Assembly (NCBI RefSeq): GCF_014270105.1
Contig: NZ_JACNMF010000002.1
Coordinates: 434,001 to 498,000 of the forward strand
DNA from: Hyunsoonleella aquatilis
GTDB lineage: Bacteria > Bacteroidota > Bacteroidia > Flavobacteriales > Flavobacteriaceae
Reading direction: 5' to 3'
Length of the DNA: 64,000 bases
A program made the position numbers and the translations under genes. Position 1 is the first letter of the stretch; each line of letters begins with the position of its first letter. Below, piece by piece: positions 1-64,000 of this stretch. The notes under the pieces are model-generated. The model saw nothing but the letters and a program-made list of their open reading frames with translations. It was not told the DNA's origin and made no database searches.

Positions 1-1299
1 CCATACGTTGCCCACAAAGTAAAGGATATCACTTTAGCCGATTGGGGAAGAAAAGAAATAGAGTTGGCCGAAGCCGAAATGCCAGGCTTAATGAGTTTGC
101 GCGAAGAGTACAAAAACTCCCAGCCATTAAAAGGTGCAAGAATTGCAGGCTGTTTACACATGACTATTCAAACGGCCGTTTTGATTGAAACTTTACAAGC
201 TTTGGGCGCAGAAGTGACCTGGAGCTCCTGCAACATCTTTTCAACTCAAGATCAGGCCGCAGCAGCTATTGCCGCCGCCGGAACGGCAGTTTACGCTTGG
301 AAAGACATGACAGAAGAAGAATTTGACTGGTGTATCGAGCAAACGCTTTTCTTTGGAGAAGACAGACAACCACTCAACATGATTTTGGATGACGGTGGCG
401 ATTTAACCAATATGGTATTGGACAAATACCCTGAATTGGCTGCAGGAATTAATGGTTTATCAGAAGAAACGACCACAGGTGTTCACAGGCTGTACGAACG
501 TGTAAAAAACGGAACCCTACCAATGCCTGCAATTAACGTAAACGATTCTGTTACAAAATCAAAGTTCGATAATAAATACGGATGTAAAGAAAGTGCCGTG
601 GATGCCATTCGTCGGGCTACGGATGTAATGTTGGCTGGAAAACGCGTTACAGTTTGCGGTTATGGCGATGTTGGCAAAGGTACTGCCGCATCTTTTAAAG
701 GTGCCGGAAGTATTGTAACCGTTACCGAAATTGATCCAATCTGTGCCTTACAGGCCGCCATGGACGGTTTTGAAGTAAAAAAATTGGAAACCGTAGTTGC
801 TAATTCTGATATCGTTATCACCACTACCGGAAACAAGGATATTGTGCGTGCCGAGCATTTTAAGGCGATGAAGGACAAAACCATCGTTTGTAATATTGGG
901 CACTTTGACAATGAAATTCAAATGGCTTGGCTAAACGACAACTACGGCCATACCAAAAACACCATCAAACCTCAAGTTGATAAATATACCGTTGACGGTA
1001 AAGATATTATCATACTTGCCGAAGGGCGTTTGGTAAACTTAGGTTGCGCCACCGGCCACCCAAGTTTTGTGATGAGTAACTCGTTTACCAACCAAACCTT
1101 GGCGCAAATTGAGCTTTGGAACAATGCAGATGCCTATAACAACGAAGTTTATATGCTTCCAAAGCATTTGGATGAAAAAGTAGCAAAACTGCATTTAGAA
1201 AAAATTGGAGTGGAGCTTACAGAACTTAAAGAAGACCAGGCAGCGTACATTGGTGTATCGGTCCAGGGGCCTTATAAGCCTGAGCACTATAGGTATTAA
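1..1299 (+). CDS. ahcY: Adenosylhomocysteinase (SAH hydrolase), 5'-truncated by window edge
   Basis: It hydrolyses S-adenosylhomocysteine to adenosine and homocysteine, relieving product inhibition of methyltransferases (cytoplasm, NAD-dependent). The reading frame is open from base 1, giving 432 visible residues; the family is about 435-440 residues, so only the first few are missing. Visible hallmarks are the Rossmann motif GYGDVGKG (bases 658-681), the CNIGHFDNE segment (bases 892-918) and the canonical C-terminus ending KPEHYRY. An ATG does not open the visible frame, so the real start lies left of the window. A terminator hairpin follows at 1359-1392. The call is very secure. Confidence 0.97.
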
Positions 1300-1312
1300 G
1301 AATTCCTTTGAC

Positions 1313-1328
1313 CCCGATAGCTATCGGG
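1313..1328. repeat. 16-bp perfect palindrome CCCGATAG/CTATCGGG (dispersed family)
   Basis: The sequence CCCGATAGCTATCGGG lies just after the ahcY stop codon. The same palindrome occurs at 12315-12330 and 53872-53887, and close variants lie at 18039-18054 and 18082-18097. All copies are intergenic. It could form a hairpin in RNA from either strand. Confidence 0.85.
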
Positions 1329-1358
1329 AGGAATCTCAAATTCCAAATAATAACAATC

Positions 1359-1392
1359 AAATCCCAAGCAACACTGTTTGGGATTTTTTTTA
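1359..1392 (+). terminator. Rho-independent terminator after ahcY
   Basis: AAATCCCAA (1359-1367) pairs with TTGGGATTT (1378-1386) across a 10-nt loop and is followed by a T tract (to 1391). It ends the ahcY transcript. Confidence 0.8.
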
Positions 1393-1482
1393 TTTGGGCG
1401 TTCCCCACAAGGGGTCGGGCTTTCACTACTCAATCCCTCCTGCGTCGGGGATTTCAAACAGGCCGTTCAATCCCTAACGCGG
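1393..1482. repeat. Structured dispersed intergenic element, copy A
   Basis: This 90-bp element begins TTTGGGCGTT and ends ATCCCTAACGCGG. Relatives lie at 15012-15131 and 25215-25310. Possible stems: P1 GCGTT (1398-1402) with AACGC (1476-1480); P2 CCCC (1403-1406) with GGGG (1411-1414); P3 AATCCC (1432-1437) with GGGATT (1448-1453). The P3 bases differ in copy B but still pair. It fills most of the roughly 300-bp gap between ahcY and the methyltransferase gene; the remainder (1483-1601) is A+T-rich with nothing else recognised. Confidence 0.8.
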
Positions 1483-1601
1483 AAAAACGCAAAAGACAAC
1501 ATTTTCACGTTGTTAAAAACCAGTTTAATAATTAGTCAAATTCTTCTTTTCTAATTAAAAATAACCTCATATATTTATAACCATATATAAGGTTGTATAA
1601 T

Positions 1602-2870
1602 ATGGTTATAAAAAATTACTATTCTGTTTCCGAGGCCGCAGAAATACTGGGTAAAAACCCTGAAACTTTAAGACGATGGGACAACGAAGATAAGCTAAAA
1701 GCTGTTCGTGAGCCCATGAGCAACTACCGGGTTTATAAAAAAGAACAGTTAGAAATATTTCCAGAATTCAAATCTTATTTCAATACCATTGATGTTGGAA
1801 ATTTTGTAAATCCCCAAAAAGATTATAACGTACTGGAGCTTTTTGCAGGCGCAGGAGGCTTAGCCATTGGCTTGGAACAAGCAGGCATTAAATGCAAGGC
1901 ATTAAACGAAAATGATAAATGGGCCTGTAAAACATTAAGAAAAAATCGTCCGGAGTGGGATGTGATAGAGGACGATGTTAGAAATATAGACTTCACGGAT
2001 TTTAATGGTCAAGTCGATATTGTTACTGGTGGCTTCCCATGCCAAGCTTTTAGTTATGCCGGAAAAAAACTAGGGCTTGAAGACGCTCGTGGCACGTTGT
2101 TCTATGAATTTGCAAGAGCTGTCCAGGAAACCCAACCAAAAATTTGTGTTGGAGAAAATGTCCGAGGTTTATTGAGCCATGACGGTGGAAAAACTTTAGA
2201 TGGCATGATTTCAATTTTAGATGAAATAGGATATAATGTGGTAACGCCCGTCAAAGTTTTAAAAGCCATCCATTACAATGTGCCTCAAAAAAGAGAGCGC
2301 CTCATTTTAGTAGCCATTAGAAAAGATATTGATATTACATATAACTACCCTAAACCCTTTTCCGAAATATACACTTTAAAAGATGCCCTGAAAAAAGGTA
2401 AATTGTTTGAGAAGAATGTTCCAAAATCTGAAGGATCCAAATATCCAGAACATAAAAAAAGAGTTTTAGATTTAGTACCTCCGAAAGGTTATTGGCGGGA
2501 TTTGCCACTCGATATTCAGAAGGAATATATGCAAAAGAGTTTTTATTTAGGCGGAGGAAAAACAGGAATGGCCAGGCGCATTGGCTGGGACGAACCATGC
2601 TTAACCCTTACTTGCAGCCCAGCCCAAAAACAAACCGAGCGATGCCACCCAGACGAAACTAGGCCTTTTACGGTAAGAGAATATGCAAGGATACAAACCT
2701 TCCCCGACGAATGGGTTTTCGAAGGTTCGGTATCTCAACAGTACAAACAGATTGGGAACGCAGTACCAGTAAATTTGGCTAAGGAAATTGGATATTCAAT
2801 TATATCTTTTTTGAACAAAGTAGAGTTAAATCAACTCAAAATAAATGGTGAAAAATTAGTAGCAATTTAG
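1602..2870 (+). CDS. DNA (cytosine-5) methyltransferase with N-terminal MerR/excisionase-type helix-turn-helix
   Basis: This enzyme transfers a methyl group from SAM to cytosine C5 and protects host DNA from the neighbouring nuclease. The 422-residue protein starts with a DNA-binding fold (SVSEAAEILGKNPETLRRW, about residues 8-26), often found fused to this family. The catalytic part follows: motif I FAGAGG (81-86), motif IV GGFPCQ with nucleophile Cys147, motif VI ENVRG (185-189), QKRERL (motif VIII), and a C-terminal IGNAVP motif X. A TTG at 1593 is in frame, but ATG at 1602 is preferred. It is convergent with the nuclease gene, with 7 bp between stops. The N-terminal helix-turn-helix could also regulate its own promoter (inference). 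Confidence 0.95.
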   Translation: MVIKNYYSVSEAAEILGKNPETLRRWDNEDKLKAVREPMSNYRVYKKEQLEIFPEFKSYFNTIDVGNFVNPQKDYNVLELFAGAGGLAIGLEQAGIKCKALNENDKWACKTLRKNRPEWDVIEDDVRNIDFTDFNGQVDIVTGGFPCQAFSYAGKKLGLEDARGTLFYEFARAVQETQPKICVGENVRGLLSHDGGKTLDGMISILDEIGYNVVTPVKVLKAIHYNVPQKRERLILVAIRKDIDITYNYPKPFSEIYTLKDALKKGKLFEKNVPKSEGSKYPEHKKRVLDLVPPKGYWRDLPLDIQKEYMQKSFYLGGGKTGMARRIGWDEPCLTLTCSPAQKQTERCHPDETRPFTVREYARIQTFPDEWVFEGSVSQQYKQIGNAVPVNLAKEIGYSIISFLNKVELNQLKINGEKLVAI

Positions 2871-2877
2871 ACGCATA

Positions 2878-3606
2878 TTATTTATTGAAAGTACTCGATG
2901 GATATACTTCTTCAATTTCTTTTGCCAACTTAGAAATTGCCTGCTCAAGAATTTTGGATCCATCAATTTCAAGGGCAACCTCTCCAACCGCATTGGACAA
3001 TTTGAAATAAAAGTCCTCTTCTCCAGTAAGATGGAACCAAAACTCTTTTCCAACCATGACTGGAAATTCTTTATGGATGTTCTTGTAATGAGTACTTAAT
3101 TCATTTTCATTTCCGTATAAAACACCTACCACCATATCACCCAATCTAACATCCAAATTATTTGTTCTAGCCAAATTTTTAACAGCCTGAAAATGGTCTG
3201 TCACAGTTTTCACGTCGTCCTTATTTATTGTATTTGGGCCAGATTTAATTTGACAATACTTTTTTCTACCGTCAAGTGCATCAATAAATTCGATATCAAT
3301 ACCCTGAACCACACTACCCATCATTCCATCAAACAATTCTGAAATCATTTTCTGAACTTTACTACCAAAAGTCGTGGTAATCGAAGTGCTTAAAAGCCTT
3401 GGGTACAAAAGGGCCTTAGCAAAACTACGTGGAGTGGAATTTCCTTCCAAAAAATTAGCTAAATAGGCCAACAAGAATGGATTTATCTTATATGATTTCA
3501 AAGAACTTGCTCTATTAACCGCACCATCAAGGTGAGCATGAACTATTTCATTTCTAAAAAACTCTTTAGCATTATGCAATATTCTTTCTCTTTGAATATC
3601 ATTCAT
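2878..3606 (-). CDS. Type II restriction endonuclease, Eco47II-like (predicted GGNCC specificity)
   Basis: The 242-residue protein is predicted to cut unmethylated DNA at the site protected by the adjacent methyltransferase. It carries a PD-(D/E)XK-type core: GIDIEF with Asp104, then YCQIKSGPNTINKDD with Gln119-x-Lys121. The QIKSGPNTINKDD string is what I associate with the Eco47II/Sau96I-type family, whose known members cut GGNCC. The specificity is therefore inference from memory of the family and not visible in the sequence. The gene sits between the convergent methyltransferase and the divergent Vsr gene; its start is 19 bp from the Vsr start, suggesting a shared control region. Confidence 0.8.
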   Translation of the reverse strand: MNDIQRERILHNAKEFFRNEIVHAHLDGAVNRASSLKSYKINPFLLAYLANFLEGNSTPRSFAKALLYPRLLSTSITTTFGSKVQKMISELFDGMMGSVVQGIDIEFIDALDGRKKYCQIKSGPNTINKDDVKTVTDHFQAVKNLARTNNLDVRLGDMVVGVLYGNENELSTHYKNIHKEFPVMVGKEFWFHLTGEEDFYFKLSNAVGEVALEIDGSKILEQAISKLAKEIEEVYPSSTFNK

Positions 3607-3625
3607 AATTAATTAATTTTAATTG

Positions 3626-4108
3626 ATGTCAAGTAATTACGAAGATAGCAAAATAAAAGTCCCAAGGTTCAACGAGGAATCCGGTTTTTATACCACTAAA
3701 AAACGCTCAAAAATGATGAGCAAAATTAGGGGTAAAAACACAAAACCGGAACTGCTTTTCCGAAAGGCACTTTGGAAAAAAGGGGTGCGCTATCGGGTGG
3801 ACAGCAAAACCCTTCCAGGGAAACCCGATGTGTCCATCAAAAAATACAGATTGGCCATTTTTATTGATGGGGAATATTGGCACGGCTACAATTGGAACGA
3901 ACGCAAACCTAAGCTAAAAACCAATCGCGGATTTTGGATCCCGAAAATTGAGCGCAATATGCAACGGGATAAAGAGGTGAATCGGCAGTTGGAAGACCTG
4001 GGTTTTACGGTATTCCGTTTTTGGTCAAAAGAAGTAACAAACGATTTAGAAAGGTGTATCAACGATGTGCTAAAATATTTGGATATTGGCGATATTACCA
4101 TCCAGTAA
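3626..4108 (+). CDS. vsr: Very-short-patch-repair (Vsr)-like DNA mismatch endonuclease
   Basis: Vsr enzymes nick 5' of T in T:G mismatches created by deamination of 5-methylcytosine, so the gene fits next to a cytosine methyltransferase. The 160-residue protein shows the family opening SKIRGKNTKPELLFRKALWKKG, the catalytic LPGKPDV (Asp68) and FIDGEYWHG. Escherichia coli Vsr has FTHGCFWHH here and a Cys/His zinc site; this protein has one Cys in total (ERCIND near the C-terminus), so that zinc site cannot be present. TTG at 3623 precedes the ATG at 3626; the ATG is preferred. Its last 14 bases overlap the convergent gene at 4095. Confidence 0.88.
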   Translation: MSSNYEDSKIKVPRFNEESGFYTTKKRSKMMSKIRGKNTKPELLFRKALWKKGVRYRVDSKTLPGKPDVSIKKYRLAIFIDGEYWHGYNWNERKPKLKTNRGFWIPKIERNMQRDKEVNRQLEDLGFTVFRFWSKEVTNDLERCINDVLKYLDIGDITIQ

Positions 4109-4865
4109 CCAATAATCGTCTTGCACCATTGATACCGCATTTTTGGTAATTATGATAAGCTTTAGCAGCCCGTTCCCGAATTTCCGAGTCAGTTTCACTC
4201 AAAACCCAACCATCCAAGGCCCACTTTAAAGTATAGGCTTCGGGAGACATCAATCCAGTGCTCCACAATAAGGGGTTTGCTTTTGTTTCTTCCAAATAGG
4301 GTTTGAAATAATCTTTACTAACACAGGCCAGGATGATGGCGTCCCTTTGTTTATTATTTATCGGTTCAAATTCACCTTTAACATCAAATTCCATTAAGCC
4401 GTCATGCCCAATGTAAGCCAATAAATTTGAGGCTCCACCAAATTTTAGCCGTTTCGTTCCATGTTCAATGGACACCGTGTTTCTCCCAGCTGTGGCTTCC
4501 AAGAAATCTTTAATCGCATTTTTTATATACTGGCCATCATAGGCGTCCGCCAATAAACACGTATTTGCGGTTGAATGTTTAAACAGTACACGTTCTAAAA
4601 TATGGGGTTGGGGATTTTTTACAGAAGATATAAATACCCAATCTTTGCTACGCTTAAAATAGCTTTTCAAACCAAACATGGCACCCCAATACAAATTATT
4701 TTTGGGATCCTGCCCGTTACCCAATTTAGCAGGAACTGGCACAATACCTTGATTGGCGTTATCGCATAAAGCTACGAATACATGCACGGTATTGGTTATT
4801 GGTTTTGATTGACAATAAACTGTGCAAAACGTCATCAAGATTGCAGTAAATAGTACTCGCTTCAT
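4095..4865 (-). CDS. Exported protein of unknown function with a possible caspase-fold (clan CD) His-Cys dyad
   Basis: I do not recognise a named family. The 256-residue protein has an N-terminal signal peptide (about residues 1-19). The body shows a pattern typical of caspase-fold peptidases: a hydrophobic strand ending in His (LLAYIGHDG, His154) and, about 27 residues later, a hydrophobic strand ending in Cys (AIILACVSK, Cys181), preceded by a helix (YDGQYIKNAIKDFL, 109-122) that could correspond to the one before the His strand. The assignment is inference from spacing and strand pattern only. The start ATG overlaps the stop of the upstream gene by one base (TGATG), so the two are likely translated together and act together outside the cytoplasm. 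Confidence 0.55.
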   Translation of the reverse strand: MKRVLFTAILMTFCTVYCQSKPITNTVHVFVALCDNANQGIVPVPAKLGNGQDPKNNLYWGAMFGLKSYFKRSKDWVFISSVKNPQPHILERVLFKHSTANTCLLADAYDGQYIKNAIKDFLEATAGRNTVSIEHGTKRLKFGGASNLLAYIGHDGLMEFDVKGEFEPINNKQRDAIILACVSKDYFKPYLEETKANPLLWSTGLMSPEAYTLKWALDGWVLSETDSEIRERAAKAYHNYQKCGINGARRLLVTGW

Positions 4866-5632
4866 CAGGAACTTGGGATTATTAATCTTTCATTCAATAT
4901 CCATTTTCGCATTAAATCTTTATTGGTTGTAATTTCAGCAAAAACGTAATATTTTGAGATAAAACAGGGGGAAGTTTCAGCAAGCTCAATTATCACTTTG
5001 TCATCATAATAACTTGAATGCAAAAAGTAAAGCTCATGATCCTTTATCAAAATATAACCTACATGGTTATCCAACCCTACAAAGTAAATTCCATCATCAT
5101 AAATCATATTCAATTTGCGCTTTAAATCATTAAAAGTCACATTTGAAAATTGTTTTAATTCATTTTTTGCTTGCAAAACCAGTGCTTCTATTAAACCAGC
5201 TTGTTGTGCCATCTTATAGCGGTTCAAGTTAAACCCCAAATGTTTCAAAGTTGTAGACACGAAATAACCGCAGGCAATGTGCCCCTCATTGGGTGTATTG
5301 GTATGCCCGTTAAAATCCCAGCCAGTACCGTACCAATGTGGGACTAAATTATTTAGTAATTCATTGTAAAGAAAATTGGAAGCGCTGTCTATTGCCTTAT
5401 CAGGCGCTTCAATATACAATTCTCTGAAGCCAGCTCTTTTGGAAAGAATATTAGTTTTCAAAACGGCGTAGTCCCCTGTTTTGTTAAAATTAATGCCTAA
5501 TTTTAAACTATCTAAAATCGGGAAATCGACAAATTTTTTCTTTACAGTAGCCAATTGAGGTATGTTTTCAATAGCTTCGGTTTTTTTAGTTTCATGGCAA
5601 CCAAAAAACATAATTAAAATCGATATGAGCAC
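4865..5632 (-). CDS. Lipoprotein with NlpC/P60-like cysteine hydrolase features
   Basis: The 255-residue protein begins with a short hydrophobic signal ending in a lipobox (MFFGC, Cys12). The core has IACGYFV (Cys121) and, later, LDNHVGYILI (His190) followed by strand-rich sequence, the Cys-then-His order of NlpC/P60 or papain-like enzymes that cleave peptidoglycan peptides or amide bonds. GTG at 5632 is the only usual start; it gives an unusually short signal without basic residues, and the open frame extends 10 codons further up without ATG, so the true start is uncertain. It is coupled by a 1-bp overlap to the next gene. The substrate is unknown. Confidence 0.6.
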   Translation of the reverse strand: MLISILIMFFGCHETKKTEAIENIPQLATVKKKFVDFPILDSLKLGINFNKTGDYAVLKTNILSKRAGFRELYIEAPDKAIDSASNFLYNELLNNLVPHWYGTGWDFNGHTNTPNEGHIACGYFVSTTLKHLGFNLNRYKMAQQAGLIEALVLQAKNELKQFSNVTFNDLKRKLNMIYDDGIYFVGLDNHVGYILIKDHELYFLHSSYYDDKVIIELAETSPCFISKYYVFAEITTNKDLMRKWILNERLIIPSS

Positions 5633-5725
5633 TACTGACCTAATAAAAATGGGGTTGAATTATTATCATAACTCAAACCCATCAAACAATATTGTTTAGC
5701 GAAAGTGTTTGCAGGTATGTTTAAC

Positions 5726-7816
5726 CTAATCGCTTTTTGGATGTACCAAGTGCATTTCATCAACAAGATGCTTGGCTCCAGCAAATTTATCAATGACGAA
5801 AAGAACATACCTTAAGTCTACCATGATATTTCTACATATCTCAGGATCATAGTAAATATCGCTCATTGTACCTTCCCAAACGCGATCAAAGTTTAAACCC
5901 ACCAGATTTCCTTCAGCATCAATAGCTGGGCTTCCGGAATTACCTCCAGTGGTGTGGTTTGTACCAAGGAAACATACTGGCAATTTGCCATCTTTATCGG
6001 CGTATTGGCCATAATCATTTGTGCTGTATAACGCTCTTAACTTTTCTGGCACATCAAATTCGTAATCGCCAGGAATATATTTTTCTATCACACCGTCCAA
6101 AAAAGTCGTAGGATGATAGTACACAGCATCTCTAGGCGAATATCCTTTTACTTTCCCATAAGTAACCCGCAAGGTACCATTAGCATCAGGGAAATAAGGT
6201 TCCTCAGGCATAACATCCATGAGTGCAGCCATGTATTGTTTTTGAATTTCATTTATTTGAGTATTAATTTCCTGAAATTTAGGCTCAATGTTCATAAAAA
6301 ATTCCAAAACCATTGGTTTGGCATATTTGTAGGCCGGATCGGCATTTAATTTCTTTAAAACGGTTTTAGAATTGCCTTCCAATAATTCCAGTGCCTTATC
6401 CAAATCTGTAAACGCTGTTTGGTCATAAATTGAAACATCAACATCTGTTGTATACAATGGCATCACAGCTTCAAACACACCCCTATCCAAATCTACATTA
6501 TAATTTTTATGAATCCCTTTTAATCTATTGATCATTGCCGTTCTGGCCTTTTCAAAAGCTTCTTTCCCATTGCCAGTTGCATTCTCCATTTGCGCCATAC
6601 GGAACATCATTTGCATGAGCTCATTGGTTCTTAAAAACACCTCAATGAAACTATTCCTTTTGACATTTACAGCCTCAAATTGCCCATAAAGCTGTTCAAA
6701 TTCCGATAGGATTTCACCATATTCGGCGGTCTTCCCTTGGGCTTTCAATGCCTTTGTAAACTCATCCTGAAATTCATTCTTAATTTGAATTGCCCCACTG
6801 CGCCGGATACCTTGATTTTCACCAATCCATTTTTTCCAGGAATTGGCCATTCGGGCCTGCTTAGAGGCATATTGAATTCGTATTTCATCATTTTGTTTCA
6901 TGTACCCATCAATTACTTTCAAAGCTGCCTCCCGAATGGCTATTCTCGCAGGGTTCAATTTTTGGGTAATCTGCTCAATGGCTACTGCTGGCAAATATTC
7001 ATTGGTACGGCCCGGGAAACCAAAAACCATTGTAAAATCATTTTCTTCAACACCATCTAATGAAATTGGAAAGAAATGCTTGGGCGTGTAAGGCACGTTT
7101 TTTTCACTGTAAGTCGCCGGCCTATTATTTTCATCCGCATAAATCCTAAAAAGAGAAAAGTCTCCTGTGTGTCTTGGCCAAACCCAATTATCGGTATCGC
7201 TACCAAACTTACCGATACTGGACGGCGGGGCACCAACCAGGCGAATATCATCAAACCGCTCCGTAACAAACAGAAAATATTGATTTCCTTTGAAAAAGGG
7301 TTTAATCTTTATTCCCTGCCATGCTTCTTTCTCTACCCGTTTTTCAACCTTGTTTCGGTTAATGTCAATTTTTGATTGTCGTTCTTTTGAATTCAAGTCG
7401 TCCGTTACGCCTTCAAGTACCGCTTCGGTTACGTCCTCTATCCTCACAATAAACTCTACAAACAGGCCTTTATTTGGGATTTCGTCCTTTAAAGACATGG
7501 CCCAAAAACCGTTTTTTGTATAATCATTTTCTAATGAAGAGTGGGATTGAATTTGGCTATAACCACAATGATGATTTGTAAGGAGCAATCCTTTGGGAGA
7601 AATAACCTCACTCGTGCATCCCCCGTTAAAGTGTCCTGTAGCATCCTTAAGGCTTGAGTTGTTAATATCATAAATATCCTTTGCGGATAATTTACTGCCC
7701 AAATTTTGCATTTCAGTTTCATTCATCCCCTCTAACAAAGAAGGAATCCACATCCCGCCTTGTTGGGCAGACACCTGAAAAACAATAAAAAACAAAAGAA
7801 GTTTAAGAAATCGCAT
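5726..7816 (-). CDS. S46 family dipeptidyl peptidase, DPP11-type (acidic P1 specificity predicted)
   Basis: It removes dipeptides from the N-terminus of peptides in the periplasm. The 696-residue protein has a signal peptide ending VSAQ (residue 18). The chymotrypsin-like triad is visible: His83 in TNHHCG, Asp219 in RHTGDF and Ser627 in GGNSGSP. Eighteen residues after the catalytic Ser lies Arg645 (NFDRVWEG). In Porphyromonas gingivalis enzymes the equivalent position 673 is Arg or Ser in DPP11, which prefers Asp/Glu at P1, and Gly in DPP7. This predicts Asp/Glu specificity. It is monocistronic as far as can be seen. Confidence 0.93.
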   Translation of the reverse strand: MRFLKLLLFFIVFQVSAQQGGMWIPSLLEGMNETEMQNLGSKLSAKDIYDINNSSLKDATGHFNGGCTSEVISPKGLLLTNHHCGYSQIQSHSSLENDYTKNGFWAMSLKDEIPNKGLFVEFIVRIEDVTEAVLEGVTDDLNSKERQSKIDINRNKVEKRVEKEAWQGIKIKPFFKGNQYFLFVTERFDDIRLVGAPPSSIGKFGSDTDNWVWPRHTGDFSLFRIYADENNRPATYSEKNVPYTPKHFFPISLDGVEENDFTMVFGFPGRTNEYLPAVAIEQITQKLNPARIAIREAALKVIDGYMKQNDEIRIQYASKQARMANSWKKWIGENQGIRRSGAIQIKNEFQDEFTKALKAQGKTAEYGEILSEFEQLYGQFEAVNVKRNSFIEVFLRTNELMQMMFRMAQMENATGNGKEAFEKARTAMINRLKGIHKNYNVDLDRGVFEAVMPLYTTDVDVSIYDQTAFTDLDKALELLEGNSKTVLKKLNADPAYKYAKPMVLEFFMNIEPKFQEINTQINEIQKQYMAALMDVMPEEPYFPDANGTLRVTYGKVKGYSPRDAVYYHPTTFLDGVIEKYIPGDYEFDVPEKLRALYSTNDYGQYADKDGKLPVCFLGTNHTTGGNSGSPAIDAEGNLVGLNFDRVWEGTMSDIYYDPEICRNIMVDLRYVLFVIDKFAGAKHLVDEMHLVHPKSD

Positions 7817-7918
7817 AGTTTCTTTTTTATCAAGGTAAAGATAAAAAAGATACTATAGGAATTATTGCTTAAGGCGTGTTAAAAAAAGAAAGTATTTAGG
7901 GCTATAAAAAAGAAGTAT

Positions 7919-8191
7919 TTACTCGTCCACCAAATCTTCTTCAAAATACCACCAAAGGCTGGAATCAATGGATTGTTTCATTTTATTAATATCCACGTCC
8001 TCCTTTAAGAACACGGTAATATTTTCATTGCTTCTGTTCTGTCCGATACTTTCCCGAATTTCAATCTCTTCAATTTCCTTGAAATGCTCCAAATGCTTTT
8101 TCACACGTGCGTCCAAAGATTCGTCGCTCAAGAAAATCTTGATGGTAGGTTGCGTCGGGGAATTCCTTATTTCTGATCTAAATGGTAGCAT
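7919..8191 (-). CDS. Small conserved-looking hypothetical protein
   Basis: I do not recognise this protein. From the ATG at 8191 it is 90 residues, acidic, with an amphipathic middle (ARVKKHLEHFKEIEEIEIRE) and the C-terminal SLWWYFEEDLVDE. There are no membrane segments. An in-frame TTG at 8212 would add seven residues but the ATG is preferred. It stands alone between the S46 peptidase and a divergent DinB-like gene. Confidence 0.55.
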   Translation of the reverse strand: MLPFRSEIRNSPTQPTIKIFLSDESLDARVKKHLEHFKEIEEIEIRESIGQNRSNENITVFLKEDVDINKMKQSIDSSLWWYFEEDLVDE

Positions 8192-8286
8192 AAGCACAAA
8201 TTTTAAAGTCAAACATGGTCATAAATTGCAAATGCAATACCCTAAAGTTAATAATTTATTTTCATTTTATATCACTAAATTAGAGC

Positions 8287-8772
8287 ATGGAATGTAAAAA
8301 AACGGAGCGGGTGCACCAACTCTTACAAGAAATTGAGGCGCATATTCCTTTTAAGGACAAAAAGAATACGGCGGTATCCCAGGTTACGGTGGGCTGGCAA
8401 TTGGATCATGCGCTAAAAGTAGTCAATGGTATTACGGGTGTTTTAGCCAGAACCAACAAAAAACCTTTTAAAAAGGATTTTAATCTTACGAGGTTAGTTT
8501 TGTTTGGATTAAACTTCATCCCAAGGGGAAGAGCTAAAGCCCCTAAAATTGTTCTACCCCCAGAGAGCATATCCGAAACAGAGCTCCTCGCTCAAGTTGA
8601 AAAAGCAAAAACTCAGCTAGAAAACACCAAAGCATTAAAAGAAACGGCTCACTTTAAACACCATATTTTCGGTATGCTTTCTAAAAAACAAGCGATGCGA
8701 TTTTTGGAATTGCACACCAACCATCACCTGAAAATTGTTCGTGAGATTTTGAAAAAACAAGAAACTGTTTAA
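8287..8772 (+). CDS. DUF1569 / DinB-like four-helix bundle protein
   Basis: The 161-residue protein resembles the DinB/YfiT-like metal-dependent bundle (DUF1569 branch). Candidate metal ligands are His in WQLDHALK near residue 40, His residues in AHFKHHIFG near 125, and LHTNHHLK near 144. DinB-like proteins often act as thiol or leaving-group transferases, but no substrate can be read here. The call rests on overall pattern and the three His positions. The end overlaps the convergent DUF3052 gene by four bases. Confidence 0.7.
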   Translation: MECKKTERVHQLLQEIEAHIPFKDKKNTAVSQVTVGWQLDHALKVVNGITGVLARTNKKPFKKDFNLTRLVLFGLNFIPRGRAKAPKIVLPPESISETELLAQVEKAKTQLENTKALKETAHFKHHIFGMLSKKQAMRFLELHTNHHLKIVREILKKQETV

Positions 8773-9182
8773 ATTCGATCTTCTTTTCGGTACACAAATT
8801 TCAGTCCACTCCAATCTTTATCAATTGCGGCTACTTTTACATCTACCAACTTTATTTCATTCAGCATATAGGTTCGGATAATATCCCTGTTCAAATCTGT
8901 TGGGATATTTGATTTCCCTTTGGGCCAACTCACCCAAATCAACCCATTCTTTTTAAGTAGAAGTTTCAATTTTGGAAGTTCAGATTTCAGGTCATCCATT
9001 GTTTTGAAAAAGGCGTGGATAAAATCTACTTTCTCCTTTTTGGGGTTCTGGGCTTCAATTATGTTTTCCGGTAAGTCATGAAATAACATATAGTAGTTTT
9101 TGGGTGGATGTACCACATAAATTTGGAATCCATTTTTAATGCCCAACTTTTTTGCCAATGGCGTTCCAGAATAGCCTTCCAT
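8769..9182 (-). CDS. DUF3052 family protein
   Basis: The 137-residue soluble protein begins EGYSGTPLAKKLGIK, the signature of DUF3052. The middle (LPKLKLLLKKNGLIWVSWPKGK) looks like the end of a methyltransferase-like fold, but the SAM-binding loop is absent, so catalysis cannot be claimed. Function is unknown. It overlaps the convergent DinB-like gene by four bases (8769-8772). Confidence 0.8.
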   Translation of the reverse strand: MEGYSGTPLAKKLGIKNGFQIYVVHPPKNYYMLFHDLPENIIEAQNPKKEKVDFIHAFFKTMDDLKSELPKLKLLLKKNGLIWVSWPKGKSNIPTDLNRDIIRTYMLNEIKLVDVKVAAIDKDWSGLKFVYRKEDRI

Positions 9183-9221
9183 ATATTTTACAATTAAACT
9201 GCCTTAAATATAGTAAACCCC

Positions 9222-9255
9222 AAATAAAAAACCCTCTCTGGAAACAGAGAGGGTT
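9222..9255 (-). terminator. Rho-independent terminator after rpmA
   Basis: AACCCTCTCTG (9230-9240) and CAGAGAGGGTT (9245-9255) form an 11-bp stem with a 4-nt loop. Read on the minus strand it is followed by a T-rich tract (9229-9222), closing the rplU-rpmA transcript. Confidence 0.88.
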
Positions 9256-9278
9256 TTAACTTTTTAAAGAAAAGTTTC

Positions 9279-9539
9279 TTACGCCTCAAAAGGCTCAATA
9301 GAAACATAAGATTTGTTATCTTTTTTCTTTGTGAATTTTACGATACCATCAACTTTGGCATGTAATGTATGATCTTTAGAAGAATATACATTTTCACCTG
9401 GGTGGTGCGTATTTCCTCTTTGTCTTACGATAATGTTTCCAGCAATTGCTGCTTGTCCACCAAAAATCTTAACCCCAAGGCGTTTCGATTCTGATTCTCT
9501 ACCGTTTTTCGAACTTCCGACTCCCTTTTTATGTGCCAT
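9279..9539 (-). CDS. rpmA: 50S ribosomal protein L27 (bL27)
   Basis: The 86-residue protein begins [22 protein letters not shown], the flexible basic N-terminus that reaches the peptidyl transferase centre. It starts directly at MAHKK, so no leader needing cleavage (as in Firmicutes) is present. It lies 25 bp downstream of rplU in the usual L21-L27 operon and is followed by a strong terminator. Confidence 0.98.
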
Positions 9540-9564
9540 TTTATTTCGATTTTATATTGTTAAA

Positions 9565-10086
9565 CTAGCTTAAAGCTGCAATTAAATCTGCTTTTTTCAT
9601 TGAAGAAATCCCTTCAATACCTTTAGCTTTAGCCATCTCCTTCAATTGAGCAACGGTTAATTTGCTTAAATCTTGAGTTTCCTCAGCTTTTGGGGCAGCA
9701 GTTTCAGCCTTAGCTTTCGGTGCTTCTTTTTTCGCTTCTTTCTTTGCCTCAGCCTTCTTAGCTGGCTTAGCTCCAGAAGCTACAATGTTTTCAATTACGA
9801 TTTCAGATAAATACTGACGGTGTCCGTTCTTTACGCGGTAACCTTTACGTCTTTTCTTCTTGAAAACTATCACCTTGTCTCCTTTAAGGTGTTTTAAGAC
9901 TTTTGCACTTACCTGTGCTCCGTCTATAGCCGGGGCGCCAACAGTTACTTTGTCACCATCTCCAATTAAAAGAACGTTATCGAAACTTACTTTCTTACCT
10001 TCTTCTGTCTGTAAACGATTAACAAAAACTTTTTGGTCTTTCTCAACTTTGAATTGATGCCCTGCTATCTCTACAACTGCGTACAT
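9565..10086 (-). CDS. rplU: 50S ribosomal protein L21 (bL21) with C-terminal SAP/HeH-like extension
   Basis: Residues 1-103 are ordinary L21 (MYAVVEIAGHQFKVE at the start, KKRRKGYRVKNGHRQ in the RNA-binding loop). Typical bacterial L21 stops here; this one continues for about 70 residues: an Ala/Lys/Glu linker (106-138) and a compact tail (LSKLTVAQLKEMAKAKGI...MKKADLIAAL, 141-172) that looks like a SAP/Rho-N type helix-extended-helix nucleic-acid-binding motif. The tail is inferred to touch rRNA or nascent mRNA. The gene heads rplU-rpmA and has a promoter and a leader hairpin just upstream. Confidence 0.96.
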   Translation of the reverse strand: MYAVVEIAGHQFKVEKDQKVFVNRLQTEEGKKVSFDNVLLIGDGDKVTVGAPAIDGAQVSAKVLKHLKGDKVIVFKKKRRKGYRVKNGHRQYLSEIVIENIVASGAKPAKKAEAKKEAKKEAPKAKAETAAPKAEETQDLSKLTVAQLKEMAKAKGIEGISSMKKADLIAALS

Positions 10087-10116
10087 AGCGTAACGTTTTT
10101 ATTAATTAATTTTATT

Positions 10117-10145
10117 AAAAAACCGCCCTAATTCGTTTAAGGCGG
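10117..10145 (-). promoter_or_regulatory. Terminator-like hairpin in the rplU 5' leader (candidate attenuator)
   Basis: On the minus strand, CCGCC (10145-10141) pairs with GGCGG (10127-10123), with TTA/TAA inside continuing the stem, and the hairpin is followed by TTTTTT (10122-10117). It starts within a few bases of the predicted transcription start and ends about 30 nt before the rplU ATG. This has the shape of an intrinsic terminator located between promoter and first gene, so it could attenuate rplU-rpmA. No known leader family was recognised. Confidence 0.6.
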
Positions 10146-10148
10146 GTG

Positions 10149-10179
10149 CAAATATACTTCTAATTAATTAATCTACAAA
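10149..10179 (-). promoter_or_regulatory. Bacteroidota promoter for rplU-rpmA
   Basis: On the minus strand, TTTG (10179-10176), 19 nt, then TATATTTG (10156-10149) match the -33 TTTG and -7 TAnnTTTG consensus. Predicted start is near 10145. Confidence 0.75.
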
Positions 10180-10192
10180 CGTTTTGTCCGTT

Positions 10193-10636
10193 TTAGGCTA
10201 AATTATTACTCCTCTTAAATAATTGCATTACAGTGAGCGATGCCACTACAGACGTGGACAGCCCCATAATCGCCACTACGAATACGATCATGCCTATGTT
10301 GGATTTAAAACCCCAATGAATATTGTCTAAAAGTGCAGGTAAAAAGCTTGGGCTTATTTCGGTTGCATAAAACAGAAAGAAAAAGGTAAATACCAATGTA
10401 GCGATAGACCCCGTAACCACCCCTATTTTGAATCCTTCACCATAAGAAAAAGCCCCAGGATTTTCCAGTTTGCTCAATCTAATGGCCTCATAAATACCGA
10501 ATAACGTAATAGCGGCATTTACCAAACTAAAAGCTGGATTAATGTGCTTATTAAAAAGCGCCAAAACTAAAAAATAGGCAATTAAAACTGCGCTGGTAAC
10601 TAAACCGAACCGAATGGGAAGTATTAAATTTTTCAT
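10193..10636 (-). CDS. DUF4199 family inner-membrane protein
   Basis: The 147-residue protein has four hydrophobic segments (about 8-28, 34-50, 72-93 and 115-140). A GAFSYGEGFKIGVVTGSIATLVF region before the third helix is typical of DUF4199, a Bacteroidota family of unknown function. It is monocistronic; the 170 bp upstream (10637-10807) is A+T-rich with nothing recognised. Confidence 0.8.
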   Translation of the reverse strand: MKNLILPIRFGLVTSAVLIAYFLVLALFNKHINPAFSLVNAAITLFGIYEAIRLSKLENPGAFSYGEGFKIGVVTGSIATLVFTFFFLFYATEISPSFLPALLDNIHWGFKSNIGMIVFVVAIMGLSTSVVASLTVMQLFKRSNNLA

Positions 10637-10807
10637 CTGTTTGAATTTTTTTTGGTTGTGATTTCAGATGTGATTTTTGGTTTGAAACATGTTGAAATTA
10701 AATGAAGAAATAGGGCTACTGTTTCAAAAAATTGAATCAAACACTTCTTAAATTTCGGGAAAAAAAATGACTTTTAATAATTTATTGCCCCAATAATTAC
10801 TTTAGGA

Positions 10808-11683
10808 CTACTTTCTTTTATTGGCAAGATACACCCCCAATAAGATAATTATGGTTGCTAAAGCTTGGAGTGATCCAAATTTTTCGCCATCCAAAATCCC
10901 CCAAAAAACGGCCACAATGGTCATTAAATAGGTAACAGATGAAGCAAACACCGGCGTGGCAATATGCACCAATTTGTTGAACAACACCTTTGCTATGGCC
11001 GTACCAAATAAGGATAAAATCAACATATAAAATAATGCCGGTTTCAGATTTGGGGAGGTCAGCACCGCTTCCTCAAAAAAACCGGAGGCTACCAAAATTA
11101 CAAGTGAAGGAATGATAATGGCCGCAAAATTCCCCACGGCTATGGTCAAAGCATTCATGTTTTGCAAATATCGTTTCAGGATGTTAACACTCGCCGCATA
11201 CATAAAAGTGGCGATAACGACGAAAATGGCATACAAATAATTTTGACTGGGATTGATGGACGCCCCGTTAAAAATCAACATCAACGTACCCAATAGCCCG
11301 ATAAACACACCCATTACCTGCCGTTTGGTAGATTTTATTCTAAACACGAATACACCTAAAATTATCGTATTTAATGGTACTAATGAATTTAATATTGAGG
11401 CGACTGCACTATCGATTTCTGTTTCCGCGAAAGCGAAGAGAAAAGCAGGAAAAAAAGTCCCCAAAAGCCCAGTAAGAATCACCCATTTCCAATCTTTTAA
11501 GGCAATAGACCTTATTCTTTTGAATGCAACAATAAACAGAAAAAAAGCAGTAAAAATGATTCGGATAGCACCCAACTGTACAGGGGTTAACCCAACCAAT
11601 CCCTTCTTTATCAAGATGAACGAACTGCCCCAAATTATGGAAAGAATGATTAGATATAACCATTTTAAATGAGCTGAAGGCAT
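10808..11683 (-). CDS. EamA/DMT-family transporter
   Basis: This 291-residue integral membrane protein has about ten helices in two EamA repeats (about 8-135 and 150-288). Family hallmarks include the opening IWGSSFILIKKGL and, in the second repeat, VTYLMTIVAVFWGILDGEK. DMT carriers export metabolites or amino acids; the substrate cannot be read from sequence. It is divergent from the HMA lipoprotein gene across a 100-bp spacer, which does not by itself suggest a metal role. Confidence 0.88.
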   Translation of the reverse strand: MPSAHLKWLYLIILSIIWGSSFILIKKGLVGLTPVQLGAIRIIFTAFFLFIVAFKRIRSIALKDWKWVILTGLLGTFFPAFLFAFAETEIDSAVASILNSLVPLNTIILGVFVFRIKSTKRQVMGVFIGLLGTLMLIFNGASINPSQNYLYAIFVVIATFMYAASVNILKRYLQNMNALTIAVGNFAAIIIPSLVILVASGFFEEAVLTSPNLKPALFYMLILSLFGTAIAKVLFNKLVHIATPVFASSVTYLMTIVAVFWGILDGEKFGSLQALATIIILLGVYLANKRK

Positions 11684-11783
11684 AAACGATCACTGTTATA
11701 TTTATCACAAAAGTGTAATTTTTTAAAACAATAACTACCATTATTTAGTAGTTTTGTATCCATAAGTTTTAAACAAAACAAAT

Positions 11784-12287
11784 ATGAAAACCATAACATA
11801 TCTTTTAGGAATTTGCTTGATGGCATTTGTTATTGTTAATTGCAAAAACAGCACAAATCCCGAAGTAAAAACTATAGAGGTTGAAACTGCTTCTACTAAA
11901 GAAAAAGACCCAAACGCTACTTACGCGAAGGCCGAATTTACTGTTGACGGCATGACCTGCGCCATTGGATGTGCGGCTACCATCGAAAAGAAAATTGCCA
12001 AAATGGAAGGTGTAACCTATGCCAAAGTAGACTTTGACAAACGATTAGCCATGGTGGAATATGACGAAGCCAAAGTAAACCCTACATCATTGGAAAACAC
12101 CGTAACCAGCGTGGCCGATATTTATAAGGTAAGCGACATGAAAACGGTTGATGATTTTTCTGGTCAAAAAAGCGAGGCAAAAAAGACGGCATGCAAAGCA
12201 GACTGCAAAAAAGACTGTTGCAAGGCAGAAAAAAAAATGGCTTGCGCTGCCGATTGCAAAAAGGAATGTTGTGCTAAAAAAGCTTAA
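11784..12287 (+). CDS. Lipoprotein with heavy-metal-associated (HMA) domain and metallothionein-like Cys tail
   Basis: The 167-residue protein has a lipobox (VIVNC, Cys20), an HMA-type ferredoxin-like domain (about 47-117) with VDGMTCAIGC, and a C-terminal Lys/Cys tail. The metal loop is Cys59-x3-Cys63, one residue longer than the usual CxxC. The tail holds two near-identical units of the form ACxADCKKxCC, giving eight Cys in about 30 residues. It probably binds a soft metal such as copper in the periplasm (inference). TAgtTTTG at 11749-11756 could be its -7 box. A terminator follows at 12415. Confidence 0.8.
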   Translation: MKTITYLLGICLMAFVIVNCKNSTNPEVKTIEVETASTKEKDPNATYAKAEFTVDGMTCAIGCAATIEKKIAKMEGVTYAKVDFDKRLAMVEYDEAKVNPTSLENTVTSVADIYKVSDMKTVDDFSGQKSEAKKTACKADCKKDCCKAEKKMACAADCKKECCAKKA

Positions 12288-12314
12288 GTCCCCGAACTTT
12301 GTTTCCCGTCCCGT

Positions 12315-12330
12315 CCCGATAGCTATCGGG
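12315..12330. repeat. 16-bp palindrome CCCGATAGCTATCGGG (dispersed family)
   Basis: An exact copy of the 1313-1328 palindrome, followed directly by a partial second arm (AGCTATCGGA). It lies between the HMA gene and its terminator, so it is probably transcribed. Confidence 0.85.
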
Positions 12331-12414
12331 AGCTATCGGAATCACGGGAATGACAGTTTAAAAGGAATCAACGCAAAAGCGTTAAGTGTTTTTTAAATTA
12401 AGTATTGAAATTAT

Positions 12415-12445
12415 AAAGCTCTCCTGAAACGGGGAGCTTTTTTAT
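12415..12445 (+). terminator. Terminator downstream of the HMA lipoprotein gene
   Basis: AAAGCTCTCC (12415-12424) pairs with GGGGAGCTTT (12431-12440, one G-U pair) across a 6-nt loop, followed by a T tract. Confidence 0.78.
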
Positions 12446-12468
12446 TGCCAGCTTGGATAACCTATGAA

Positions 12469-12493
12469 TGTCACACTGAGCGCAGTCGAAGTG
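12469..12493. repeat. Dispersed repeat TGTCACACTGA(G/C)CGCAGTCGAAGTG, copy 1
   Basis: A 25-bp intergenic motif; the second copy at 48113-48137 differs at one position. CACACTGAG...CGAAGTG has weak internal symmetry. It resembles a repeat common in Flavobacteriia spacers (recollection). Confidence 0.65.
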
Positions 12494-12538
12494 CTTTTTC
12501 AACATCTTCCATGGCAATAAATCCAAAACACAGACCAA

Positions 12539-13126
12539 TCATTCCCACTCCACCGTCTCCATAATCCGCTTGATATCTTTAATCAGATGGTTGGCAGCAG
12601 GCAAAATAGAATCGTAATTGGGCTTCGCTTTGAAATAAAGGGAGCCAGTTAAAAAATGATTCACACTATCAGTTACATAAAACTGCGCAGGCGACGCAGC
12701 ATTGCCTTTTACTTCCGACAGCATACCGTAAACCTTCCGTTGTGCATTTTCATAAGGATAGGCAGGGATTTCATCAGCTTTTTTGGTATGCTCTAAAGTT
12801 AGTTTTTGGGCATCGCGCAGAAAATCATTTAAGTTTTTATCATCGCCTTCAATAGCTTTATACGTCAAGAAAAGGGTGGCCTTCAACGGTTTGTAATCCA
12901 AATTGGCACCATAACTCTCGGTGGTGCTCGGAAGAGGTTTTACTAAGACACCATCAACCAAACTGCTCATTTCAAAAGCAACAGGCATTTTTGAAAATTT
13001 ATGTGTTTTATAAGTAACCTCAGGATAATCCAACCTTAAATACGCTTTTGGTTTTGGCACATAATCCTCATTACAGGAAACCAACATCAACATAATCACC
13101 AATATAAAGGAAAACTGTATCTTCAT
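12539..13126 (-). CDS. gldD: Gliding motility lipoprotein GldD
   Basis: GldD is an essential lipoprotein of Flavobacterium gliding motility and was linked to type IX secretion. The 195-residue protein has a lipobox (LMLVSC, Cys18) and the family signature PKPKAYLRLDYP right after it. It starts 2 bp after the gldE stop, so it is the last gene of a ssb-gldE-gldD group. Length and position are as in other Flavobacteriaceae. Confidence 0.95.
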   Translation of the reverse strand: MKIQFSFILVIMLMLVSCNEDYVPKPKAYLRLDYPEVTYKTHKFSKMPVAFEMSSLVDGVLVKPLPSTTESYGANLDYKPLKATLFLTYKAIEGDDKNLNDFLRDAQKLTLEHTKKADEIPAYPYENAQRKVYGMLSEVKGNAASPAQFYVTDSVNHFLTGSLYFKAKPNYDSILPAANHLIKDIKRIMETVEWE

Positions 13127-13128
13127 AA

Positions 13129-14433
13129 TTAAACTATTGTCACTTTTACGCGCTTGATGCGCTTTTTGTCCATCGCTTCAATAGTAAAAACGTAATCTTT
13201 GAAAAATATTTTGGATTGCAGTTTTGGGAAACTACCCGAAATTTCCAAAACAAAGCCAGCAATGGTTTCGGCCTCCCCTTTCTCCTCTTCAAAAACAGAA
13301 TCGTCTTCCAACTTGATGACTTTATAAAAATCCTTTAGTGCAGTTTTGCCCTCAAACACGTAGTTGTTGTCATCAAGCTTGGAGTAATTCAAATCCTCAT
13401 CATCAAATTCATCACTGATATCACCAACTATTTCTTCAATAATATCCTCCAAGGAAATCAGCCCTGAGGTGCCACCGTACTCATCTACAACAACGGCCAA
13501 GTGCACCTTCTTCTCTTGAAATTCGGCCATCAAATCATCCAGTTTTTTATTCTCCGGGACGAAGAAGGGTTCACGTAATAACTTTACCCAATTAAATTGT
13601 TTTCGATCTAAATAGGGCAATAAATCCTTCACATAAAGAATGCCTTTTATTTGATCTATATTGTCTTCGTAAACCGGAATTCTCGAATATCCATTTTCAG
13701 CAATTTCAGGTAGGATTTCGATGTATTTCTGTTCGGTGTTTAAAGCGAAAATATCAATCCGTGGGCGCATCACTTGTTTGGTATCTGTATTACCGAACGA
13801 CACGATACCTTGTAGAATTTTCTTCTCTTCTTTTGAAGTGTCACCATGGTCGGTAAGTTCCAAGGCATGGGACAATTGATCCACGCTTAAATTAGACTTT
13901 TGTCGTCCCAACTTACTATGAATGGCCAATGTTACGCTTCTCATCGGCAAACTTATTGGCGATAATAGCACATCCAATACTTTTAGGGGATAGGCCATAA
14001 CACTTGCAAATTTCATGTTGTTTCTACTAGCATAAATCTTCGGTAAAATTTCCCCGAACAATAAAATTAGAAACGTCACGACGATGACTTCCAAAATAAA
14101 CTTTACTGTCGGGTTCGTCACATTCCCAAACAGGGTATCCCCCAAATAGGCAAACAAAATCACCACAGCAATATTTATAAAATTGTTCGCTACTAAAATG
14201 GTGGCCAACAGTTTTTTGGGGCGTTCCAATAATTGTAATATTATTTTGATATGCTTGGCCTCGGTTTCAGCGGTGTTATCTATGTCCGTTCTTGACAATG
14301 AAAAAAGCGCCACCTCAGCGCCAGAAATCAGTGCGGAACAGCACAAGAGCAAAAACAGCAATACAAATCCAAAAACAATTGAAACATCAATTGCTAAAAT
14401 GAAAGTGAATAAACTCGGGGGTTCAGGGTCCAA
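13129..14433 (-). CDS. gldE: Gliding motility-associated protein GldE (CNNM/CorC-like)
   Basis: The 434-residue protein has an N-terminal DUF21/CNNM membrane domain (helices in about 10-160, including SALISGAEVALFSLSR), a CBS pair (about 215-335), and a CorC/HlyC domain at the C-terminus (about 350-434). GldE is associated with GldD function in gliding; CNNM proteins move magnesium in other systems. No ATG fits: the frame opens at a stop just upstream, so TTG at 14433 (giving MDPEPPS) is the likely start. It is followed by gldD after 2 bp. Confidence 0.93.
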   Translation of the reverse strand: MDPEPPSLFTFILAIDVSIVFGFVLLFLLLCCSALISGAEVALFSLSRTDIDNTAETEAKHIKIILQLLERPKKLLATILVANNFINIAVVILFAYLGDTLFGNVTNPTVKFILEVIVVTFLILLFGEILPKIYASRNNMKFASVMAYPLKVLDVLLSPISLPMRSVTLAIHSKLGRQKSNLSVDQLSHALELTDHGDTSKEEKKILQGIVSFGNTDTKQVMRPRIDIFALNTEQKYIEILPEIAENGYSRIPVYEDNIDQIKGILYVKDLLPYLDRKQFNWVKLLREPFFVPENKKLDDLMAEFQEKKVHLAVVVDEYGGTSGLISLEDIIEEIVGDISDEFDDEDLNYSKLDDNNYVFEGKTALKDFYKVIKLEDDSVFEEEKGEAETIAGFVLEISGSFPKLQSKIFFKDYVFTIEAMDKKRIKRVKVTIV

Positions 14434-14471
14434 ATACTTTGGTTTTAGTTAAACTTTTGATGCGGTTTCCA

Positions 14472-14918
14472 TTAGAAGGGAAGATCATCATTATCATCAG
14501 CAATCGGAGGATTGGCATTTGGTTCGCTAACAGCAGAATTGGATTGCGCGGACGTATTTGAGGCATTGCTTCCACTTTCGCCTTTAGGCGTTAAAAAGGT
14601 AAAATCCGTACACTGTATTTCGGTAGAGTATCTATCGTTACCTTGCTCGTCCGTCCATTTTCGGGTTTTTATACGCCCCTCCACATATATTTTATCGCCT
14701 TTGCTTAAATATTTTTCGCAAATCTCAGCACCTTTATTGCGCACCACAATGTTATGCCATTCGGTATTGGTAATACGCTCGTTGGTTTGCTTACTCATAT
14801 AGGTTTCACTAGTGGCCAAAGGAAACCGCCCAATACAGCCACCACCTTCAAAATAATGCATTTTTACGGCATCGCCTAAATTCCCAATGAGCATCACTTT
14901 ATTTAAACTTCCTGACAT
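14472..14918 (-). CDS. ssb: Single-stranded DNA-binding protein
   Basis: SSB coats single-stranded DNA in replication and repair. From the ATG at 14918 the protein is 148 residues: OB fold (SLNKVMLIGNLG at the start, about 1-105), a Ser/Asn-rich linker, and the C-terminal tip DDDLPF that recruits partner proteins. An in-frame start at 14951 is rejected because a -7 box (TATTTTTG, 14946-14939 on the minus strand) lies inside that extension. The gene sits upstream of gldE and, in many relatives, directly after mutY. Confidence 0.96.
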   Translation of the reverse strand: MSGSLNKVMLIGNLGDAVKMHYFEGGGCIGRFPLATSETYMSKQTNERITNTEWHNIVVRNKGAEICEKYLSKGDKIYVEGRIKTRKWTDEQGNDRYSTEIQCTDFTFLTPKGESGSNASNTSAQSNSAVSEPNANPPIADDNDDLPF

Positions 14919-14938
14919 GATTCTTTGATTTAAGAGCG

Positions 14939-14946
14939 CAAAAATA
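14939..14946 (-). promoter_or_regulatory. Candidate -7 box for ssb
   Basis: TATTTTTG on the minus strand matches TAnnTTTG and would start transcription about 17 nt before the ssb ATG. No clear -33 box was seen. Confidence 0.45.
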
Positions 14947-15011
14947 CGCATTCGTAATTCATAGTTCTAAAATTAGTAAAAAAATAAGAATAATTTAAGG
15001 CAAGTTCATTT

Positions 15012-15131
15012 TTTGGGCGTTACCCCGACGCTTACGGTTGGGGTCGGGCCTGCCTGCCGGCAGGCAGGCTTTCACTACTCGCTCCCTCCTCCGTCGGGGA
15101 GCTCAAACAGGCCGTTCAATCCCTAACGCGG
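15012..15131. repeat. Structured dispersed intergenic element, copy B, with nested palindrome
   Basis: Second copy of the element at 1393. P1 GCGTT (15017-15021) with AACGC (15125-15129); P2 CCCCGAC (15023-15029) with GTTGGGG (15037-15043); P3 GCTCCC (15081-15086) with GGGAGC (15097-15102). Compared with copy A, P3 changes two pairs while staying paired and P2 is longer. A 22-bp perfect palindrome (15048-15069) is inserted between P2 and P3. The rest of the 14919-15425 gap is A+T-rich; TTAACTAGT occurs twice (15250-15258 and 15291-15299) and nothing else was recognised. Confidence 0.8.
15048..15069. repeat. 22-bp perfect palindrome GCCTGCCTGCC/GGCAGGCAGGC nested in copy B
   Basis: The palindrome interrupts the conserved GGTCGGGC-TTTCACTACT junction that is continuous in copy A (1413-1430). 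About 20 bp have been added, so one repeat family appears to have inserted into another. Confidence 0.8.
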
Positions 15132-15425
15132 ACCTATCCGCCAGCTTTTGGCTAACCCAAACATCCCTACAATTCTAGAAATACTTAAAAGCAATGCATA
15201 TTAAAAAAGCCTTTCGCTCAATGAAAAGCATAATTCACTCAATTGAACTTTAACTAGTTGAAAAACAAAATTATATTTGAAGAACTAAACATTAACTAGT
15301 GGATTTCAAAATAGTGCTTTATTCTTTCAGATAGCAGTCTATTTTTGCTAGATTTACTTTTTGGAGCACAGACACTCGCTTAACATTTCGCAATGAAAAC
15401 ATAACCGATATTTTTATAAACCCAT

Positions 15426-15947
15426 TTGAAGAAATTACATTACATATTAATAATTATTTCCTTTGGTTGTACAAATACTACATTCAGTCAAGTCAGTGGG
15501 AAAATATTGATGGATTCAATGGCATTACCCGGAGTTACTATTAAATTCAAACAATCAAATGAAGGTGTTCGGTCAGATTTTGACGGAAATTTTTCCTTAC
15601 CTTTTGAATCCAGAGCTAAAAATGATGTTTTAGTTATTTCATACATCGATTTGTCATTAGAAATCAGAAATATTGATTTCAATAAAGGGAGTATAAATAT
15701 TGGAAGTTTTGAGATGCCATCCTTCAAATATATTTCGACAGAGAACTATGAGAAACTCTCTGATGTAGAAAAAGAAAATTGCCATCCAACTTATTGTTGG
15801 GGGCAATTATTGGGATACTATTACACTAATAAACTTGAAAAGGAATATTTAAAATTGAATTGCAAAGAAAAAATTACGGAATTTGAATTTAATCCGAATA
15901 CAAAAACCATATTGGTCGATTGGGATTTAATAAAAGCCTGTAAATGA
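15426..15947 (+). CDS. Exported protein with carboxypeptidase-regulatory-like (CarboxypepD_reg) domain
   Basis: The 173-residue protein has a signal peptide (KKLHYILIIISFGCTNTTFSQ) followed at once by the beta-sandwich pattern VSGKILMDSMALPGVTIKF...DFDGNFSLPF (about 23-75) found at the N-terminus of TonB receptors. The remaining 100 residues contain Cys pairs (CHPTYCWGQ, LNCKEK, IKAC) and match no family I know. Only TTG at 15426 can start it, because a stop lies three codons upstream. It overlaps the next gene by four bases (ATGA), and the pair splits the mutY-ssb neighbourhood. Confidence 0.6.
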   Translation: MKKLHYILIIISFGCTNTTFSQVSGKILMDSMALPGVTIKFKQSNEGVRSDFDGNFSLPFESRAKNDVLVISYIDLSLEIRNIDFNKGSINIGSFEMPSFKYISTENYEKLSDVEKENCHPTYCWGQLLGYYYTNKLEKEYLKLNCKEKITEFEFNPNTKTILVDWDLIKACK

Positions 15948-16333
15948 TAACTAATGACAGAACTCAAGAAATAATTAATCGTTTCGAAAATTCTTGGGAT
16001 GAAACTATTGCGAGATATGAAATGCTCATTAATAATGGAGGTTTTGACAAGTGGATTCCCATACTTGATTTGATAGTTGAAATGAAAAAAAGTAATCAAT
16101 GGCAATATTTCAGAATCGGGACATCAATGCTCACTTTAATCTTTTCTCGTTCCGTGAATTTTGGGTTACGGATGGACCAAAAGCACGTAAAAATAGAAAC
16201 CTTGAATTTTAATGATTATGAAGTCTCGTTTCGTGATGGATATAAACTATATCGTGAATATAGAATATCCAATTTAAAAGACGTTCGTCTAACTAAATTA
16301 TTGAGAACGTTGAAAGACACATTAATTGACTAA
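15944..16333 (+). CDS. Hypothetical cytoplasmic protein coupled to the preceding exported protein
   Basis: This 129-residue protein has no signal peptide or membrane segment and was not recognised. It is mixed alpha/beta with many charged residues and ends in KLLRTLKDTLID. Its ATG overlaps the stop of the previous gene (ATGA at 15944), indicating translational coupling, and its end overlaps the convergent mutY by four bases. An effector-immunity or surface-sensor pair is possible but nothing in the sequence shows it. Confidence 0.6.
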   Translation: MITNDRTQEIINRFENSWDETIARYEMLINNGGFDKWIPILDLIVEMKKSNQWQYFRIGTSMLTLIFSRSVNFGLRMDQKHVKIETLNFNDYEVSFRDGYKLYREYRISNLKDVRLTKLLRTLKDTLID

Positions 16334-17367
16334 AACTCAAACCCCTCAATAAACTTCCCGATCAAAATAGGCACCGGATAACTCTGAATATCATCAATAG
16401 AAATCCCATTGGAAACATTGTCCGTTTTTACAATCCAAAACAAAGTATTCAAATGCTGATGGGATAATTTATGGATTTTTGGGGTATCATTATATTGATA
16501 CAAGTCAAACCTTTTATTTTTCAAAAGATGATGGGTTTTGGCTTTTTCAAAAAACGCATCATAATCCAAAATCTTATCGGTTTCAATCAAAGGAAATTGA
16601 TATAGATTTTGCCAAATGCCCTTGCCTTTACGTTGTTCCAAAACCGTCTGTTTGTCTTCTGATAGAAACACCAAAAAATTAAAACAACGCTGTTTTACTT
16701 TAAGCTTTTTCAACTTTACGGGTAGTTGGTCAATGGTACCTTTGGTAAATGCCGCACAGGTTTCCTGAAACGGACAAAACATACAATCGGGATTTTTCGG
16801 CCGGCACTGTTTTGCGCCAAATTCCATAATCGCCTGATTAAAGGTTGCCGGGTTCTGAGGATCGATAAGTTCCTGGGCCAAGGCCTTAAATTCTTTAGTA
16901 CCTTCGGTCGAATTTATGGCCGTTTCAATCCCAAAATATCTGGACAGGAACCGATACACATTGCCGTCCACCACGGCAGTAGGTTCGTTAAAACAAATGG
17001 ATGCAATGGCACTGGCTGTATAATCGCCCACGCCTTTCAATTTCAAAAGTCCTTTATAGGTATTGGGAAAGACTCCATTCAGTTCGTTAGCGATATATTT
17101 TGCTGTAAAATATAGGTTGCGTGCCCGGGAATAATACCCCAAACCTTGCCATAGTTTTAGCACCTCGTTTTCATCGGCATTTGCAAGCTCAAAAACCGTT
17201 GGAAATTCGTCAACAAAAGCTTCATAATATGGTAGCCCCTGTTTGACCTGTGTTTGCTGCAAAATAATTTCAGAAAGCCAGATTCGGTAAGGTTCTTGTG
17301 TTTTCCTCCACGGGAGATTTCTCTTATTACCTGAATACCAGCGTATTAAAATTTCAGAAAAAGACAT
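16330..17367 (-). CDS. mutY: A/G-specific adenine DNA glycosylase MutY
   Basis: MutY removes adenine mispaired with 8-oxoguanine. The 345-residue protein shows the catalytic Glu region (SEIILQQTQV, about 32-41), the helix-hairpin-helix LKLKGVGDYTAS and catalytic Asp in AVVDGNV (about 108-142), the 4Fe-4S loop C-x6-C-x2-C-x5-C (CRPKNPDCMFCPFQETC, about 193-209) and a NUDIX-like C-terminal domain for 8-oxoG recognition. It is divergent from hup. In relatives it commonly precedes ssb; here 1.4 kb of other material intervenes. Confidence 0.96.
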   Translation of the reverse strand: MSFSEILIRWYSGNKRNLPWRKTQEPYRIWLSEIILQQTQVKQGLPYYEAFVDEFPTVFELANADENEVLKLWQGLGYYSRARNLYFTAKYIANELNGVFPNTYKGLLKLKGVGDYTASAIASICFNEPTAVVDGNVYRFLSRYFGIETAINSTEGTKEFKALAQELIDPQNPATFNQAIMEFGAKQCRPKNPDCMFCPFQETCAAFTKGTIDQLPVKLKKLKVKQRCFNFLVFLSEDKQTVLEQRKGKGIWQNLYQFPLIETDKILDYDAFFEKAKTHHLLKNKRFDLYQYNDTPKIHKLSHQHLNTLFWIVKTDNVSNGISIDDIQSYPVPILIGKFIEGFEF

Positions 17368-17429
17368 GCATTAGCGTTCTACGAAGTGCTAAAATAAACG
17401 TTTATTATCTTAAATTTTAATGATTTAGG

Positions 17430-17462
17430 TTTGATTTATTGAAATTTAAATGCATATATTTG
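17430..17462 (+). promoter_or_regulatory. Bacteroidota promoter for hup
   Basis: TTTG (17430-17433), 21 nt, then TATATTTG (17455-17462) match the -33/-7 consensus. The start is predicted near 17467, about 45 nt before the hup ATG. Confidence 0.72.
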
Positions 17463-17510
17463 CATCCCTTTCAAAAGTATTAGTAGTAACAAATATTAAA
17501 ATTTTAAAAC

Positions 17511-17801
17511 ATGACGAAGGCTGATTTAGTAGCAAAAATTTCAGAGAAACTGGGAATTGAAAAAGGAGATGTTCAAGCAACTGTTGAAACATTTATGGAA
17601 GAAGTAAAAACTTCATTGGAAAGTGGAGACAACGTGTACTTGAGAGGTTTTGGAAGCTTCATCATCAAAACGAGAGCTGAAAAAACGGGTAGAAACATCT
17701 CAAAAAACACTACTATTAAGATTCCAGCTCACAACATTCCTGCATTTAAACCTGCAAAAGTTTTTGTTGAGGGCGTTAAAACTAACGTGGAAGTAAAATA
17801 A
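17511..17801 (+). CDS. hup: HU-family histone-like DNA-binding protein
   Basis: A 96-residue nucleoid protein that bends DNA as a dimer. Visible features are the N-terminal helices (MTKADLVAKISEKLGIEKGDV), the GFGSF turn (residues 46-50) and the beta-arm with Pro at its tip (IKIPAHNIPAFKPAK, 71-85). It is divergent from mutY with a good promoter, and precedes a short gene for a very basic peptide. Confidence 0.95.
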   Translation: MTKADLVAKISEKLGIEKGDVQATVETFMEEVKTSLESGDNVYLRGFGSFIIKTRAEKTGRNISKNTTIKIPAHNIPAFKPAKVFVEGVKTNVEVK

Positions 17802-17830
17802 AACAACAATAATTTTAAAAGACACTATTT

Positions 17831-17923
17831 ATGCCAAGTGGTAAAAAACGCAAGAGACATAAGGTAGCGACGCACAAAAGAAAAAAACGTAGGCGCGCTA
17901 ACCGTCACAAAAAGAAAAAATAG
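17831..17923 (+). CDS. 30-residue extremely basic protein (ribosome-associated candidate)
   Basis: ATG at 17831 opens a 30-codon frame encoding MPSGKKRKRHKVATH followed by Lys/Arg clusters and ending HKKKK. About two thirds of residues are Lys, Arg or His and there are no acidic residues. The same MPSGKKRKRHKVATHKRKKR start is, as far as I recall, conserved in Bacteroidota. Such composition fits a small ribosomal or RNA-binding protein; a relation to the small proteins newly found in the Flavobacterium ribosome structure is speculation. It lies 29 bp after hup and directly before a terminator, so it is probably co-transcribed with hup. Confidence 0.75.
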   Translation: MPSGKKRKRHKVATHKRKKRRRANRHKKKK

Positions 17924-17927
17924 ATAG

Positions 17928-17957
17928 AAAAAGTAGTTAGAGAAGCTACTTTTTTTA
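17928..17957 (+). terminator. Terminator after the hup transcript
   Basis: AAAGTAG (17930-17936) and CTACTTT (17946-17952) form a 7-bp stem with a 9-nt loop, followed by T residues. Confidence 0.75.
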
Positions 17958-18038
17958 TTTGAAAATCCCCCAAAAAGGATTTCTAAAAAAATTACAAGTT
18001 CTTTGAAATGAGTTCTAAAAAAAGGACTCCACGGCAAT

Positions 18039-18097
18039 CCCGATAATTATCGGGACCTGTGTAAAAATTAAGTTTAATCCTCCCGATATTTATCGGG
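18039..18097. repeat. Two variant CCCGAT...ATCGGG palindromes in tandem upstream of rng
   Basis: CCCGATAATTATCGGG (18039-18054) and CCCGATATTTATCGGG (18082-18097) are two members of the dispersed palindrome family, 27 bp apart and only 14 bp before the rng ATG. Their centres differ (AATT, TTT-type) while the CCCGAT/ATCGGG arms are identical. Confidence 0.8.
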
Positions 18098-18111
18098 AAA
18101 AAATTAACACA

Positions 18112-19656
18112 ATGGATAAAGAATTGATTATTCGATCTAATTCAGAAGCTGTTGATTTTGCCTTATTAAAAGATGGAAAACTTATTGAATTGCAAAAGGA
18201 CGAGGACGATAACAATTTTTCGGTTGGCGACGTGTTTATCGCCAAAATACGAAAAACGGTTCCGGGACTAAATGCCGCATTTGTTAATGTGGGTTATGAT
18301 AAAGATGCATTTTTGCACTACCATGATTTAGGGCCCAAATTGCCTTCCCTTTTAAAATTCACAAAACGTGTAAGCACAGGTAAACTAAAAGATTTTTCTT
18401 TAAAAAACTTCCCATTTGAAAAGGATATTGACAAAAACGGCAAAATTGCCGATGCACTCAAATCCAATCAATCGCTATTAGTACAGATAGTAAAGGAACC
18501 TATATCCACCAAAGGTCCTCGGATTACTTCAGAGTTGTCCGTAGCCGGTAGATATATTGTTTTAATGCCTTTTTCCAACCGGATTTCTATCTCTCAAAAG
18601 ATAGAATCGCGCGAAGAGAAAGACCGCTTAAAACGACTGGTAAAAAGTATCACGCCCCAAGGGTTTGGTATCATAGTCCGTACTGTAGCACAAGGCAAAA
18701 AAGTAGCCGAATTAGATAAAGATTTACAGAATTTGCTCCATCGATGGAATGCAATGTGTAAAAAACTGTACAGAGCACATCACCCCAGTAAGGTATTGGG
18801 AGAAATGAATAAGGCCTCCTCAATTTTGAGGGACATATTCAATGACACCTTTACTGGTATCACGGTTGATGACGAAACACTGTACTACCAAATTAAAGAT
18901 TACTTGCAAGAGATTGCACCAAAGAAAGAATCAATAGTTAAATTGTATCAATCCAAGGTTCCGATTTTTGAAAAATTCGGGATTGAAAGACAGATCAAAA
19001 CTTCTTTTGGAAAAACCGTTTCCATGACAAAAGGTGCCTATTTGGTAATTGAACACACTGAAGCCCTCCATGTTATTGACGTAAACAGCGGTAACAGATC
19101 TAACAAATCAAACAACCAAGAGGAAACAGCTTTAGAAGTCAATATGATATCAGCTACGGAAATTGCCCGCCAACTGCGGTTGCGCGATATGGGCGGCATT
19201 ATCGTAATTGATTTTATTGACATGACAAGGTCTGAAAACAGGCAGAAGCTGTTCAATCACCTTCGTGATGAAATGAAGGACGATAGGGCAAAACACAAAA
19301 TACTGCCCCCAAGTAAATTTGGACTGATACAGATTACAAGACAACGGACACGCCCAGAAATGAATATAAAAACCCGAGAGGAAAATCCCGACGGTTTAAA
19401 CGGTTCTGAAGTAGAAGCACCAATAGGAATAGTGCAGAAAATCAACCAAGATCTTGAAAGACTATTTAAAAAAGACTATAAAAAGGTGACCTTAAACACA
19501 CATCCTTTTATAGCGGCCTTTTTGACTAAAGGCTTTCCATCTGTTCGTTCTAAATGGTTTTTAGAACACAAAAAATGGGTTAAAGTTTTACCCCGAGATG
19601 CTTACACATATTTAGAGTACCACTTTTTTGATAAAGATGGTAACCTGATTAAATAA
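18112..19656 (+). CDS. rng: Ribonuclease G/E family endoribonuclease
   Basis: The 514-residue enzyme processes rRNA 5' ends and decays mRNA. It has an S1 RNA-binding domain (about 35-125, with GLNAAFVNVGYDKDAFLH), then the RNase H-like and DNase I-like catalytic part with the metal-binding VIDVNSG and DFIDM (near 322 and 364). Length matches RNase G rather than RNase E; the degradosome scaffold is absent. Two dispersed palindromes sit in its leader. A strong terminator follows. Confidence 0.94.
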   Translation: MDKELIIRSNSEAVDFALLKDGKLIELQKDEDDNNFSVGDVFIAKIRKTVPGLNAAFVNVGYDKDAFLHYHDLGPKLPSLLKFTKRVSTGKLKDFSLKNFPFEKDIDKNGKIADALKSNQSLLVQIVKEPISTKGPRITSELSVAGRYIVLMPFSNRISISQKIESREEKDRLKRLVKSITPQGFGIIVRTVAQGKKVAELDKDLQNLLHRWNAMCKKLYRAHHPSKVLGEMNKASSILRDIFNDTFTGITVDDETLYYQIKDYLQEIAPKKESIVKLYQSKVPIFEKFGIERQIKTSFGKTVSMTKGAYLVIEHTEALHVIDVNSGNRSNKSNNQEETALEVNMISATEIARQLRLRDMGGIIVIDFIDMTRSENRQKLFNHLRDEMKDDRAKHKILPPSKFGLIQITRQRTRPEMNIKTREENPDGLNGSEVEAPIGIVQKINQDLERLFKKDYKKVTLNTHPFIAAFLTKGFPSVRSKWFLEHKKWVKVLPRDAYTYLEYHFFDKDGNLIK

Positions 19657-19660
19657 TTGA

Positions 19661-19701
19661 AAAAGCCCCTAGATTTTAAAATCTAGGGGCTTTTGTTTTT
19701 T
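19661..19701. terminator. Bidirectional terminator (17-bp perfect stem)
   Basis: AAAAGCCCCTAGATTTT (19661-19677) and its exact reverse complement (19678-19694) form a perfect palindrome with T tracts on both strands. It separates convergent rng and the lipoprotein gene at 19717. Confidence 0.9.
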
Positions 19702-19716
19702 TAGTACTTGAAAAAC

Positions 19717-20574
19717 TTATGGACAGACTTGGTTTTCGCCCGCACTGTCCCAGCATCGCCAATCGGTATCGCCAAAATAATATTCGGCCATAACCCTACC
19801 AAGGTGGTTTGCCCTACTCCATTCAATATCCGCATTCACAAATTGCCCAGAATTGGTATCGTAAGCATAGACATCGTAAAACGCATCATAAGTACCCAAC
19901 TGAAGTCCATAGTTGATATAGCTGTTTTTGAACTTATCCACTTGGCGCTCATTGTTCAGTTCTCTAACGTAGGTATACTTGATATCACCTATTTCTTCAT
20001 TTTGAACCTCCCAATCAATCCGTAACAGATCTTCTGGGAAATCTGAACTATGGTTTAGCAACCAATAGCCACTTTTTCCATCAGTTTTTGATACTCCAGA
20101 GAACCAGACGAATTCTTCAAAAGCATTAATACCTGTTCGCGTAACATACATGGTCCAGAGCACTTCATTTCCGACCAGTTGTCCAGTAAGTCGCGCCGAA
20201 TACTGTCCCGTAAATCCATCAACGGTATAAGCCCATTCCCAAGTTGCATCACCTTTATATTCGGCCTGATGCCTAAGGGCCGTTCTAAACGAAGCTACTG
20301 GCACTGCTAAGGTAGTTACCAAACTTGTATGCCAAACGCCCACAACCACAGCGGCGTATGCCCAGTTACTTTTATCTACGCTCTCGGATAGCTTATTACC
20401 CGCAGGTTTTGTGGTATTTTCAAAACCACTGAAATCCATCACCATCGAGGCTTCGGGGGGCAAGGTTGGTGCGATTAAACTCTCTTCTCCATCTTCATTG
20501 TTCGTAGTACATGAGGCCAAAACAAACAAAGTAATACACAGAAACGATTTTAATAAGAAGGTTTGTGTTTTCAT
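19717..20574 (-). CDS. Lipoprotein of unknown function
   Basis: From the ATG at 20574 the protein is 285 residues with a lipobox (LFVLASC, Cys22) and an acidic tether (NNEDGEE). The mature part is rich in Trp, Tyr and beta pattern (WEWAYTVDGFTGQYSARLTGQ) and ends with two Cys (WRCWDSAGENQVC) that may form a disulfide. I do not recognise the family. An in-frame start at 20616 is rejected because it would push the signal peptide inward. It is monocistronic. Confidence 0.7.
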   Translation of the reverse strand: MKTQTFLLKSFLCITLFVLASCTTNNEDGEESLIAPTLPPEASMVMDFSGFENTTKPAGNKLSESVDKSNWAYAAVVVGVWHTSLVTTLAVPVASFRTALRHQAEYKGDATWEWAYTVDGFTGQYSARLTGQLVGNEVLWTMYVTRTGINAFEEFVWFSGVSKTDGKSGYWLLNHSSDFPEDLLRIDWEVQNEEIGDIKYTYVRELNNERQVDKFKNSYINYGLQLGTYDAFYDVYAYDTNSGQFVNADIEWSRANHLGRVMAEYYFGDTDWRCWDSAGENQVCP

Positions 20575-20718
20575 TGTATTTAATTTAGTTAAACTTGTTG
20601 TAGGGATAACGCACAAATGATACCGTTATTGGAATAATTGTTGGAAAAAGTCCTAAAACGACACATTTCTTTGAAAAAAAGCCAGAAGTATTCGATGAAA
20701 TGCAATATTACCCTTGAG

Positions 20719-21417
20719 CTAGGAATCGTTGCTCCGAAGCAACAACCACATATACAAACATCCGAGAAATGCGATAAGCATTTCTACAAGTTCGGAAAGC
20801 CTTTGAACACCAGTACTTAACTGTTGAGAAATTGGATAAAAGTCATCATAGACATCAAAAACTGAAATTACTATAATAACTATTACGAAGGAAATTAGCA
20901 CATAAGGTACTGCAACACGTTGAAAGAATTTATTCCGGTTAAGCCCAATGCCAACGAGCCCGGCCAAACCAAAAAGAAGCCTTAAAATTTCCGACTTTCC
21001 CTGGAAAGTTGAAATATTGTGAACGGTAAGCTCATTTTGTGCATTCATACCTCCCATCCACTCGGGCGTTTCAAATTTTAAAAACTGCTGTCCCCAAGAA
21101 ATCTCTTCCATGGCAATGATGAAAAAGGCAATGGAAATAAGGACGATAAGCCATTTCAAGACCTTATTTTGAGCTCTTTGGTGAAATTTTAAGCTCAGTT
21201 TAAGACCTAAAATGCACCCAACCATAAAGGCCAAAAATGTCAAGTTTTCAACTAACGAATTCTCCTTGAGCAAAAACAAGGCTAAGCGTCTGGTTGGATT
21301 CAATCCCAAGAATAGAGCAAAAATTGCCGTAATGCCATAAGGAAACCAATAGAGGAGGCGGACAGTGGTCTGAGCCAATTTAAATTTTGAAGAAATATCC
21401 GTTACGTTCAATATCAT
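20719..21417 (-). CDS. Multi-pass membrane protein with conserved EEISWGQ motif, unknown function
   Basis: The 232-residue protein has about six hydrophobic segments. An acidic pair at the end of the third helix (AMEEISWGQ, Glu104-Glu105) and a following NELTVHN (Glu129, His133) look like a conserved intramembrane polar site; I recall this pairing in other bacterial proteins of unknown function. It overlaps the upstream gene by four bases (ATGA, 21414-21417), and both proteins carry acidic/His residues at helix ends, which suggests a two-subunit membrane complex (inference). Confidence 0.65.
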   Translation of the reverse strand: MILNVTDISSKFKLAQTTVRLLYWFPYGITAIFALFLGLNPTRRLALFLLKENSLVENLTFLAFMVGCILGLKLSLKFHQRAQNKVLKWLIVLISIAFFIIAMEEISWGQQFLKFETPEWMGGMNAQNELTVHNISTFQGKSEILRLLFGLAGLVGIGLNRNKFFQRVAVPYVLISFVIVIIVISVFDVYDDFYPISQQLSTGVQRLSELVEMLIAFLGCLYMWLLLRSNDS

Positions 21418-22109
21418 TTACCTTTAACCTTTAACTTTAGTGGTTTTAAATTGGTTAGGCCCATAAAATCCAATAGTCCATAAATAAACAGAATTAGACC
21501 AAGCATTTCTAAGCTTTCTTCTATGGTAAAAAAGACCATGTAAGTTCCAATATATTGATAATCACCAAATTCATTAACATAATTTGCCGCAATCATTTCC
21601 ATACCAATAGCACCAGAAACAAATAGAATACCAGCTAAAATCATAATAAGTGTGGTTCTTTTTGGCAAGGCTAACAAAAACTTAGTGAATGCTATTAATA
21701 CTAATATAGACACTACCGCATAGGGAATAACCCATGCAAAATGGAAATAACCCGTTGCTCCAAAAATATTTCTCATGGAATAATTGAACAATTCATGTAT
21801 GGATATGGCTTCGTCCAAAGCCAAAAAAAAGAAAATAATGGATAGTGCTAACCAATGCAACTTGTATTTAGATTTTTTATTTCTACCTATAAGAAATAAC
21901 AATGTTGCTGAAAGCAAGAAAAGACCTGTGGAGAAGAATGCAGGTAAGTTTTGCTCCAAATCAAAACTGAATATTCTAACAATACTCTTTTCGTACACAT
22001 ACCCTTTCTCAAGAATAAGGTATATGCCCAACAAATTCCCGATTAATAGCAAAATAAAGGCAAAAAGCAAGAATTTGAAGACTTGGTTGGGTTTTAGGGT
22101 CAGCTTCAT
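21414..22109 (-). CDS. Multi-pass membrane protein with LDExxxxHE motif, unknown function
   Basis: The 231-residue protein has six hydrophobic segments. Charged residues cluster at helix ends: LALDEAISIHE (Asp99, Glu100, His105, Glu106), GMEM (Glu171) and TIEESLE (Glu197, Glu198, Glu201). The arrangement resembles metal-binding membrane hydrolases only loosely, and no family is claimed. It is the first gene of a two-gene unit with the following EEISWGQ protein. Confidence 0.65.
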   Translation of the reverse strand: MKLTLKPNQVFKFLLFAFILLLIGNLLGIYLILEKGYVYEKSIVRIFSFDLEQNLPAFFSTGLFLLSATLLFLIGRNKKSKYKLHWLALSIIFFFLALDEAISIHELFNYSMRNIFGATGYFHFAWVIPYAVVSILVLIAFTKFLLALPKRTTLIMILAGILFVSGAIGMEMIAANYVNEFGDYQYIGTYMVFFTIEESLEMLGLILFIYGLLDFMGLTNLKPLKLKVKGK

Positions 22110-22231
22110 TTAGGACTAAAGTAACAAAAAAAGGTAATAATCCTACAACAAAAACCAATAAGTCTAAACTCTTTGGCAATTATTCCTTTTTGAAACCTGA
22201 ATTAATTTCAAGCAAACAGCACCAAATTCCC

Positions 22232-23272
22232 TTAAGGTGCAGGATTAGGAATAGCATTATGCACAGCATTAATAGCATCCAACACCTCATCACTTAAATC
22301 GACCTCTATACTATCAATATTCTCTTTAAGTTGCTCTAAAGTGGTGGCTCCAATGATATTACCGGTCAAAAAGGGTTGTTGATTGATGAAAGCCAATGAC
22401 ATTTGGGTTAAGGTCAAACCATGCTTCTTGGCTATTTCGAAATACCTCTCCGTAGCTTCCAAGGCCTGCGGACTGTTGTAGCGTCCAGCAAATCGCGGGA
22501 ACAAATCAAATCTTGAACTTTTTGGTAGTTTCCCACCAATGTACTTTCCAGAAAGTGATCCAGAAGCTAATGGCGAATATGCCAAAAGCCCTATGTTTTC
22601 GCGTATAGATAATTCCGCTAAATCGCCTTCAAAGGTTCGGTTCAATAAGGAATATGCATTCTGAATAGTTCTTACCCTTGGCAAAATATTAGTCTTTGAC
22701 TCTTCTAAATACCGCATCGTACCCCATGCTCTTTCGTTAGAAATTCCTATTTCCCTAATTTTACCTGCTTTTACAAATCCATCCAAGGTTTGCAGGATTT
22801 CATTAAAGTTATCCTCCCATGGGTCATTTGGGTTATGTGTATAATCGCGTGGCCCAAAAAAATTGGTTTGTCTTTCTGGCCAATGCAATTGATATAAATC
22901 AATGTAATCGGTTTTTAGGCGTTTTAAACTATTATTTAATGCCTGATTGAGTGCATCTGCACTAAATCCATTCGATCGCACATGGGCTGTATATGAACCG
23001 GGGCCACAAATTTTGGTGGCCAATATTATCTTATCCCGATTCCCGGTTGATTTAAACCAATTGCCAATAATTCTTTCAGTTTCGGCATAAGTTTCAGCAT
23101 TGGCAGGTACTGGATATAATTCCGCAGTATCAAAGAAGTTTACACCTTGGCCCAATGCATAATCCATCTGTTTAAAACCTTCGTCTTGGGTGTTTTGGTT
23201 GCCCCAAGTCATGGTACCAAGGCATATTTTACTGACTTTGATATCGGTTCCGGGTATTTTTGAGTATTTCAT
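22232..23272 (-). CDS. NADP(H)-dependent aldo/keto reductase, Tas-like
   Basis: A 346-residue TIM-barrel oxidoreductase. The catalytic tetrad is visible: Asp in FFDTAELY with Tyr five residues later, Lys in ILATKI and His in YQLHWPE. The inserted ETYAETERIIGNWF and the long loop before the third strand match the Escherichia coli Tas subgroup. The substrate is unknown. It is preceded by the terminator of the OmpA gene and is probably transcribed alone. Confidence 0.92.
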   Translation of the reverse strand: MKYSKIPGTDIKVSKICLGTMTWGNQNTQDEGFKQMDYALGQGVNFFDTAELYPVPANAETYAETERIIGNWFKSTGNRDKIILATKICGPGSYTAHVRSNGFSADALNQALNNSLKRLKTDYIDLYQLHWPERQTNFFGPRDYTHNPNDPWEDNFNEILQTLDGFVKAGKIREIGISNERAWGTMRYLEESKTNILPRVRTIQNAYSLLNRTFEGDLAELSIRENIGLLAYSPLASGSLSGKYIGGKLPKSSRFDLFPRFAGRYNSPQALEATERYFEIAKKHGLTLTQMSLAFINQQPFLTGNIIGATTLEQLKENIDSIEVDLSDEVLDAINAVHNAIPNPAP

Positions 23273-23327
23273 TTTAGATGATTAGAAATATTAGAACTCT
23301 TAGATTTCTTGGCGAAGTGTAAAGATA

Positions 23328-23368
23328 AAAAACCGTTAAAAGCTTCTTTGGTCATCAACGGTTTTTTT
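23328..23368 (-). terminator. Terminator between ompA-like gene and aldo/keto reductase
   Basis: AACCGTT (23331-23337) and AACGGTT (23357-23363) pair with a 19-nt loop; T tracts lie on both strands. Confidence 0.7.
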
Positions 23369-23434
23369 GTGAAATATTTTCATTAGAGAAATTACTGCAT
23401 TACGCTTGAGGTTAATTCGCAGTAACTGACTCTT

Positions 23435-24397
23435 TTATTGCTCATTCAACAATCGCGTCAGCTCATCCAACTTAGGTGTTAAAATCACTTCAATACGTCT
23501 GTTTTTGGCCCGGCCAACTTCAGTATCGTTTGTGGCAATAGGAGCGTACTCACCGCGTCCGGCAGCAGTTAAATTTTCAGGATTGATGGCTGTATTTTCC
23601 CTGAGAATATTGACTATTGCCGTTGCCCGTTTTGTGGACAAATCCCAGTTACCAGTTAACTGTCCAGAACCTTGATATGGCACGTTATCGGTGTGGCCTT
23701 CAATCAATACGGCAATATCCGGGTTTTCAGCCAAAACGCTTCCAAGACTTTGTACCGCAGTTTTTCCACTGGAATTTACGGCCCAACTTCCCGATTCAAA
23801 GAGGAGCTTATTTTCCATGGATACATAAACTTTGCCTCCCCGCTGTTCCACGGTAAGGCCTTTGCCTTCAAAATCCGTCAATGCCCTAGAAATTGCATTT
23901 TTCAACTGGGTCATCGCCGCATCTTTTGAAGCAATTACATTTTCCAATTCAGCAATGCGATTAGAGCGTTCCTCTAAAGCTTTCTTTAGTTTTTCCAATC
24001 GCTCATTCTCAGCCGCTAAAGCTTGCTCCTTGGCTTCAAGCTGAGCCAAAAGCTCTCGGTTCTTCTTTGAATTTTTGGTAATGGCGTCGGAACTGTTCTT
24101 TTCCAGTGCAGCGTATGACGCTTTTAGGTTATCCAAGTTCGTTTTTGCGGCGTTATATTCACTTTGCAAGCGGTCGCGCTCCGCAACGGCCTCGTTGTAG
24201 GCGTCCTGTAATTGTTTAAGTTCATTTTCAGCGGCATTTTTACCCGCTAAAAGCGATTCGTTTTCTTTGGACAGCTTTCTGTTTTCCTGTTTCAAAGTAG
24301 CGTATTTGCTCTCTAAATCCTTGTACACTTTTGGCGATACACAAGAGGTAACGAACGCCAACGTCATGATAACTAATAGACTATTTTTAATGTTCAT
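23435..24397 (-). CDS. OmpA-family lipoprotein with coiled coil
   Basis: The 320-residue protein has a lipobox (FVTSC, Cys19), a long Lys/Glu/Ala coiled coil (about 25-165) and an OmpA C-terminal domain (about 190-310) with the peptidoglycan-binding signature IEGHTDNVPY...NWDLSTKRA...NRRIEV. It probably anchors the outer membrane to the cell wall. It lies 28 bp downstream of xth on the same strand. Confidence 0.92.
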   Translation of the reverse strand: MNIKNSLLVIMTLAFVTSCVSPKVYKDLESKYATLKQENRKLSKENESLLAGKNAAENELKQLQDAYNEAVAERDRLQSEYNAAKTNLDNLKASYAALEKNSSDAITKNSKKNRELLAQLEAKEQALAAENERLEKLKKALEERSNRIAELENVIASKDAAMTQLKNAISRALTDFEGKGLTVEQRGGKVYVSMENKLLFESGSWAVNSSGKTAVQSLGSVLAENPDIAVLIEGHTDNVPYQGSGQLTGNWDLSTKRATAIVNILRENTAINPENLTAAGRGEYAPIATNDTEVGRAKNRRIEVILTPKLDELTRLLNEQ

Positions 24398-24425
24398 TTG
24401 GGTTGTTTTTAATTGACTTTATTCT

Positions 24426-25187
24426 TTAATTTTCTATTTCTAATAAAATGGGGCAATGGTCGCTATGCACTGCTTCGGTAAGTATAACGGCTCTTTTGAT
24501 ATTTTCTTGTAACGGCTCGGAAACCATGGCATAATCCAAACGCCAACCTTTATTGTTGGCGCGTGCGTTGGCACGATAACTCCACCAGCTGTATTCTTGC
24601 CGTTCTGGATTTATGTATCGAAACGAGTCAATAAAACCACTATCTATAAAACTACCAATCCACTCCCGTTCCACCGGTAAAAACCCGGATACGCCTTTCA
24701 TTTTTGGGTTATGGATATCTATTTCTTCGTGACAGATATTGTAATCACCGCAAATCACCAAGTTTGGGATTTCGATTCTCAAATCGTTCACGTAATCTTG
24801 AAACATATCCATATAATCCAACTTGTGCTGCAATCTGGCATCATTCGTCCCCGAGGGTAAATACAGACTCATCACAGAGACGCCATCAAAATCTGCCCTT
24901 AAATTCCGCCCTTCAAAATCCATCGACTCAATCCCCGTACCGTATTCCACATGATTGGGTTCAATCTTGCTCAAAATAGCCACACCACTATAGCCTTTCT
25001 TTTGTGCACTAAACCAATATTGATAGGTATAACCTGCATCTTCAAACAGGCTCAAATCCAACTGCTCTTTCATCGCTTTGATTTCCTGCAAACAAATCAC
25101 ATCCGGATTTGCGCTTTTTAACCAATCGATAAAACCTTTATTTATTGCGGCCCGGATGCCATTGACGTTATAGGATATGATTTTCAT
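24426..25187 (-). CDS. xth: Exodeoxyribonuclease III
   Basis: The 253-residue AP endonuclease/3' exonuclease acts in base-excision repair. Motifs are IISYNVNGIRAA at the start, CLQEIK with the metal-binding Glu (about 35), GDYNICHEEIDI (about 148), SWWSYRANARANNKGWRLDY and the final SDHCPI with the catalytic His. Length is normal. It is probably transcribed with the OmpA gene. Confidence 0.95.
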   Translation of the reverse strand: MKIISYNVNGIRAAINKGFIDWLKSANPDVICLQEIKAMKEQLDLSLFEDAGYTYQYWFSAQKKGYSGVAILSKIEPNHVEYGTGIESMDFEGRNLRADFDGVSVMSLYLPSGTNDARLQHKLDYMDMFQDYVNDLRIEIPNLVICGDYNICHEEIDIHNPKMKGVSGFLPVEREWIGSFIDSGFIDSFRYINPERQEYSWWSYRANARANNKGWRLDYAMVSEPLQENIKRAVILTEAVHSDHCPILLEIEN

Positions 25188-25214
25188 TAATATTCTTTAT
25201 TTAATCTTTTCTTT

Positions 25215-25310
25215 TTTGGGCGTTCCCCTTTCGGGTCGGGCTTTCCGTTACAAGTCCTCGCGCCCTTTTAGTGGGGCGCTGTGGGCTTTCCTCTGCAATC
25301 CCTAACGCGG
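25215..25310. repeat. Structured dispersed intergenic element, copy C
   Basis: Third copy of the element. P1 GCGTT (25220-25224) with AACGC (25304-25308); P2 CCC (25225-25227) with GGG (25233-25235); P3 is a different, longer arm: GCGCCC (25260-25265) with GGGCGC (25274-25279), extended by AAGTCC with GGGCTT further out. Ends are conserved (TTTGGGCGTT and ATCCCTAACGCGG) while the middle has diverged. It occupies the gap between xth and the SUKH-like gene. Confidence 0.8.
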
Positions 25311-25350
25311 GCAGTTTCGCCATCTACAATGCTTACATAAAAGTCATCGC

Positions 25351-25764
25351 TTATTTGAAATCAACACACAGGTTCTGAAGATAATCTAAAAAGTCATTAT
25401 AAACTCCTTCGTAACTTTCAAAATCTCCACCAGAATCGATAAGACCGAATGTCCAATTATTTTCCGTATCGTACGCTTGACATTCTCCTCCAAAATCATC
25501 CCCTACAATTAATTTCCCTTTTAACTCTGAGGCCGTCTCCGGATCATATATCTCTTCGGGCTCTGTTAAAACATGAATAGAATAATGACTATCACCAATT
25601 GTTCCATATCCGAGCTCATTATATGGATATTTTAAATTAGGTGGTAATTCAGAGTATCTTTCCTCAATATCCTTTATCCATTCTTCCTTCACAACATCAA
25701 ATTGAGATTTAGGAAAAGTGTTTTGAATAAGTTTAATTATATTCCTTGTATTTATCATTTCCAT
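25351..25764 (-). CDS. SMI1/KNR4 (SUKH)-like protein
   Basis: The 137-residue acidic protein has the SUKH order: IEERYSELPPNLKYPYNELGYGTIG, an acidic loop, KLIVGDDFGG and SYEGVYNDFLDYL at the end. SUKH proteins are often immunity partners of secreted toxins, but no toxin gene lies nearby, so the role is open. Two starts are possible (25764 and 25758, two residues apart). It is divergent from the following large outer-membrane gene. Confidence 0.65.
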   Translation of the reverse strand: MEMINTRNIIKLIQNTFPKSQFDVVKEEWIKDIEERYSELPPNLKYPYNELGYGTIGDSHYSIHVLTEPEEIYDPETASELKGKLIVGDDFGGECQAYDTENNWTFGLIDSGGDFESYEGVYNDFLDYLQNLCVDFK

Positions 25765-25885
25765 ATAAACTATTCTGTGATAGCTAAAATAAATAATACG
25801 TTACTTTTACACGATAAATAACCAAAGGAGTTTTAACGAATTCTATTAACAAAATATTTTAGACGTATCGCAGTTTAAATACCTG

Positions 25886-28800
25886 ATGAAGCCTTTCCTC
25901 CTATTTATGATTGCCTTGTTTGGTTTTAGCGGTTTTGCGCAGAATCAAAATGGCAAGTACAGGACTAAAAAAATGGCGATAAGGGATACCATTTTAGTGG
26001 ACAGCGTAAGTATCAACTCCAGTTGGTTTTCGGTAAAAACAAAAGATGGTAAGGTTCTGGATTCAACTTATTATCAAATGGATTTTTCGACGGCGAAGTT
26101 GAGTTTTATCAAATCCGTTGAAACGGATTCAGTGATTATTAATTATTTGAAATTCCCAGAATTTCTGACCAAAACCTACAAGCAATTGGACGAAAGCATC
26201 ATTGTAAAAAACAATGATGGCCTTGAAAGATTGTACCAATTATCACAGCCCAATTCCAAATGGACCTTTACGCCTTTTGACGGACTGACCACCTCGGGCA
26301 GTATTTCGAGAGGAGTGACGGTTGGCAACAACCAAAACTCGGTTTTAAACAGTGAACTGGATTTACAGATTACAGGAAAATTGAGCGATAAAGTATCGCT
26401 ACGTGCCTCCATTCAAGATGCCAATATACCATTGCAGGAAAGTGGTTATAGTCAACGTCTGGACGAATTTGATCAAGTATTTATCGAATTGTTTACCGAC
26501 CGATGGAATGTCCGTGCCGGTGATATCGACTTGGAAAACAACAACTCTTATTTTGCCGAATTTTCCAAACGGGTGCAGGGTTTGTCCATAAATGCGAATT
26601 TAGGTGAAAAAGATTCGCAGACCCGTCTTTTTGCCGCGGGCGCTTTAGTGCGAGGCCAATTTACCACTAGCCAATTTACCGCCCAAGAAGGCAACCAAGG
26701 GCCTTATAAAATTCAAGGACCGAATGGTGAGCTCTTCGTATTGATAGTTTCCGGGAGTGAAACCGTTTATGTAAACGGAGTGGCCTTGGAACGTGGTGAG
26801 GACAAGGATTATATCATCGATTATAATGCAGGCGAAATTATATTCAATACCACATTTCCCATTACTTCAGAAATGCGGATTTTGATCGATTATCAATTTA
26901 GCGATAGAAATTATTCCCGCTTGGTAGCCTATGGCGGGGGCAGTTATAGCAGTGAAAAATTCAAAATTGGGGTATCGGTATATTCTGAAAATGATGCCAA
27001 AAACCAACCATTGCAACAGAATCTATCGGAAGCGCAGGTTCAAATTTTATCCAATGCAGGTGACGATATGTCTCAAATGATCGCTCCATCAGAAATTCAG
27101 GAATCCTTTAGTGAAAACCGTATTTTATATCGAAAGGAAATCGTTGGCGGTGAGGAAGTTTTTGTTTTTTCCAATGACCCAAATGATGAACTTTTCAGAG
27201 TAACGTTTACAAGAGTGGGAACCGACCAAGGCAATTACGACATTAGCGATGAGTTTAACAATCCTATAAATACCGTCTATGAATACGCAGGAGAATTACA
27301 GGGTGATTTTGCTCCCGTGATTCAGCTTGTAGCTCCAACAAAGCTACAAATGGCAGTGGTAAATGGTAGTTATACCCCCTCCGAAAAAACCTCGATTAAT
27401 TTTGAATTGTCGGGCAGTAAAAACGATTTAAACCTATTTTCAAATTTAGACGACAACGATAATGATGGCTTTGCGGGAAGATTAGAACTATTTCAAAGCA
27501 TCATTAAAAAAGACAGTCTTTGGAGTCTTAATGGTTATTTGGACACGGATTATATTCAGTCCAATTTTAGAAACCTACAGGGGCTTTACAATCCTGAATT
27601 CAATCGTGATTGGAATATTGACCAACCTGCAAGCAATCAAATTGTGTCGGGTTTGGGCGATCAAATGTTCCTGAATACGGGATTGCGATTGTTTCATCCC
27701 AAAAAGGGAAATGCCTCTTATCGGTTTGAGTTTCTTGATTTTTCATTAGGCTATAATGGTAGCAGACATTTAGTGGATGTCAATTTGAATTTGAATGGGG
27801 TCCGAATAATTTCAAATACAAGCTACCTCAATTCAGACTCAAATGAAAACACCTCAACGTTTCTAAGGTCTCACAATATTGTGGCCTATAACATGAAAAA
27901 AAGCTGGGTGGGAGGCAAGTTTTCGATAGAGGACAACCAAAAAACCGAAATTGCAACCCAAACTCTAAGCCCACTCAGTCAAAAGTTTAAATCCTATGAG
28001 GCTTTTGCCGGTATTGGCGACAGCACGAAAGTATTTGTCCAAATAGGTTATAAAAATAGAGTAAATGACAGTATCCGAAACAACCAACTTCAAAAGGTGA
28101 ACACGTCCAACACCTTTTATGTGGATTCAAGAATCATTCAAAATAAAAACACCAATCTGTCGCTATATGCTAATTATCGCACTTTGGACCACGAGGATGA
28201 AAACATCGACGATGAAAACTCTTTGAACTCCAGATTGCAATACAATCAAAAATTGTTCAAAAACATCATGCAGAGCAATACGGTTTTTGAAACGAATTCT
28301 GGGAGTATTTTTGAACAAGATTTTACCTATGTGGAAGTGGAGCCAGGGCAGGGCACCTATACTTGGATTGATTATAACGAAAATGGAATTCAAGAGTTGG
28401 AGGAATTTGAAATTGCTCCATTTCAGGATCAAGGCACGTTTATTAGGGTATTATTACCAAATCGCAGGCCTATCAAAACCCATCAAAATAGGTTTAGCCA
28501 AACCCTGACTTTTAATCCATCCCAATGGCGCGTTTCGGAAAACAAGTCCAAAAAATTCTGGTCTCATTTTTATAACCAAACCAGTTATTTAATCGATAGA
28601 AAAATCAGAAGAAACGGCGATAATTTCAATTTAAACCCCTTTGAAAGCGATGCTGAAAACCAATTGGGCTTGCAATTGAATTTTAGGAATGTATTGTTTT
28701 TTAACCGGGGCAAACAAAAATATACTACTTCATATACCTTCCTTTCAAATAAATCCAACAACACGCTTTCTGTTGGACTTTTGGAAAACAATTTGAAAAG

Positions 28801-29314
28801 CCATCAATTGAATTTCAATCATAAAATTCAGGAAAATTGGTTGGTCACGTTTCAATCTGCTATTGGCTCCAATGAAAGCTCTAGTGAAAACTTCACAAGT
28901 AAAAATTTTAAGTTTGATGAAGCCTTATTGAATCCCAAACTGTCTTATTTATTTAATGAGAATAGTCGTTTCGATATCTTTTATCAATTTACCATAAAAA
29001 ATAATACCATTGGCGCATTGGAAACCTTAAGACAACAAAAGTTCGGTCTGGGTTTCAATCTTTCTAAAAACGAAAAAGGGGCCGTAAACGGTGAGGTGAA
29101 TTATTTTTCCAATGATTTTAACGGCAGTCCGAATACGCCAGTTGCCTACCAAATGTTGGAAGGCCTGCAACCCGGAAGGAATTTTACCTGGACCTTGTTG
29201 GCGCAAAAAAAACTGACCAAATACCTTGATTTAAACCTCAGTTATTTTGGACGAAAAACCGAAATGAGCAAAACCATTCATACAGGGACTATTCAGTTAA
29301 AAGCTTATTTTTAG
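25886..29314 (+). CDS. Large outer-membrane beta-barrel-like protein, unknown function
   Basis: The 1142-residue protein has a signal peptide (MKPFLLFMIALFGFSGFAQ) and then almost wholly beta pattern with alternating Asn/Ser/Tyr residues, as in an outer-membrane barrel. The region 130-200 (GKLSDKVSLRASIQDANIPLQ) and the NYSRLVAYGGGSY segment resemble parts of the SprA/Sov-type surface proteins, but the length is half of SprA and the match is weak. It ends in FYR-like strand sequence (TIQLKAYF) with a terminal aromatic, typical of barrel proteins. Function is unknown. Confidence 0.75.
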   Translation: MKPFLLFMIALFGFSGFAQNQNGKYRTKKMAIRDTILVDSVSINSSWFSVKTKDGKVLDSTYYQMDFSTAKLSFIKSVETDSVIINYLKFPEFLTKTYKQLDESIIVKNNDGLERLYQLSQPNSKWTFTPFDGLTTSGSISRGVTVGNNQNSVLNSELDLQITGKLSDKVSLRASIQDANIPLQESGYSQRLDEFDQVFIELFTDRWNVRAGDIDLENNNSYFAEFSKRVQGLSINANLGEKDSQTRLFAAGALVRGQFTTSQFTAQEGNQGPYKIQGPNGELFVLIVSGSETVYVNGVALERGEDKDYIIDYNAGEIIFNTTFPITSEMRILIDYQFSDRNYSRLVAYGGGSYSSEKFKIGVSVYSENDAKNQPLQQNLSEAQVQILSNAGDDMSQMIAPSEIQESFSENRILYRKEIVGGEEVFVFSNDPNDELFRVTFTRVGTDQGNYDISDEFNNPINTVYEYAGELQGDFAPVIQLVAPTKLQMAVVNGSYTPSEKTSINFELSGSKNDLNLFSNLDDNDNDGFAGRLELFQSIIKKDSLWSLNGYLDTDYIQSNFRNLQGLYNPEFNRDWNIDQPASNQIVSGLGDQMFLNTGLRLFHPKKGNASYRFEFLDFSLGYNGSRHLVDVNLNLNGVRIISNTSYLNSDSNENTSTFLRSHNIVAYNMKKSWVGGKFSIEDNQKTEIATQTLSPLSQKFKSYEAFAGIGDSTKVFVQIGYKNRVNDSIRNNQLQKVNTSNTFYVDSRIIQNKNTNLSLYANYRTLDHEDENIDDENSLNSRLQYNQKLFKNIMQSNTVFETNSGSIFEQDFTYVEVEPGQGTYTWIDYNENGIQELEEFEIAPFQDQGTFIRVLLPNRRPIKTHQNRFSQTLTFNPSQWRVSENKSKKFWSHFYNQTSYLIDRKIRRNGDNFNLNPFESDAENQLGLQLNFRNVLFFNRGKQKYTTSYTFLSNKSNNTLSVGLLENNLKSHQLNFNHKIQENWLVTFQSAIGSNESSSENFTSKNFKFDEALLNPKLSYLFNENSRFDIFYQFTIKNNTIGALETLRQQKFGLGFNLSKNEKGAVNGEVNYFSNDFNGSPNTPVAYQMLEGLQPGRNFTWTLLAQKKLTKYLDLNLSYFGRKTEMSKTIHTGTIQLKAYF

Positions 29315-29347
29315 GAAATTTCAATCAGATTTTAGCATTTGGTAATC

Positions 29348-29379
29348 TATAATTGTAATATTGCAATATTACAATTATA
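29348..29379. repeat. 32-bp perfect palindrome between convergent genes
   Basis: TATAATTGTAATATTG (29348-29363) is followed at once by its exact reverse complement (29364-29379). It is all A+T apart from two G and two C. It lies 33 bp past the outer-membrane gene stop and 12 bp before the next hairpin. It could form a cruciform, bind a dimeric regulator, or be a decayed terminator. Confidence 0.85.
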
Positions 29380-29390
29380 TGATTCTTAAA

Positions 29391-29423
29391 AAAAGTCGGT
29401 ACTAAACGTAAGGACCGACTTTT
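29391..29423. terminator. Bidirectional terminator between the outer-membrane gene and sdhB
   Basis: AAAAGTCGGT (29391-29400) and ACCGACTTTT (29414-29423) form a 10-bp stem with a 13-nt loop; both strands end in T runs. Confidence 0.82.
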
Positions 29424-29433
29424 AAATTTATCT

Positions 29434-30174
29434 TTAAATAGAAGCTTTCATCAGCTCCCGATTCATTCTAGCAATATTATCTAAAGAAATACCTTTTGGA
29501 CATTCTACTTCACAAGCTCCGGTATTAGTACAGTTTCCAAAACCTTCCAAATCCATCTGTGCCACCATATTTTTTACACGGTCTGCCGCCTCTACTTGTC
29601 CTTGAGGCAACAGGGCATATTGCGAAACTTTAGCTCCAACAAATAACATGGCTGAAGAGTTTTTACACGTAGCCACACAAGCACCACAACCAATGCAGGT
29701 TGCTGCATCCATGGCTTCGTCTGCGGCATGTTTCGAAATTGGAATAGCATTGGCATCCTGGGTGTTTCCTGATGTATTTACAGAAATATAGCCTCCCGCT
29801 TGTTGAATACGCTCAAAAGCGGTTCTATCCACCACTAAATCCTTTATCACAGGAAAAGCAGCTGCCCTAAAAGGCTCAATGGTAATCGTATCGCCATCTT
29901 TAAACATACGCATGTGTAACTGGCATGTAGTAATACCTCTGTCCGGGCCGTGTGCTTCTCCATTGATGTACATAGAACACATCCCGCAAATTCCTTCGCG
30001 ACAATCATGATCAAAAGCTACAGGTTCTTGGCCTTCGGCAACCAACTGCTCATTCAACACGTCCATCATTTCTAAAAAAGACATATGTTCCGAAATATCG
30101 GTCACCTTATAATCTACCATTTGACCCTTTGCATTTGAGTCTTTTTGTCTCCAAATTTTAAGTGTTAAATTCAT
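29434..30174 (-). CDS. sdhB: Succinate dehydrogenase/fumarate reductase iron-sulfur subunit
   Basis: The 246-residue subunit passes electrons from the flavoprotein to quinone. The 2Fe-2S site is CREGICGMC...C (about 59-80), and the 4Fe-4S/3Fe-4S sites are [11 protein letters not shown] and [11 protein letters not shown]. The CREG (not CRSG) first motif fits the Bacteroidota/Wolinella-type class. It follows sdhA after 10 bp and is the last gene of sdhCAB. Confidence 0.97.
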
Positions 30175-30184
30175 AGCGTCTTTT

Positions 30185-32182
30185 TTATTTATAACTTCTT
30201 TCTTTTACTTCAATATTCTCGTAAGCCAGAGGCTCTTTATGCAGTTTAGCTTCACTCGGTTCACCTACATATTCCCAAGCGGAAACATATTGGAATTCTT
30301 TTCGGCGTTTGGCTTCACCCTCATCGGTTTGATATTCTTCCCTAAAATGTCCTCCGGCAGACTCTTCCCTTTGCAATGCATCTTTTGCAAACAATTCGCC
30401 TAATTCCAAAAAGTCAGCCACACGTCCAGCTTTTTCCAATTCTGGGTTCATTTCATTAGCACTACCAGGCACTTTAACCTCTTTCCAGAATTCTTCACGG
30501 ATTTCCTTTATTTCAACAATGGCTTCTTTTAAACCTTTCTCGTTTCTTGACATACCACATTTGTCCCACATCACTTTACCTAACTTTTTGTGGAAGTAGT
30601 CCACGGATTTTGTTCCGTTATTGGTAGTGAAAAATTTAATTCTATCCTGAACTGCTTTTTCAGCTTCATCGAATTCTTTAGTATCCGTTGGAATTTTACC
30701 TGTTCGGATATCATCAGCTAAATAATCACCAATTGTATATGGCAACACAAAATAACCATCCGCCAAACCTTGCATCAATGCCGAAGCTCCCAGCCTGTTA
30801 GCACCATGATCAGAGAAATTAGCCTCACCTATACAATACAGTCCGGGTACGGTAGTCATCAAATTATAATCCACCCAAACACCGCCCATGGTATAGTGCA
30901 CTGCAGGATAAATCATCATCGGGGTTTCGTATGGGTTTTGATCTACAATTTTTTCGTACATCTGGAAAAGGTTTCCATATTTAGCCTCGACAATAGCTTT
31001 ACCTAATTCATAAATTTTCGCTTTTGAAGGGTTGGAAATGTTATGGATTTTGGCTTGCTCTGTTCCATAGCGAGTAATGGCATCGGCAAAATCCAAATAC
31101 ACTGCTTCTCCGGTAGCATTTACCCCAAAACCAGCATCACAACGCTCTTTTGCCGCTCTTGAAGCAACATCCCTAGGCACAAGGTTGCCAAACGCTGGAT
31201 AGCGACGCTCCAAATAGTAATCTCTTTCCTCTTCTGATAAATCAGTAGGCTTCTTTTTACCTTCTCGTATGGCTTGGGCATCTTCCAGTTTGGCGGGCAC
31301 CCAAATTCGACCATCATTACGTAATGACTCAGACATCAACGTCAATTTAGATTGATAATCTCCCGAACGCGGAATACATGTTGGGTGAATCTGCGTATAA
31401 CAAGGGTTAGCAAAATAAGCTCCTTTTTTATGGATTTTCCATGCCGCGGTTACATTACTTCCCATTGCGTTGGTGGACAAGAAATATACATTCCCATAGC
31501 CTCCCGTTCCTACAACAACGGCATGAGCAGAATGACGCTCAATTTCACCAGTAATTAAATTTCTTGCGATAATGCCTCGCGCTTTTCCATCAACAATAAC
31601 CACATCCAACATTTCATGGCGGTTGAACATTTCAATCTTACCACGGGCTATTTGACGGTTCATTGCAGAATACGCTCCCAATAACAATTGTTGCCCAGTC
31701 TGTCCTTTGGCATAAAACGTTCTAGATACCAACACACCACCAAACGAGCGGTTGTCTAATAACCCTCCATAATCACGTGCAAAAGGCACACCTTGTGCCA
31801 CACATTGGTCAATAATATTTGCAGATACCTCGGCTAAGCGATAGACATTCGCTTCTCGCGAACGATAATCTCCACCCTTAACGGTATCGTAAAATAATCT
31901 GTACGTTGAATCCCCATCACCTTGATAGTTCTTTGCCGCATTGATACCTCCTTGTGCCGCAATGGAGTGCGCACGACGTGGAGAATCCTGATAGGCAAAT
32001 GCTTTTACATTATATCCAAGTTCAGCTAAAGTTGCCGCCGCAGAACCCCCTGCCAAGCCCGTACCAACAACAATGACATCAATATGCCGTTTGTTTGCCG
32101 GGTTAACCAGATTGATTTTATTTTTATAATCTGTCCATTTATCTTGAATTGGACCTTTTGGTACTTTTGAATCTAAAGCCAT
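30185..32182 (-). CDS. sdhA: Succinate dehydrogenase/fumarate reductase flavoprotein subunit
   Basis: The 665-residue catalytic subunit oxidises succinate to fumarate. It has the FAD-binding [10 protein letters not shown] near residue 40, the flavinylated His in [10 protein letters not shown], the catalytic region [11 protein letters not shown], the HGANRLGAS motif, and a long C-terminal part. It lies 12 bp after sdhC and is part of the TCA cycle/respiratory chain. Confidence 0.97.
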
Positions 32183-32194
32183 AATTATGTAAGA

Positions 32195-32872
32195 TTAATG
32201 GTGAGGATTTAAATGATGAAAAATTGCAATAATGATAAAACCCAGCGGAATTAAAATGGAATAGGCCTTCCCTATTTGTTGCAATGTTTTTTTACGACCA
32301 GCAGTCGAGCCCATAGATTGAAATGCTGAGGTAAAACCATGGGCTAAATGCAAGCCCAATAGCACAAAAGAAACGACGTAGGCTCCGACTCTTAGGGGGC
32401 TGTGAAATTTCTCCACCATTTCGTGAAAATAACGGTACTCTCCATTATGCATACCTGACATGTCTCCTTGTATATATTTAACATTCAATTCAGGAAACCA
32501 AAAGTCAATAAAATGCAAAATGATAAATGCTAAAATTACTAACCCTGAATAAATCATATTCCTACTTACCCACGAGGAATTTGCTCCTCCATGATTCCTG
32601 GCGTAGCTTATACCATTTGCTTTTTTGTTTTTAAGTTCAAGCACAAAGCCCATCACAAAATGAAACACCACACCGAATATTAAAACTGGTTGTAACGCAA
32701 ATTGCACCAGAGGATTTGTCCCCATAAAATGCGAAAGTTCATTAAACAAATCTTCACTGAAAAGAGATGTAATGTTAACCGCTAAATGAATAATTAAAAA
32801 GAACATAAGGAAGAATGCAGAAAGTGCCATGGCAACCTTTCTTCCTATCGAAGACTTAAAAAATCCGCCCAT
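32195..32872 (-). CDS. sdhC: Succinate dehydrogenase cytochrome b subunit
   Basis: The 225-residue membrane anchor has five helices and several His that can bind haem (HLAVN near 30, HFVMGF near 77, HFIDFW, HLAHGF and HHLNPHH). One protein serves as anchor with no sdhD, as in the Wolinella/Bacteroidota type. It is the first gene of sdhCAB. Confidence 0.94.
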   Translation of the reverse strand: MGGFFKSSIGRKVAMALSAFFLMFFLIIHLAVNITSLFSEDLFNELSHFMGTNPLVQFALQPVLIFGVVFHFVMGFVLELKNKKANGISYARNHGGANSSWVSRNMIYSGLVILAFIILHFIDFWFPELNVKYIQGDMSGMHNGEYRYFHEMVEKFHSPLRVGAYVVSFVLLGLHLAHGFTSAFQSMGSTAGRKKTLQQIGKAYSILIPLGFIIIAIFHHLNPHH

Positions 32873-32899
32873 TTTATTTTGTTATTTTTATAAGAATTA

Positions 32900-32930
32900 C
32901 AAAGGTAGGCATGGGGGCAGTCTTAGGCAA
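32900..32930 (-). promoter_or_regulatory. Bacteroidota promoter for sdhCAB
   Basis: On the minus strand, TTG (32930-32928), 20 nt, then TACCTTTG (32907-32900) match the TTTG / TAnnTTTG consensus. The transcript would start about 20 nt before the sdhC ATG. Confidence 0.7.
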
Positions 32931-33021
32931 ATAACAAATGTCATGTTTTGTTATTTAGAATGATTTTAAAAAAGTTACTCGACCGATAAAAAAGCCCTCT
33001 TTGAAAAGAACTTCAATACAT

Positions 33022-34905
33022 CTATTCCAAAACGAGTTTTTTTGTAACCGATGCGTTATCCCCCAAAATTTTTATGATGTAGAGTCCACCGGATGCATTC
33101 GCCATGTTTACAGTTTTAACTTTAGAATCATCTGTGAAATTTTGAATGGAAATCACCCTGCCACTAACGTCATAAATTTCGATTGAAGTAATTGGTATGA
33201 TGGATTCATTGGTTAAAAAAAATGACTCCTTGGCAGGATTAGGATATATTCTTACTCCAAAACTAAGTTGTTCTTCTTCCACACTTAGTGGGCAGGCGGC
33301 CTCTGTCATTGTTGTCTCACCACAAACCGCAGATGCTTCACTTCTTGCTTGAATACCATTTGCGGCCATAATGTTATCCGCCGTCAGCTCCTTTTGTGAT
33401 ATCCCATTCGCCAAAGCCCAATGCATCACATCATCCATATCATTGCCATTTGAAACTGGATCAATGACATGGGCCAACTGATGACCATGCCCCAATTCAT
33501 GAAGTGCTATACTTTCAAAATCATATTGCGAACTTGTAAGAGTTCCTGTCCCAAAGTACCATGTTTCGGTTGTGCTAAGCGTGTCATCATCATCCACGCT
33601 ATTGTTAAAAACGATATCTAATTCATCAACAAACCAATTTATGGTACTTCCTCCACAACCCATATACCACGAGAAACACTTCCCTAACGTGCTATCATCT
33701 AATTCATCACCATTATCAAAACGAATTACATTATTGCCATCACCATTGTTTTCATCTATTCCAGCAATATCAACTGCGGTAGCTGTTCCACTAACTGTCC
33801 AATTTACACCCGTTTCACAAACCCACTTATTAAATGCTCTCATAAAGGCATCTTTGTAACCAGTTGGCATCATACCTGCACTGTGTGGGTCTGGTTCAGT
33901 TTCATTAAAAAAATCCGTTTGCATTTCCCATGTATAGCCTCCACCCCCATTTTTGTCCACGTGTCTGACTTGGTAAGCTTCTGTTCCAGTACCTGGATTA
34001 AAAGGGACATTAATTTCTGCATAGGACACGGTTAACGTAGATGAGTCCGTAGAAGTACCTCCACCACTATCCTCTACATAGATAGTTCCTGTTCCTGCTA
34101 AAGAAGGCACTTGCACTTCAATTCTATCATCTTGCCACAGATCAACTTCTGAATCCAACGCGGCAATATATGTATCGCCACCATCATCAGCATTTCTAAA
34201 CCAAACTTTCCCTTGTGTAGCCCCAAAATTTGTCCCGGTAATTATAAGCACATCCTTTGTGCCAGCAGTAACTGTAGAACTTCCTAATGTAATAGGCCCC
34301 GGAGGCATGGTGCTTTTCGAAGCCGCACTTTTCGCCATTTCCTGTTTTGCGTCATAGGACTTAAGCGCAACAAACTCTTTCTTCGTATACTGTTTAATTT
34401 CGTTGTAAAAGGCATCCGCAATACCCTCTTTTCTTTTAAAAGAATTGGCCGCCAAATTTTCCCTTAGGTTGTATCTGTAAAATCCCTGGGACAGCCCGTA
34501 CGGTTTAAATCTCTTAATACTCGATTTCCCTGATCTTGAAATTCTTTCATTACTGCCGTTCAACGTAAATACACCAATATCATCCTTATATAAAGTTAAT
34601 GTTGGGTGCACTATCAATGCTCTTAACCCAACTGTACCACCCTCGGTAACCACCTCAATCGTTGTTGCCGGGTTTCCCTTGAATATCTTGTAAACTTCAA
34701 CAGTGTTTATGGTATAAATCATTTTGTGGCCCTCATCCCATGTAGACCGTTTGGACACAACTTTTCCTTCTATAACAAGTTCGGATTTCTCAATTTGTTG
34801 TTTCAAAGACACCTCTCGAAGAAAGCCTTGCGCATTCAAATTACGCAACCCAACTAGGCTCAGGAGCCCAATAAATAATATACTAAAACATGTATTCTTT
34901 TTCAT
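33022..34905 (-). CDS. T9SS-secreted matrixin-like metalloprotease with TIG domain
   Basis: The 627-residue protein has a signal peptide (to NAQ, about 26), an IPT/TIG domain (about 203-296), a metalloprotease domain (about 300-520) and a type IX secretion sorting domain (about 548-627, with FGVRIYPNPAKESF and GLYIIKIL). The zinc site is HELGHGHQLAH: His469, His473 and His479 with Glu470 catalytic. The usual Gly at the eighth position of the matrixin motif is Gln here. MHW (Met-turn candidate) follows about 16 residues later. It would be exported to the cell surface or medium. Confidence 0.88.
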   Translation of the reverse strand: MKKNTCFSILFIGLLSLVGLRNLNAQGFLREVSLKQQIEKSELVIEGKVVSKRSTWDEGHKMIYTINTVEVYKIFKGNPATTIEVVTEGGTVGLRALIVHPTLTLYKDDIGVFTLNGSNERISRSGKSSIKRFKPYGLSQGFYRYNLRENLAANSFKRKEGIADAFYNEIKQYTKKEFVALKSYDAKQEMAKSAASKSTMPPGPITLGSSTVTAGTKDVLIITGTNFGATQGKVWFRNADDGGDTYIAALDSEVDLWQDDRIEVQVPSLAGTGTIYVEDSGGGTSTDSSTLTVSYAEINVPFNPGTGTEAYQVRHVDKNGGGGYTWEMQTDFFNETEPDPHSAGMMPTGYKDAFMRAFNKWVCETGVNWTVSGTATAVDIAGIDENNGDGNNVIRFDNGDELDDSTLGKCFSWYMGCGGSTINWFVDELDIVFNNSVDDDDTLSTTETWYFGTGTLTSSQYDFESIALHELGHGHQLAHVIDPVSNGNDMDDVMHWALANGISQKELTADNIMAANGIQARSEASAVCGETTMTEAACPLSVEEEQLSFGVRIYPNPAKESFFLTNESIIPITSIEIYDVSGRVISIQNFTDDSKVKTVNMANASGGLYIIKILGDNASVTKKLVLE

Positions 34906-35020
34906 TTGGTACGACTTTAAGCGTTAAAAAACAAAGAGAGGGATAACTCAAATATAACAAATAAAAATCTACTTTTTATTCATACTTTTACGTCAATCGC
35001 AAAATTAACATCTGCATAAC

Positions 35021-36313
35021 ATGAAATATTTGCCCATTGATCGCCAGCTTTTTATTAAAAACAGGAGCAAGTTTATCTCAAAAATGAAGCCGAACAGCCT
35101 GGCAGTTTTCAACTCCAATGATATTTATCCCATAAGTGCCGACAGTACGATGCCTTTTCAGCAACATCGGGATATTTTCTATTTGAGCGGTGTGGATCAA
35201 GAAGAAAGCGTGTTGGTTCTTTTTCCCGATTGCCCAAAGGAAAAAAACCGTGAAATCTTATTCCTAAAAGAAACCAATGAGCATATCGCAATTTGGGAAG
35301 GCGAAAAATTGACTAAGGAAAGGGCTTTTGAAGTCAGTGGGGTTAAGACCGTATATTGGTTGCAGGACATGGAAAAGGTGCTGTTTGAAATCATGACGCA
35401 ATGCGACACCATATACATAAATACCAACGAACACTATCGGTCAAACGTTGAAGTGGAAACACGGGAAGACCGTTTTACTAAGTGGTTAAAAGAAAAATAC
35501 CCAGCACATGCCGTAGCCAAAAGCAACCCTATTTTACAGCAGCTTCGTTCCGTCAAGGAGGACATCGAAATTGATCTTATCCAAAAAGCTTGCGATATTA
35601 CTGAGAAAGGGTTTCGGCGTATTTTAGGATTTGTACAGCCGGGCGTGATGGAATATGAAATAGAGGCCGAATATATTCATGAGTTTATAAGAAACCGCTC
35701 CAAAGGATTTGCCTATACCCCCATTGTTGCCTCAGGAAACAATGCCAATGTATTGCACTATATTGAAAACAACCAAGAGTGCAGGTCGGGTGATTTGATA
35801 TTGATGGATGTTGGCGCCGAATATGCCAATTACTCTAGCGATATGACAAGAACTATTCCTGTTTCAGGCCGGTTCTCTAAGCGACAAAAAGCGGTGTACA
35901 ACGCTGTTTTAAAGGTTAAAAATGAAGCTACAAAAATGCTGGTGCCCGGAACATTTTGGGAACAATACCATATTGAAGTTGGCAAATTCATGACTTCTGA
36001 ACTACTTGGGCTTGGCCTACTGGATAAAGCCGATATTCAAAACGAAAATCCAGACTGGCCAGCCTATAAAAAATACTTTATGCACGGCACAAGTCATCAT
36101 ATGGGTTTAGACACTCACGACTACGGTATTTTAACCGAGCCCATGCAAAAAAATATGGTATTTACGGTTGAACCCGGGATTTACATTCCGGAGGAAGGTT
36201 TTGGTATTCGAATTGAAGATGACGTGGTGATCCAAAAAACAGGAGCGCCTTTAAACCTTATGAAAAACATTCCTATTGAAGTGGATGAGATTGAAAGCTT
36301 GATGAACGCATAA
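35021..36313 (+). CDS. pepP: Xaa-Pro aminopeptidase (M24B)
   Basis: The 430-residue enzyme releases N-terminal residues before proline. It has the aminopeptidase P N-terminal domain (about 1-175) and the pita-bread metal domain with all five ligands: DVGAEYANYSSDMTR (two Asp), GTSHHMG (His), TVEPGIY (Glu) and IRIEDD (Glu). No signal peptide is present, so it is cytoplasmic. It stands alone, with a terminator after it. Confidence 0.94.
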   Translation: MKYLPIDRQLFIKNRSKFISKMKPNSLAVFNSNDIYPISADSTMPFQQHRDIFYLSGVDQEESVLVLFPDCPKEKNREILFLKETNEHIAIWEGEKLTKERAFEVSGVKTVYWLQDMEKVLFEIMTQCDTIYINTNEHYRSNVEVETREDRFTKWLKEKYPAHAVAKSNPILQQLRSVKEDIEIDLIQKACDITEKGFRRILGFVQPGVMEYEIEAEYIHEFIRNRSKGFAYTPIVASGNNANVLHYIENNQECRSGDLILMDVGAEYANYSSDMTRTIPVSGRFSKRQKAVYNAVLKVKNEATKMLVPGTFWEQYHIEVGKFMTSELLGLGLLDKADIQNENPDWPAYKKYFMHGTSHHMGLDTHDYGILTEPMQKNMVFTVEPGIYIPEEGFGIRIEDDVVIQKTGAPLNLMKNIPIEVDEIESLMNA

Positions 36314-36317
36314 AAAA

Positions 36318-36342
36318 AGGGCCATTATTTAAAAATGGCCCT
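36318..36342 (+). terminator. Terminator between pepP and lysC
   Basis: AGGGCCATT (36318-36326) and AATGGCCCT (36334-36342) form a 9-bp stem with a 7-nt loop; flanks are A- and T-rich on the two strands. Confidence 0.72.
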
Positions 36343-36367
36343 AAATTTCAAAATCTAAAACTGTAAT

Positions 36368-37690
36368 TTACAGAGTGACTAATTCAAATAAATATTTATT
36401 TAGCTTTTGAAGTGTCGTTATTTTGTTGGCTGTGTCGATGAGCAAGGAAATATTATTTCGGCTACCCCCGTAGGAAATCATCCTAATGTTTACATCCTTT
36501 AAAATTTTGAAAAGCTTATAAGTTTCTTTATGGTCAACAATGGAGTGACCTACCAAACAAACGATGCTTTGGTTTTTATCAACCTCAATGGTCGCGAAGT
36601 TCTCCAATTCTGCAACTATTTGTTCCAAATACGTATCGTCGTCAACGGTAAGGGATACGGCTACTTCCGATGTCGTTATCATATCGATTGAGGTTTTGTA
36701 CGCCTCAAATATTTCGAATACTTTTTTAAGGAAACCGTGCGCCTGAAGCATTCGCCCCGACTTTATTTTAATAGCAGTAATGTTATCCTTGGCGGCGATG
36801 GCCTTGATACCATTTTCCACATGATTACTTGTAATAGAAGTCCCTTTTGCCTCAGGATCCATTGTATTTTTCAACCTTACGGGAATGCCGTCAGCACGAA
36901 CAGGCAATACAGTTTGAGGATGCAAAATCTTCGCTCCAAAATAGGCCAACTCGGCCGCTTCATCAAAAGACAAATCCGAAATAGGTTTTGTGCCCTCAAC
37001 AAACCTCGGATCATTATTGTGCATCCCATCGATATCTGTCCAAATTTGAACTTCCCCTGCTTTAATGGACGCCCCGATAATAGTTGCCGTGTAATCACTG
37101 CCTCCCCTTTGTAGGTTGGAAACCGCCCCAGTATCATCCAAGCAAATAAATCCTTGGGTGATGTAGATTTCGGCCTCACCTGCTTTTTCTAATACTTCTG
37201 AAATGTGAGCTTCTATATACGGAAAGTCAGGTTCTTTGTTTTCATCTATTTTCATGTAGTCCAAAGCTGGCAATAACGCCGAATTCACCCCCTCCTGTTG
37301 CAAATAGGCATTGAACATAAATGTGGACAACAATTCGCCCTGAGCCAAGATTTCATTTTCGATTATTTGTGAAAAGGATTTATATGTACAATCTATCAAA
37401 AAGTTAAAACGCTCCGCCACATAATCTTTTACTTGAGCATTCAAAGTTTCGTCCCGCAATAACTCGTCAACTACAGCAATATATTTTTCGTGAAGCGCAT
37501 TGATAGCACTCAATGCCTGATCAACGTTTTGGACTTTCAGACTATCGCCGATGGCTACAAGACTATTAGTAGTTCCGGACATGGCAGAAAGCACCACTAT
37601 CTTTTGCTCACCGTCATTAATAATTTCCTTTACATTTTCCATGTTCTTAACCGAACCTACTGATGTGCCGCCAAACTTTAAAACCTTCAT
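36368..37690 (-). CDS. lysC: Aspartate kinase
   Basis: The 440-residue enzyme phosphorylates aspartate, the first step to Lys, Met and Thr. From ATG 37690 it begins MKVLKFGGTSVGS, the family opening; the in-frame ATG at 37708 adds only six residues and is less likely. The kinase domain (about 1-290) includes LQRGGSDYTATII, and two ACT domains follow (about 300-440) for allosteric control. It is divergent from a gene for a stand-alone ACT protein. Confidence 0.95.
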   Translation of the reverse strand: MKVLKFGGTSVGSVKNMENVKEIINDGEQKIVVLSAMSGTTNSLVAIGDSLKVQNVDQALSAINALHEKYIAVVDELLRDETLNAQVKDYVAERFNFLIDCTYKSFSQIIENEILAQGELLSTFMFNAYLQQEGVNSALLPALDYMKIDENKEPDFPYIEAHISEVLEKAGEAEIYITQGFICLDDTGAVSNLQRGGSDYTATIIGASIKAGEVQIWTDIDGMHNNDPRFVEGTKPISDLSFDEAAELAYFGAKILHPQTVLPVRADGIPVRLKNTMDPEAKGTSITSNHVENGIKAIAAKDNITAIKIKSGRMLQAHGFLKKVFEIFEAYKTSIDMITTSEVAVSLTVDDDTYLEQIVAELENFATIEVDKNQSIVCLVGHSIVDHKETYKLFKILKDVNIRMISYGGSRNNISLLIDTANKITTLQKLNKYLFELVTL

Positions 37691-37819
37691 AAATTTTTTA
37701 AGTATCATTGATTAAAGACCCATTCATTAAAATGGATTGCAAAAGTAATACACAACAGCACATGCCACGTATTTTTATAAAAAAAAGGCTATTTTTGCAC
37801 AAATTGTTAAATAATTAAC

Positions 37820-38476
37820 ATGAAGACTGTATCCAACTGTGTAGAAGACATTTTGATTACGCAACCCTATTTGGAGGAAGCCCTTTCTAGAAATATCATT
37901 AACTTTAGTGCTCTTGCCCTTGAACTCACTGAACCCATTAGCAAAATGCTGAAAAAAGAGGTGAAGCCAGGAGCTGTGATGATGGCCCTAAGGCGTTATA
38001 ACCCACCTCCTACTTTGGGAAACACCATCAAAATGAGACGTGTTATTGAAAACCTTGGTGATATTACCGTACGTTCCAACCTGACGGATTTTACAGTGAA
38101 AAACTCTACCACGCTTATTGACAACCACGCCAAAATCTTGGAACGAATCAATACAGAAGAAAAATTATTTTATGCGTTTACCCGAGGTATTCACGAAAGT
38201 AATATAGTGGTATCCAGTAGCTTGAATGATTTTGTCAATGAACATTTAAAACATGAATTTTTTATCGCCGTTCAGGAAAACTTGTCGGCTATCAGCATCA
38301 ATTTACCTCAGGACAATTCAAAAATAGCGGGATTGTATTACCATTTTTTTAAACGATTGGCGTGGGAAGGCGTAGTATTATATGAAGTATTGTCCACCAC
38401 CAACGAATTCACCATTTTGGTGGAAGACGAGTTTGTTGATAAGGCTTTTTCAGCCATTAAAAAAGTAAAATCCTAA
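37820..38476 (+). CDS. Stand-alone ACT-domain-like protein next to lysC
   Basis: This 218-residue protein was not matched to a named enzyme. Residues 1-95 are helical (VEDILITQPYLEEALSR; ISKMLKKEVKPGAVMMALRRY) and look like a winged-helix or repressor-type domain; the C-terminal half contains two ACT-like repeats, the last ending VVLYEVLSTTNEFTILVEDEFVDKAF, a motif shared with the ACT domain of aspartokinases. No kinase domain is present. It could sense lysine or threonine and control lysC (inference). TATTTTTG at 37790-37797 is a possible -7 box. The alpha/beta hydrolase follows 10 bp later. Confidence 0.65.
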   Translation: MKTVSNCVEDILITQPYLEEALSRNIINFSALALELTEPISKMLKKEVKPGAVMMALRRYNPPPTLGNTIKMRRVIENLGDITVRSNLTDFTVKNSTTLIDNHAKILERINTEEKLFYAFTRGIHESNIVVSSSLNDFVNEHLKHEFFIAVQENLSAISINLPQDNSKIAGLYYHFFKRLAWEGVVLYEVLSTTNEFTILVEDEFVDKAFSAIKKVKS

Positions 38477-38486
38477 TGTCAAAAGC

Positions 38487-39260
38487 ATGATTTTAGATTT
38501 TAAAGGGACACCTATTTTTTATACAGATTCTGGACAAGGGGAAACACTGGTATTGTTGCATGGCTTTTTAGAAAACAGTTCCATCTGGACACCTTTTATA
38601 AATGATTTATCAAAAAATAACAGAATCATCTGTATCGATTTATTGGGGCATGGGCTATCAGGGTGTTTGGGATACATCCATTCCATGGAATTGATGGCCG
38701 AAACCGTATCCGCCGTTCTAAATCACCTGAAAATAAATAGATGCACCATATTAGGACACTCCATGGGTGGATATGTAGCCTTGGCCTTTACGGAAAAGCA
38801 CCCGGACATGGTCAGAGGTTTGGGCTTGGCCAATTCAACTGCCAGTGCAGATAGCGAAGAGCGCAAAAAGAATAGGGACCGAGCCATTGTTGCCGTAAAG
38901 GAAAACCATAAGGTGTTTATTAACATGTCCATTCCCAATCTTTTCCGCCCGGAAAACAAAACCACCTTTGCGGAAGAGATAAAGCTATTGAAGACCGAAG
39001 CTCTAAAAATGCCGGTACAAGGTATCGTTGCCGCTTTGGAAGGCATGAAAGCGCGACCCAACCGAGAAAAGCTTTTACATTCGAATGTATATCGAAAATT
39101 AATGATACTGGGGAAAAAAGATCCTGTGCTGAATTATAAGGAATTAAAATCGCAAATCGAAGGTGTCCAAATAGACAGTGTAGAATTCCCTGATGGACAT
39201 ATGAGCTTTATCGAAAACAGAGGACAATTTCTACAAGCTATAATGCATTTCATCGAATAA
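38487..39260 (+). CDS. Alpha/beta hydrolase
   Basis: The 257-residue protein has the fold's elements: oxyanion HGFLENSSIW (about 25), nucleophile elbow GHSMGG (Ser92), and late acid and His (LGKKDPVLN; FPDGHMSF). This is the general MhpC/RsbQ-like family, so the substrate cannot be named. It starts 10 bp after the ACT-like gene, probably as an operon. Confidence 0.87.
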   Translation: MILDFKGTPIFYTDSGQGETLVLLHGFLENSSIWTPFINDLSKNNRIICIDLLGHGLSGCLGYIHSMELMAETVSAVLNHLKINRCTILGHSMGGYVALAFTEKHPDMVRGLGLANSTASADSEERKKNRDRAIVAVKENHKVFINMSIPNLFRPENKTTFAEEIKLLKTEALKMPVQGIVAALEGMKARPNREKLLHSNVYRKLMILGKKDPVLNYKELKSQIEGVQIDSVEFPDGHMSFIENRGQFLQAIMHFIE

Positions 39261-39338
39261 TTATGCTTTATATCGAAAATTTAATATAAATTCCTTATAT
39301 TTACAGCCCCTTAGTTTTTTAACTTAAAAACTTAACCT

Positions 39339-39605
39339 ATGCAAAATAAGACTACCAAGCCCCGCTTGATACCAAAAATGTATTGCAGCATCTTTGGACA
39401 TGATTATCAAGTAACCAAGAAAGTAACCTACCACGTAAAAGAGTACACTTGCTCGCACTGCAAAAAGCAAATGACCACAAATAGTAATGGCAACCTAGTG
39501 GAACTTACACCAAAATTTAAGGAGATAAATGCCATTCTAGAGCGCATTCACCACTCCAGAACAAAACGTTTAAAGAGAAAAGCGTTCGCTTCATCGATTT
39601 ATTAA
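39339..39605 (+). CDS. Small zinc-knuckle protein, paralogue 1
   Basis: The 88-residue protein has KMYCSIFGHDYQV (C-x-FGH) and TCSHCKKQ (CxxC), the pattern C...H...CxxC of a one-zinc knuckle, then a basic tail (RIHHSRTKRLKRKAF). A close paralogue lies at 39684 and a more distant one at 45831. DUF1660-type phage proteins have a similar look, but no phage genes are here. Function is unknown; the basic tail suggests nucleic-acid binding. Confidence 0.65.
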   Translation: MQNKTTKPRLIPKMYCSIFGHDYQVTKKVTYHVKEYTCSHCKKQMTTNSNGNLVELTPKFKEINAILERIHHSRTKRLKRKAFASSIY

Positions 39606-39683
39606 CTGCTTATTAACATTTTCCGATTGGTTTTTAATACTTTAGAGCCTCTCTCCTAGAAAATAATTTAATATGCGAACAAA

Positions 39684-39935
39684 ATGAGAAGTATTCAGTG
39701 CAAGGTGTTTGGCCACGACTTCAAAGTGTCACGACACGTTACCTATCATGTAAAAGAATATCGGTGCAGCAATTGCAAAAAGGAGTTAACTACAAACAGC
39801 AGAGGTAATTTAACAGAACTTACACCCAAATTCAGGGAAATAAACGATGTTTTAGAACGCATCCATTTAAAAAGAAGAATGCGTTTAAAAGATTACAACA
39901 AAAAGCAAAGTAAAAAACTTTTGGCCGCTGGCTAA
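39684..39935 (+). CDS. Small zinc-knuckle protein, paralogue 2
   Basis: The 83-residue protein is highly similar to the preceding one (shared KVTYHVKEY, CSxCKK, NLxELTPKFxEIN and LERIH), showing a local duplication. It keeps C-x-FGH and CSNCKK. Its stop overlaps convergent thiL by four bases. Function is unknown. Confidence 0.65.
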   Translation: MRSIQCKVFGHDFKVSRHVTYHVKEYRCSNCKKELTTNSRGNLTELTPKFREINDVLERIHLKRRMRLKDYNKKQSKKLLAAG

Positions 39936-40978
39936 TCTTCAAAATTTTTCCATCCTTGGGCTTTTAGGGGAATTCTTGTTTCAGCCCTAGTCACCAAATG
40001 CGTGCCCGCCGCCTTCTCTTTGATAAACCCTATTACACTTAAATTTGGATTTGCCTTAATTTTAGGAAAATCGTCCTGGCTTACTGTAAACAGCAACTCA
40101 TAATCCTCACCTCCATTTAAGGCCACAGTAGTACTATCCATATTGAATTCCTCACAGGTTGAAATCACTTGCGGGTCCAAAGGAATTTTATTTTCATATA
40201 AATCGCAACCAACATCGCTTTGTTTGCATATATGCATAATTTCGGAAGACAGCCCATCACTGATATCAATCATGGCTGTTGGCTTTACATCCAAATCACT
40301 CAACAGCTTAACAATATCCTTTCGGGCTTCCGGTTTTAGTTGGCGCTCTACAATATAAGTGTAGGGCTCCAAATCAGGTTGGTTATTAGGGTTAACTTTA
40401 TACACCTCTTTTTCCCGTTCCAAAACTTGCAAGCCCATATATGCGCCTCCCAAATCACCAGAAACCACCAGTAAATCATTCGGCTTGGCACCGTTCCTAT
40501 AAACGACTTCACCTTCTGCAACCTCACCTATTGCAGTCACGGAAATCAATAGTCCGGTTGTTGATGAGGTGGTATCACCACCTATCAAATCCACATCATA
40601 AATCTCCACCGCTGTTTGTATTCCGGCATACAACTCCTCCAAAGCTTCCAACGGAAATCGGTTGGAGACCGCAATAGATACCGTAATTTGCGTAGCCTTC
40701 GCGTTCATGGCATAAACGTCAGAAAGGTTAACCATTACCGCCTTATAACCCAAATGCTTTAAGGGCATATAGCTCAGATCAAAATGCACCCCTTCAACCA
40801 ATAAATCCGTTGTAACCACAACTTTCTTTTCCTTAAAATCTAAAACTGCCGCGTCATCGCCAACACCTTTTATTGTGGATTCCCGTTTGATTTTGAAGTG
40901 CTTTGTTAAGTGCTCAATAAGTCCAAATTCACCTAGATCATTCAACTTAGTATATTGCTTATTTTTATCTTCAATCAT
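39932..40978 (-). CDS. thiL: Thiamine-monophosphate kinase
   Basis: ThiL makes thiamine diphosphate from thiamine monophosphate. The 348-residue protein has the PurM-like fold with GVGDDAAV near residue 40, VVTTDLLVEGVHFD near 57 and DLIGGDTTSS near 131. ATG 40978 gives MIEDKNKQYTKL; the start at 41011 is rejected because a -7 box TATTTTTG lies at 40989-40982 on the minus strand inside that extension, so the mRNA may be nearly leaderless. Confidence 0.95.
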   Translation of the reverse strand: MIEDKNKQYTKLNDLGEFGLIEHLTKHFKIKRESTIKGVGDDAAVLDFKEKKVVVTTDLLVEGVHFDLSYMPLKHLGYKAVMVNLSDVYAMNAKATQITVSIAVSNRFPLEALEELYAGIQTAVEIYDVDLIGGDTTSSTTGLLISVTAIGEVAEGEVVYRNGAKPNDLLVVSGDLGGAYMGLQVLEREKEVYKVNPNNQPDLEPYTYIVERQLKPEARKDIVKLLSDLDVKPTAMIDISDGLSSEIMHICKQSDVGCDLYENKIPLDPQVISTCEEFNMDSTTVALNGGEDYELLFTVSQDDFPKIKANPNLSVIGFIKEKAAGTHLVTRAETRIPLKAQGWKNFED

Positions 40979-40981
40979 GGC

Positions 40982-40989
40982 GCAAAAAT
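40982..40989 (-). promoter_or_regulatory. Candidate -7 box for thiL
   Basis: TATTTTTG (minus strand) ends four bases before the thiL ATG. It fits TAnnTTTG and implies an almost leaderless transcript; no -33 box was seen. Confidence 0.4.
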
Positions 40990-41062
40990 AAGAAGCTAAT
41001 TTTGTTTTCACTATCTTTATACTAAAACAAAAGCCACTTAAGTTATATCTAAAAGGATTGCC

Positions 41063-42529
41063 ATGAAATTTTCGCGTTTTTTTTGTGCCACTATTTTGGT
41101 GAGCCTACTTGTTGCGTTCACTTTTTCCTGTGATAGTGAACCTGTTGAAATTGTTTCGGTGGCCGATACCGATTCGGATGGTATTGCCGAAGATGTTGAC
41201 AACTGTAATATGATTGCAAATCCAAATCAAGAAAACAATGATGGCGATGCGCAAGGGGATGCCTGTGATGACGATGACGACAACGACGGGGTTGACGATG
41301 AAAATGACAATTGCCCATTAACCCCCAACCCCAATCAGGAAGACGATGACGGCGACGGTATAGGCAATGTTTGTGACGATGATTATGTCGACCCATTTGA
41401 ACCAATGGCCATTTGCGAAAACGGTTTTGCGGATAATTATCCCTGTAACGGTTATGACCTAATGGCAAATGTTTCGGTTCAAGACATGCTGGGAGCGGGA
41501 GCTTCCGGAAACGATTGTTGGGGCTGGGTTGACCCTGACACCCAAAAAGAATACGCCTTGTTTTGCGGGACTACAGGAATGGCTTTTGTTGACATCACAG
41601 TTCCAAATGCCCCCGTAGTGATTGGTAGTTTACCCACCGCCACTGTGAGCAGTGCATGGCGAGATGTAAAAGTTTTTAATAATTACGCCTTTATTGTTGC
41701 TGACCGTGCCACTACACACGGCATGCAGGTATTTGATCTGACGCGATTACGAAATGTTCCCAATCCTCCCGAAACTTTCACTGCCGATGCACAATATACA
41801 GGTTTTGGAAGTGCCCATAATATTGTGATCAATGAAAGTACGGGTTACGCCTATGCCGTGGGAACTAGCAGATCTGGCACATTTGCCGGTGGCCCATTAT
41901 TTATCGATATTCAAAATCCAATGATGCCATTGGATGCGGGTGGTTTCTCGGGCTACGCCCATGATGCCCAGGTAGTACTTTATAATGGTCCGGACACAGC
42001 CCATATTGGAAAGGAAATCTTAATAGGAAGCAACGAAGATGAGGTTGTAATAGTTGATGTGACTAGCAAGGCCAGCCCTATTTTACTATCTCGAATTAGC
42101 TATTCCAATGTAGGATACACGCACCAAGGGTGGTTTACTGAGGATATGAGATATTTTATTTTAGGCGATGAAATTGATGAAATAGATTTCGGCACGAATA
42201 CCAGAACCATAGTATTTGACTTCTCGAATTTAGACGACCCTAAGCTCCACATGGAATATCTTGGCACTTCCGCCGCTATTGACCACAATGGTTATGTAAA
42301 AGGCAATGATTATTTTCTAGCCAGCTATACTGCCGGAATGCGGGTTTTGGATATTACTAATATCTCCAGCCAATCCATTACAGAATCCGCCTATTTTGAT
42401 ACCCATCCTGAAGATAACAGTACAAGCTTTCGGGGGGCGTGGAGCGTTTACCCCTATTTGCCCAGTGGCAATATCATTATCAGTGATATGAACCGTGGCC
42501 TGTTTGTGGTCCGAAAAAGCGACCTATAA
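41063..42529 (+). CDS. Choice-of-anchor B lipoprotein with thrombospondin type 3 (calcium) repeats
   Basis: The 488-residue protein has a lipobox (TFSC, Cys21), an Asp-rich segment of thrombospondin type 3 repeats (about 30-115, DxDxDGxxDxxDNC) that bind calcium, and a C-terminal domain (about 130-488) with LVIP-type repeats and HN, NG motifs matching the choice-of-anchor B family. It is anchored on the outer membrane or exported. It heads a same-strand run with the repeat lipoprotein, MbnP and MbnH. Confidence 0.85.
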
Positions 42530-42544
42530 TTTCTATTGCTCCAA

Positions 42545-43891
42545 ATGAACAATACTATTGGCTCCACGATATTATATCTTTGTTTATGGTTTGGACTGCT
42601 TACAAACTGTTCCAAAGACGATGGCAATGTCAACGGCGCAACAACCCAACCAACGGTTCTATTCGTAAAAACATTGGGTGGCAGCCTAAACGATAGTGGC
42701 CAATCCATAATCAAAACGTCAGATGGAGGTTATGCCATTTTAGGTCACACCCAAAGCAACGATGGGGACATTCAAAATAAAACAAACACATCTTTTGACT
42801 ATTGGCTCTTAAAATTTAACGGCAACCATCAAATACAATGGCAAAAAAGCCACGGAGGAAGTGATGACGACAAGGGTACAGATATCATACAAACTTCAGA
42901 TGGTGGCTACGCCATTTTCGGCCAAAGCCAAAGTAACGATGGTGATGTTTCCGAAAACGGGGGTGCAGATGATTTTTGGATACTAAAACTTGATGCCTCT
43001 GGAAACATCATTTGGGAAAAATCCTTTGGCTTTTTGGGGGCGGACACCGGGACTTCAATTTTGCAGACTAATGACAATGGTTTTTTGTTAGTAGGGGTAT
43101 TGGATGTAACGGCATCAAACGGACAAGGCAACAGTAAGTTTACTGCCATCAAGCACGCCGGGGGTGACTATTGGGTCATCAAACTGGACAGCAATGGCGA
43201 AAAACAATGGAGCAAATTCTATGGGGGCACTTTTACCGATACACCTTATGATGCCATACAAACGGCAGACAACGGCTATATCATTGTAGGCTCCTCCGAC
43301 AGCGAGGATGTCGATATCAGCGGAAATAAAGGAAGCTATGATTTTTGGGTTATCAAAATATCAGAAACGGGTACTCTGCTTTGGGAAAAATCCTTTGGAG
43401 GCACACGAATTGATGAGGCTTGGGGCATTGAAAGTACCGAAGATGGGAATTATCTTGTTGTCGGGGATACCAGAAGTAACGACGAGGACGTTTCGAATAA
43501 TAATGGGGGCGCCGATATTTTTCTGATAAAAATTTCGCCAGATGGTGATTTGATTTGGGAGAAAACTTTTGGGGGCAACAGTTTTGATGTCGGTCGCTCA
43601 ATATCAAAAACTATTGACGGGGGTTATTTGCTATCTGGAAGCTCACGAAGTTCGGATGGCGATGCTTCAAAAAACAATGGTCAAAACGATGCTTGGATCA
43701 TCAAACTAAACTCCAATGCTGAAATTGAATGGCAAAAAACGATTGGTGGCTCGAACATTGATTTTGGATTTGATGCCGTTGAATTGAACGACGGCTCAGT
43801 TATCGTTGCAGGTGAGTCCTCCAGTTCTGACGCCGATATTGATGACAACAAGGGCTTTAGTGACCTACTGCTTTTCAATATAAAACCTTAA
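42545..43891 (+). CDS. Lipoprotein with tandem DGGY...WEKSFGG repeats
   Basis: From ATG 42545 the protein is 448 residues with a lipobox (LTNC). It is built from about eight repeats of roughly 50 residues with the pattern DGGYxIxGxSxSNDGDV...DxWIxKLxxxGxxxWxKSFGG, which suggests a beta-propeller. Such repeats occur in extracellular Bacteroidota proteins of unknown role. A TTG start at 42536 is rejected. It is 15 bp downstream of the choice-of-anchor B gene and 3 bp before mbnP. Confidence 0.8.
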   Translation: MNNTIGSTILYLCLWFGLLTNCSKDDGNVNGATTQPTVLFVKTLGGSLNDSGQSIIKTSDGGYAILGHTQSNDGDIQNKTNTSFDYWLLKFNGNHQIQWQKSHGGSDDDKGTDIIQTSDGGYAIFGQSQSNDGDVSENGGADDFWILKLDASGNIIWEKSFGFLGADTGTSILQTNDNGFLLVGVLDVTASNGQGNSKFTAIKHAGGDYWVIKLDSNGEKQWSKFYGGTFTDTPYDAIQTADNGYIIVGSSDSEDVDISGNKGSYDFWVIKISETGTLLWEKSFGGTRIDEAWGIESTEDGNYLVVGDTRSNDEDVSNNNGGADIFLIKISPDGDLIWEKTFGGNSFDVGRSISKTIDGGYLLSGSSRSSDGDASKNNGQNDAWIIKLNSNAEIEWQKTIGGSNIDFGFDAVELNDGSVIVAGESSSSDADIDDNKGFSDLLLFNIKP

Positions 43892-43894
43892 AAA

Positions 43895-44668
43895 ATGAAA
43901 AGAATCCTTTCAATTCTAATTATTCTGCAATTGCTTATCATTTCTTGTGACAATGATGGCGAAGTTGTAGCCTCGCAGGCTCAAGTCACCTTAAACTTTA
44001 GCCATAATTGGGATGGTACAAAAGTTACAGTTGCTGATTTCAATTCCATAAAATTCACCAATGAAAAAGGGAACGAATTAAGCATAGAGCGCCTACGCTA
44101 TTTAGTATCCAAAATCACTTTTACAACTTCAAACAACGAAAAACTGGCACTTACAGGCTATAACTTGGTGGATCTATCGAAAAGCGAAACACTGACTTTT
44201 GTTCCCGGCGGAACAATTCCTTCAAGAACTTATAAGAATTTGTCTTTTACTTTTGGGTTTGATAATGAGGACAATTATGCAGAAAATGGTTATGCCGATT
44301 TAAATTCAGCATCTTTTGAAGTACCGGCCATGTTGGGCGGTGGCTACCACTACATGCAAATGGACGGAAAGTTTTTAAATAGTTCCGACGTAGAGCAAGG
44401 CTATAATTATCACGCTATTCGAGCGGTGGACAACCCGGGCAACCCCACATTTCCGCAGGATACTTTTTTCGAGGTAAATCTTGGTGAAGTTACCGTCAGC
44501 ACTAACTCGGTTATCCATATCGAAATGAACATTGCCGAATGGTTTAAAACCCCCAACAGATGGGACTTGAACATACTGAACCAATCTTTGATGCCCAATT
44601 CTTCTGCCCAAATTATGATGTATGAAAACGGGCAAAATGTGTTCAGTCTGAAATCTGAATCGCCTTAA
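43895..44668 (+). CDS. mbnP: MbnP-family copper-binding lipoprotein
   Basis: MbnP binds copper and is modified by MbnH, which oxidises a Trp to kynurenine. The 257-residue protein has a lipobox (LIISC, Cys18) and the MbnP body with HNWDGTKV, SIERLRYLVSKI and GGYHYMQMDGKF. Candidate Trp are in HNWDG and in AEWFKTPNRW. It is immediately upstream of the MbnH-like dihaem protein, the usual arrangement of this pair. No methanobactin genes are nearby, so the role here is probably copper handling of another kind. Confidence 0.88.
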   Translation: MKRILSILIILQLLIISCDNDGEVVASQAQVTLNFSHNWDGTKVTVADFNSIKFTNEKGNELSIERLRYLVSKITFTTSNNEKLALTGYNLVDLSKSETLTFVPGGTIPSRTYKNLSFTFGFDNEDNYAENGYADLNSASFEVPAMLGGGYHYMQMDGKFLNSSDVEQGYNYHAIRAVDNPGNPTFPQDTFFEVNLGEVTVSTNSVIHIEMNIAEWFKTPNRWDLNILNQSLMPNSSAQIMMYENGQNVFSLKSESP

Positions 44669-44671
44669 ATA

Positions 44672-45736
44672 ATGATTCGAAAGCCACTCATATTGATTCT
44701 TTTGTGTATTACTTTTTCCTGTGAAGAGGAATCCGGTAGTACTGCGGTTTCCAAACCTACACCAAGCCCACTCCAAATTCCAAAACTGTTTTCCGATAAC
44801 ATATTAAACCCAGTAATCCCAATCGATAACCCCCAGACCGTTGAAGGGATTGCTCTTGGAAAAAAACTGTTTTTTGACCCTATTTTATCGGTAGACAATT
44901 CACAATCCTGTGCAGATTGCCACGCTCCCGAAAATGCATTTACCGATAGCGATAGGTTCAGTGATGGAGTGGATGGTATCCGAGGTAACAGAAACTCTAT
45001 GCCACTTTTTAATTTGGCTTGGCACTATGATGAAACATTCTTCTGGGACGGCAACACCTTCAGTTTAGAACACCAGGCTTTTGTTCCCGTTACCGACCCG
45101 ATCGAAATGAAAAGTTCTTGGGTAAACGTCGAACAAAAACTGCAACAACATTCCGAATATCCTAAGCTTTTCGAACAGGCTTTTGGCACCTCAACTATCG
45201 ATTCAACTTTAGTCACCAAAGCCATTGCCCAATTTGAGCGGACACTGATTTCTGCCAATTCAAAATTTGACAAATTTCTATTAGGCGAAACTGAACTGAC
45301 TCCTGAAGAACTTAATGGGTTTAATGTTTTTATGGATGAAGCCAGAGGCGATTGCTTCCATTGCCACGGCAGTGAAAAAAACCCTTTATGGACAGATAAT
45401 TTATTTCACAACAACGGTTTGGATGAAACCTTCACTGATCTGGGGTTGGGAGTTGTAACCGGTAATCCGGCGGACAATGGAAAATTCAGATCACCATCAC
45501 TTCGGAATTTAAAATTCACGGCACCCTATATGCACGATGGTAGATTTGCAAACATAGATGAGGTGATTAACCACTACAGTGAAGGCCTGAAACGCTCGAG
45601 TACAATTGACCCATTAATGAAAAAAATCGACCAAGGTGGTGTTGGTTTGACCGAAAAGGACAAAGCAGATTTAAAAGCATTTTTACTATCACTCTCGGAT
45701 GATGAATTTGTAAACAATAGTGCATTCGGGGAATAG
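44672..45736 (+). CDS. mbnH: MbnH-family di-haem enzyme (cytochrome c peroxidase-like)
   Basis: The 354-residue lipoprotein (lipobox ITFSC) has two c-type haem sites: CADCH (Cys80-Cys83, His84) and CFHCH (Cys228-Cys231, His232), in the MauG/CcpA fold. Family work shows MbnH forms a bis-Fe(IV) state and oxidises a Trp of MbnP. The 3-bp spacing after mbnP indicates a single operon. The alternative, a plain periplasmic peroxidase, is less likely given mbnP next door. Confidence 0.9.
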   Translation: MIRKPLILILLCITFSCEEESGSTAVSKPTPSPLQIPKLFSDNILNPVIPIDNPQTVEGIALGKKLFFDPILSVDNSQSCADCHAPENAFTDSDRFSDGVDGIRGNRNSMPLFNLAWHYDETFFWDGNTFSLEHQAFVPVTDPIEMKSSWVNVEQKLQQHSEYPKLFEQAFGTSTIDSTLVTKAIAQFERTLISANSKFDKFLLGETELTPEELNGFNVFMDEARGDCFHCHGSEKNPLWTDNLFHNNGLDETFTDLGLGVVTGNPADNGKFRSPSLRNLKFTAPYMHDGRFANIDEVINHYSEGLKRSSTIDPLMKKIDQGGVGLTEKDKADLKAFLLSLSDDEFVNNSAFGE

Positions 45737-45830
45737 ACGACCTTTGAATTGTGTTTTTCGTCGAATAAATAAGCGTTTTACCTGATTTTAGAGTGGTTTT
45801 GCCTATCTTGTAGGAGCAAACCAATGGCAC

Positions 45831-46043
45831 ATGACATCTTCACCAAGTTTAAACCTGCTTTGTTACCTCTACGGACATAATTTTTTCCGTAAGGACGACG
45901 AATACCCAAAATCGTCCATTGTGATTTGCAAAAACTGCAAACAAACTTTTGAGTTCAATGAATCTGGGGAAATCGTTCAACCCCGCAAAGCCAAATCCAG
46001 CAGTGTTTCAAAAGCTCTAAAAAAATACAGAAAAAGTGGATGA
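45831..46043 (+). CDS. Small zinc-knuckle protein, third relative
   Basis: The 70-residue protein has LLCYLYGHNFF and CKNCKQTFEF (C-x3-GH and CxxC), the layout of the two paralogues at 39339 and 39684, then a basic tail (KALKKYRKSG). It is a more distant relative. TATCTTG at 45804-45810 is a possible weak -7 box. Function is unknown. Confidence 0.6.
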   Translation: MTSSPSLNLLCYLYGHNFFRKDDEYPKSSIVICKNCKQTFEFNESGEIVQPRKAKSSSVSKALKKYRKSG

Positions 46044-46187
46044 TAGTGCATTTCAACTTAACAATTACTATGTCCTTGCGCCACTTAGTAAGCTTTGCAA
46101 ACATCCTATTCAAAAACCATAACAAAAACCTATAAACCCATATGCTAATATAATGTTAGGTTATGCGAATTTCCATGACTTATATTG

Positions 46188-46195
46188 TATATTTG
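46188..46195 (+). promoter_or_regulatory. Candidate -7 box for the suf operon
   Basis: TATATTTG matches TAnnTTTG; the -33 box is not clear. The predicted leader to the sufA ATG is about 70 nt. Confidence 0.5.
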
Positions 46196-46271
46196 TCCTC
46201 TATTTAGAAACTGTCTTAATAAGAGAGCGTTAGCACCAATAGCGATAGGGACTAAATTTAAAAGAAAACAA

Positions 46272-46601
46272 ATGATAAAAGTATCTGATACGGCTAAGAA
46301 GAAAGTGGTTGAGCTTATGGCTGACGACGGTTATAATGCCACCACAGATTTTGTTCGGGTAGGCGTAAAAAGTGGGGGTTGTTCAGGTTTGTCCTATGAT
46401 TTAAAATTTGATAAAGAACAGCAGGACGGTGATAAGGTTTTTGAAGACAATGGTGTAAAAATTATTGTAGATAAAAAAAGTTTCCTTTACCTGATTGGAA
46501 CTACTTTGGAATATTCGGGCGGGTTGAACGGCACCGGTTTTGTTTTTAATAATCCCAACGCCAATCGAACCTGCGGTTGTGGTGAATCATTTTCACTTTA
46601 A
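46272..46601 (+). CDS. sufA: A-type iron-sulfur carrier (SufA/IscA/HesB)
   Basis: The 109-residue carrier takes Fe-S clusters to target proteins. All three cluster Cys are present: GGCSGL and the final CGCGES. ATG 46272 (MIKVSDTAKK) fits the family; the longer frame from 46185 would overlap the -7 box and is rejected. It is the first gene of the suf cluster. Confidence 0.95.
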   Translation: MIKVSDTAKKKVVELMADDGYNATTDFVRVGVKSGGCSGLSYDLKFDKEQQDGDKVFEDNGVKIIVDKKSFLYLIGTTLEYSGGLNGTGFVFNNPNANRTCGCGESFSL

Positions 46602-46652
46602 AAAATCCCATCCAGACCTTCCCAAAGGGAAGACTTAAAAAGAGCTTAAAAA

Positions 46653-48101
46653 ATGTCAAAATACACTGAAGACGATTTAAGGGAGGAACTAAAAACCAAA
46701 GAATACGAATATGGTTTTTACACAGATATCGAATCGGACACCTTTCCAAATGGTTTAAATGAGGATATTGTTCGTGCCATTTCCAAAAAGAAGGAAGAGC
46801 CTGAATGGATGACCGCATGGCGCTTGGAAGCTTTCCGAATTTGGAAGGACATGGAAGAACCTGAGTGGGCTAACGTAACTTATGAAAAACCTGATTTTCA
46901 AGGTATTTCTTATTACTCGGCACCAAACAGCAAACCGAAATACGACAGTTTAGACGAAGTAGATCCTGAACTTTTGGCAACGTTTGATAAGTTGGGGATT
47001 TCTCTAGATGAGCAGAAAAAATTAGCAGGGGTAGCCATGGATGTAGTTGTGGATTCCGTTTCAGTGGCCACCACCTTCAAAAAGACTTTGGCCGAACAGG
47101 GCATTATTTTTATGAGTATTTCAGAAGCCATAAAAGAGCATCCCGAATTGGTAAAAAAATATATTGGTACCGTTGTACCACAGAAGGATAATTTTTACGC
47201 CGCGTTAAATTCCGCGGTATTTAGTGATGGCTCGTTTTGCTACATTCCAAAAGGTGTAAAATGCCCAATGGAGCTATCCACATATTTTAGAATCAATCAA
47301 GCAGGTACGGGTCAGTTTGAAAGAACTTTGGTGATTGCCGATAAAGGCAGTTACGTAAGTTACCTCGAAGGTTGTACTGCGCCAAGTAGGGATGAAAACC
47401 AATTGCACGCTGCCGTTGTGGAATTGATTGCTTTGGATGATGCCGAAATAAAGTATTCCACGGTTCAAAACTGGTTCCCGGGCAATGCTGAAGGCAAAGG
47501 TGGCGTTTACAACTTTGTGACTAAAAGAGGCCTTTGCGAAACTAATGCTAAAATCTCATGGACGCAGGTGGAAACAGGTTCAGCCATAACTTGGAAGTAC
47601 CCATCTTGTGTTTTAAAAGGTGATAATTCTGTAGGTGAATTTTATTCTATTGCGGTCACTAATAATTATCAGCAGGCGGATACTGGAACGAAAATGATTC
47701 ACTTGGGAAAAAACACCAAGTCCACAATCATTTCAAAAGGTATTTCAGCTGGAAAGTCCCAGAACAGTTATCGCGGTTTAGTGCAGATCAACTCTAGGGC
47801 TGAAAACGCACGTAATTTTTCTCAATGTGATAGTTTACTGATGGGTAACGAATGCGGGGCGCACACGTTTCCTTATATCGAAGCCAAAAATAAATCCGCA
47901 AAAATAGAACATGAGGCTACCACCAGTAAAATAGGAGAAGACCAAATTTTTTATTGCAACCAAAGAGGCATTGATACTGAAAAGGCCATCGCGTTAATTG
48001 TTAACGGTTTTAGCAAGGAGGTACTAAATAAACTACCCATGGAATTTGCCGTTGAGGCCCAAAAATTATTAGAAATCAGTTTAGAAGGAAGTGTTGGATA
48101 A
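46653..48101 (+). CDS. sufB: Fe-S cluster scaffold subunit SufB
   Basis: The 482-residue scaffold subunit works with SufC and SufD to build clusters. It has SufB hallmarks such as [20 protein letters not shown], the beta-helix core ([20 protein letters not shown]) and [13 protein letters not shown] with the C-terminal Cys. It is full-length and 51 bp after sufA. Confidence 0.97.
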
Positions 48102-48112
48102 ACTAAATGAAA

Positions 48113-48137
48113 TGTCACACTGACCGCAGTCGAAGTG
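48113..48137. repeat. Dispersed repeat TGTCACACTGA(G/C)CGCAGTCGAAGTG, copy 2
   Basis: Matches the 12469-12493 copy except one base. It sits between sufB and the small lipoprotein gene, inside the presumed operon. Confidence 0.65.
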
Positions 48138-48159
48138 TCTCCTTAAATTAAAGCATACA

Positions 48160-48579
48160 ATGAAAAAACTACTTTTTACGATTTTATTCCTAAGCACCAT
48201 AGTGAGCTGTAAAAAAGAAACGAAAACACAAAATTCGGGGGAGGCCAGTTCCACCGAAAGCCTTGAAAGAACGGCAAAACAAAGCGATGGTCTTACCTTG
48301 CTAAAAGGCGAGTTTGTATATTACGATGGGGCCGCGGTTTTACAAACGCATGCCGCAATTTATGGAGTGCTTTTAACGGACAAGCTAGAAGAGTTGAACA
48401 CTCAGGCAAAAGCATTTAAAAAAGAACCAACCGATATGGTTTTGGTAGAAATTAGAGGTAAAATTACAAACGATAAACACGATACCATTCTTTGGGAAAA
48501 TAAGGTTGAAATTGTTGAAATATTAAACGTAAAACCTGTTTCAGAAGAAGAAAACAATATTGTAAAATTAGGAAGTTAA
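48160..48579 (+). CDS. Small lipoprotein inside the suf operon
   Basis: The 139-residue protein has a lipobox (TIVSC, Cys17) and a mature part (GLTLLKGEFVYYDGAAVLQTHAAIYGVLL...) that is NlpE-like in feel but was not identified. It is placed between sufB and sufC, on the same strand, 7 bp before sufC. An exported protein inside a cytosolic assembly operon is unexpected; it may sense envelope redox or metal stress (speculation). Confidence 0.7.
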   Translation: MKKLLFTILFLSTIVSCKKETKTQNSGEASSTESLERTAKQSDGLTLLKGEFVYYDGAAVLQTHAAIYGVLLTDKLEELNTQAKAFKKEPTDMVLVEIRGKITNDKHDTILWENKVEIVEILNVKPVSEEENNIVKLGS

Positions 48580-48585
48580 AACGAT

Positions 48586-49338
48586 ATGTTGAAAATAAAC
48601 AATTTACACGCAAGTGTTGAGGATAAAACGATTTTAAGGGGTGTAAACCTAGAGGTGAAACCTGGAGAAGTACACGCCATCATGGGGCCTAACGGTTCTG
48701 GAAAAAGTACCTTGGCTTCGGTAATCGCCGGAAGAGAAGACTATGAGGTAACCGAAGGAAGCATCGTTTTTGAAGGCGAAGATGTTGATGAATTGGCTGC
48801 CGAAGAGCGTGCTCATAAAGGTATATTCCTGTCCTTTCAATATCCAGTTGAGATACCCGGTGTGTCCGTAACCAATTTTATGAAAACGGCCATTAACGAA
48901 TCGCGCAAAGCGAGAGGTTTGGAAGACATGCCCGCAAAAGATATGCTCAAATTGATTCGTGAAAAATCGGAGCTCTTAGAAATTGATCGAAAGTTTTTGT
49001 CACGTTCTTTGAACGAAGGGTTTTCTGGTGGTGAAAAGAAACGAAACGAAATTTTTCAGATGGCTATGTTAGAGCCTAAATTGGCCATTTTGGACGAAAC
49101 CGATTCAGGCTTGGATATCGATGCGCTTCGTATCGTGGCCAACGGTGTTAATAAATTAAAAAGCAAGGACAACGCAGTGGTAGTTATTACCCACTATCAG
49201 CGTTTATTGGATCATATCGTTCCGGATTATGTACATGTTTTACATCAAGGTAGAATCGTAAAATCAGGTCCAAAAGAATTGGCCCACGAGCTAGAGGCCA
49301 AAGGTTACGATTGGATTAAGGAAGAAGTTGGCGCGTAA
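48586..49338 (+). CDS. sufC: Fe-S assembly ATPase SufC
   Basis: The 250-residue ABC-type ATPase drives the SufBCD scaffold. Walker A GPNGSGKST, the Q-loop region FLSFQYPVEIPG, signature FSGGEKKR and Walker B LAILDETDSGLD are all intact. Its position between the lipoprotein and sufD is normal for the cluster. Confidence 0.97.
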   Translation: MLKINNLHASVEDKTILRGVNLEVKPGEVHAIMGPNGSGKSTLASVIAGREDYEVTEGSIVFEGEDVDELAAEERAHKGIFLSFQYPVEIPGVSVTNFMKTAINESRKARGLEDMPAKDMLKLIREKSELLEIDRKFLSRSLNEGFSGGEKKRNEIFQMAMLEPKLAILDETDSGLDIDALRIVANGVNKLKSKDNAVVVITHYQRLLDHIVPDYVHVLHQGRIVKSGPKELAHELEAKGYDWIKEEVGA

Positions 49339-49375
49339 ATAGCAAGCAGTATTCAGTCGCAGTTTGCAGTAAATG

Positions 49376-49416
49376 ACTGCCTACTGAACACTGAACACTG
49401 CCTACTGAACACTGAA
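49376..49416. repeat. Two-unit tandem repeat, 21-bp period, between sufC and sufD
   Basis: ACTGCCTACTGAACACTGAA occurs twice (49376-49395 and 49397-49416), separated by one C. Preceding bases (CAGT...GCAGT) contain related fragments. It fills the 82-bp sufC-sufD gap. Confidence 0.8.
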
Positions 49417-49420
49417 TAAC

Positions 49421-50734
49421 ATGGATTTAAAAGAAAAATTAGTATCATCATTTTTAGCCTTCGAAAATCGGGTGGACATAGATGCTTATGCGCACGACGT
49501 AAGGTCGGATGCTATCAAGATTTTTGAAGAAAAAGGTTTTCCTTCCAAAAAAGACGAAGCATGGAAATATACCTCATTAAATAGTATTTTAAAAGAGGAT
49601 TACAGCGTGTTCCCAAGACAGGAAAACGCTCTAGAATATCGTGAGGTTAAGAAGTATTTCATTCATGATATTGATTCCTATAAGATAATTTTTGTTGATG
49701 GAAAGTACTCCTCTCATTTATCACAAACAACACACGATGGGATGGATATTTGCTTAATGTCTGCCGCTTTAAGCAAACCAAAATATCAGCTCATCATTGA
49801 AAACTACTTTAATAAAGCTGCTGAAAAAGACAGCTTATCCTCTTTGAACACTGCGTTTTCTAGCGAAGGGGCTTATATTCACATCCCGAAGAATAAAATC
49901 GTTGAAAAGCCTATTCAAATATTACATTTTTACACGGGAAACGAGTCGGCCACCATGTTGCAACCACGCAATTTGATTGTAGTTGACGAGAATTCCCATG
50001 TACAAATTATCGAGCGCCATCAAAGCTTGACGGACAATCCTGTTTTGACCAACAGCGTCACCGAAATATTCGCCAACAAGCGCGCCATTGTCGATTATTA
50101 TAAAATTCAAAATGACAAAGAAACCGCTTCTTTAATTGACAATACGTTCATCAAACAAAAAAGGGAAAGTCTCGCTTCGGTTCACACTTTCGCCTTTGGC
50201 GGGAAGTTGATTCGAAACAACCTAAACTTTTATCAGCACGGCGAGCGTATTGATTCCACTTTAAAAGGCATTACCATTATTGGAGACAAACAACATGTGG
50301 ACCATAATACTTTGGTGCACCATATTGAGCCAAATTGCGAAAGTCACCAAGATTATAAAGGTATTTTTGGAGACCGTGCCACCGGTGTATTCAATGGCAA
50401 AGTGGTTGTGGAAAAAGAAGCCCAAAAAACCAATGCGTTTCAGGCCAATAACAATATTTTGGTTAGTGATAAAGCCACGATAAACACCAAACCTCAACTG
50501 GAAATTTTTGCCGATGACGTCAAATGCTCACACGGTTGTACTGTGGGCCAGTTGGATGAAAGTGCCATGTTCTATATGCGTTCACGAGGTATTCCCGAGA
50601 AAGAGGCGCGTGCTTTGTTGATGTTTGCGTTTAGCAACAATGTTTTGGAATCCGTTAAAATCCCTGAATTGAAACAACGCATCACCAAAATTATTGCCAA
50701 TAAATTAGGGGTAAATATTGGATTCGATCTATAA
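49421..50734 (+). CDS. sufD: Fe-S cluster scaffold subunit SufD
   Basis: The 437-residue protein has the SufB/SufD beta-helix (KAIVDYYKIQNDKETAS, FGGKLIRNNLNFYQHGE, HIEPNCESHQDYKGIF) and the C-terminal KCSHGCTVGQLDESAMFYMRSRG. It partners SufB and SufC. Its ATG follows the tandem repeat after four bases. Confidence 0.95.
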   Translation: MDLKEKLVSSFLAFENRVDIDAYAHDVRSDAIKIFEEKGFPSKKDEAWKYTSLNSILKEDYSVFPRQENALEYREVKKYFIHDIDSYKIIFVDGKYSSHLSQTTHDGMDICLMSAALSKPKYQLIIENYFNKAAEKDSLSSLNTAFSSEGAYIHIPKNKIVEKPIQILHFYTGNESATMLQPRNLIVVDENSHVQIIERHQSLTDNPVLTNSVTEIFANKRAIVDYYKIQNDKETASLIDNTFIKQKRESLASVHTFAFGGKLIRNNLNFYQHGERIDSTLKGITIIGDKQHVDHNTLVHHIEPNCESHQDYKGIFGDRATGVFNGKVVVEKEAQKTNAFQANNNILVSDKATINTKPQLEIFADDVKCSHGCTVGQLDESAMFYMRSRGIPEKEARALLMFAFSNNVLESVKIPELKQRITKIIANKLGVNIGFDL

Positions 50735-50823
50735 AACTTTTATTTGAAGCTAATCCCGCTTTCGGCAGTCGCTCTCTGCGAGGAGCTTCAACAAATGCCT
50801 CAATCGGGGCTAACCTATCTGCC
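50735..50823. repeat. Possible degenerate repeat between sufD and sufS
   Basis: The 89-bp spacer holds AATCCCGCTTTCGGCAGTCG and GCGAGGAGCTTC, with CAATCGGGGCTAA near its end that mirrors AGCTAATCCCG near its start. It resembles a repeat fragment common in relatives, but no second copy is in the window. Confidence 0.4.
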
Positions 50824-52038
50824 ATGTTCAATATTGAAGACATACGAAAAGACTTCCCTATACTATCACGACAGGTAAACGGAAAGCCTTTGGTGTATTT
50901 TGATAATGCGGCCACCTCACAAACCCCACAGCAAGTGATTGATGTAATTGTGGATTATTATTCAAATTACAATGCCAACATTCATCGTGGGGTGCATACT
51001 TTGAGCCAAGAAGCGACGGATTTATACGAAGAAGCCAGACAAAAAATCCAAAAGCATTTTAATGCCAAATTTTCGCATGAAATTATATTTACTTCGGGCA
51101 CAACGCATGGCATCAATTTAGTGGCGAACGGATTCGGTTCTTTCCTAAAAAAAGGAGACGACATCATAGTATCGGCTTTGGAGCATCACAGTAATATTGT
51201 GCCATGGCAAATGCTTTGCGAACGTACTGGTGCCACATTGAAAGTCATCCCGATGAACGAAGATGGCGAACTCATCATGACGGCCTACGACAAGTTGTTG
51301 TCCGATAATACAAAACTGGTCTTCGTCAACCATATTTCCAATGCCTTGGGAACCATCAACCCCATTGAATATATTATCGAAAAAGCCCACGGAGTTGGTG
51401 CGGCGGTATTGATTGACGGGGCCCAATCGGCACCACATTTAATTCCCGATGTTCAAAAATTGGATGTTGATTTTTACGTCACCTCCGCCCACAAAATGTG
51501 CGGTCCTACCGGAATGGGAATGCTATATGGAAAAGAAGAATGGCTAAAAAAACTGCCCCCCTATCAGGGCGGAGGCGAGATGATTGCCGAAGTTACTTTT
51601 GAAAAAACAACATACGCCGATTTGCCACATAAATTTGAAGCAGGGACACCAAATATTTGTGGAGGCATTGCCTTTGGCGCCGCGATAGATTATTTGAATT
51701 CCATTGGTTTTGACAACATCGCCGGCTATGAAAACGAGCTGTTACATTATGCTACGGAAAAACTTCTCGCTATTGATGGTTTAAAAATCTACGGAACTTC
51801 AAATCATAAAACCTCTGTGATTTCCTTTAATCTGCAAGGCATTCACCCGTATGACGTGGGGACGATTTTGGACAAAATGGGTATTGCCGTCAGGACCGGG
51901 CACCACTGCGCCCAACCGATTATGGATTTTTATAAAATCCCTGGAACGATTCGTGCCTCTTTTGCCTTTTATAATACCAAAGCGGAAATTGATGCCATGG
52001 TGGAAGGTGTGAAAAAGGCTAAAATGATGTTGTCCTAA
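50824..52038 (+). CDS. sufS: Cysteine desulfurase SufS
   Basis: The 404-residue PLP enzyme supplies sulfur for cluster assembly. PLP-Lys224 lies in TSAHKMCGPTG, and the sulfur-carrying Cys362 in RTGHHCAQP. The type II (SufS) length and ending are as expected. It is followed by twin hairpins. Confidence 0.96.
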   Translation: MFNIEDIRKDFPILSRQVNGKPLVYFDNAATSQTPQQVIDVIVDYYSNYNANIHRGVHTLSQEATDLYEEARQKIQKHFNAKFSHEIIFTSGTTHGINLVANGFGSFLKKGDDIIVSALEHHSNIVPWQMLCERTGATLKVIPMNEDGELIMTAYDKLLSDNTKLVFVNHISNALGTINPIEYIIEKAHGVGAAVLIDGAQSAPHLIPDVQKLDVDFYVTSAHKMCGPTGMGMLYGKEEWLKKLPPYQGGGEMIAEVTFEKTTYADLPHKFEAGTPNICGGIAFGAAIDYLNSIGFDNIAGYENELLHYATEKLLAIDGLKIYGTSNHKTSVISFNLQGIHPYDVGTILDKMGIAVRTGHHCAQPIMDFYKIPGTIRASFAFYNTKAEIDAMVEGVKKAKMMLS

Positions 52039-52057
52039 AAACAACACACCCCTTACT

Positions 52058-52114
52058 CCCCTCTTAGTAGAGGGGAAACTCATACGCAACAGTTTCCCTC
52101 CTAATAAGGAGGGA
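52058..52114 (+). repeat. Twin hairpins with an alternative pairing, after sufS
   Basis: Hairpin 1 CCCCTC (52058-52063) with GAGGGG (52070-52075); hairpin 2 TCCCTCC (52095-52101) with GGAGGGA (52108-52114). Between them GGGAAACT (52073-52080) pairs with AGTTTCCC (52091-52098), so the middle can pair instead of the outer two. This type of paired repeat is common in Flavobacteriia spacers (recollection). A degenerate relative is at 63402-63531. Confidence 0.7.
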
Positions 52115-52200
52115 TTTTGGGAGGTGCACCTGAAAATAAAGTTTGAAGAGACTTTTTGGCTTCTTTTTTGTAGTTAAAATTTCAAATTAAATTTAGATAG

Positions 52201-52992
52201 ATGAAATCAATATTACTGTTTGGGATGATGACTTTGCGATGCTGTTGGGACCCTTCGGAATACCAATTAATGCAATATGCACAAAACGACGATGCCATTT
52301 TGAAAACTTTGGATGGAAAATATGAAATCCATCAGTTGTTGAATGAAGATGTTTCCGAGTTTGGCTTAAACATTAAGTTTGATTCAAAAGAAAATAAAGT
52401 AACCGGATTTTCAGGGTGTAATCGCTTTTTTGGTTCATATGTTTCAGAAAATGGTAGTCTAAAATTTTCGGATTTGGGTACAACACGCATGCTGTGTTCC
52501 GATGATAAAAATAATATTGAAACGAAATTTTTAAAAGCACTTGATAAAGCTGATACCGTTTTATTTTCTGAAAATGGCTTTACGGCGTTTGCTAATAAGA
52601 AACCCCTAATTTCGGCGACCAAACGTGTTGAAGAAAACGTTATGAGTATTGAATATTACGCAAGCTCTAGAGGAAGATATAGATATGTCGAAATTAACAA
52701 AGATTCCATTTCATTTTCAAAGAAAAGAGGAGAAAAAATAACGAATATGCCTTGCGATAAAGCCTATTGGGGTAGCCTTCTCGTTCTTTGCAATACTATA
52801 GATTTTGAAAACATGGCAAATCTAGAAGCTCCAAGTAAGTCATTTCAATTTGATGGTGCTCCACTGGCAAGATTAAAGATAATTGCAAATGGAGAAACTT
52901 TTGAGTCTGTCCCTTTTGATCATTATAATCCGCCAAAGGAAGTTGCGGTATTAGTTAATAAGATAGTATCATTAATGGAAAACATTGAATAG
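52201..52992 (+). CDS. META-domain (HslJ-like) protein with unknown C-terminal domain
   Basis: The 263-residue protein has a META domain (about 35-118) with FSGCNRFFGSY and TTRMLC, the HslJ-type pattern, then an unrecognised C-terminal domain (130-263) with a Cys pair (MPCDKAYWGSLLVLC). The N-terminus MKSILLFGMMTLRCC may be a weak lipoprotein signal. It lies between sufS and sufE, on the same strand, but whether it belongs to their operon is not shown. Confidence 0.7.
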   Translation: MKSILLFGMMTLRCCWDPSEYQLMQYAQNDDAILKTLDGKYEIHQLLNEDVSEFGLNIKFDSKENKVTGFSGCNRFFGSYVSENGSLKFSDLGTTRMLCSDDKNNIETKFLKALDKADTVLFSENGFTAFANKKPLISATKRVEENVMSIEYYASSRGRYRYVEINKDSISFSKKRGEKITNMPCDKAYWGSLLVLCNTIDFENMANLEAPSKSFQFDGAPLARLKIIANGETFESVPFDHYNPPKEVAVLVNKIVSLMENIE

Positions 52993-53030
52993 CAACTTTT
53001 GTTATCGTATTTTTGCGTAAAATTGAAGGT

Positions 53031-53453
53031 ATGAGTATTGAAGACATTCAAAACGAAATTATAGAAGAATTCTCAATGTTTGAAGATTGGGAGGAGCGTT
53101 ACCAATATATGATTGATTTGGGGAAAGAATTGCCCCTGATTGCCGACCAATACAAAACCGATAGCAACATTATCAAAGGTTGCCAAAGTAAAGTATGGGT
53201 GCATGCTGAAATGAAGGATGACAAAATTGAATTTACCGCCGATAGCGATGCAATTATCACTAAAGGTATTATAGCGATTTTGATTCGAACTTTCTCCAAT
53301 CAGCATCCAAAAGATATCATTGATGCCGACACCAGCTTTATTGATAAAATCGGTTTGAAAGAGCATTTGTCACCAACTCGAGCCAACGGCTTGTTGAGTA
53401 TGGTGAAGCAATTAAAAATGTATGCCATTGCATACCAGACGCAACTTAATTAG
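53031..53453 (+). CDS. sufE: Sulfur acceptor SufE
   Basis: The 140-residue protein takes sulfur from SufS through Cys51 (IIKGCQSKVWV). ATG 53031 (MSIEDIQNEI) is chosen because the TTG at 53013 overlaps a -7 box, TATTTTTG (53008-53015). It is downstream of the META gene and before sufT. Confidence 0.94.
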   Translation: MSIEDIQNEIIEEFSMFEDWEERYQYMIDLGKELPLIADQYKTDSNIIKGCQSKVWVHAEMKDDKIEFTADSDAIITKGIIAILIRTFSNQHPKDIIDADTSFIDKIGLKEHLSPTRANGLLSMVKQLKMYAIAYQTQLN

Positions 53454-53518
53454 GTTTATTCGTTGATGAGTGTATTCATTTAAACGACTCAACAAATAAA
53501 CGATTAAACATTAAAAAA

Positions 53519-53845
53519 ATGAGTGAAACCACTATAGATACAGCCGAATTAGGCGAAAAAATAGTAAACGTATTAAAAACGATTTACGACCCGGAAATCC
53601 CCGTAGATATTTACGAATTGGGATTGATTTACGACGTATTCGTTAATGAGGATTATGATGTAAAAATCTTGATGACTTTAACCACCCCAAACTGCCCTGT
53701 GGCCGAAACCTTACCCTTGGAAGTTGAGGAAAAAGTGAAGTCTTTAAACGACGTAAATGATGCTGAAGTTGAAATTACTTTTGATCCGCCTTGGACACAG
53801 GAATTGATGAGTGAGGAAGCGAAACTAGAGTTAGGGATGCTTTGA
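53519..53845 (+). CDS. sufT: DUF59/MIP18-family Fe-S assembly factor SufT
   Basis: The 108-residue protein has the DUF59 signature YDPEIPVDIYELGLIYDV and the conserved Cys in TTPNCPVAETLP. SufT/MIP18 proteins assist late Fe-S maturation. It sits in the suf run after sufE, with a DUF2480 gene following. Confidence 0.9.
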   Translation: MSETTIDTAELGEKIVNVLKTIYDPEIPVDIYELGLIYDVFVNEDYDVKILMTLTTPNCPVAETLPLEVEEKVKSLNDVNDAEVEITFDPPWTQELMSEEAKLELGML

Positions 53846-53871
53846 TTTAGTCCACACTAATCATTAGCAGT

Positions 53872-53887
53872 CCCGATAGCTATCGGG
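53872..53887. repeat. 16-bp palindrome CCCGATAGCTATCGGG (dispersed family)
   Basis: Third exact copy of the 1313-1328 palindrome, in the gap between sufT and the DUF2480 gene. Confidence 0.85.
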
Positions 53888-53931
53888 AGCAATAACTTTC
53901 GACTTGAAACTTTGAACTTTAAACTATCACT

Positions 53932-54438
53932 ATGGCCGACGAAATCATAAATCGCGTAGCGAATAGCAAATTAATCACAATTGACCTCGAGGATTACTAT
54001 CCGCAGGGCAGGCGTGTTTTGTTTGATATCAAAGATTGGCTCTTCGAGGGATTTGTACTTCGGGAAAAAGACTTCAGGCAACAAGCTTCGGAACACGATT
54101 GGGGCCAATATCAAGACCAATATGTGGCGCTGACCTGCAGTACGGATGCCATCATTCCAGGTTGGGCATTCATGTTGTTGAGCATTTATCTGGAACCTTT
54201 TGCCAAGAAGACCATCATTGGCGATTTAGAACAACTGGAAACTTCAATCTTTCAGGATATTATCAACCATATTGATATTTCAAAATATGAGGGCAAACCC
54301 ATTATTGTAAAAGGTTGTTCCAATAAACCCGTGCCTCAAAATGCCTATATCATGTTGACGAATAAACTAAAACCCGTGGCCAAATCCATTATGTATGGCG
54401 AGGCCTGTTCCTCCGTACCACTTTTCAAAAAGAAATAA
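53932..54438 (+). CDS. DUF2480 family protein
   Basis: The 168-residue cytoplasmic protein matches DUF2480 (opening NRVANSKLITIDLEDYYP and DWLFEGFVLREKDFR). It has three Cys that might bind a metal or cluster (ALTCSTDA, VKGCSNKPV, GEACSSVP). Its place at the end of the suf cluster suggests a role in Fe-S biology (inference). Confidence 0.82.
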   Translation: MADEIINRVANSKLITIDLEDYYPQGRRVLFDIKDWLFEGFVLREKDFRQQASEHDWGQYQDQYVALTCSTDAIIPGWAFMLLSIYLEPFAKKTIIGDLEQLETSIFQDIINHIDISKYEGKPIIVKGCSNKPVPQNAYIMLTNKLKPVAKSIMYGEACSSVPLFKKK

Positions 54439-54548
54439 TTTTTTAAGTGACTTATTGCCTTTGGAGGTGTCAAACTAAAAGTTTAACAAACCAAATTACA
54501 CAGCGTTCAATTCAATCGAATTAACTTAACATTTGTTAAAAATTAATC

Positions 54549-54556
54549 TATATTTG
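54549..54556 (+). promoter_or_regulatory. Candidate -7 box for the DUF3078 gene
   Basis: TATATTTG matches TAnnTTTG, about 20 nt before the gene; no -33 box at the right spacing was seen. Confidence 0.45.
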
Positions 54557-54577
54557 CCCACATTTTAAAAATTGAAA

Positions 54578-55522
54578 ATGATGAAAAAACTATTATTTTT
54601 TGCCTTTTTATGTCTTAGCATTTCAATCGTTAATGCACAAACGAAAGAAGAATTAGAAAAACGAAAAGCTGAAAAACAAGCTGAAGCCGACAAGTTTCAA
54701 GCGGAGGCTAATGCTATTCAAGCACAAATAGATGCACTGCCGGGCTGGAGAACTGGAGCTTTCGGGGTCATTGGCGGTAGCTTGTCCAACTTCAATAACT
54801 GGTACGCCCAAGGTGCACCAAATAACTCCTCGGGTAGTATTGGCGTTACGGTCAACGGTTTTGCCAACCTCATTCAAGAGAAATTCTTTTGGAGAAATGC
54901 CCTAACTACAAATTTAAACTGGACAAAATTAGACAATAAAGACAACCCCAATGATAGTGATGATTTTGAACCCACTACGGATGTCTTCAACATTTCATCC
55001 TTATACGGTAGAAATATTGCCAAAAATTTCGCAGTTTCAGGATTGATGGAATACAGAACTACTATTCTAAACAATTTTAATGATCCCGGATATTTAGACG
55101 TTGGTGTTGGTGGTACTTGGACGCCTGCAGAAAACTTGGTAGTTGTAATTCACCCTTTGAACTACAACTTTGTATTTGCTGAAAACGACGCGGTATTTGA
55201 ATCGTCTTTAGGTGCAAAAATTGTGGCCGATTATACCAGACAAATTGGAGCTATTGCCTTCAAGACGAATTTATCCGCCTTCCAAAGTTATAAATCTGGG
55301 GATTTATCCAACTGGACATGGACCAACTCATTCAGCTATACCCTTTGGAAAATGATTGGTATTGGTTTTGATTTCGGGCTGAGGAGCAACAAGCAGGAAG
55401 CTTTAAATTATGCTTTAGCGCAAATAGACCCAATGAACCCTCCAGCAACTACACCTGATTTTGATAATATCGATAACGATTTACAAACATATTACACGAT
55501 TGGTGTTAGTTATAAATTTTAA
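54578..55522 (+). CDS. DUF3078 family outer-membrane protein
   Basis: The 314-residue protein has a signal peptide (ending IVNAQ), a short coiled coil rich in Lys/Glu/Ala (22-50) and a beta-barrel domain (LPGWRTGAFGVIGGSLSNFNNW at the start, YTIGVSYKF at the end). The family is restricted to Bacteroidota and its role is unknown. TTG at 54572 is upstream and in frame; ATG 54578 or the adjacent ATG at 54581 is preferred. A terminator follows. Confidence 0.88.
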   Translation: MMKKLLFFAFLCLSISIVNAQTKEELEKRKAEKQAEADKFQAEANAIQAQIDALPGWRTGAFGVIGGSLSNFNNWYAQGAPNNSSGSIGVTVNGFANLIQEKFFWRNALTTNLNWTKLDNKDNPNDSDDFEPTTDVFNISSLYGRNIAKNFAVSGLMEYRTTILNNFNDPGYLDVGVGGTWTPAENLVVVIHPLNYNFVFAENDAVFESSLGAKIVADYTRQIGAIAFKTNLSAFQSYKSGDLSNWTWTNSFSYTLWKMIGIGFDFGLRSNKQEALNYALAQIDPMNPPATTPDFDNIDNDLQTYYTIGVSYKF

Positions 55523-55541
55523 AAATATTCAATGAATAAAT

Positions 55542-55572
55542 AAAAAAGCGCATTCTTAGATGCGCTTTTTTT
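55542..55572. terminator. Bidirectional terminator between DUF3078 gene and hflX
   Basis: AAAAAGCGCAT (55543-55553) and ATGCGCTTTTT (55560-55570) form an 11-bp stem with a 6-nt loop and T runs on each strand. Confidence 0.88.
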
Positions 55573-55586
55573 GGCTTATTTCTTTC

Positions 55587-56804
55587 CTACTTCATGTCCT
55601 CATAGTTGTAGTCAGGATACAAGAAATGATTATAAGGAAAACGGGTCACGTGAATCTCCCGAACCTCATCATAAACGCGCTTTTTAAAATCTTCTAAGTT
55701 ACTCTTATTAATGGCAGAAATGAATAGGGCGTTATTACCAATTTTACCCATCCATGTTTTCTTCCACTCTTCTAGGGTGTAATGCTTTTTCGTTTTTTCA
55801 GTTTCAAGATCGTCTTCTTCTATAGGCTCGGGTTCATAAGCATCAATCTTGTTGAAAACCATAATTGTAGGTTTGTTGCTACTATCTATTTCACCTAAAA
55901 TCTTATTGACGGATGCGATATGCTCCTCAAAATTTGGATGAGAAATGTCCACCACATGCAATAACAAATCAGCTTCGCGAACCTCATCCAAAGTACTTTT
56001 AAAGCTTTCCACCAATTGCGTAGGCAACTTTCGGATAAATCCAACGGTGTCACTTAATAAAAACGGCATGTTTTGAATTACCACTTTTCTAACAGTAGTA
56101 TCAAGCGTAGCAAACAATTTATTTTCGGCAAACACTTCACTTTTGCTAATGGTGTTCATTAATGTGGATTTCCCAACATTGGTATATCCTACCAAAGCCA
56201 CGCGCACCATTTTCCCCCGGTTACCACGTTGCACTGCCATTTGTTTATCAATGGTTTTGATACGCTCCTTTAGCAAGGCAATTTTATCGCGAACAATACG
56301 CCTATCTGTTTCAATTTCCGTTTCACCAGGTCCGCGCATCCCAATTCCACCGCGTTGACGTTCCAAGTGTGTCCACATCCCTCGTAATCGTGGCAACAGA
56401 TATTCATATTGTGCCAATTCCACTTGGGTTCGGGCATAACTGGTCTGGGCCCGTTGTGCAAATATGTCCAAAATCAAATTTGTTCTATCCAATACTTTAC
56501 AGCCTAAAATCTTACTGATATTACGCTCTTGTGTGGCCGATAGCTCGTCATCAAAAATAACTGTACTAACGTCATTATCCTTAACATATTTGGCCACATC
56601 CTCCATTTTTCCGGAACCAATAAAGGTCTTAGGGTTTGGGATTTCCATTTTCTGGGTAAACCTAGCCACGGCCCGACCACCAGCGGTGTAGGTTAAAAAT
56701 TCCAGTTCATCCAAATACTCCTTCAGCTTTTCCTCATCTTGATCTTTGGTTATAATGCCCACCAAAACCGTTTTTTCTAAGCCAATCTCTTTCTTTTCAA
56801 TCAT
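55587..56804 (-). CDS. hflX: Ribosome-associated GTPase HflX
   Basis: The 405-residue GTPase rescues stalled or hibernating ribosomes. It has the HflX N-terminal domain (about 1-185, with SATQERNISKILGC and GMRGPGETEIETDRR) and the G domain with G1 GYTNVGKST, G3 DTVGF and G4 NKID. The ATG at 56804 is four bases from a -7 box (TAACTTTG, 56816-56809 minus strand), so the mRNA would be leaderless or nearly so. It is divergent from the nuclease gene 50 bp away. Confidence 0.96.
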   Translation of the reverse strand: MIEKKEIGLEKTVLVGIITKDQDEEKLKEYLDELEFLTYTAGGRAVARFTQKMEIPNPKTFIGSGKMEDVAKYVKDNDVSTVIFDDELSATQERNISKILGCKVLDRTNLILDIFAQRAQTSYARTQVELAQYEYLLPRLRGMWTHLERQRGGIGMRGPGETEIETDRRIVRDKIALLKERIKTIDKQMAVQRGNRGKMVRVALVGYTNVGKSTLMNTISKSEVFAENKLFATLDTTVRKVVIQNMPFLLSDTVGFIRKLPTQLVESFKSTLDEVREADLLLHVVDISHPNFEEHIASVNKILGEIDSSNKPTIMVFNKIDAYEPEPIEEDDLETEKTKKHYTLEEWKKTWMGKIGNNALFISAINKSNLEDFKKRVYDEVREIHVTRFPYNHFLYPDYNYEDMK

Positions 56805-56808
56805 GGTA

Positions 56809-56850
56809 CAAAGTTACATAATTGGAATGACTGTTATTTTCCTATTTTTG
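56809..56850. promoter_or_regulatory. Compact divergent promoter pair (hflX / EEP nuclease)
   Basis: For hflX (minus): TAACTTTG at 56816-56809, four bases from the ATG. For the EEP gene (plus): TTG (56822-56824), 18 nt, TATTTTTG (56843-56850), four bases from its ATG. Both transcripts would be leaderless or nearly so. Confidence 0.55.
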
Positions 56851-56854
56851 ATGT

Positions 56855-57823
56855 ATGACAGATGATTTTGAAGACATTCCTGTGCGACACGATATGCAGG
56901 CCGTCGCATTTTACAATATTGAAAACTTGTTCGATTTAAGGGACAGTCGCTACACCAACGACAATGATTTTTTGCCCGAATCTGTTAAGCGATGGACACC
57001 GAAACGCTATAAAAACAAACTACGGAAAATTGGCTATGCCATTTCCAATATTGGTAGACAGGAAACCGGAAAACCTCCGGCAATAGTTGGACTGGCAGAA
57101 GTTGAAAATGCAAAGGTTTTGGAAGACCTTATCGATTCCAAACATTTGGATGACTATGATTATGACTATGTGCATTTTGATTCTTTAGATGAGCGAGGCA
57201 TTGATGTTGCTATGATTTACGATACCAATGTTTTTAAAGTGATGCATACCGACACCTTCAAGGTGGAACTGATGACCTCTGAAGGCTTTCCAGATTATAC
57301 GCGAGATATTTTGTTGGTTGTGGGAGAATTGGATGGTGAAACAATTCATTTTATAGTGAACCATTGGTCGTCCAGACGGGAAGGACAGGCCGAAACGGAA
57401 TACAAACGTTTGGCGTCTTCCGAAAAAGTAAGTGAGGTGATTTCAGCTATAAAAAAAGAAAATGAAGAGGCTAAAATCATGCTTTTAGGCGATTTTAATG
57501 ACACGCCACAAAACGACAGTTTAAAACAATTAGTGGAAACCCATAGCTTGTTTAACCCTTTTGAAACCCTGCGTTCCTATACCCGAGGTACAGTAAAACA
57601 CCAACGCCAATGGTATGTTTTTGATCAAGTTTTAATCTCAACCAACTTTTTTAAAAGTTCTAAGGATAAATTCGAATTCTTTAAGGCCAATATTTTTGAT
57701 GCCGACTTTTTAAAATTATTTAATGGGCCATTTAAAGGCGCACCTTTTAGAACTTATGTTGGCAAAAAGTATAAAGGTGGGTATAGTGACCATTTTCCGG
57801 TTTATGCAATTTTGAAACGTTAG
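56855..57823 (+). CDS. Endonuclease/exonuclease/phosphatase (EEP) family enzyme, cytoplasmic version
   Basis: The 322-residue protein has EEP motifs in order: FYNIENLFD, GLAEVEN, ERGIDVAMIYD, VNHWSSRR, LGDFNDTP and the final YSDHFPVY. These supply Mg2+ and catalytic Asp/His residues for phosphodiester cleavage. There is no signal peptide. A secreted paralogue lies at 62254, with shared FYNxENLFD, RGIDVA, VNHWxSRR and SDHFPVY. Its substrate is unknown; DNA or RNA is plausible given the neighbours. Confidence 0.88.
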   Translation: MTDDFEDIPVRHDMQAVAFYNIENLFDLRDSRYTNDNDFLPESVKRWTPKRYKNKLRKIGYAISNIGRQETGKPPAIVGLAEVENAKVLEDLIDSKHLDDYDYDYVHFDSLDERGIDVAMIYDTNVFKVMHTDTFKVELMTSEGFPDYTRDILLVVGELDGETIHFIVNHWSSRREGQAETEYKRLASSEKVSEVISAIKKENEEAKIMLLGDFNDTPQNDSLKQLVETHSLFNPFETLRSYTRGTVKHQRQWYVFDQVLISTNFFKSSKDKFEFFKANIFDADFLKLFNGPFKGAPFRTYVGKKYKGGYSDHFPVYAILKR

Positions 57824-57824
57824 T

Positions 57825-59252
57825 TTACTCCACAAAATCCACACTAACATCATCCAACTCATAAACCCCATCAAAGGAATCCTGTCCGCCACCGGTGTAC
57901 TTAAAAGCTATATGAATCGTTCCTGAAAGGCAGGACAAATCTACATTTCCTGAGGGTAACCATTCTACAAAAGGATCGGTGTCCTTCACTATGTATGCAT
58001 CACTTAAAATCTGCCAAGTGGCCGAGGCTACGCCGGCTTCAGTACCATCCCAATCATCCGCAAAATACACTTCCATATAACTGCTATCGGCACGACTGCT
58101 GGAGGTTTTAAAATTTAATGTTTCCCCATCTTGGGCATCCAAATCAATGGCGGGCGTGATGAGCCAACCTATATTGCTAATATCTCCCGAACTGGCCGAT
58201 TGAAATCTACAGGAACGTCCCAAAGACGCATTCGTCGCCGTGGAAGACCAGGCTTCCCAGGCTTCCGAGCCTGCTTCAATATAATTCGTCCAGCCATTCC
58301 CTTCAATCGGGCGATTATTACGTTGGGATTCAAAATCCTCAAAAAACAGATTGCCCGTTCCAAGTGTTGACGCTAAACCACAGGTAAATTCCATTGGGTC
58401 GCAACGCGTAGCACTTTCAAAATTAATATCGGATGACTTGTTCGGAATCATTACACTAAAATCATCCCTAAAATCGCGACTGTAAATCCCTACCATACTG
58501 CCTTGGCCTTGAGGCACCAAAACCGATTTAAAATCGGCAAACGTACTGGTCTGCATCAAAATTTGAATTCCAGAATCGCAACTTTCCATCAAACGGAAGC
58601 CATCAAATTCATCAAAGGATTCGCTGGCAAAGGTCGCTCCCAATTCAAAACGGTTCAGTTGCATATTGTTCAACTGAATCAGGGTGTTTTCATCAGCATC
58701 GGTCAAATTTTGCAAGTCCGTAATTTTAGGCTGTATTTCGGCAATTGTATTCGTGCGCAATACAATATCCCGATATTCTGAGGGCTGGATTTGCTCAACG
58801 GTTACGGCATCGCCCCTTCCAATAGTAACCACCCCATTGCTCTCACCAACTGTTAAACCTTCCAATTTCACTATCACTTTTTGGCCAAATTGATAGGTAT
58901 CCGACAGGCTACTTTGATTGATATCAATTTTTAGCCCCAGCCTCGGGTCGCTATCGGGGCTGCTATCATCGGTTTTATTTTGGATAATCAGTTCTTCAAA
59001 AAAGTTCCCCGCTTTATCCGAAGACACCACGTAACCCTCGATATAAATGTCCTCTTCAATTTTTGCTGTTGGATTTCCTCCATTAACCGCCTGCTCATAC
59101 AACGATTTAATTGCCTTAAACGTGGTAAGTTTTTCAGTTGGGATTATGGGGTCCTCAATAGAAATATCAGGGACGCCAAAATCGTCGTCCTGAACGCAGG
59201 ACAACGCCAGCAGAATAAGTGGCACAATCCAAATGTTATTAATTTCTTTCAT
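57825..59252 (-). CDS. DUF5689-domain lipoprotein
   Basis: The 475-residue protein has a lipobox (LALSC, Cys19), a DUF5689 domain (about 40-270, with IEGYVVSSDKAGNFFEELIIQ and GQKVIVKLEGLTVG; OB-fold-like) and a C-terminal choice-of-anchor J-type domain (about 310-475). DUF5689 proteins often neighbour TonB receptors and EEP nucleases in Bacteroidota. It is convergent with the first EEP gene and lies 54 bp downstream of the TonB receptor gene, likely in one operon. Confidence 0.87.
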   Translation of the reverse strand: MKEINNIWIVPLILLALSCVQDDDFGVPDISIEDPIIPTEKLTTFKAIKSLYEQAVNGGNPTAKIEEDIYIEGYVVSSDKAGNFFEELIIQNKTDDSSPDSDPRLGLKIDINQSSLSDTYQFGQKVIVKLEGLTVGESNGVVTIGRGDAVTVEQIQPSEYRDIVLRTNTIAEIQPKITDLQNLTDADENTLIQLNNMQLNRFELGATFASESFDEFDGFRLMESCDSGIQILMQTSTFADFKSVLVPQGQGSMVGIYSRDFRDDFSVMIPNKSSDINFESATRCDPMEFTCGLASTLGTGNLFFEDFESQRNNRPIEGNGWTNYIEAGSEAWEAWSSTATNASLGRSCRFQSASSGDISNIGWLITPAIDLDAQDGETLNFKTSSSRADSSYMEVYFADDWDGTEAGVASATWQILSDAYIVKDTDPFVEWLPSGNVDLSCLSGTIHIAFKYTGGGQDSFDGVYELDDVSVDFVE

Positions 59253-59262
59253 AATAAGATAT

Positions 59263-59302
59263 TTTAAGATCCTGAAACAAGTTCAGGATGACAATTCAGG
59301 GA
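59263..59302. repeat. Dispersed-type hairpin TCCTGAAACAAGTTCAGGA
   Basis: TCCTGAA (59269-59275) and TTCAGGA (59281-59287) form a stem with a 5-nt loop. It lies between the TonB receptor and the DUF5689 gene. This motif is common in Flavobacteriia spacers as far as I recall; it could also attenuate read-through. Confidence 0.55.
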
Positions 59303-59306
59303 ATTG

Positions 59307-62120
59307 TCAAAACCTATAATTCAAATTCAAAAAATACGTCGTTCCACGGCCGTACCAATATTTTGGGCCAAAGACCGGGGTATCTAAAGCTTTGTCCTCT
59401 CGCAATTCCCTAAAATTGGCATTCCGTCCCGCCTCAAAACCTCCAGTTTTAAAGACCTCATCCAGTAAATTGTTTACGCTGGCAAAGAGGCTTATATATT
59501 TACTCCCTTTGCCGACTTTCCAAGACTTTCCTCCAATCAAATTTACTACCATATAATCGTCAAAACGCTCCTGTTTTAATAATTCCCTTGCCAAATCTTC
59601 ATCATAATCGTTAAACACATTACCGTCAAAATCCGTTGTAAAATTGGAGGAGCGGTTTAAGGGACTGATGTCAATATAGGTGTGTGTAAAAAAATTGGCT
59701 GTTGCTCCAAACCACCAATAATCCGGATCTCGATACTCAAAACCAACGGAATACGCCCGATGGGGTCCAGATGCTATTTTGTAATTTTTTAAATTGGACT
59801 GCCCGAAATCCCGAAACCCGTCCACAAACCCAGCCGCAATCGATTCATCATCCGCTTCGGTTGTCAAATACAGATTTGGGTTATTAGCATAAGTGAATTG
59901 ACCCAAAGAGGCCACACCTTTTAATTTTATGGTGGACGTTATTTGGGCTTCGATACCCAATTCCCCACCGATATGTTGCTTGTCTATACCCTGTAAAATT
60001 TCCTGCACGAAGGCTACATTATCTCCACCAACGCCTTCAACAAAAAAGAAGGAAATCTCATTGGCATCCTGAATCTTGGTATAATAGCCCGTCAACTTTG
60101 CTTTTACTATGGGCGAGCGGAATATATAACTCGCATCCGCGGACTGTATTTTTTCTTCCGTAATATTGGGTACAACATTATGATTTTCCCGCGAATTAGA
60201 GAAGGTGTTTCTTAGCGATGGTGCCCGGCTTACATAGCCCCCATTCAAATTCAATAAATGTTTCCCTGAAATTTTATAAGTTGCGCCACCCTTAGCCCCA
60301 AAGCCTGTGAAATTTAGTTTTTCGCCTTTCCCTAAGGAATTGTCCGGAAACGCACCATTTTGATAAAGGCCTTCGCGTTGATACTGAGTACTGGTCACAC
60401 TTCCTGAAAAGAAAACATCCAACTTGTTGTAACGGAACTGTACTTGGGCAAAGCCATTGATTACATTGGCAAACAAATTGAAATTGTATTTAAATCTATC
60501 ACCCTCGCCAACCAAGCGATTCGGGTTTTGTAAATCGTTTTGGGCTTCGTTGGTATCTTCGGCAAACTGATCTACATCCAAATAGGTGGATGCTCCGAGT
60601 AAATCTAAAACCTCAGCAAAATTTTCAGATTTAAGAGTCTGAACACTCACACCTGCATTCAAAATTAAATGATCATTCACTTCAGAATTTAAAATAGAAT
60701 TAAAAGTGAATTGCGTATCGTCCACACGGTCTTCATAGAGAGCGTACACTGCATTGCCTCCCCTTTCCGAGTTGCCAACATTCGCTATATACAGTTCGTT
60801 CCATTTGATTTGTCCGTTGTCTTGGAATTCTACAAGACTCTTATATGCATTCGCATCCGCTTCATCACCAGAATACCTAAAAAGCGCATAACTCGGTAGT
60901 TTTTGATAATAGGTGGGACTTGGGTTTGCACCACCCCCGATTGGAACACCATTGTCCAAATCGGTACCATTATTATCCAATCGGCTATTCCCCAGCTTTC
61001 CAAACTGATAGGCCAAATTGGTATTCAATTTTGTTTTGGAAGAGAGATTCCAATAATGGTTCAACATGACAATGGGCTCTTCCACTTCTTTAATACGAGA
61101 GTTGCGTTTTTTGCCATCTTGCCATCCCCAATATTCGTTATACCGAATACCTTTCAAATCGAAAACCTCCTGTGTATTTGGCGAAGATTTCCCTCTACGG
61201 TTGGGCGCATAAATTCCCGTAAAATTTAGGCTATGCTTGTCGTTCAATTTTTTTTCCACAGAAAGAAATATGGAGTTGGCGTCATACAATGTAGCATCTT
61301 GATACCCCTCATTGCCCCATCTCCGTGCCAAAGAAACAGTGTATGCCCAATTGTTTTTTAATAGTCCCGAAGCGTAAGTAGCCATCAATCGATTGGTATA
61401 ACTCCGGTTTGAAGACGAATAGGTCAATCGTCCACCTTGCCTTGCTTCGGAAGCTCTGACATTGATATTTGTGGTTCCTAAAATGCCTCCAAAATTATAA
61501 TCCGATGGTGCCAAACCTGTCGTAAGTTCCTGATTTCTCATCACATCGTTTAATCCCCCCCAATTGCTCCACTGAGGCCTGCCGTTGTATAATTTATTCA
61601 TTGGGATGCCATTAATGAGTACCGTTCCATGTTCGGAGTCCAATCCTCTCAGCCTGAAAAAAGACTGACTAAATTCGAAAGCGGCCGTGCGTTGAAAGAC
61701 ATCTAAAGAAGAAGATAAAAGGCCTGTAATATTATCAGCTCCACTGGCATCATTATCCAGTTCGTCATCGGAAAGGGTAATGGTAAACAGGTCCTGGCTT
61801 TGGGTGAGGTCGCGCTCTAAAGTCATATCGCTTATATCGATAGTTTTGCCTTCATCAATAATGATTGGAAACCGTTTTGAAACATAACCCGTTTTGGAAA
61901 TCTTTAGAATTTGCTCCCCGAAAGGGACATTCACATTAAAGACGAATTCACCTTGGACATCAGTTAAAGTTACCAATTCCGTGCCTTCCAATTCCACCGT
62001 CACATTCAAAATCGGCTGAAACGATACCGCATCCTTTACGCTTCCTTTTACAATAGTCTGCTGGCAAATGCCTTTGATAGAAAATAATCCGAATAAAAGT
62101 ATGAGGGCAAATTTATTCAT
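59307..62120 (-). CDS. TonB-dependent receptor with carboxypeptidase-regulatory-like domain (SusC-like)
   Basis: The 937-residue outer-membrane receptor imports large substrates using TonB energy. From ATG 62120 it has a signal peptide (MNKFALILLFGLFSIKGICQ), a CarboxypepD_reg-like domain (about 22-105), a plug domain (about 125-235, with RLRGLDSEHGTVLINGIPMN) and a beta-barrel ending in an aromatic residue (YFLNLNYRF). The longer frame from 62177 is rejected. It is upstream of a DUF5689 lipoprotein and divergent from an EEP nuclease. Substrate is unknown; nucleic-acid pieces fit the context (inference). Confidence 0.93.
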   Translation of the reverse strand: MNKFALILLFGLFSIKGICQQTIVKGSVKDAVSFQPILNVTVELEGTELVTLTDVQGEFVFNVNVPFGEQILKISKTGYVSKRFPIIIDEGKTIDISDMTLERDLTQSQDLFTITLSDDELDNDASGADNITGLLSSSLDVFQRTAAFEFSQSFFRLRGLDSEHGTVLINGIPMNKLYNGRPQWSNWGGLNDVMRNQELTTGLAPSDYNFGGILGTTNINVRASEARQGGRLTYSSSNRSYTNRLMATYASGLLKNNWAYTVSLARRWGNEGYQDATLYDANSIFLSVEKKLNDKHSLNFTGIYAPNRRGKSSPNTQEVFDLKGIRYNEYWGWQDGKKRNSRIKEVEEPIVMLNHYWNLSSKTKLNTNLAYQFGKLGNSRLDNNGTDLDNGVPIGGGANPSPTYYQKLPSYALFRYSGDEADANAYKSLVEFQDNGQIKWNELYIANVGNSERGGNAVYALYEDRVDDTQFTFNSILNSEVNDHLILNAGVSVQTLKSENFAEVLDLLGASTYLDVDQFAEDTNEAQNDLQNPNRLVGEGDRFKYNFNLFANVINGFAQVQFRYNKLDVFFSGSVTSTQYQREGLYQNGAFPDNSLGKGEKLNFTGFGAKGGATYKISGKHLLNLNGGYVSRAPSLRNTFSNSRENHNVVPNITEEKIQSADASYIFRSPIVKAKLTGYYTKIQDANEISFFFVEGVGGDNVAFVQEILQGIDKQHIGGELGIEAQITSTIKLKGVASLGQFTYANNPNLYLTTEADDESIAAGFVDGFRDFGQSNLKNYKIASGPHRAYSVGFEYRDPDYWWFGATANFFTHTYIDISPLNRSSNFTTDFDGNVFNDYDEDLARELLKQERFDDYMVVNLIGGKSWKVGKGSKYISLFASVNNLLDEVFKTGGFEAGRNANFRELREDKALDTPVFGPKYWYGRGTTYFLNLNYRF

Positions 62121-62253
62121 AGATACTATATAGGACACACAAAGTACGTAAAAGTAACCGAATGAAGGATAAAACACAATATTTCGTATAAACGTTTAAC
62201 TTTGGCTTGGGTTTTGTATTGTTGCAAACGTGAACGTTTCTATATTCCATCAA

Positions 62254-63303
62254 ATGAAATTTTCGAGACTGGCTTTTATCCTACTTTTTTTAATTGGAAT
62301 TGGCAATTCCAATGCCCAAGACAAGAGGTTTAAAATCCATACCGTTGGTTTTTACAATCTTGAAAATCTTTTCGATACGATTAACGATCCGTTGAAGTTT
62401 GATGAGTACAGCCCTATCATGGAACTGAAAACTGATCGTAACCAAGCCTATCATCAAAAGGTGAAAAACATGGCACGGGTAATTGCCGATATTGGGAAGG
62501 ATGTGACCCAAAACTCGCCGGCCATTTTAGGCATTTGTGAAGTTGAAAACCGATCGGTTATTGACGACCTTATAAACGATTCTATATTAATTGATAAAAA
62601 TTACGGCATTGTTCATAAAGATTCACCGGATGCCAGAGGGATTGATGTAGCACTTTTATACCAGAAACAGCTTTTTACGCCAATACATTACAACACCTAT
62701 AAACTTCGCATTTTTGATGACCAAAACCGAAAGGAATTGACTACCCGCGATCAATTGGTGGTGAGTGGTGAGTTGGAAGGTGATCTCATCCACATCATTG
62801 TAAACCATTGGCCTTCCAGACGTGGAGGTGAAGTGCGTAGCAATCCCAAACGCGTTGCCGCCGCAAAATTGAACAAGCGTATTGTAGATTCCTTACAGGT
62901 TATAGACCCCTACGCCAAAATTGTCGTTATGGGTGATTTGAATGACAACCCAAATAACGAAAGTTTAAAATCAGTTTTAAAAACACAACGAAAACGCAAA
63001 AAAGTCGGTTTTAAAGGCCTGTACAATCCTTTTGAAAACTTTTATCGCGATGGGTTGGGTACTACCGCCTATCGTGACAATTGGAGCCTTTTTGATCAAA
63101 TTATTCTATCCAAACCCCTACTTGAAAAAAAGTATTCGTCTTTTCGATTCTACAAAGCAGGTATTTTTAACAAAAGCTACTTAATCACATCAAACGGAAG
63201 ATATGAAGGTTACCCTTTTAGAAGTTGGAACTACAGCGGCTTTAGTAATGGTTTTAGCGACCATTTTCCGGTATATGTGTATTTGATTAAGGAGGTGCAA
63301 TAA
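62254..63303 (+). CDS. Secreted endonuclease/exonuclease/phosphatase (EEP) family enzyme
   Basis: The 349-residue protein has a signal peptide (MKFSRLAFILLFLIGIGNSNAQ) and the EEP motifs FYNLENLFDT, ICEVENR, ARGIDVALLY, VNHWPSRR, MGDLNDNP and the final FSDHFPVY. It is the exported paralogue of the gene at 56855. A GTG at 62230 is in frame but the ATG at 62254 is preferred. It is divergent from the TonB receptor gene, with about 130 bp between starts. Confidence 0.9.
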   Translation: MKFSRLAFILLFLIGIGNSNAQDKRFKIHTVGFYNLENLFDTINDPLKFDEYSPIMELKTDRNQAYHQKVKNMARVIADIGKDVTQNSPAILGICEVENRSVIDDLINDSILIDKNYGIVHKDSPDARGIDVALLYQKQLFTPIHYNTYKLRIFDDQNRKELTTRDQLVVSGELEGDLIHIIVNHWPSRRGGEVRSNPKRVAAAKLNKRIVDSLQVIDPYAKIVVMGDLNDNPNNESLKSVLKTQRKRKKVGFKGLYNPFENFYRDGLGTTAYRDNWSLFDQIILSKPLLEKKYSSFRFYKAGIFNKSYLITSNGRYEGYPFRSWNYSGFSNGFSDHFPVYVYLIKEVQ

Positions 63304-63401
63304 AGAAGACTTATCTAGTTTTTAGAAACAGCAATGTTCAAAATAGAAAAAAGCGTTGCGTAAGACCCCAACTCCTCTTTCTTTCAATTCTTTATTAAAA
63401 A

Positions 63402-63531
63402 TTGAAATTCATTCTCCTCTTTTTGTAAAGAGGAGAGCTAAATACGATGATGCATTTCGAAATCTTTAAAATTCTATATAAATTTTGTCTAATATCTGCT
63501 CCTCCATTTTCAAAAGGGAGGAAAATTTCAA
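63402..63531. repeat. Nested inverted repeats in a 326-bp gap (63304-63629)
   Basis: CTCCTCTTT (63414-63422) with AAAGAGGAG (63427-63435) and CCTCC (63501-63505) with GGAGG (63517-63521) form hairpins; outer TTGAAATT (63402-63409) pairs with AATTTCAA (63524-63531). It resembles a degenerate version of the twin hairpins after sufS. The rest of the gap, to 63629, holds nothing else I recognise. Confidence 0.6.
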
Positions 63532-63629
63532 TGCCATCGAAATTAGGAGGGCTTACATAAAACTATTTTGAAGAGTTGTGTTTCGAAAACCTCACAAGTC
63601 AAACTAAAAAACTTTATAACTCGCCCCGT

Positions 63630-64000
63630 CTATCTAAACCAAGCGTCCCAAGGAATTCTTGACAGGAATAACAACAACGCTATGGTATAAAAAGAGGCAA
63701 TAGTCTTCAACTTAGGTGCGGAGGTCAACTTCTTTTTATGTTTGGAATAGCCAATGGTGATCAAAGCCACGGCAATAATGTTCACTAAAGGATGCTCCAC
63801 CAAATACAAGCGCAACAACGAATCCTTCATGACGCCACCCATACCAAGCTCTCCAAAGGATTTAATCCAAGGGGCTACAAAATATAGGATAATACCTATT
63901 AGTAATTGAATATGTGACACTATTAAAGTAAACAATGAAATCCTAAAGTCCTTAGCTTCGTATTCTTTCCCCCCAACAGATTTGATAATGGCGTTAAACA
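63630..64000 (-). CDS. Small integral membrane protein, cut by window edge (5' end missing)
   Basis: The frame is open to base 64000, so the visible TTG at 63935 is not the start; about 123 residues are visible. Upstream visible residues read FNAIIKSVGGKEYEAKDFRISLF. Four hydrophobic segments follow (SHIQLLIGIILYFVAPW, LVNIIAVALITIGY, KTIASFYTIALLLFL and a shorter one), with His in SHIQ and EHPLV. Similar proteins in relatives carry a cytochrome-like label, but no haem site is evident. Function is unknown. Confidence 0.65.
   Translation of the reverse strand, partial: FNAIIKSVGGKEYEAKDFRISLFTLIVSHIQLLIGIILYFVAPWIKSFGELGMGGVMKDSLLRLYLVEHPLVNIIAVALITIGYSKHKKKLTSAPKLKTIASFYTIALLLFLSRIPWDAWFR

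What the first reader, a model, noticed from the sequence alone, without database searches (positions are those of the whole stretch)
1393..1482. Structured dispersed intergenic element present three times with covarying stems
Copies at 1393-1482, 15012-15131 and 25215-25310 share ends (TTTGGGCGTT and ATCCCTAACGCGG). The closing stem GCGTT/AACGC is kept. The internal arm is AATCCC/GGGATT in copy A but GCTCCC/GGGAGC in copy B, so two base pairs changed on both sides. Copy C has a longer unrelated arm, GCGCCC/GGGCGC, at the same place. The P2 hairpin is CCCC/GGGG, CCCCGAC/GTTGGGG or CCC/GGG. Compensatory change is what a selected RNA fold predicts, but a mobile palindromic element is also possible. 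I recall similar sequences in other Bacteroidota but know no named RNA.
Basis: partly seen in the sequence, partly recalled or inferred. Interest (0 to 1): 0.72.

Follow-up and report, generated by a model that had tools for sequence, protein, structure and literature searches.

The report
Mobile relative of Flavo-1 RNA
The repeated, folded sequence is a longer relative of the Flavo-1 RNA motif (function unknown); it behaves like a piece of mobile DNA whose fold is kept while its arms are exchanged, and it also occurs on plasmids and in phages.

Summary
In detail: all three copies and their stems are as stated, and a fourth copy in another outer frame lies at about 50746-50815. That strand is a variant of Rfam Flavo-1 (RF01705): copy C scores 31.6 bits, E 3.2e-5, below the cut-off of 42, while a copy elsewhere in the same genome scores 51.2. 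It adds a closing stem and a second hairpin, making a three-way junction. Compensatory changes support the core helices. The model matches 37 of 60 relatives and 44 of 296 phylum genomes; copies also sit on Bacteroides, Phocaeicola and Moraxella plasmids, in Treponema and in viral contigs. Copies show no fixed orientation to genes and no clear target duplication. At two orthologous sites the central arm differs between species while the frame stays. Best reading: a non-autonomous mobile structured element; its enzyme is unknown, and none of 32 Y1 transposase loci examined carries it. Unexpected lead: in phages it often sits right behind a terminase-like gene.

The parts
1393..1482 (-). Copy A, full element (TTTGGGCGTT...ATCCCTAACGCGG on +; structured strand is -)
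1398..1402 (.). P1 5' side on + (GCGTT), pairs with 1476-1480 (AACGC)
1403..1414 (.). P2 hairpin CCCC/GGGG
1417..1419 (.). P1b GGG, pairs with CCC 1472-1474
1432..1453 (.). P3 arm AATCCC/GGGATT (subtype A arm)
1361..1391 (+). terminator-like hairpin (AATCCCAA..TTGGGATT) and T run directly before copy A
   Evidence: sequence; several orthologs without the element keep it
15012..15131 (-). Copy B, element with arm GCTCCC/GGGAGC
15049..15068 (.). palindrome CCTGCCTGCCGGCAGGCAGG nested in copy B
   Evidence: sequence
25215..25310 (-). Copy C, element with the AAGTCC..GGGCTT type arm
   Evidence: Rfam RF01705 hit 25230-25316 minus, 31.6 bits
50746..50815 (-). Fourth copy between sufD-like and sufS-like genes: subtype B arm in the canonical Flavo-1 outer frame (UUAGCCCCGAUUG...GAAAGCGGGA)
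   Evidence: neighbours

Best explanation
A non-autonomous, horizontally spreading structured repeat of the Flavo-1 kind. Its minus strand folds into a three-way junction: closing stem P1 GCGUU/AACGC, core stem P1b GGG/CCC continuing through purine-rich internal loops into a variable arm P3, and side hairpin P2. The invariant core is inferred to be the recognition site of a trans-acting enzyme that copies or moves it as a folded single strand. The P3 and P2 tips are free to vary, to take up other palindromes and to be exchanged between copies, probably by recombination. Phages and plasmids may carry it between species. Shown: structure conservation, spread, copies present at some and not at other orthologous sites, different arms at fixed sites, lack of orientation preference and of a clear target duplication. 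Inferred: movement as a folded strand, recombination as the cause of the arm exchange, and the existence of a dedicated enzyme.
For: Copy number: 79 matches in G009; matches in 12 of 12 genomes of the genus, own included, and 37 of 60 relatives. Many unlinked copies match copy A with shared ends at window 1393 and 1480-1482. Site A: of 8 same-genus orthologs 1 (G005) has a copy, about 40 bp further on, and 1 (G008) a 13-base remnant; site C: 2 of 8 (G001, G003) have one. Different arms at one site: at sufD-sufS the B arm is in G000, G001, G004, G006 and the F arm in G005 and G008, with G002 decayed, G007 half deleted, G003 without it; at site C the arm is of type E in G000 and G001 and another type in G003; on Moraxella ovis and M. 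catarrhalis plasmids one site carries arms that differ but still pair. Gene orientation neutral: 26 in line vs 36 against, p 0.25. Spread: 82 plasmid records, 47 of them over at least 80% of the query; three Treponema contigs; viral contigs. Structure: 66 both-sided cells vs 20.5 in shuffles and 34 vs 7.2. A published transcriptome of F. psychrophilum found Flavo-1 hits in sense or antisense of transcribed regions without preference (PMC9723704, passages read).
Against: No enzyme found. Y1 transposases have no match in 7 of 22 high-copy genomes, and 0 of 32 Y1 loci examined carry the element. No clean empty/filled pair with unchanged flanks on both sides was obtained. The suf copy has stayed at one place while the coding flanks diverged to 78-86% identity, with an almost unchanged frame, which could mean function. 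In phages the place behind terminase-like genes looks too regular for random insertion.
Confidence: 0.55

Rival explanations
1. An expressed multi-copy non-coding RNA (as Rfam classes Flavo-1): the minus strand is transcribed and the core binds a protein or other RNAs.
For: Compensatory changes in the core helices; minus strand folds more stably in 77 of 90 copies; G-U exceeds A-C on the minus strand, 54 vs 20 cells; Rfam lists Flavo-1 as an sRNA gene.
Against: No orientation preference to genes; a published transcriptome found no consistent relation between Flavo-1 hits and transcripts (passages); copies differ between species of the genus; DNA parameters give the same strand preference, 75 of 90 with 1 tie.
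Confidence: 0.2
2. A phage late-operon or packaging element (for example a terminase recognition site or a conserved RNA behind terL) that has spread from phages into chromosomes and plasmids.
For: Of 50 viral loci with a full element, 15 hold a gene of one terminase-large-subunit-like cluster, and in 12 of these 15 the element starts -1 to 15 nt after its stop codon, same orientation; five members compared are 20-41% identical in protein.
Against: The 12 loci are 10 by distinct flanks; 35 of the 50 viral loci hold no such gene in the piece at hand; 1 of 5 such proteins has a PHROG terminase match, E 5.5e-6, and Pfam matched 0 of the 4 scanned; the element is inside the contig in several records. 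None of the 8 neighbour proteins scanned in this window matched a phage family in Pfam.
Confidence: 0.12
3. A REP-type repeat moved by a Y1 (RAYT/TIRYT) transposase of the same genome.
For: No clear target duplication; Y1 matches co-occur with the element (26 of 40 bearing genomes vs 1 of 20 others), though genome size and kinship confound this.
Against: 7 of 22 high-copy genomes have no Y1 match; 0 of 32 Y1 loci, fetched for 80 listed matches, hold the element; two Y1 genes of the own genome have other repeats beside them.
Confidence: 0.08
4. A host-used terminator or insulator: copies behind genes end or protect transcripts.
For: Copy A and some plasmid copies follow a terminator-like hairpin; 18 convergent vs 10 divergent sites, p 0.18.
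Against: Orientation neutral; copy B lies between divergent genes; copies differ between species.
Confidence: 0.05

Closest known systems
Flavo-1 RNA (Rfam RF01705; Weinberg et al. 2010)
   Same: Minus strand shares the GAUUG...GAAAGC core, the imperfect stem with purine internal loops, interchangeable arms, and the host group; window copy D has the canonical outer frame.
   Different: Copies A-C have GGG/CCC in place of CCCG/CGGG, an extra closing stem GCGUU/AACGC, a second hairpin P2, and other outer flanks; copy C scores below the gathering cut-off and A and B gave no match.
REP/RAYT and TIR/TIRYT repeats (Di Nocera et al. 2013, PMC3733652, passages read)
   Same: Short dispersed intergenic palindromic repeats.
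   Different: Longer, three-way junction, not found beside the Y1 genes examined.
MITE
   Same: Short, dispersed, non-coding, terminal stem.
   Different: Terminal complementarity of only 5 bp; no clear target duplication.
Integron attC site
   Same: Folded strand with GTT/AAC near the closing stem and variable tip.
   Different: Order is GTT...AAC, opposite to attC (definition recalled); integrase link not tested.

Membership tests
Flavo-1 RNA RF01705 | Score at or above Rfam gathering cut-off (42 bits) | tested here: not met
   Window copy C 31.6, D 22.4, A and B no listed hit; in a chosen set of 20 loci 9 matched at E up to 0.01, 2 of them above the cut-off: L049 (own genome) 51.2 and L011 (G002) 42.6
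Flavo-1 RNA RF01705 | Significant similarity of core sequence and stem | tested here: met
   Full-length model match 1-76/76, E 3.2e-5 for copy C, E 1.5e-5 for a Bacteroides plasmid copy; not for A and B
Flavo-1 RNA RF01705 | Canonical outer flanks UUUUAGCC / GAAAAAG and CCG/CGG base | tested here: not met
   Not in copies A-C; largely present in copy D
Flavo-1 RNA RF01705 | Transcribed as RNA | not testable with these tools
   No expression data; published data inconclusive
REP/RAYT | Repeat copies flank a Y1 transposase gene | tested here: not met
   0 of 32 Y1 loci examined, 80 matches listed
REP/RAYT | GTAG or CGTC tag at one end | tested here: inconclusive
   No such tag stands out at either end in the flank profile; not scanned for formally
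MITE | Target site duplication | tested here: not met
   Scan over 95 copies; best of all offsets 4 observed vs 0.9 expected, which is no clear excess
Integron attC | RYYYAAC ... GTTRRRY order (recalled) | tested here: not met
   Direct reading

The most novel reading that the evidence does not exclude
Flavo-1 and its three-way-junction form are one mobile, phage-carried structured element used by phages in connection with the terminase (DNA packaging) and scattered through host chromosomes and plasmids as selfish sites that favour their own transfer; the long-listed 'sRNA' would then be a transfer signal, not a regulator.
Probability: 0.1. Interest if true: 0.88.

Novelty: new variant of a known kind. 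Interest (0 to 1): 0.6.

Why it matters
Flavo-1 has been listed since 2010 as a candidate RNA without a function. If it is a mobile structured element, many annotated 'sRNA genes' in Bacteroidota are misread, and a conserved folded core shared by chromosomes, conjugative plasmids and phages points to an undescribed mobilising enzyme or packaging link that can now be tested.

Tried and rejected
Rfam at gathering score on the window: 0 matches; Rfam on copies A and B separately: no Flavo-1 match. Target duplications: no clear excess. Y1/RAYT link: weakened as the simple explanation. Replication-strand bias: a hand comparison positions with the mixed GC skew on G009 contigs showed no clear bias; not a formal test. 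Phage genome ends: several viral copies first looked close to contig ends, but the whole records place others well inside, so this was dropped. Empty sites on plasmids: of the rows listed in six searches none showed both flanks without the element (judged from the coverage columns, not row by row on sequence); a Moraxella catarrhalis plasmid that looked like a candidate holds the element at the same place with another arm. Phage collection blastn with copy C: no match. A P4 hairpin beside the 3' end (GCGGG..CCGC) looked plausible by eye but was not tested. Literature: no paper found that calls Flavo-1 mobile or places it in phages, in searches of this library only.

Full report
Observation. 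In addition there is a fourth copy at about 50746-50815 between sufD-like and sufS-like genes, which shares the central arm module but has another outer frame. The window's genus includes Hyunsoonleella ulvae if contig length is a guide (G002:C1 and JAEPJQ010000001.1 are both 1,296,182 bases); this is an inference.

Structure. An alignment of 44 copies (A2, read on the minus strand: 41 of the 50 copies of one arm group listed, plus L140, L148 and window copy B) pairs 94.0% of cells against 87.1% in shuffles and at most 50.8% when partners are slid; 66 cells are changed on both sides against 20.5, score 0.223 against 0.114. The number of pairs with both-sided change, 8, is not above the shuffles (6.9; 120 of 500 reach it), so that measure gives no support. 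I wrote the structure onto one of these sequences, which favours it over the slid versions, and relatedness favours it over the shuffles. A set of 49 other copies, none used to build the model (A4; fitted to the model, so leaning towards it; plus orientation), gives 98.6% paired against 91.2%, 5 pairs with both-sided change against 2.6 (0 of 500) and 34 such cells against 7.2. There the innermost pair of P1 is U-A in 34, G-C in 14 and A-U in 1; the last pair of the core stem is U-A in 39, A-U in 9, G-C in 1; two P1b pairs and the innermost counted P2 pair change on both sides too. A set of 27 copies of the AAGTCC type, plasmid copies included, is nearly invariant and gives little covariation: 2 pairs.

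Which strand. The minus strand folds more stably in 77 of 90 copies with RNA parameters and in 75 of 90, with 1 tie, with DNA parameters (5 of 95 copies left out as too long). G-U pairs outnumber A-C in the minus orientation, 54 to 20 cells, but two pair columns hold 28 and 16 of the 54 and one neighbouring column holds 16 of the 20. Two mismatch pairs of the plus strand (T-C and C-T) read G-A and A-G on the minus strand, which I recall as a common RNA internal-loop motif.

Identity. Copy C matches Rfam Flavo-1 over the full model at 31.6 bits, E 3.2e-5; a Bacteroides plasmid copy at 32.6 bits, E 1.5e-5. Among 20 loci chosen by me 9 matched at E up to 0.01, 2 of them above the gathering score. 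Copy D matches at 22.4 bits, E 0.0097, with the canonical flanks. Copies A and B gave no Flavo-1 match. I therefore call it a variant related to Flavo-1, not a member by the Rfam cut-off. In Weinberg et al. 2010 (PMC2864571, passages) Flavo-1 is a table row marked y for RNA and n for cis-regulatory, Bacteroidetes. Guerin et al. 2021 (PMC9723704, passages) report that Flavo-1 hits seemed indistinctly in sense or antisense of transcribed regions and that many lay outside them. A 2022 review (PMC9029176, passages) lists it without function.

Spread. The model matches 37 of 60 relatives and 12 of 12 genomes of the genus, own included (at most 63 candidates per genome were scored, so the counts of 57-63 may be too low), 79 places in G009 (150 of 312 candidates scored) and 44 of 296 genomes across the phylum (12 scored per genome). 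Rfam's own model matches 37 of the 60, 33 above its cut-off, and 0 of 14 control genomes. blastn of copy C matches 82 plasmid records, 47 over at least 80% of the query: Bacteroides 58, Phocaeicola 11, Parabacteroides 9, Moraxella 3, Butyricimonas 1. The listed Moraxella matches cover only about a third of the query by blastn, but the covariance model finds whole elements there. In most of the copies printed, the AACGCCC end, which was not part of that pattern, is also there, while the arms are quite different.

Mobility. Many BLAST matches of copy A to unlinked places begin near window 1393 and end at 1480-1482. Site A: 1 of 8 same-genus orthologs (G005) has a copy, about 40 bp further downstream; a 13-base remnant in G008 exceeds all 200 shuffles, the other 6 do not stand out. 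Site C: 2 of 8 (G001, G003) have a copy at the same spot, with an AAGTCC-type arm in G001 as in the window and another arm in G003. The sufD-sufS site holds the canonical frame in G000, G001, G004, G005, G006 and G008; G002 is decayed, G007 keeps only the left part and G003 has other DNA. The arm is of one type in G000, G001, G004, G006 and of another in G005 and G008. A small tree of the flanking genes, with weak support at its base, allows one or two exchanges. The B-arm module is identical over 48 bases at 14 listed places in 5 other genomes of the genus, although the flanking genes are 78-86% identical between the nine genomes of the genus compared. On two Moraxella plasmids one site carries arms that differ but still pair. 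Other palindromes sit inside P2 or P3 tips in many copies. Over 95 copies no clear target duplication was seen (best offset 4 observed, 0.9 expected) and the left flank favours ATTT, but about half of these copies were found with patterns that contain TTT, which inflates this. Orientation to genes: of 90 copies with two neighbours 26 in line, 36 against, 18 convergent, 10 divergent; 3 of 95 lie in larger open frames (frames called by a simple rule).

Enzyme. Y1 transposases match in 26 of 40 element-bearing and 1 of 20 other genomes, but 7 of 22 high-copy genomes have no match, and none of 32 Y1 loci (of 80 listed matches) carries the element. Among 132 loci of diverse hosts none of the 14 largest neighbour-protein clusters looked like a recombinase to me by eye; the largest was a viral gene.

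Phages. Of 97 viral loci held, 50 showed a full element by my expression, with 43 distinct upstream flanks. A cluster of terminase-large-subunit-like genes was present in 15 of these loci, and in 12 of the 15 (10 by distinct flanks) the element begins -1 to 15 nt behind the stop codon in the same orientation. The five compared are 20-41% identical. The terminase naming rests on one PHROG match of five proteins, E 5.5e-6; Pfam gave none for four of them; a profile of the five has weak matches to solved terminases, E 0.026 and 0.031, behind an unrelated chain at 0.021. This regular place may mean a packaging link, an RNA element of the late operon, or simply the place where an insert does least harm; I cannot decide.

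Conclusion. The finding is real and largely explained as a variant of a catalogued motif, but the motif itself has no known function. The data here favour a mobile structured element over a regulatory RNA, without naming its enzyme.

Noticed in passing
L023:1462-2970 (window genome, contig C12:670113 region): Open frame of 502 aa joins a Y1 transposase-like domain (23.4 bits, cut-off 23) to coproporphyrinogen III oxidase HemF (E 5.9e-136); frames of 505-530 aa over Y1 matches are also listed in G002, G009 and G010, not checked for HemF.
   Followed up: partly
L021:1120-1860: Y1 gene flanked by an inverted repeat around CTCCGCAAAGTCTCCCGACTTTGAGG, like published TIR-flanked Y1 genes.
   Followed up: no
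L022:1850-2200: Repeated copies of a palindrome-like stretch CCACTAGCTACAAGCTAGCGG upstream of a Y1 gene.
   Followed up: no
L030, L032, L050 (GTCATTGCGA type); L041, L042 (related longer inserts): Longer repeats nested in the P3 tip, with arms around them that still look complementary.
   Followed up: no
window 1593-2870: Single frame with a MerR-like HTH followed by a cytosine-5 DNA methylase, next to copy A.
   Followed up: no
L113, L109, L119: In three Bacteroides/Phocaeicola plasmids the element lies about 350-740 bp before an ArdC-like ssDNA-binding gene; L113 and L119 share this region by similarity.
   Followed up: no
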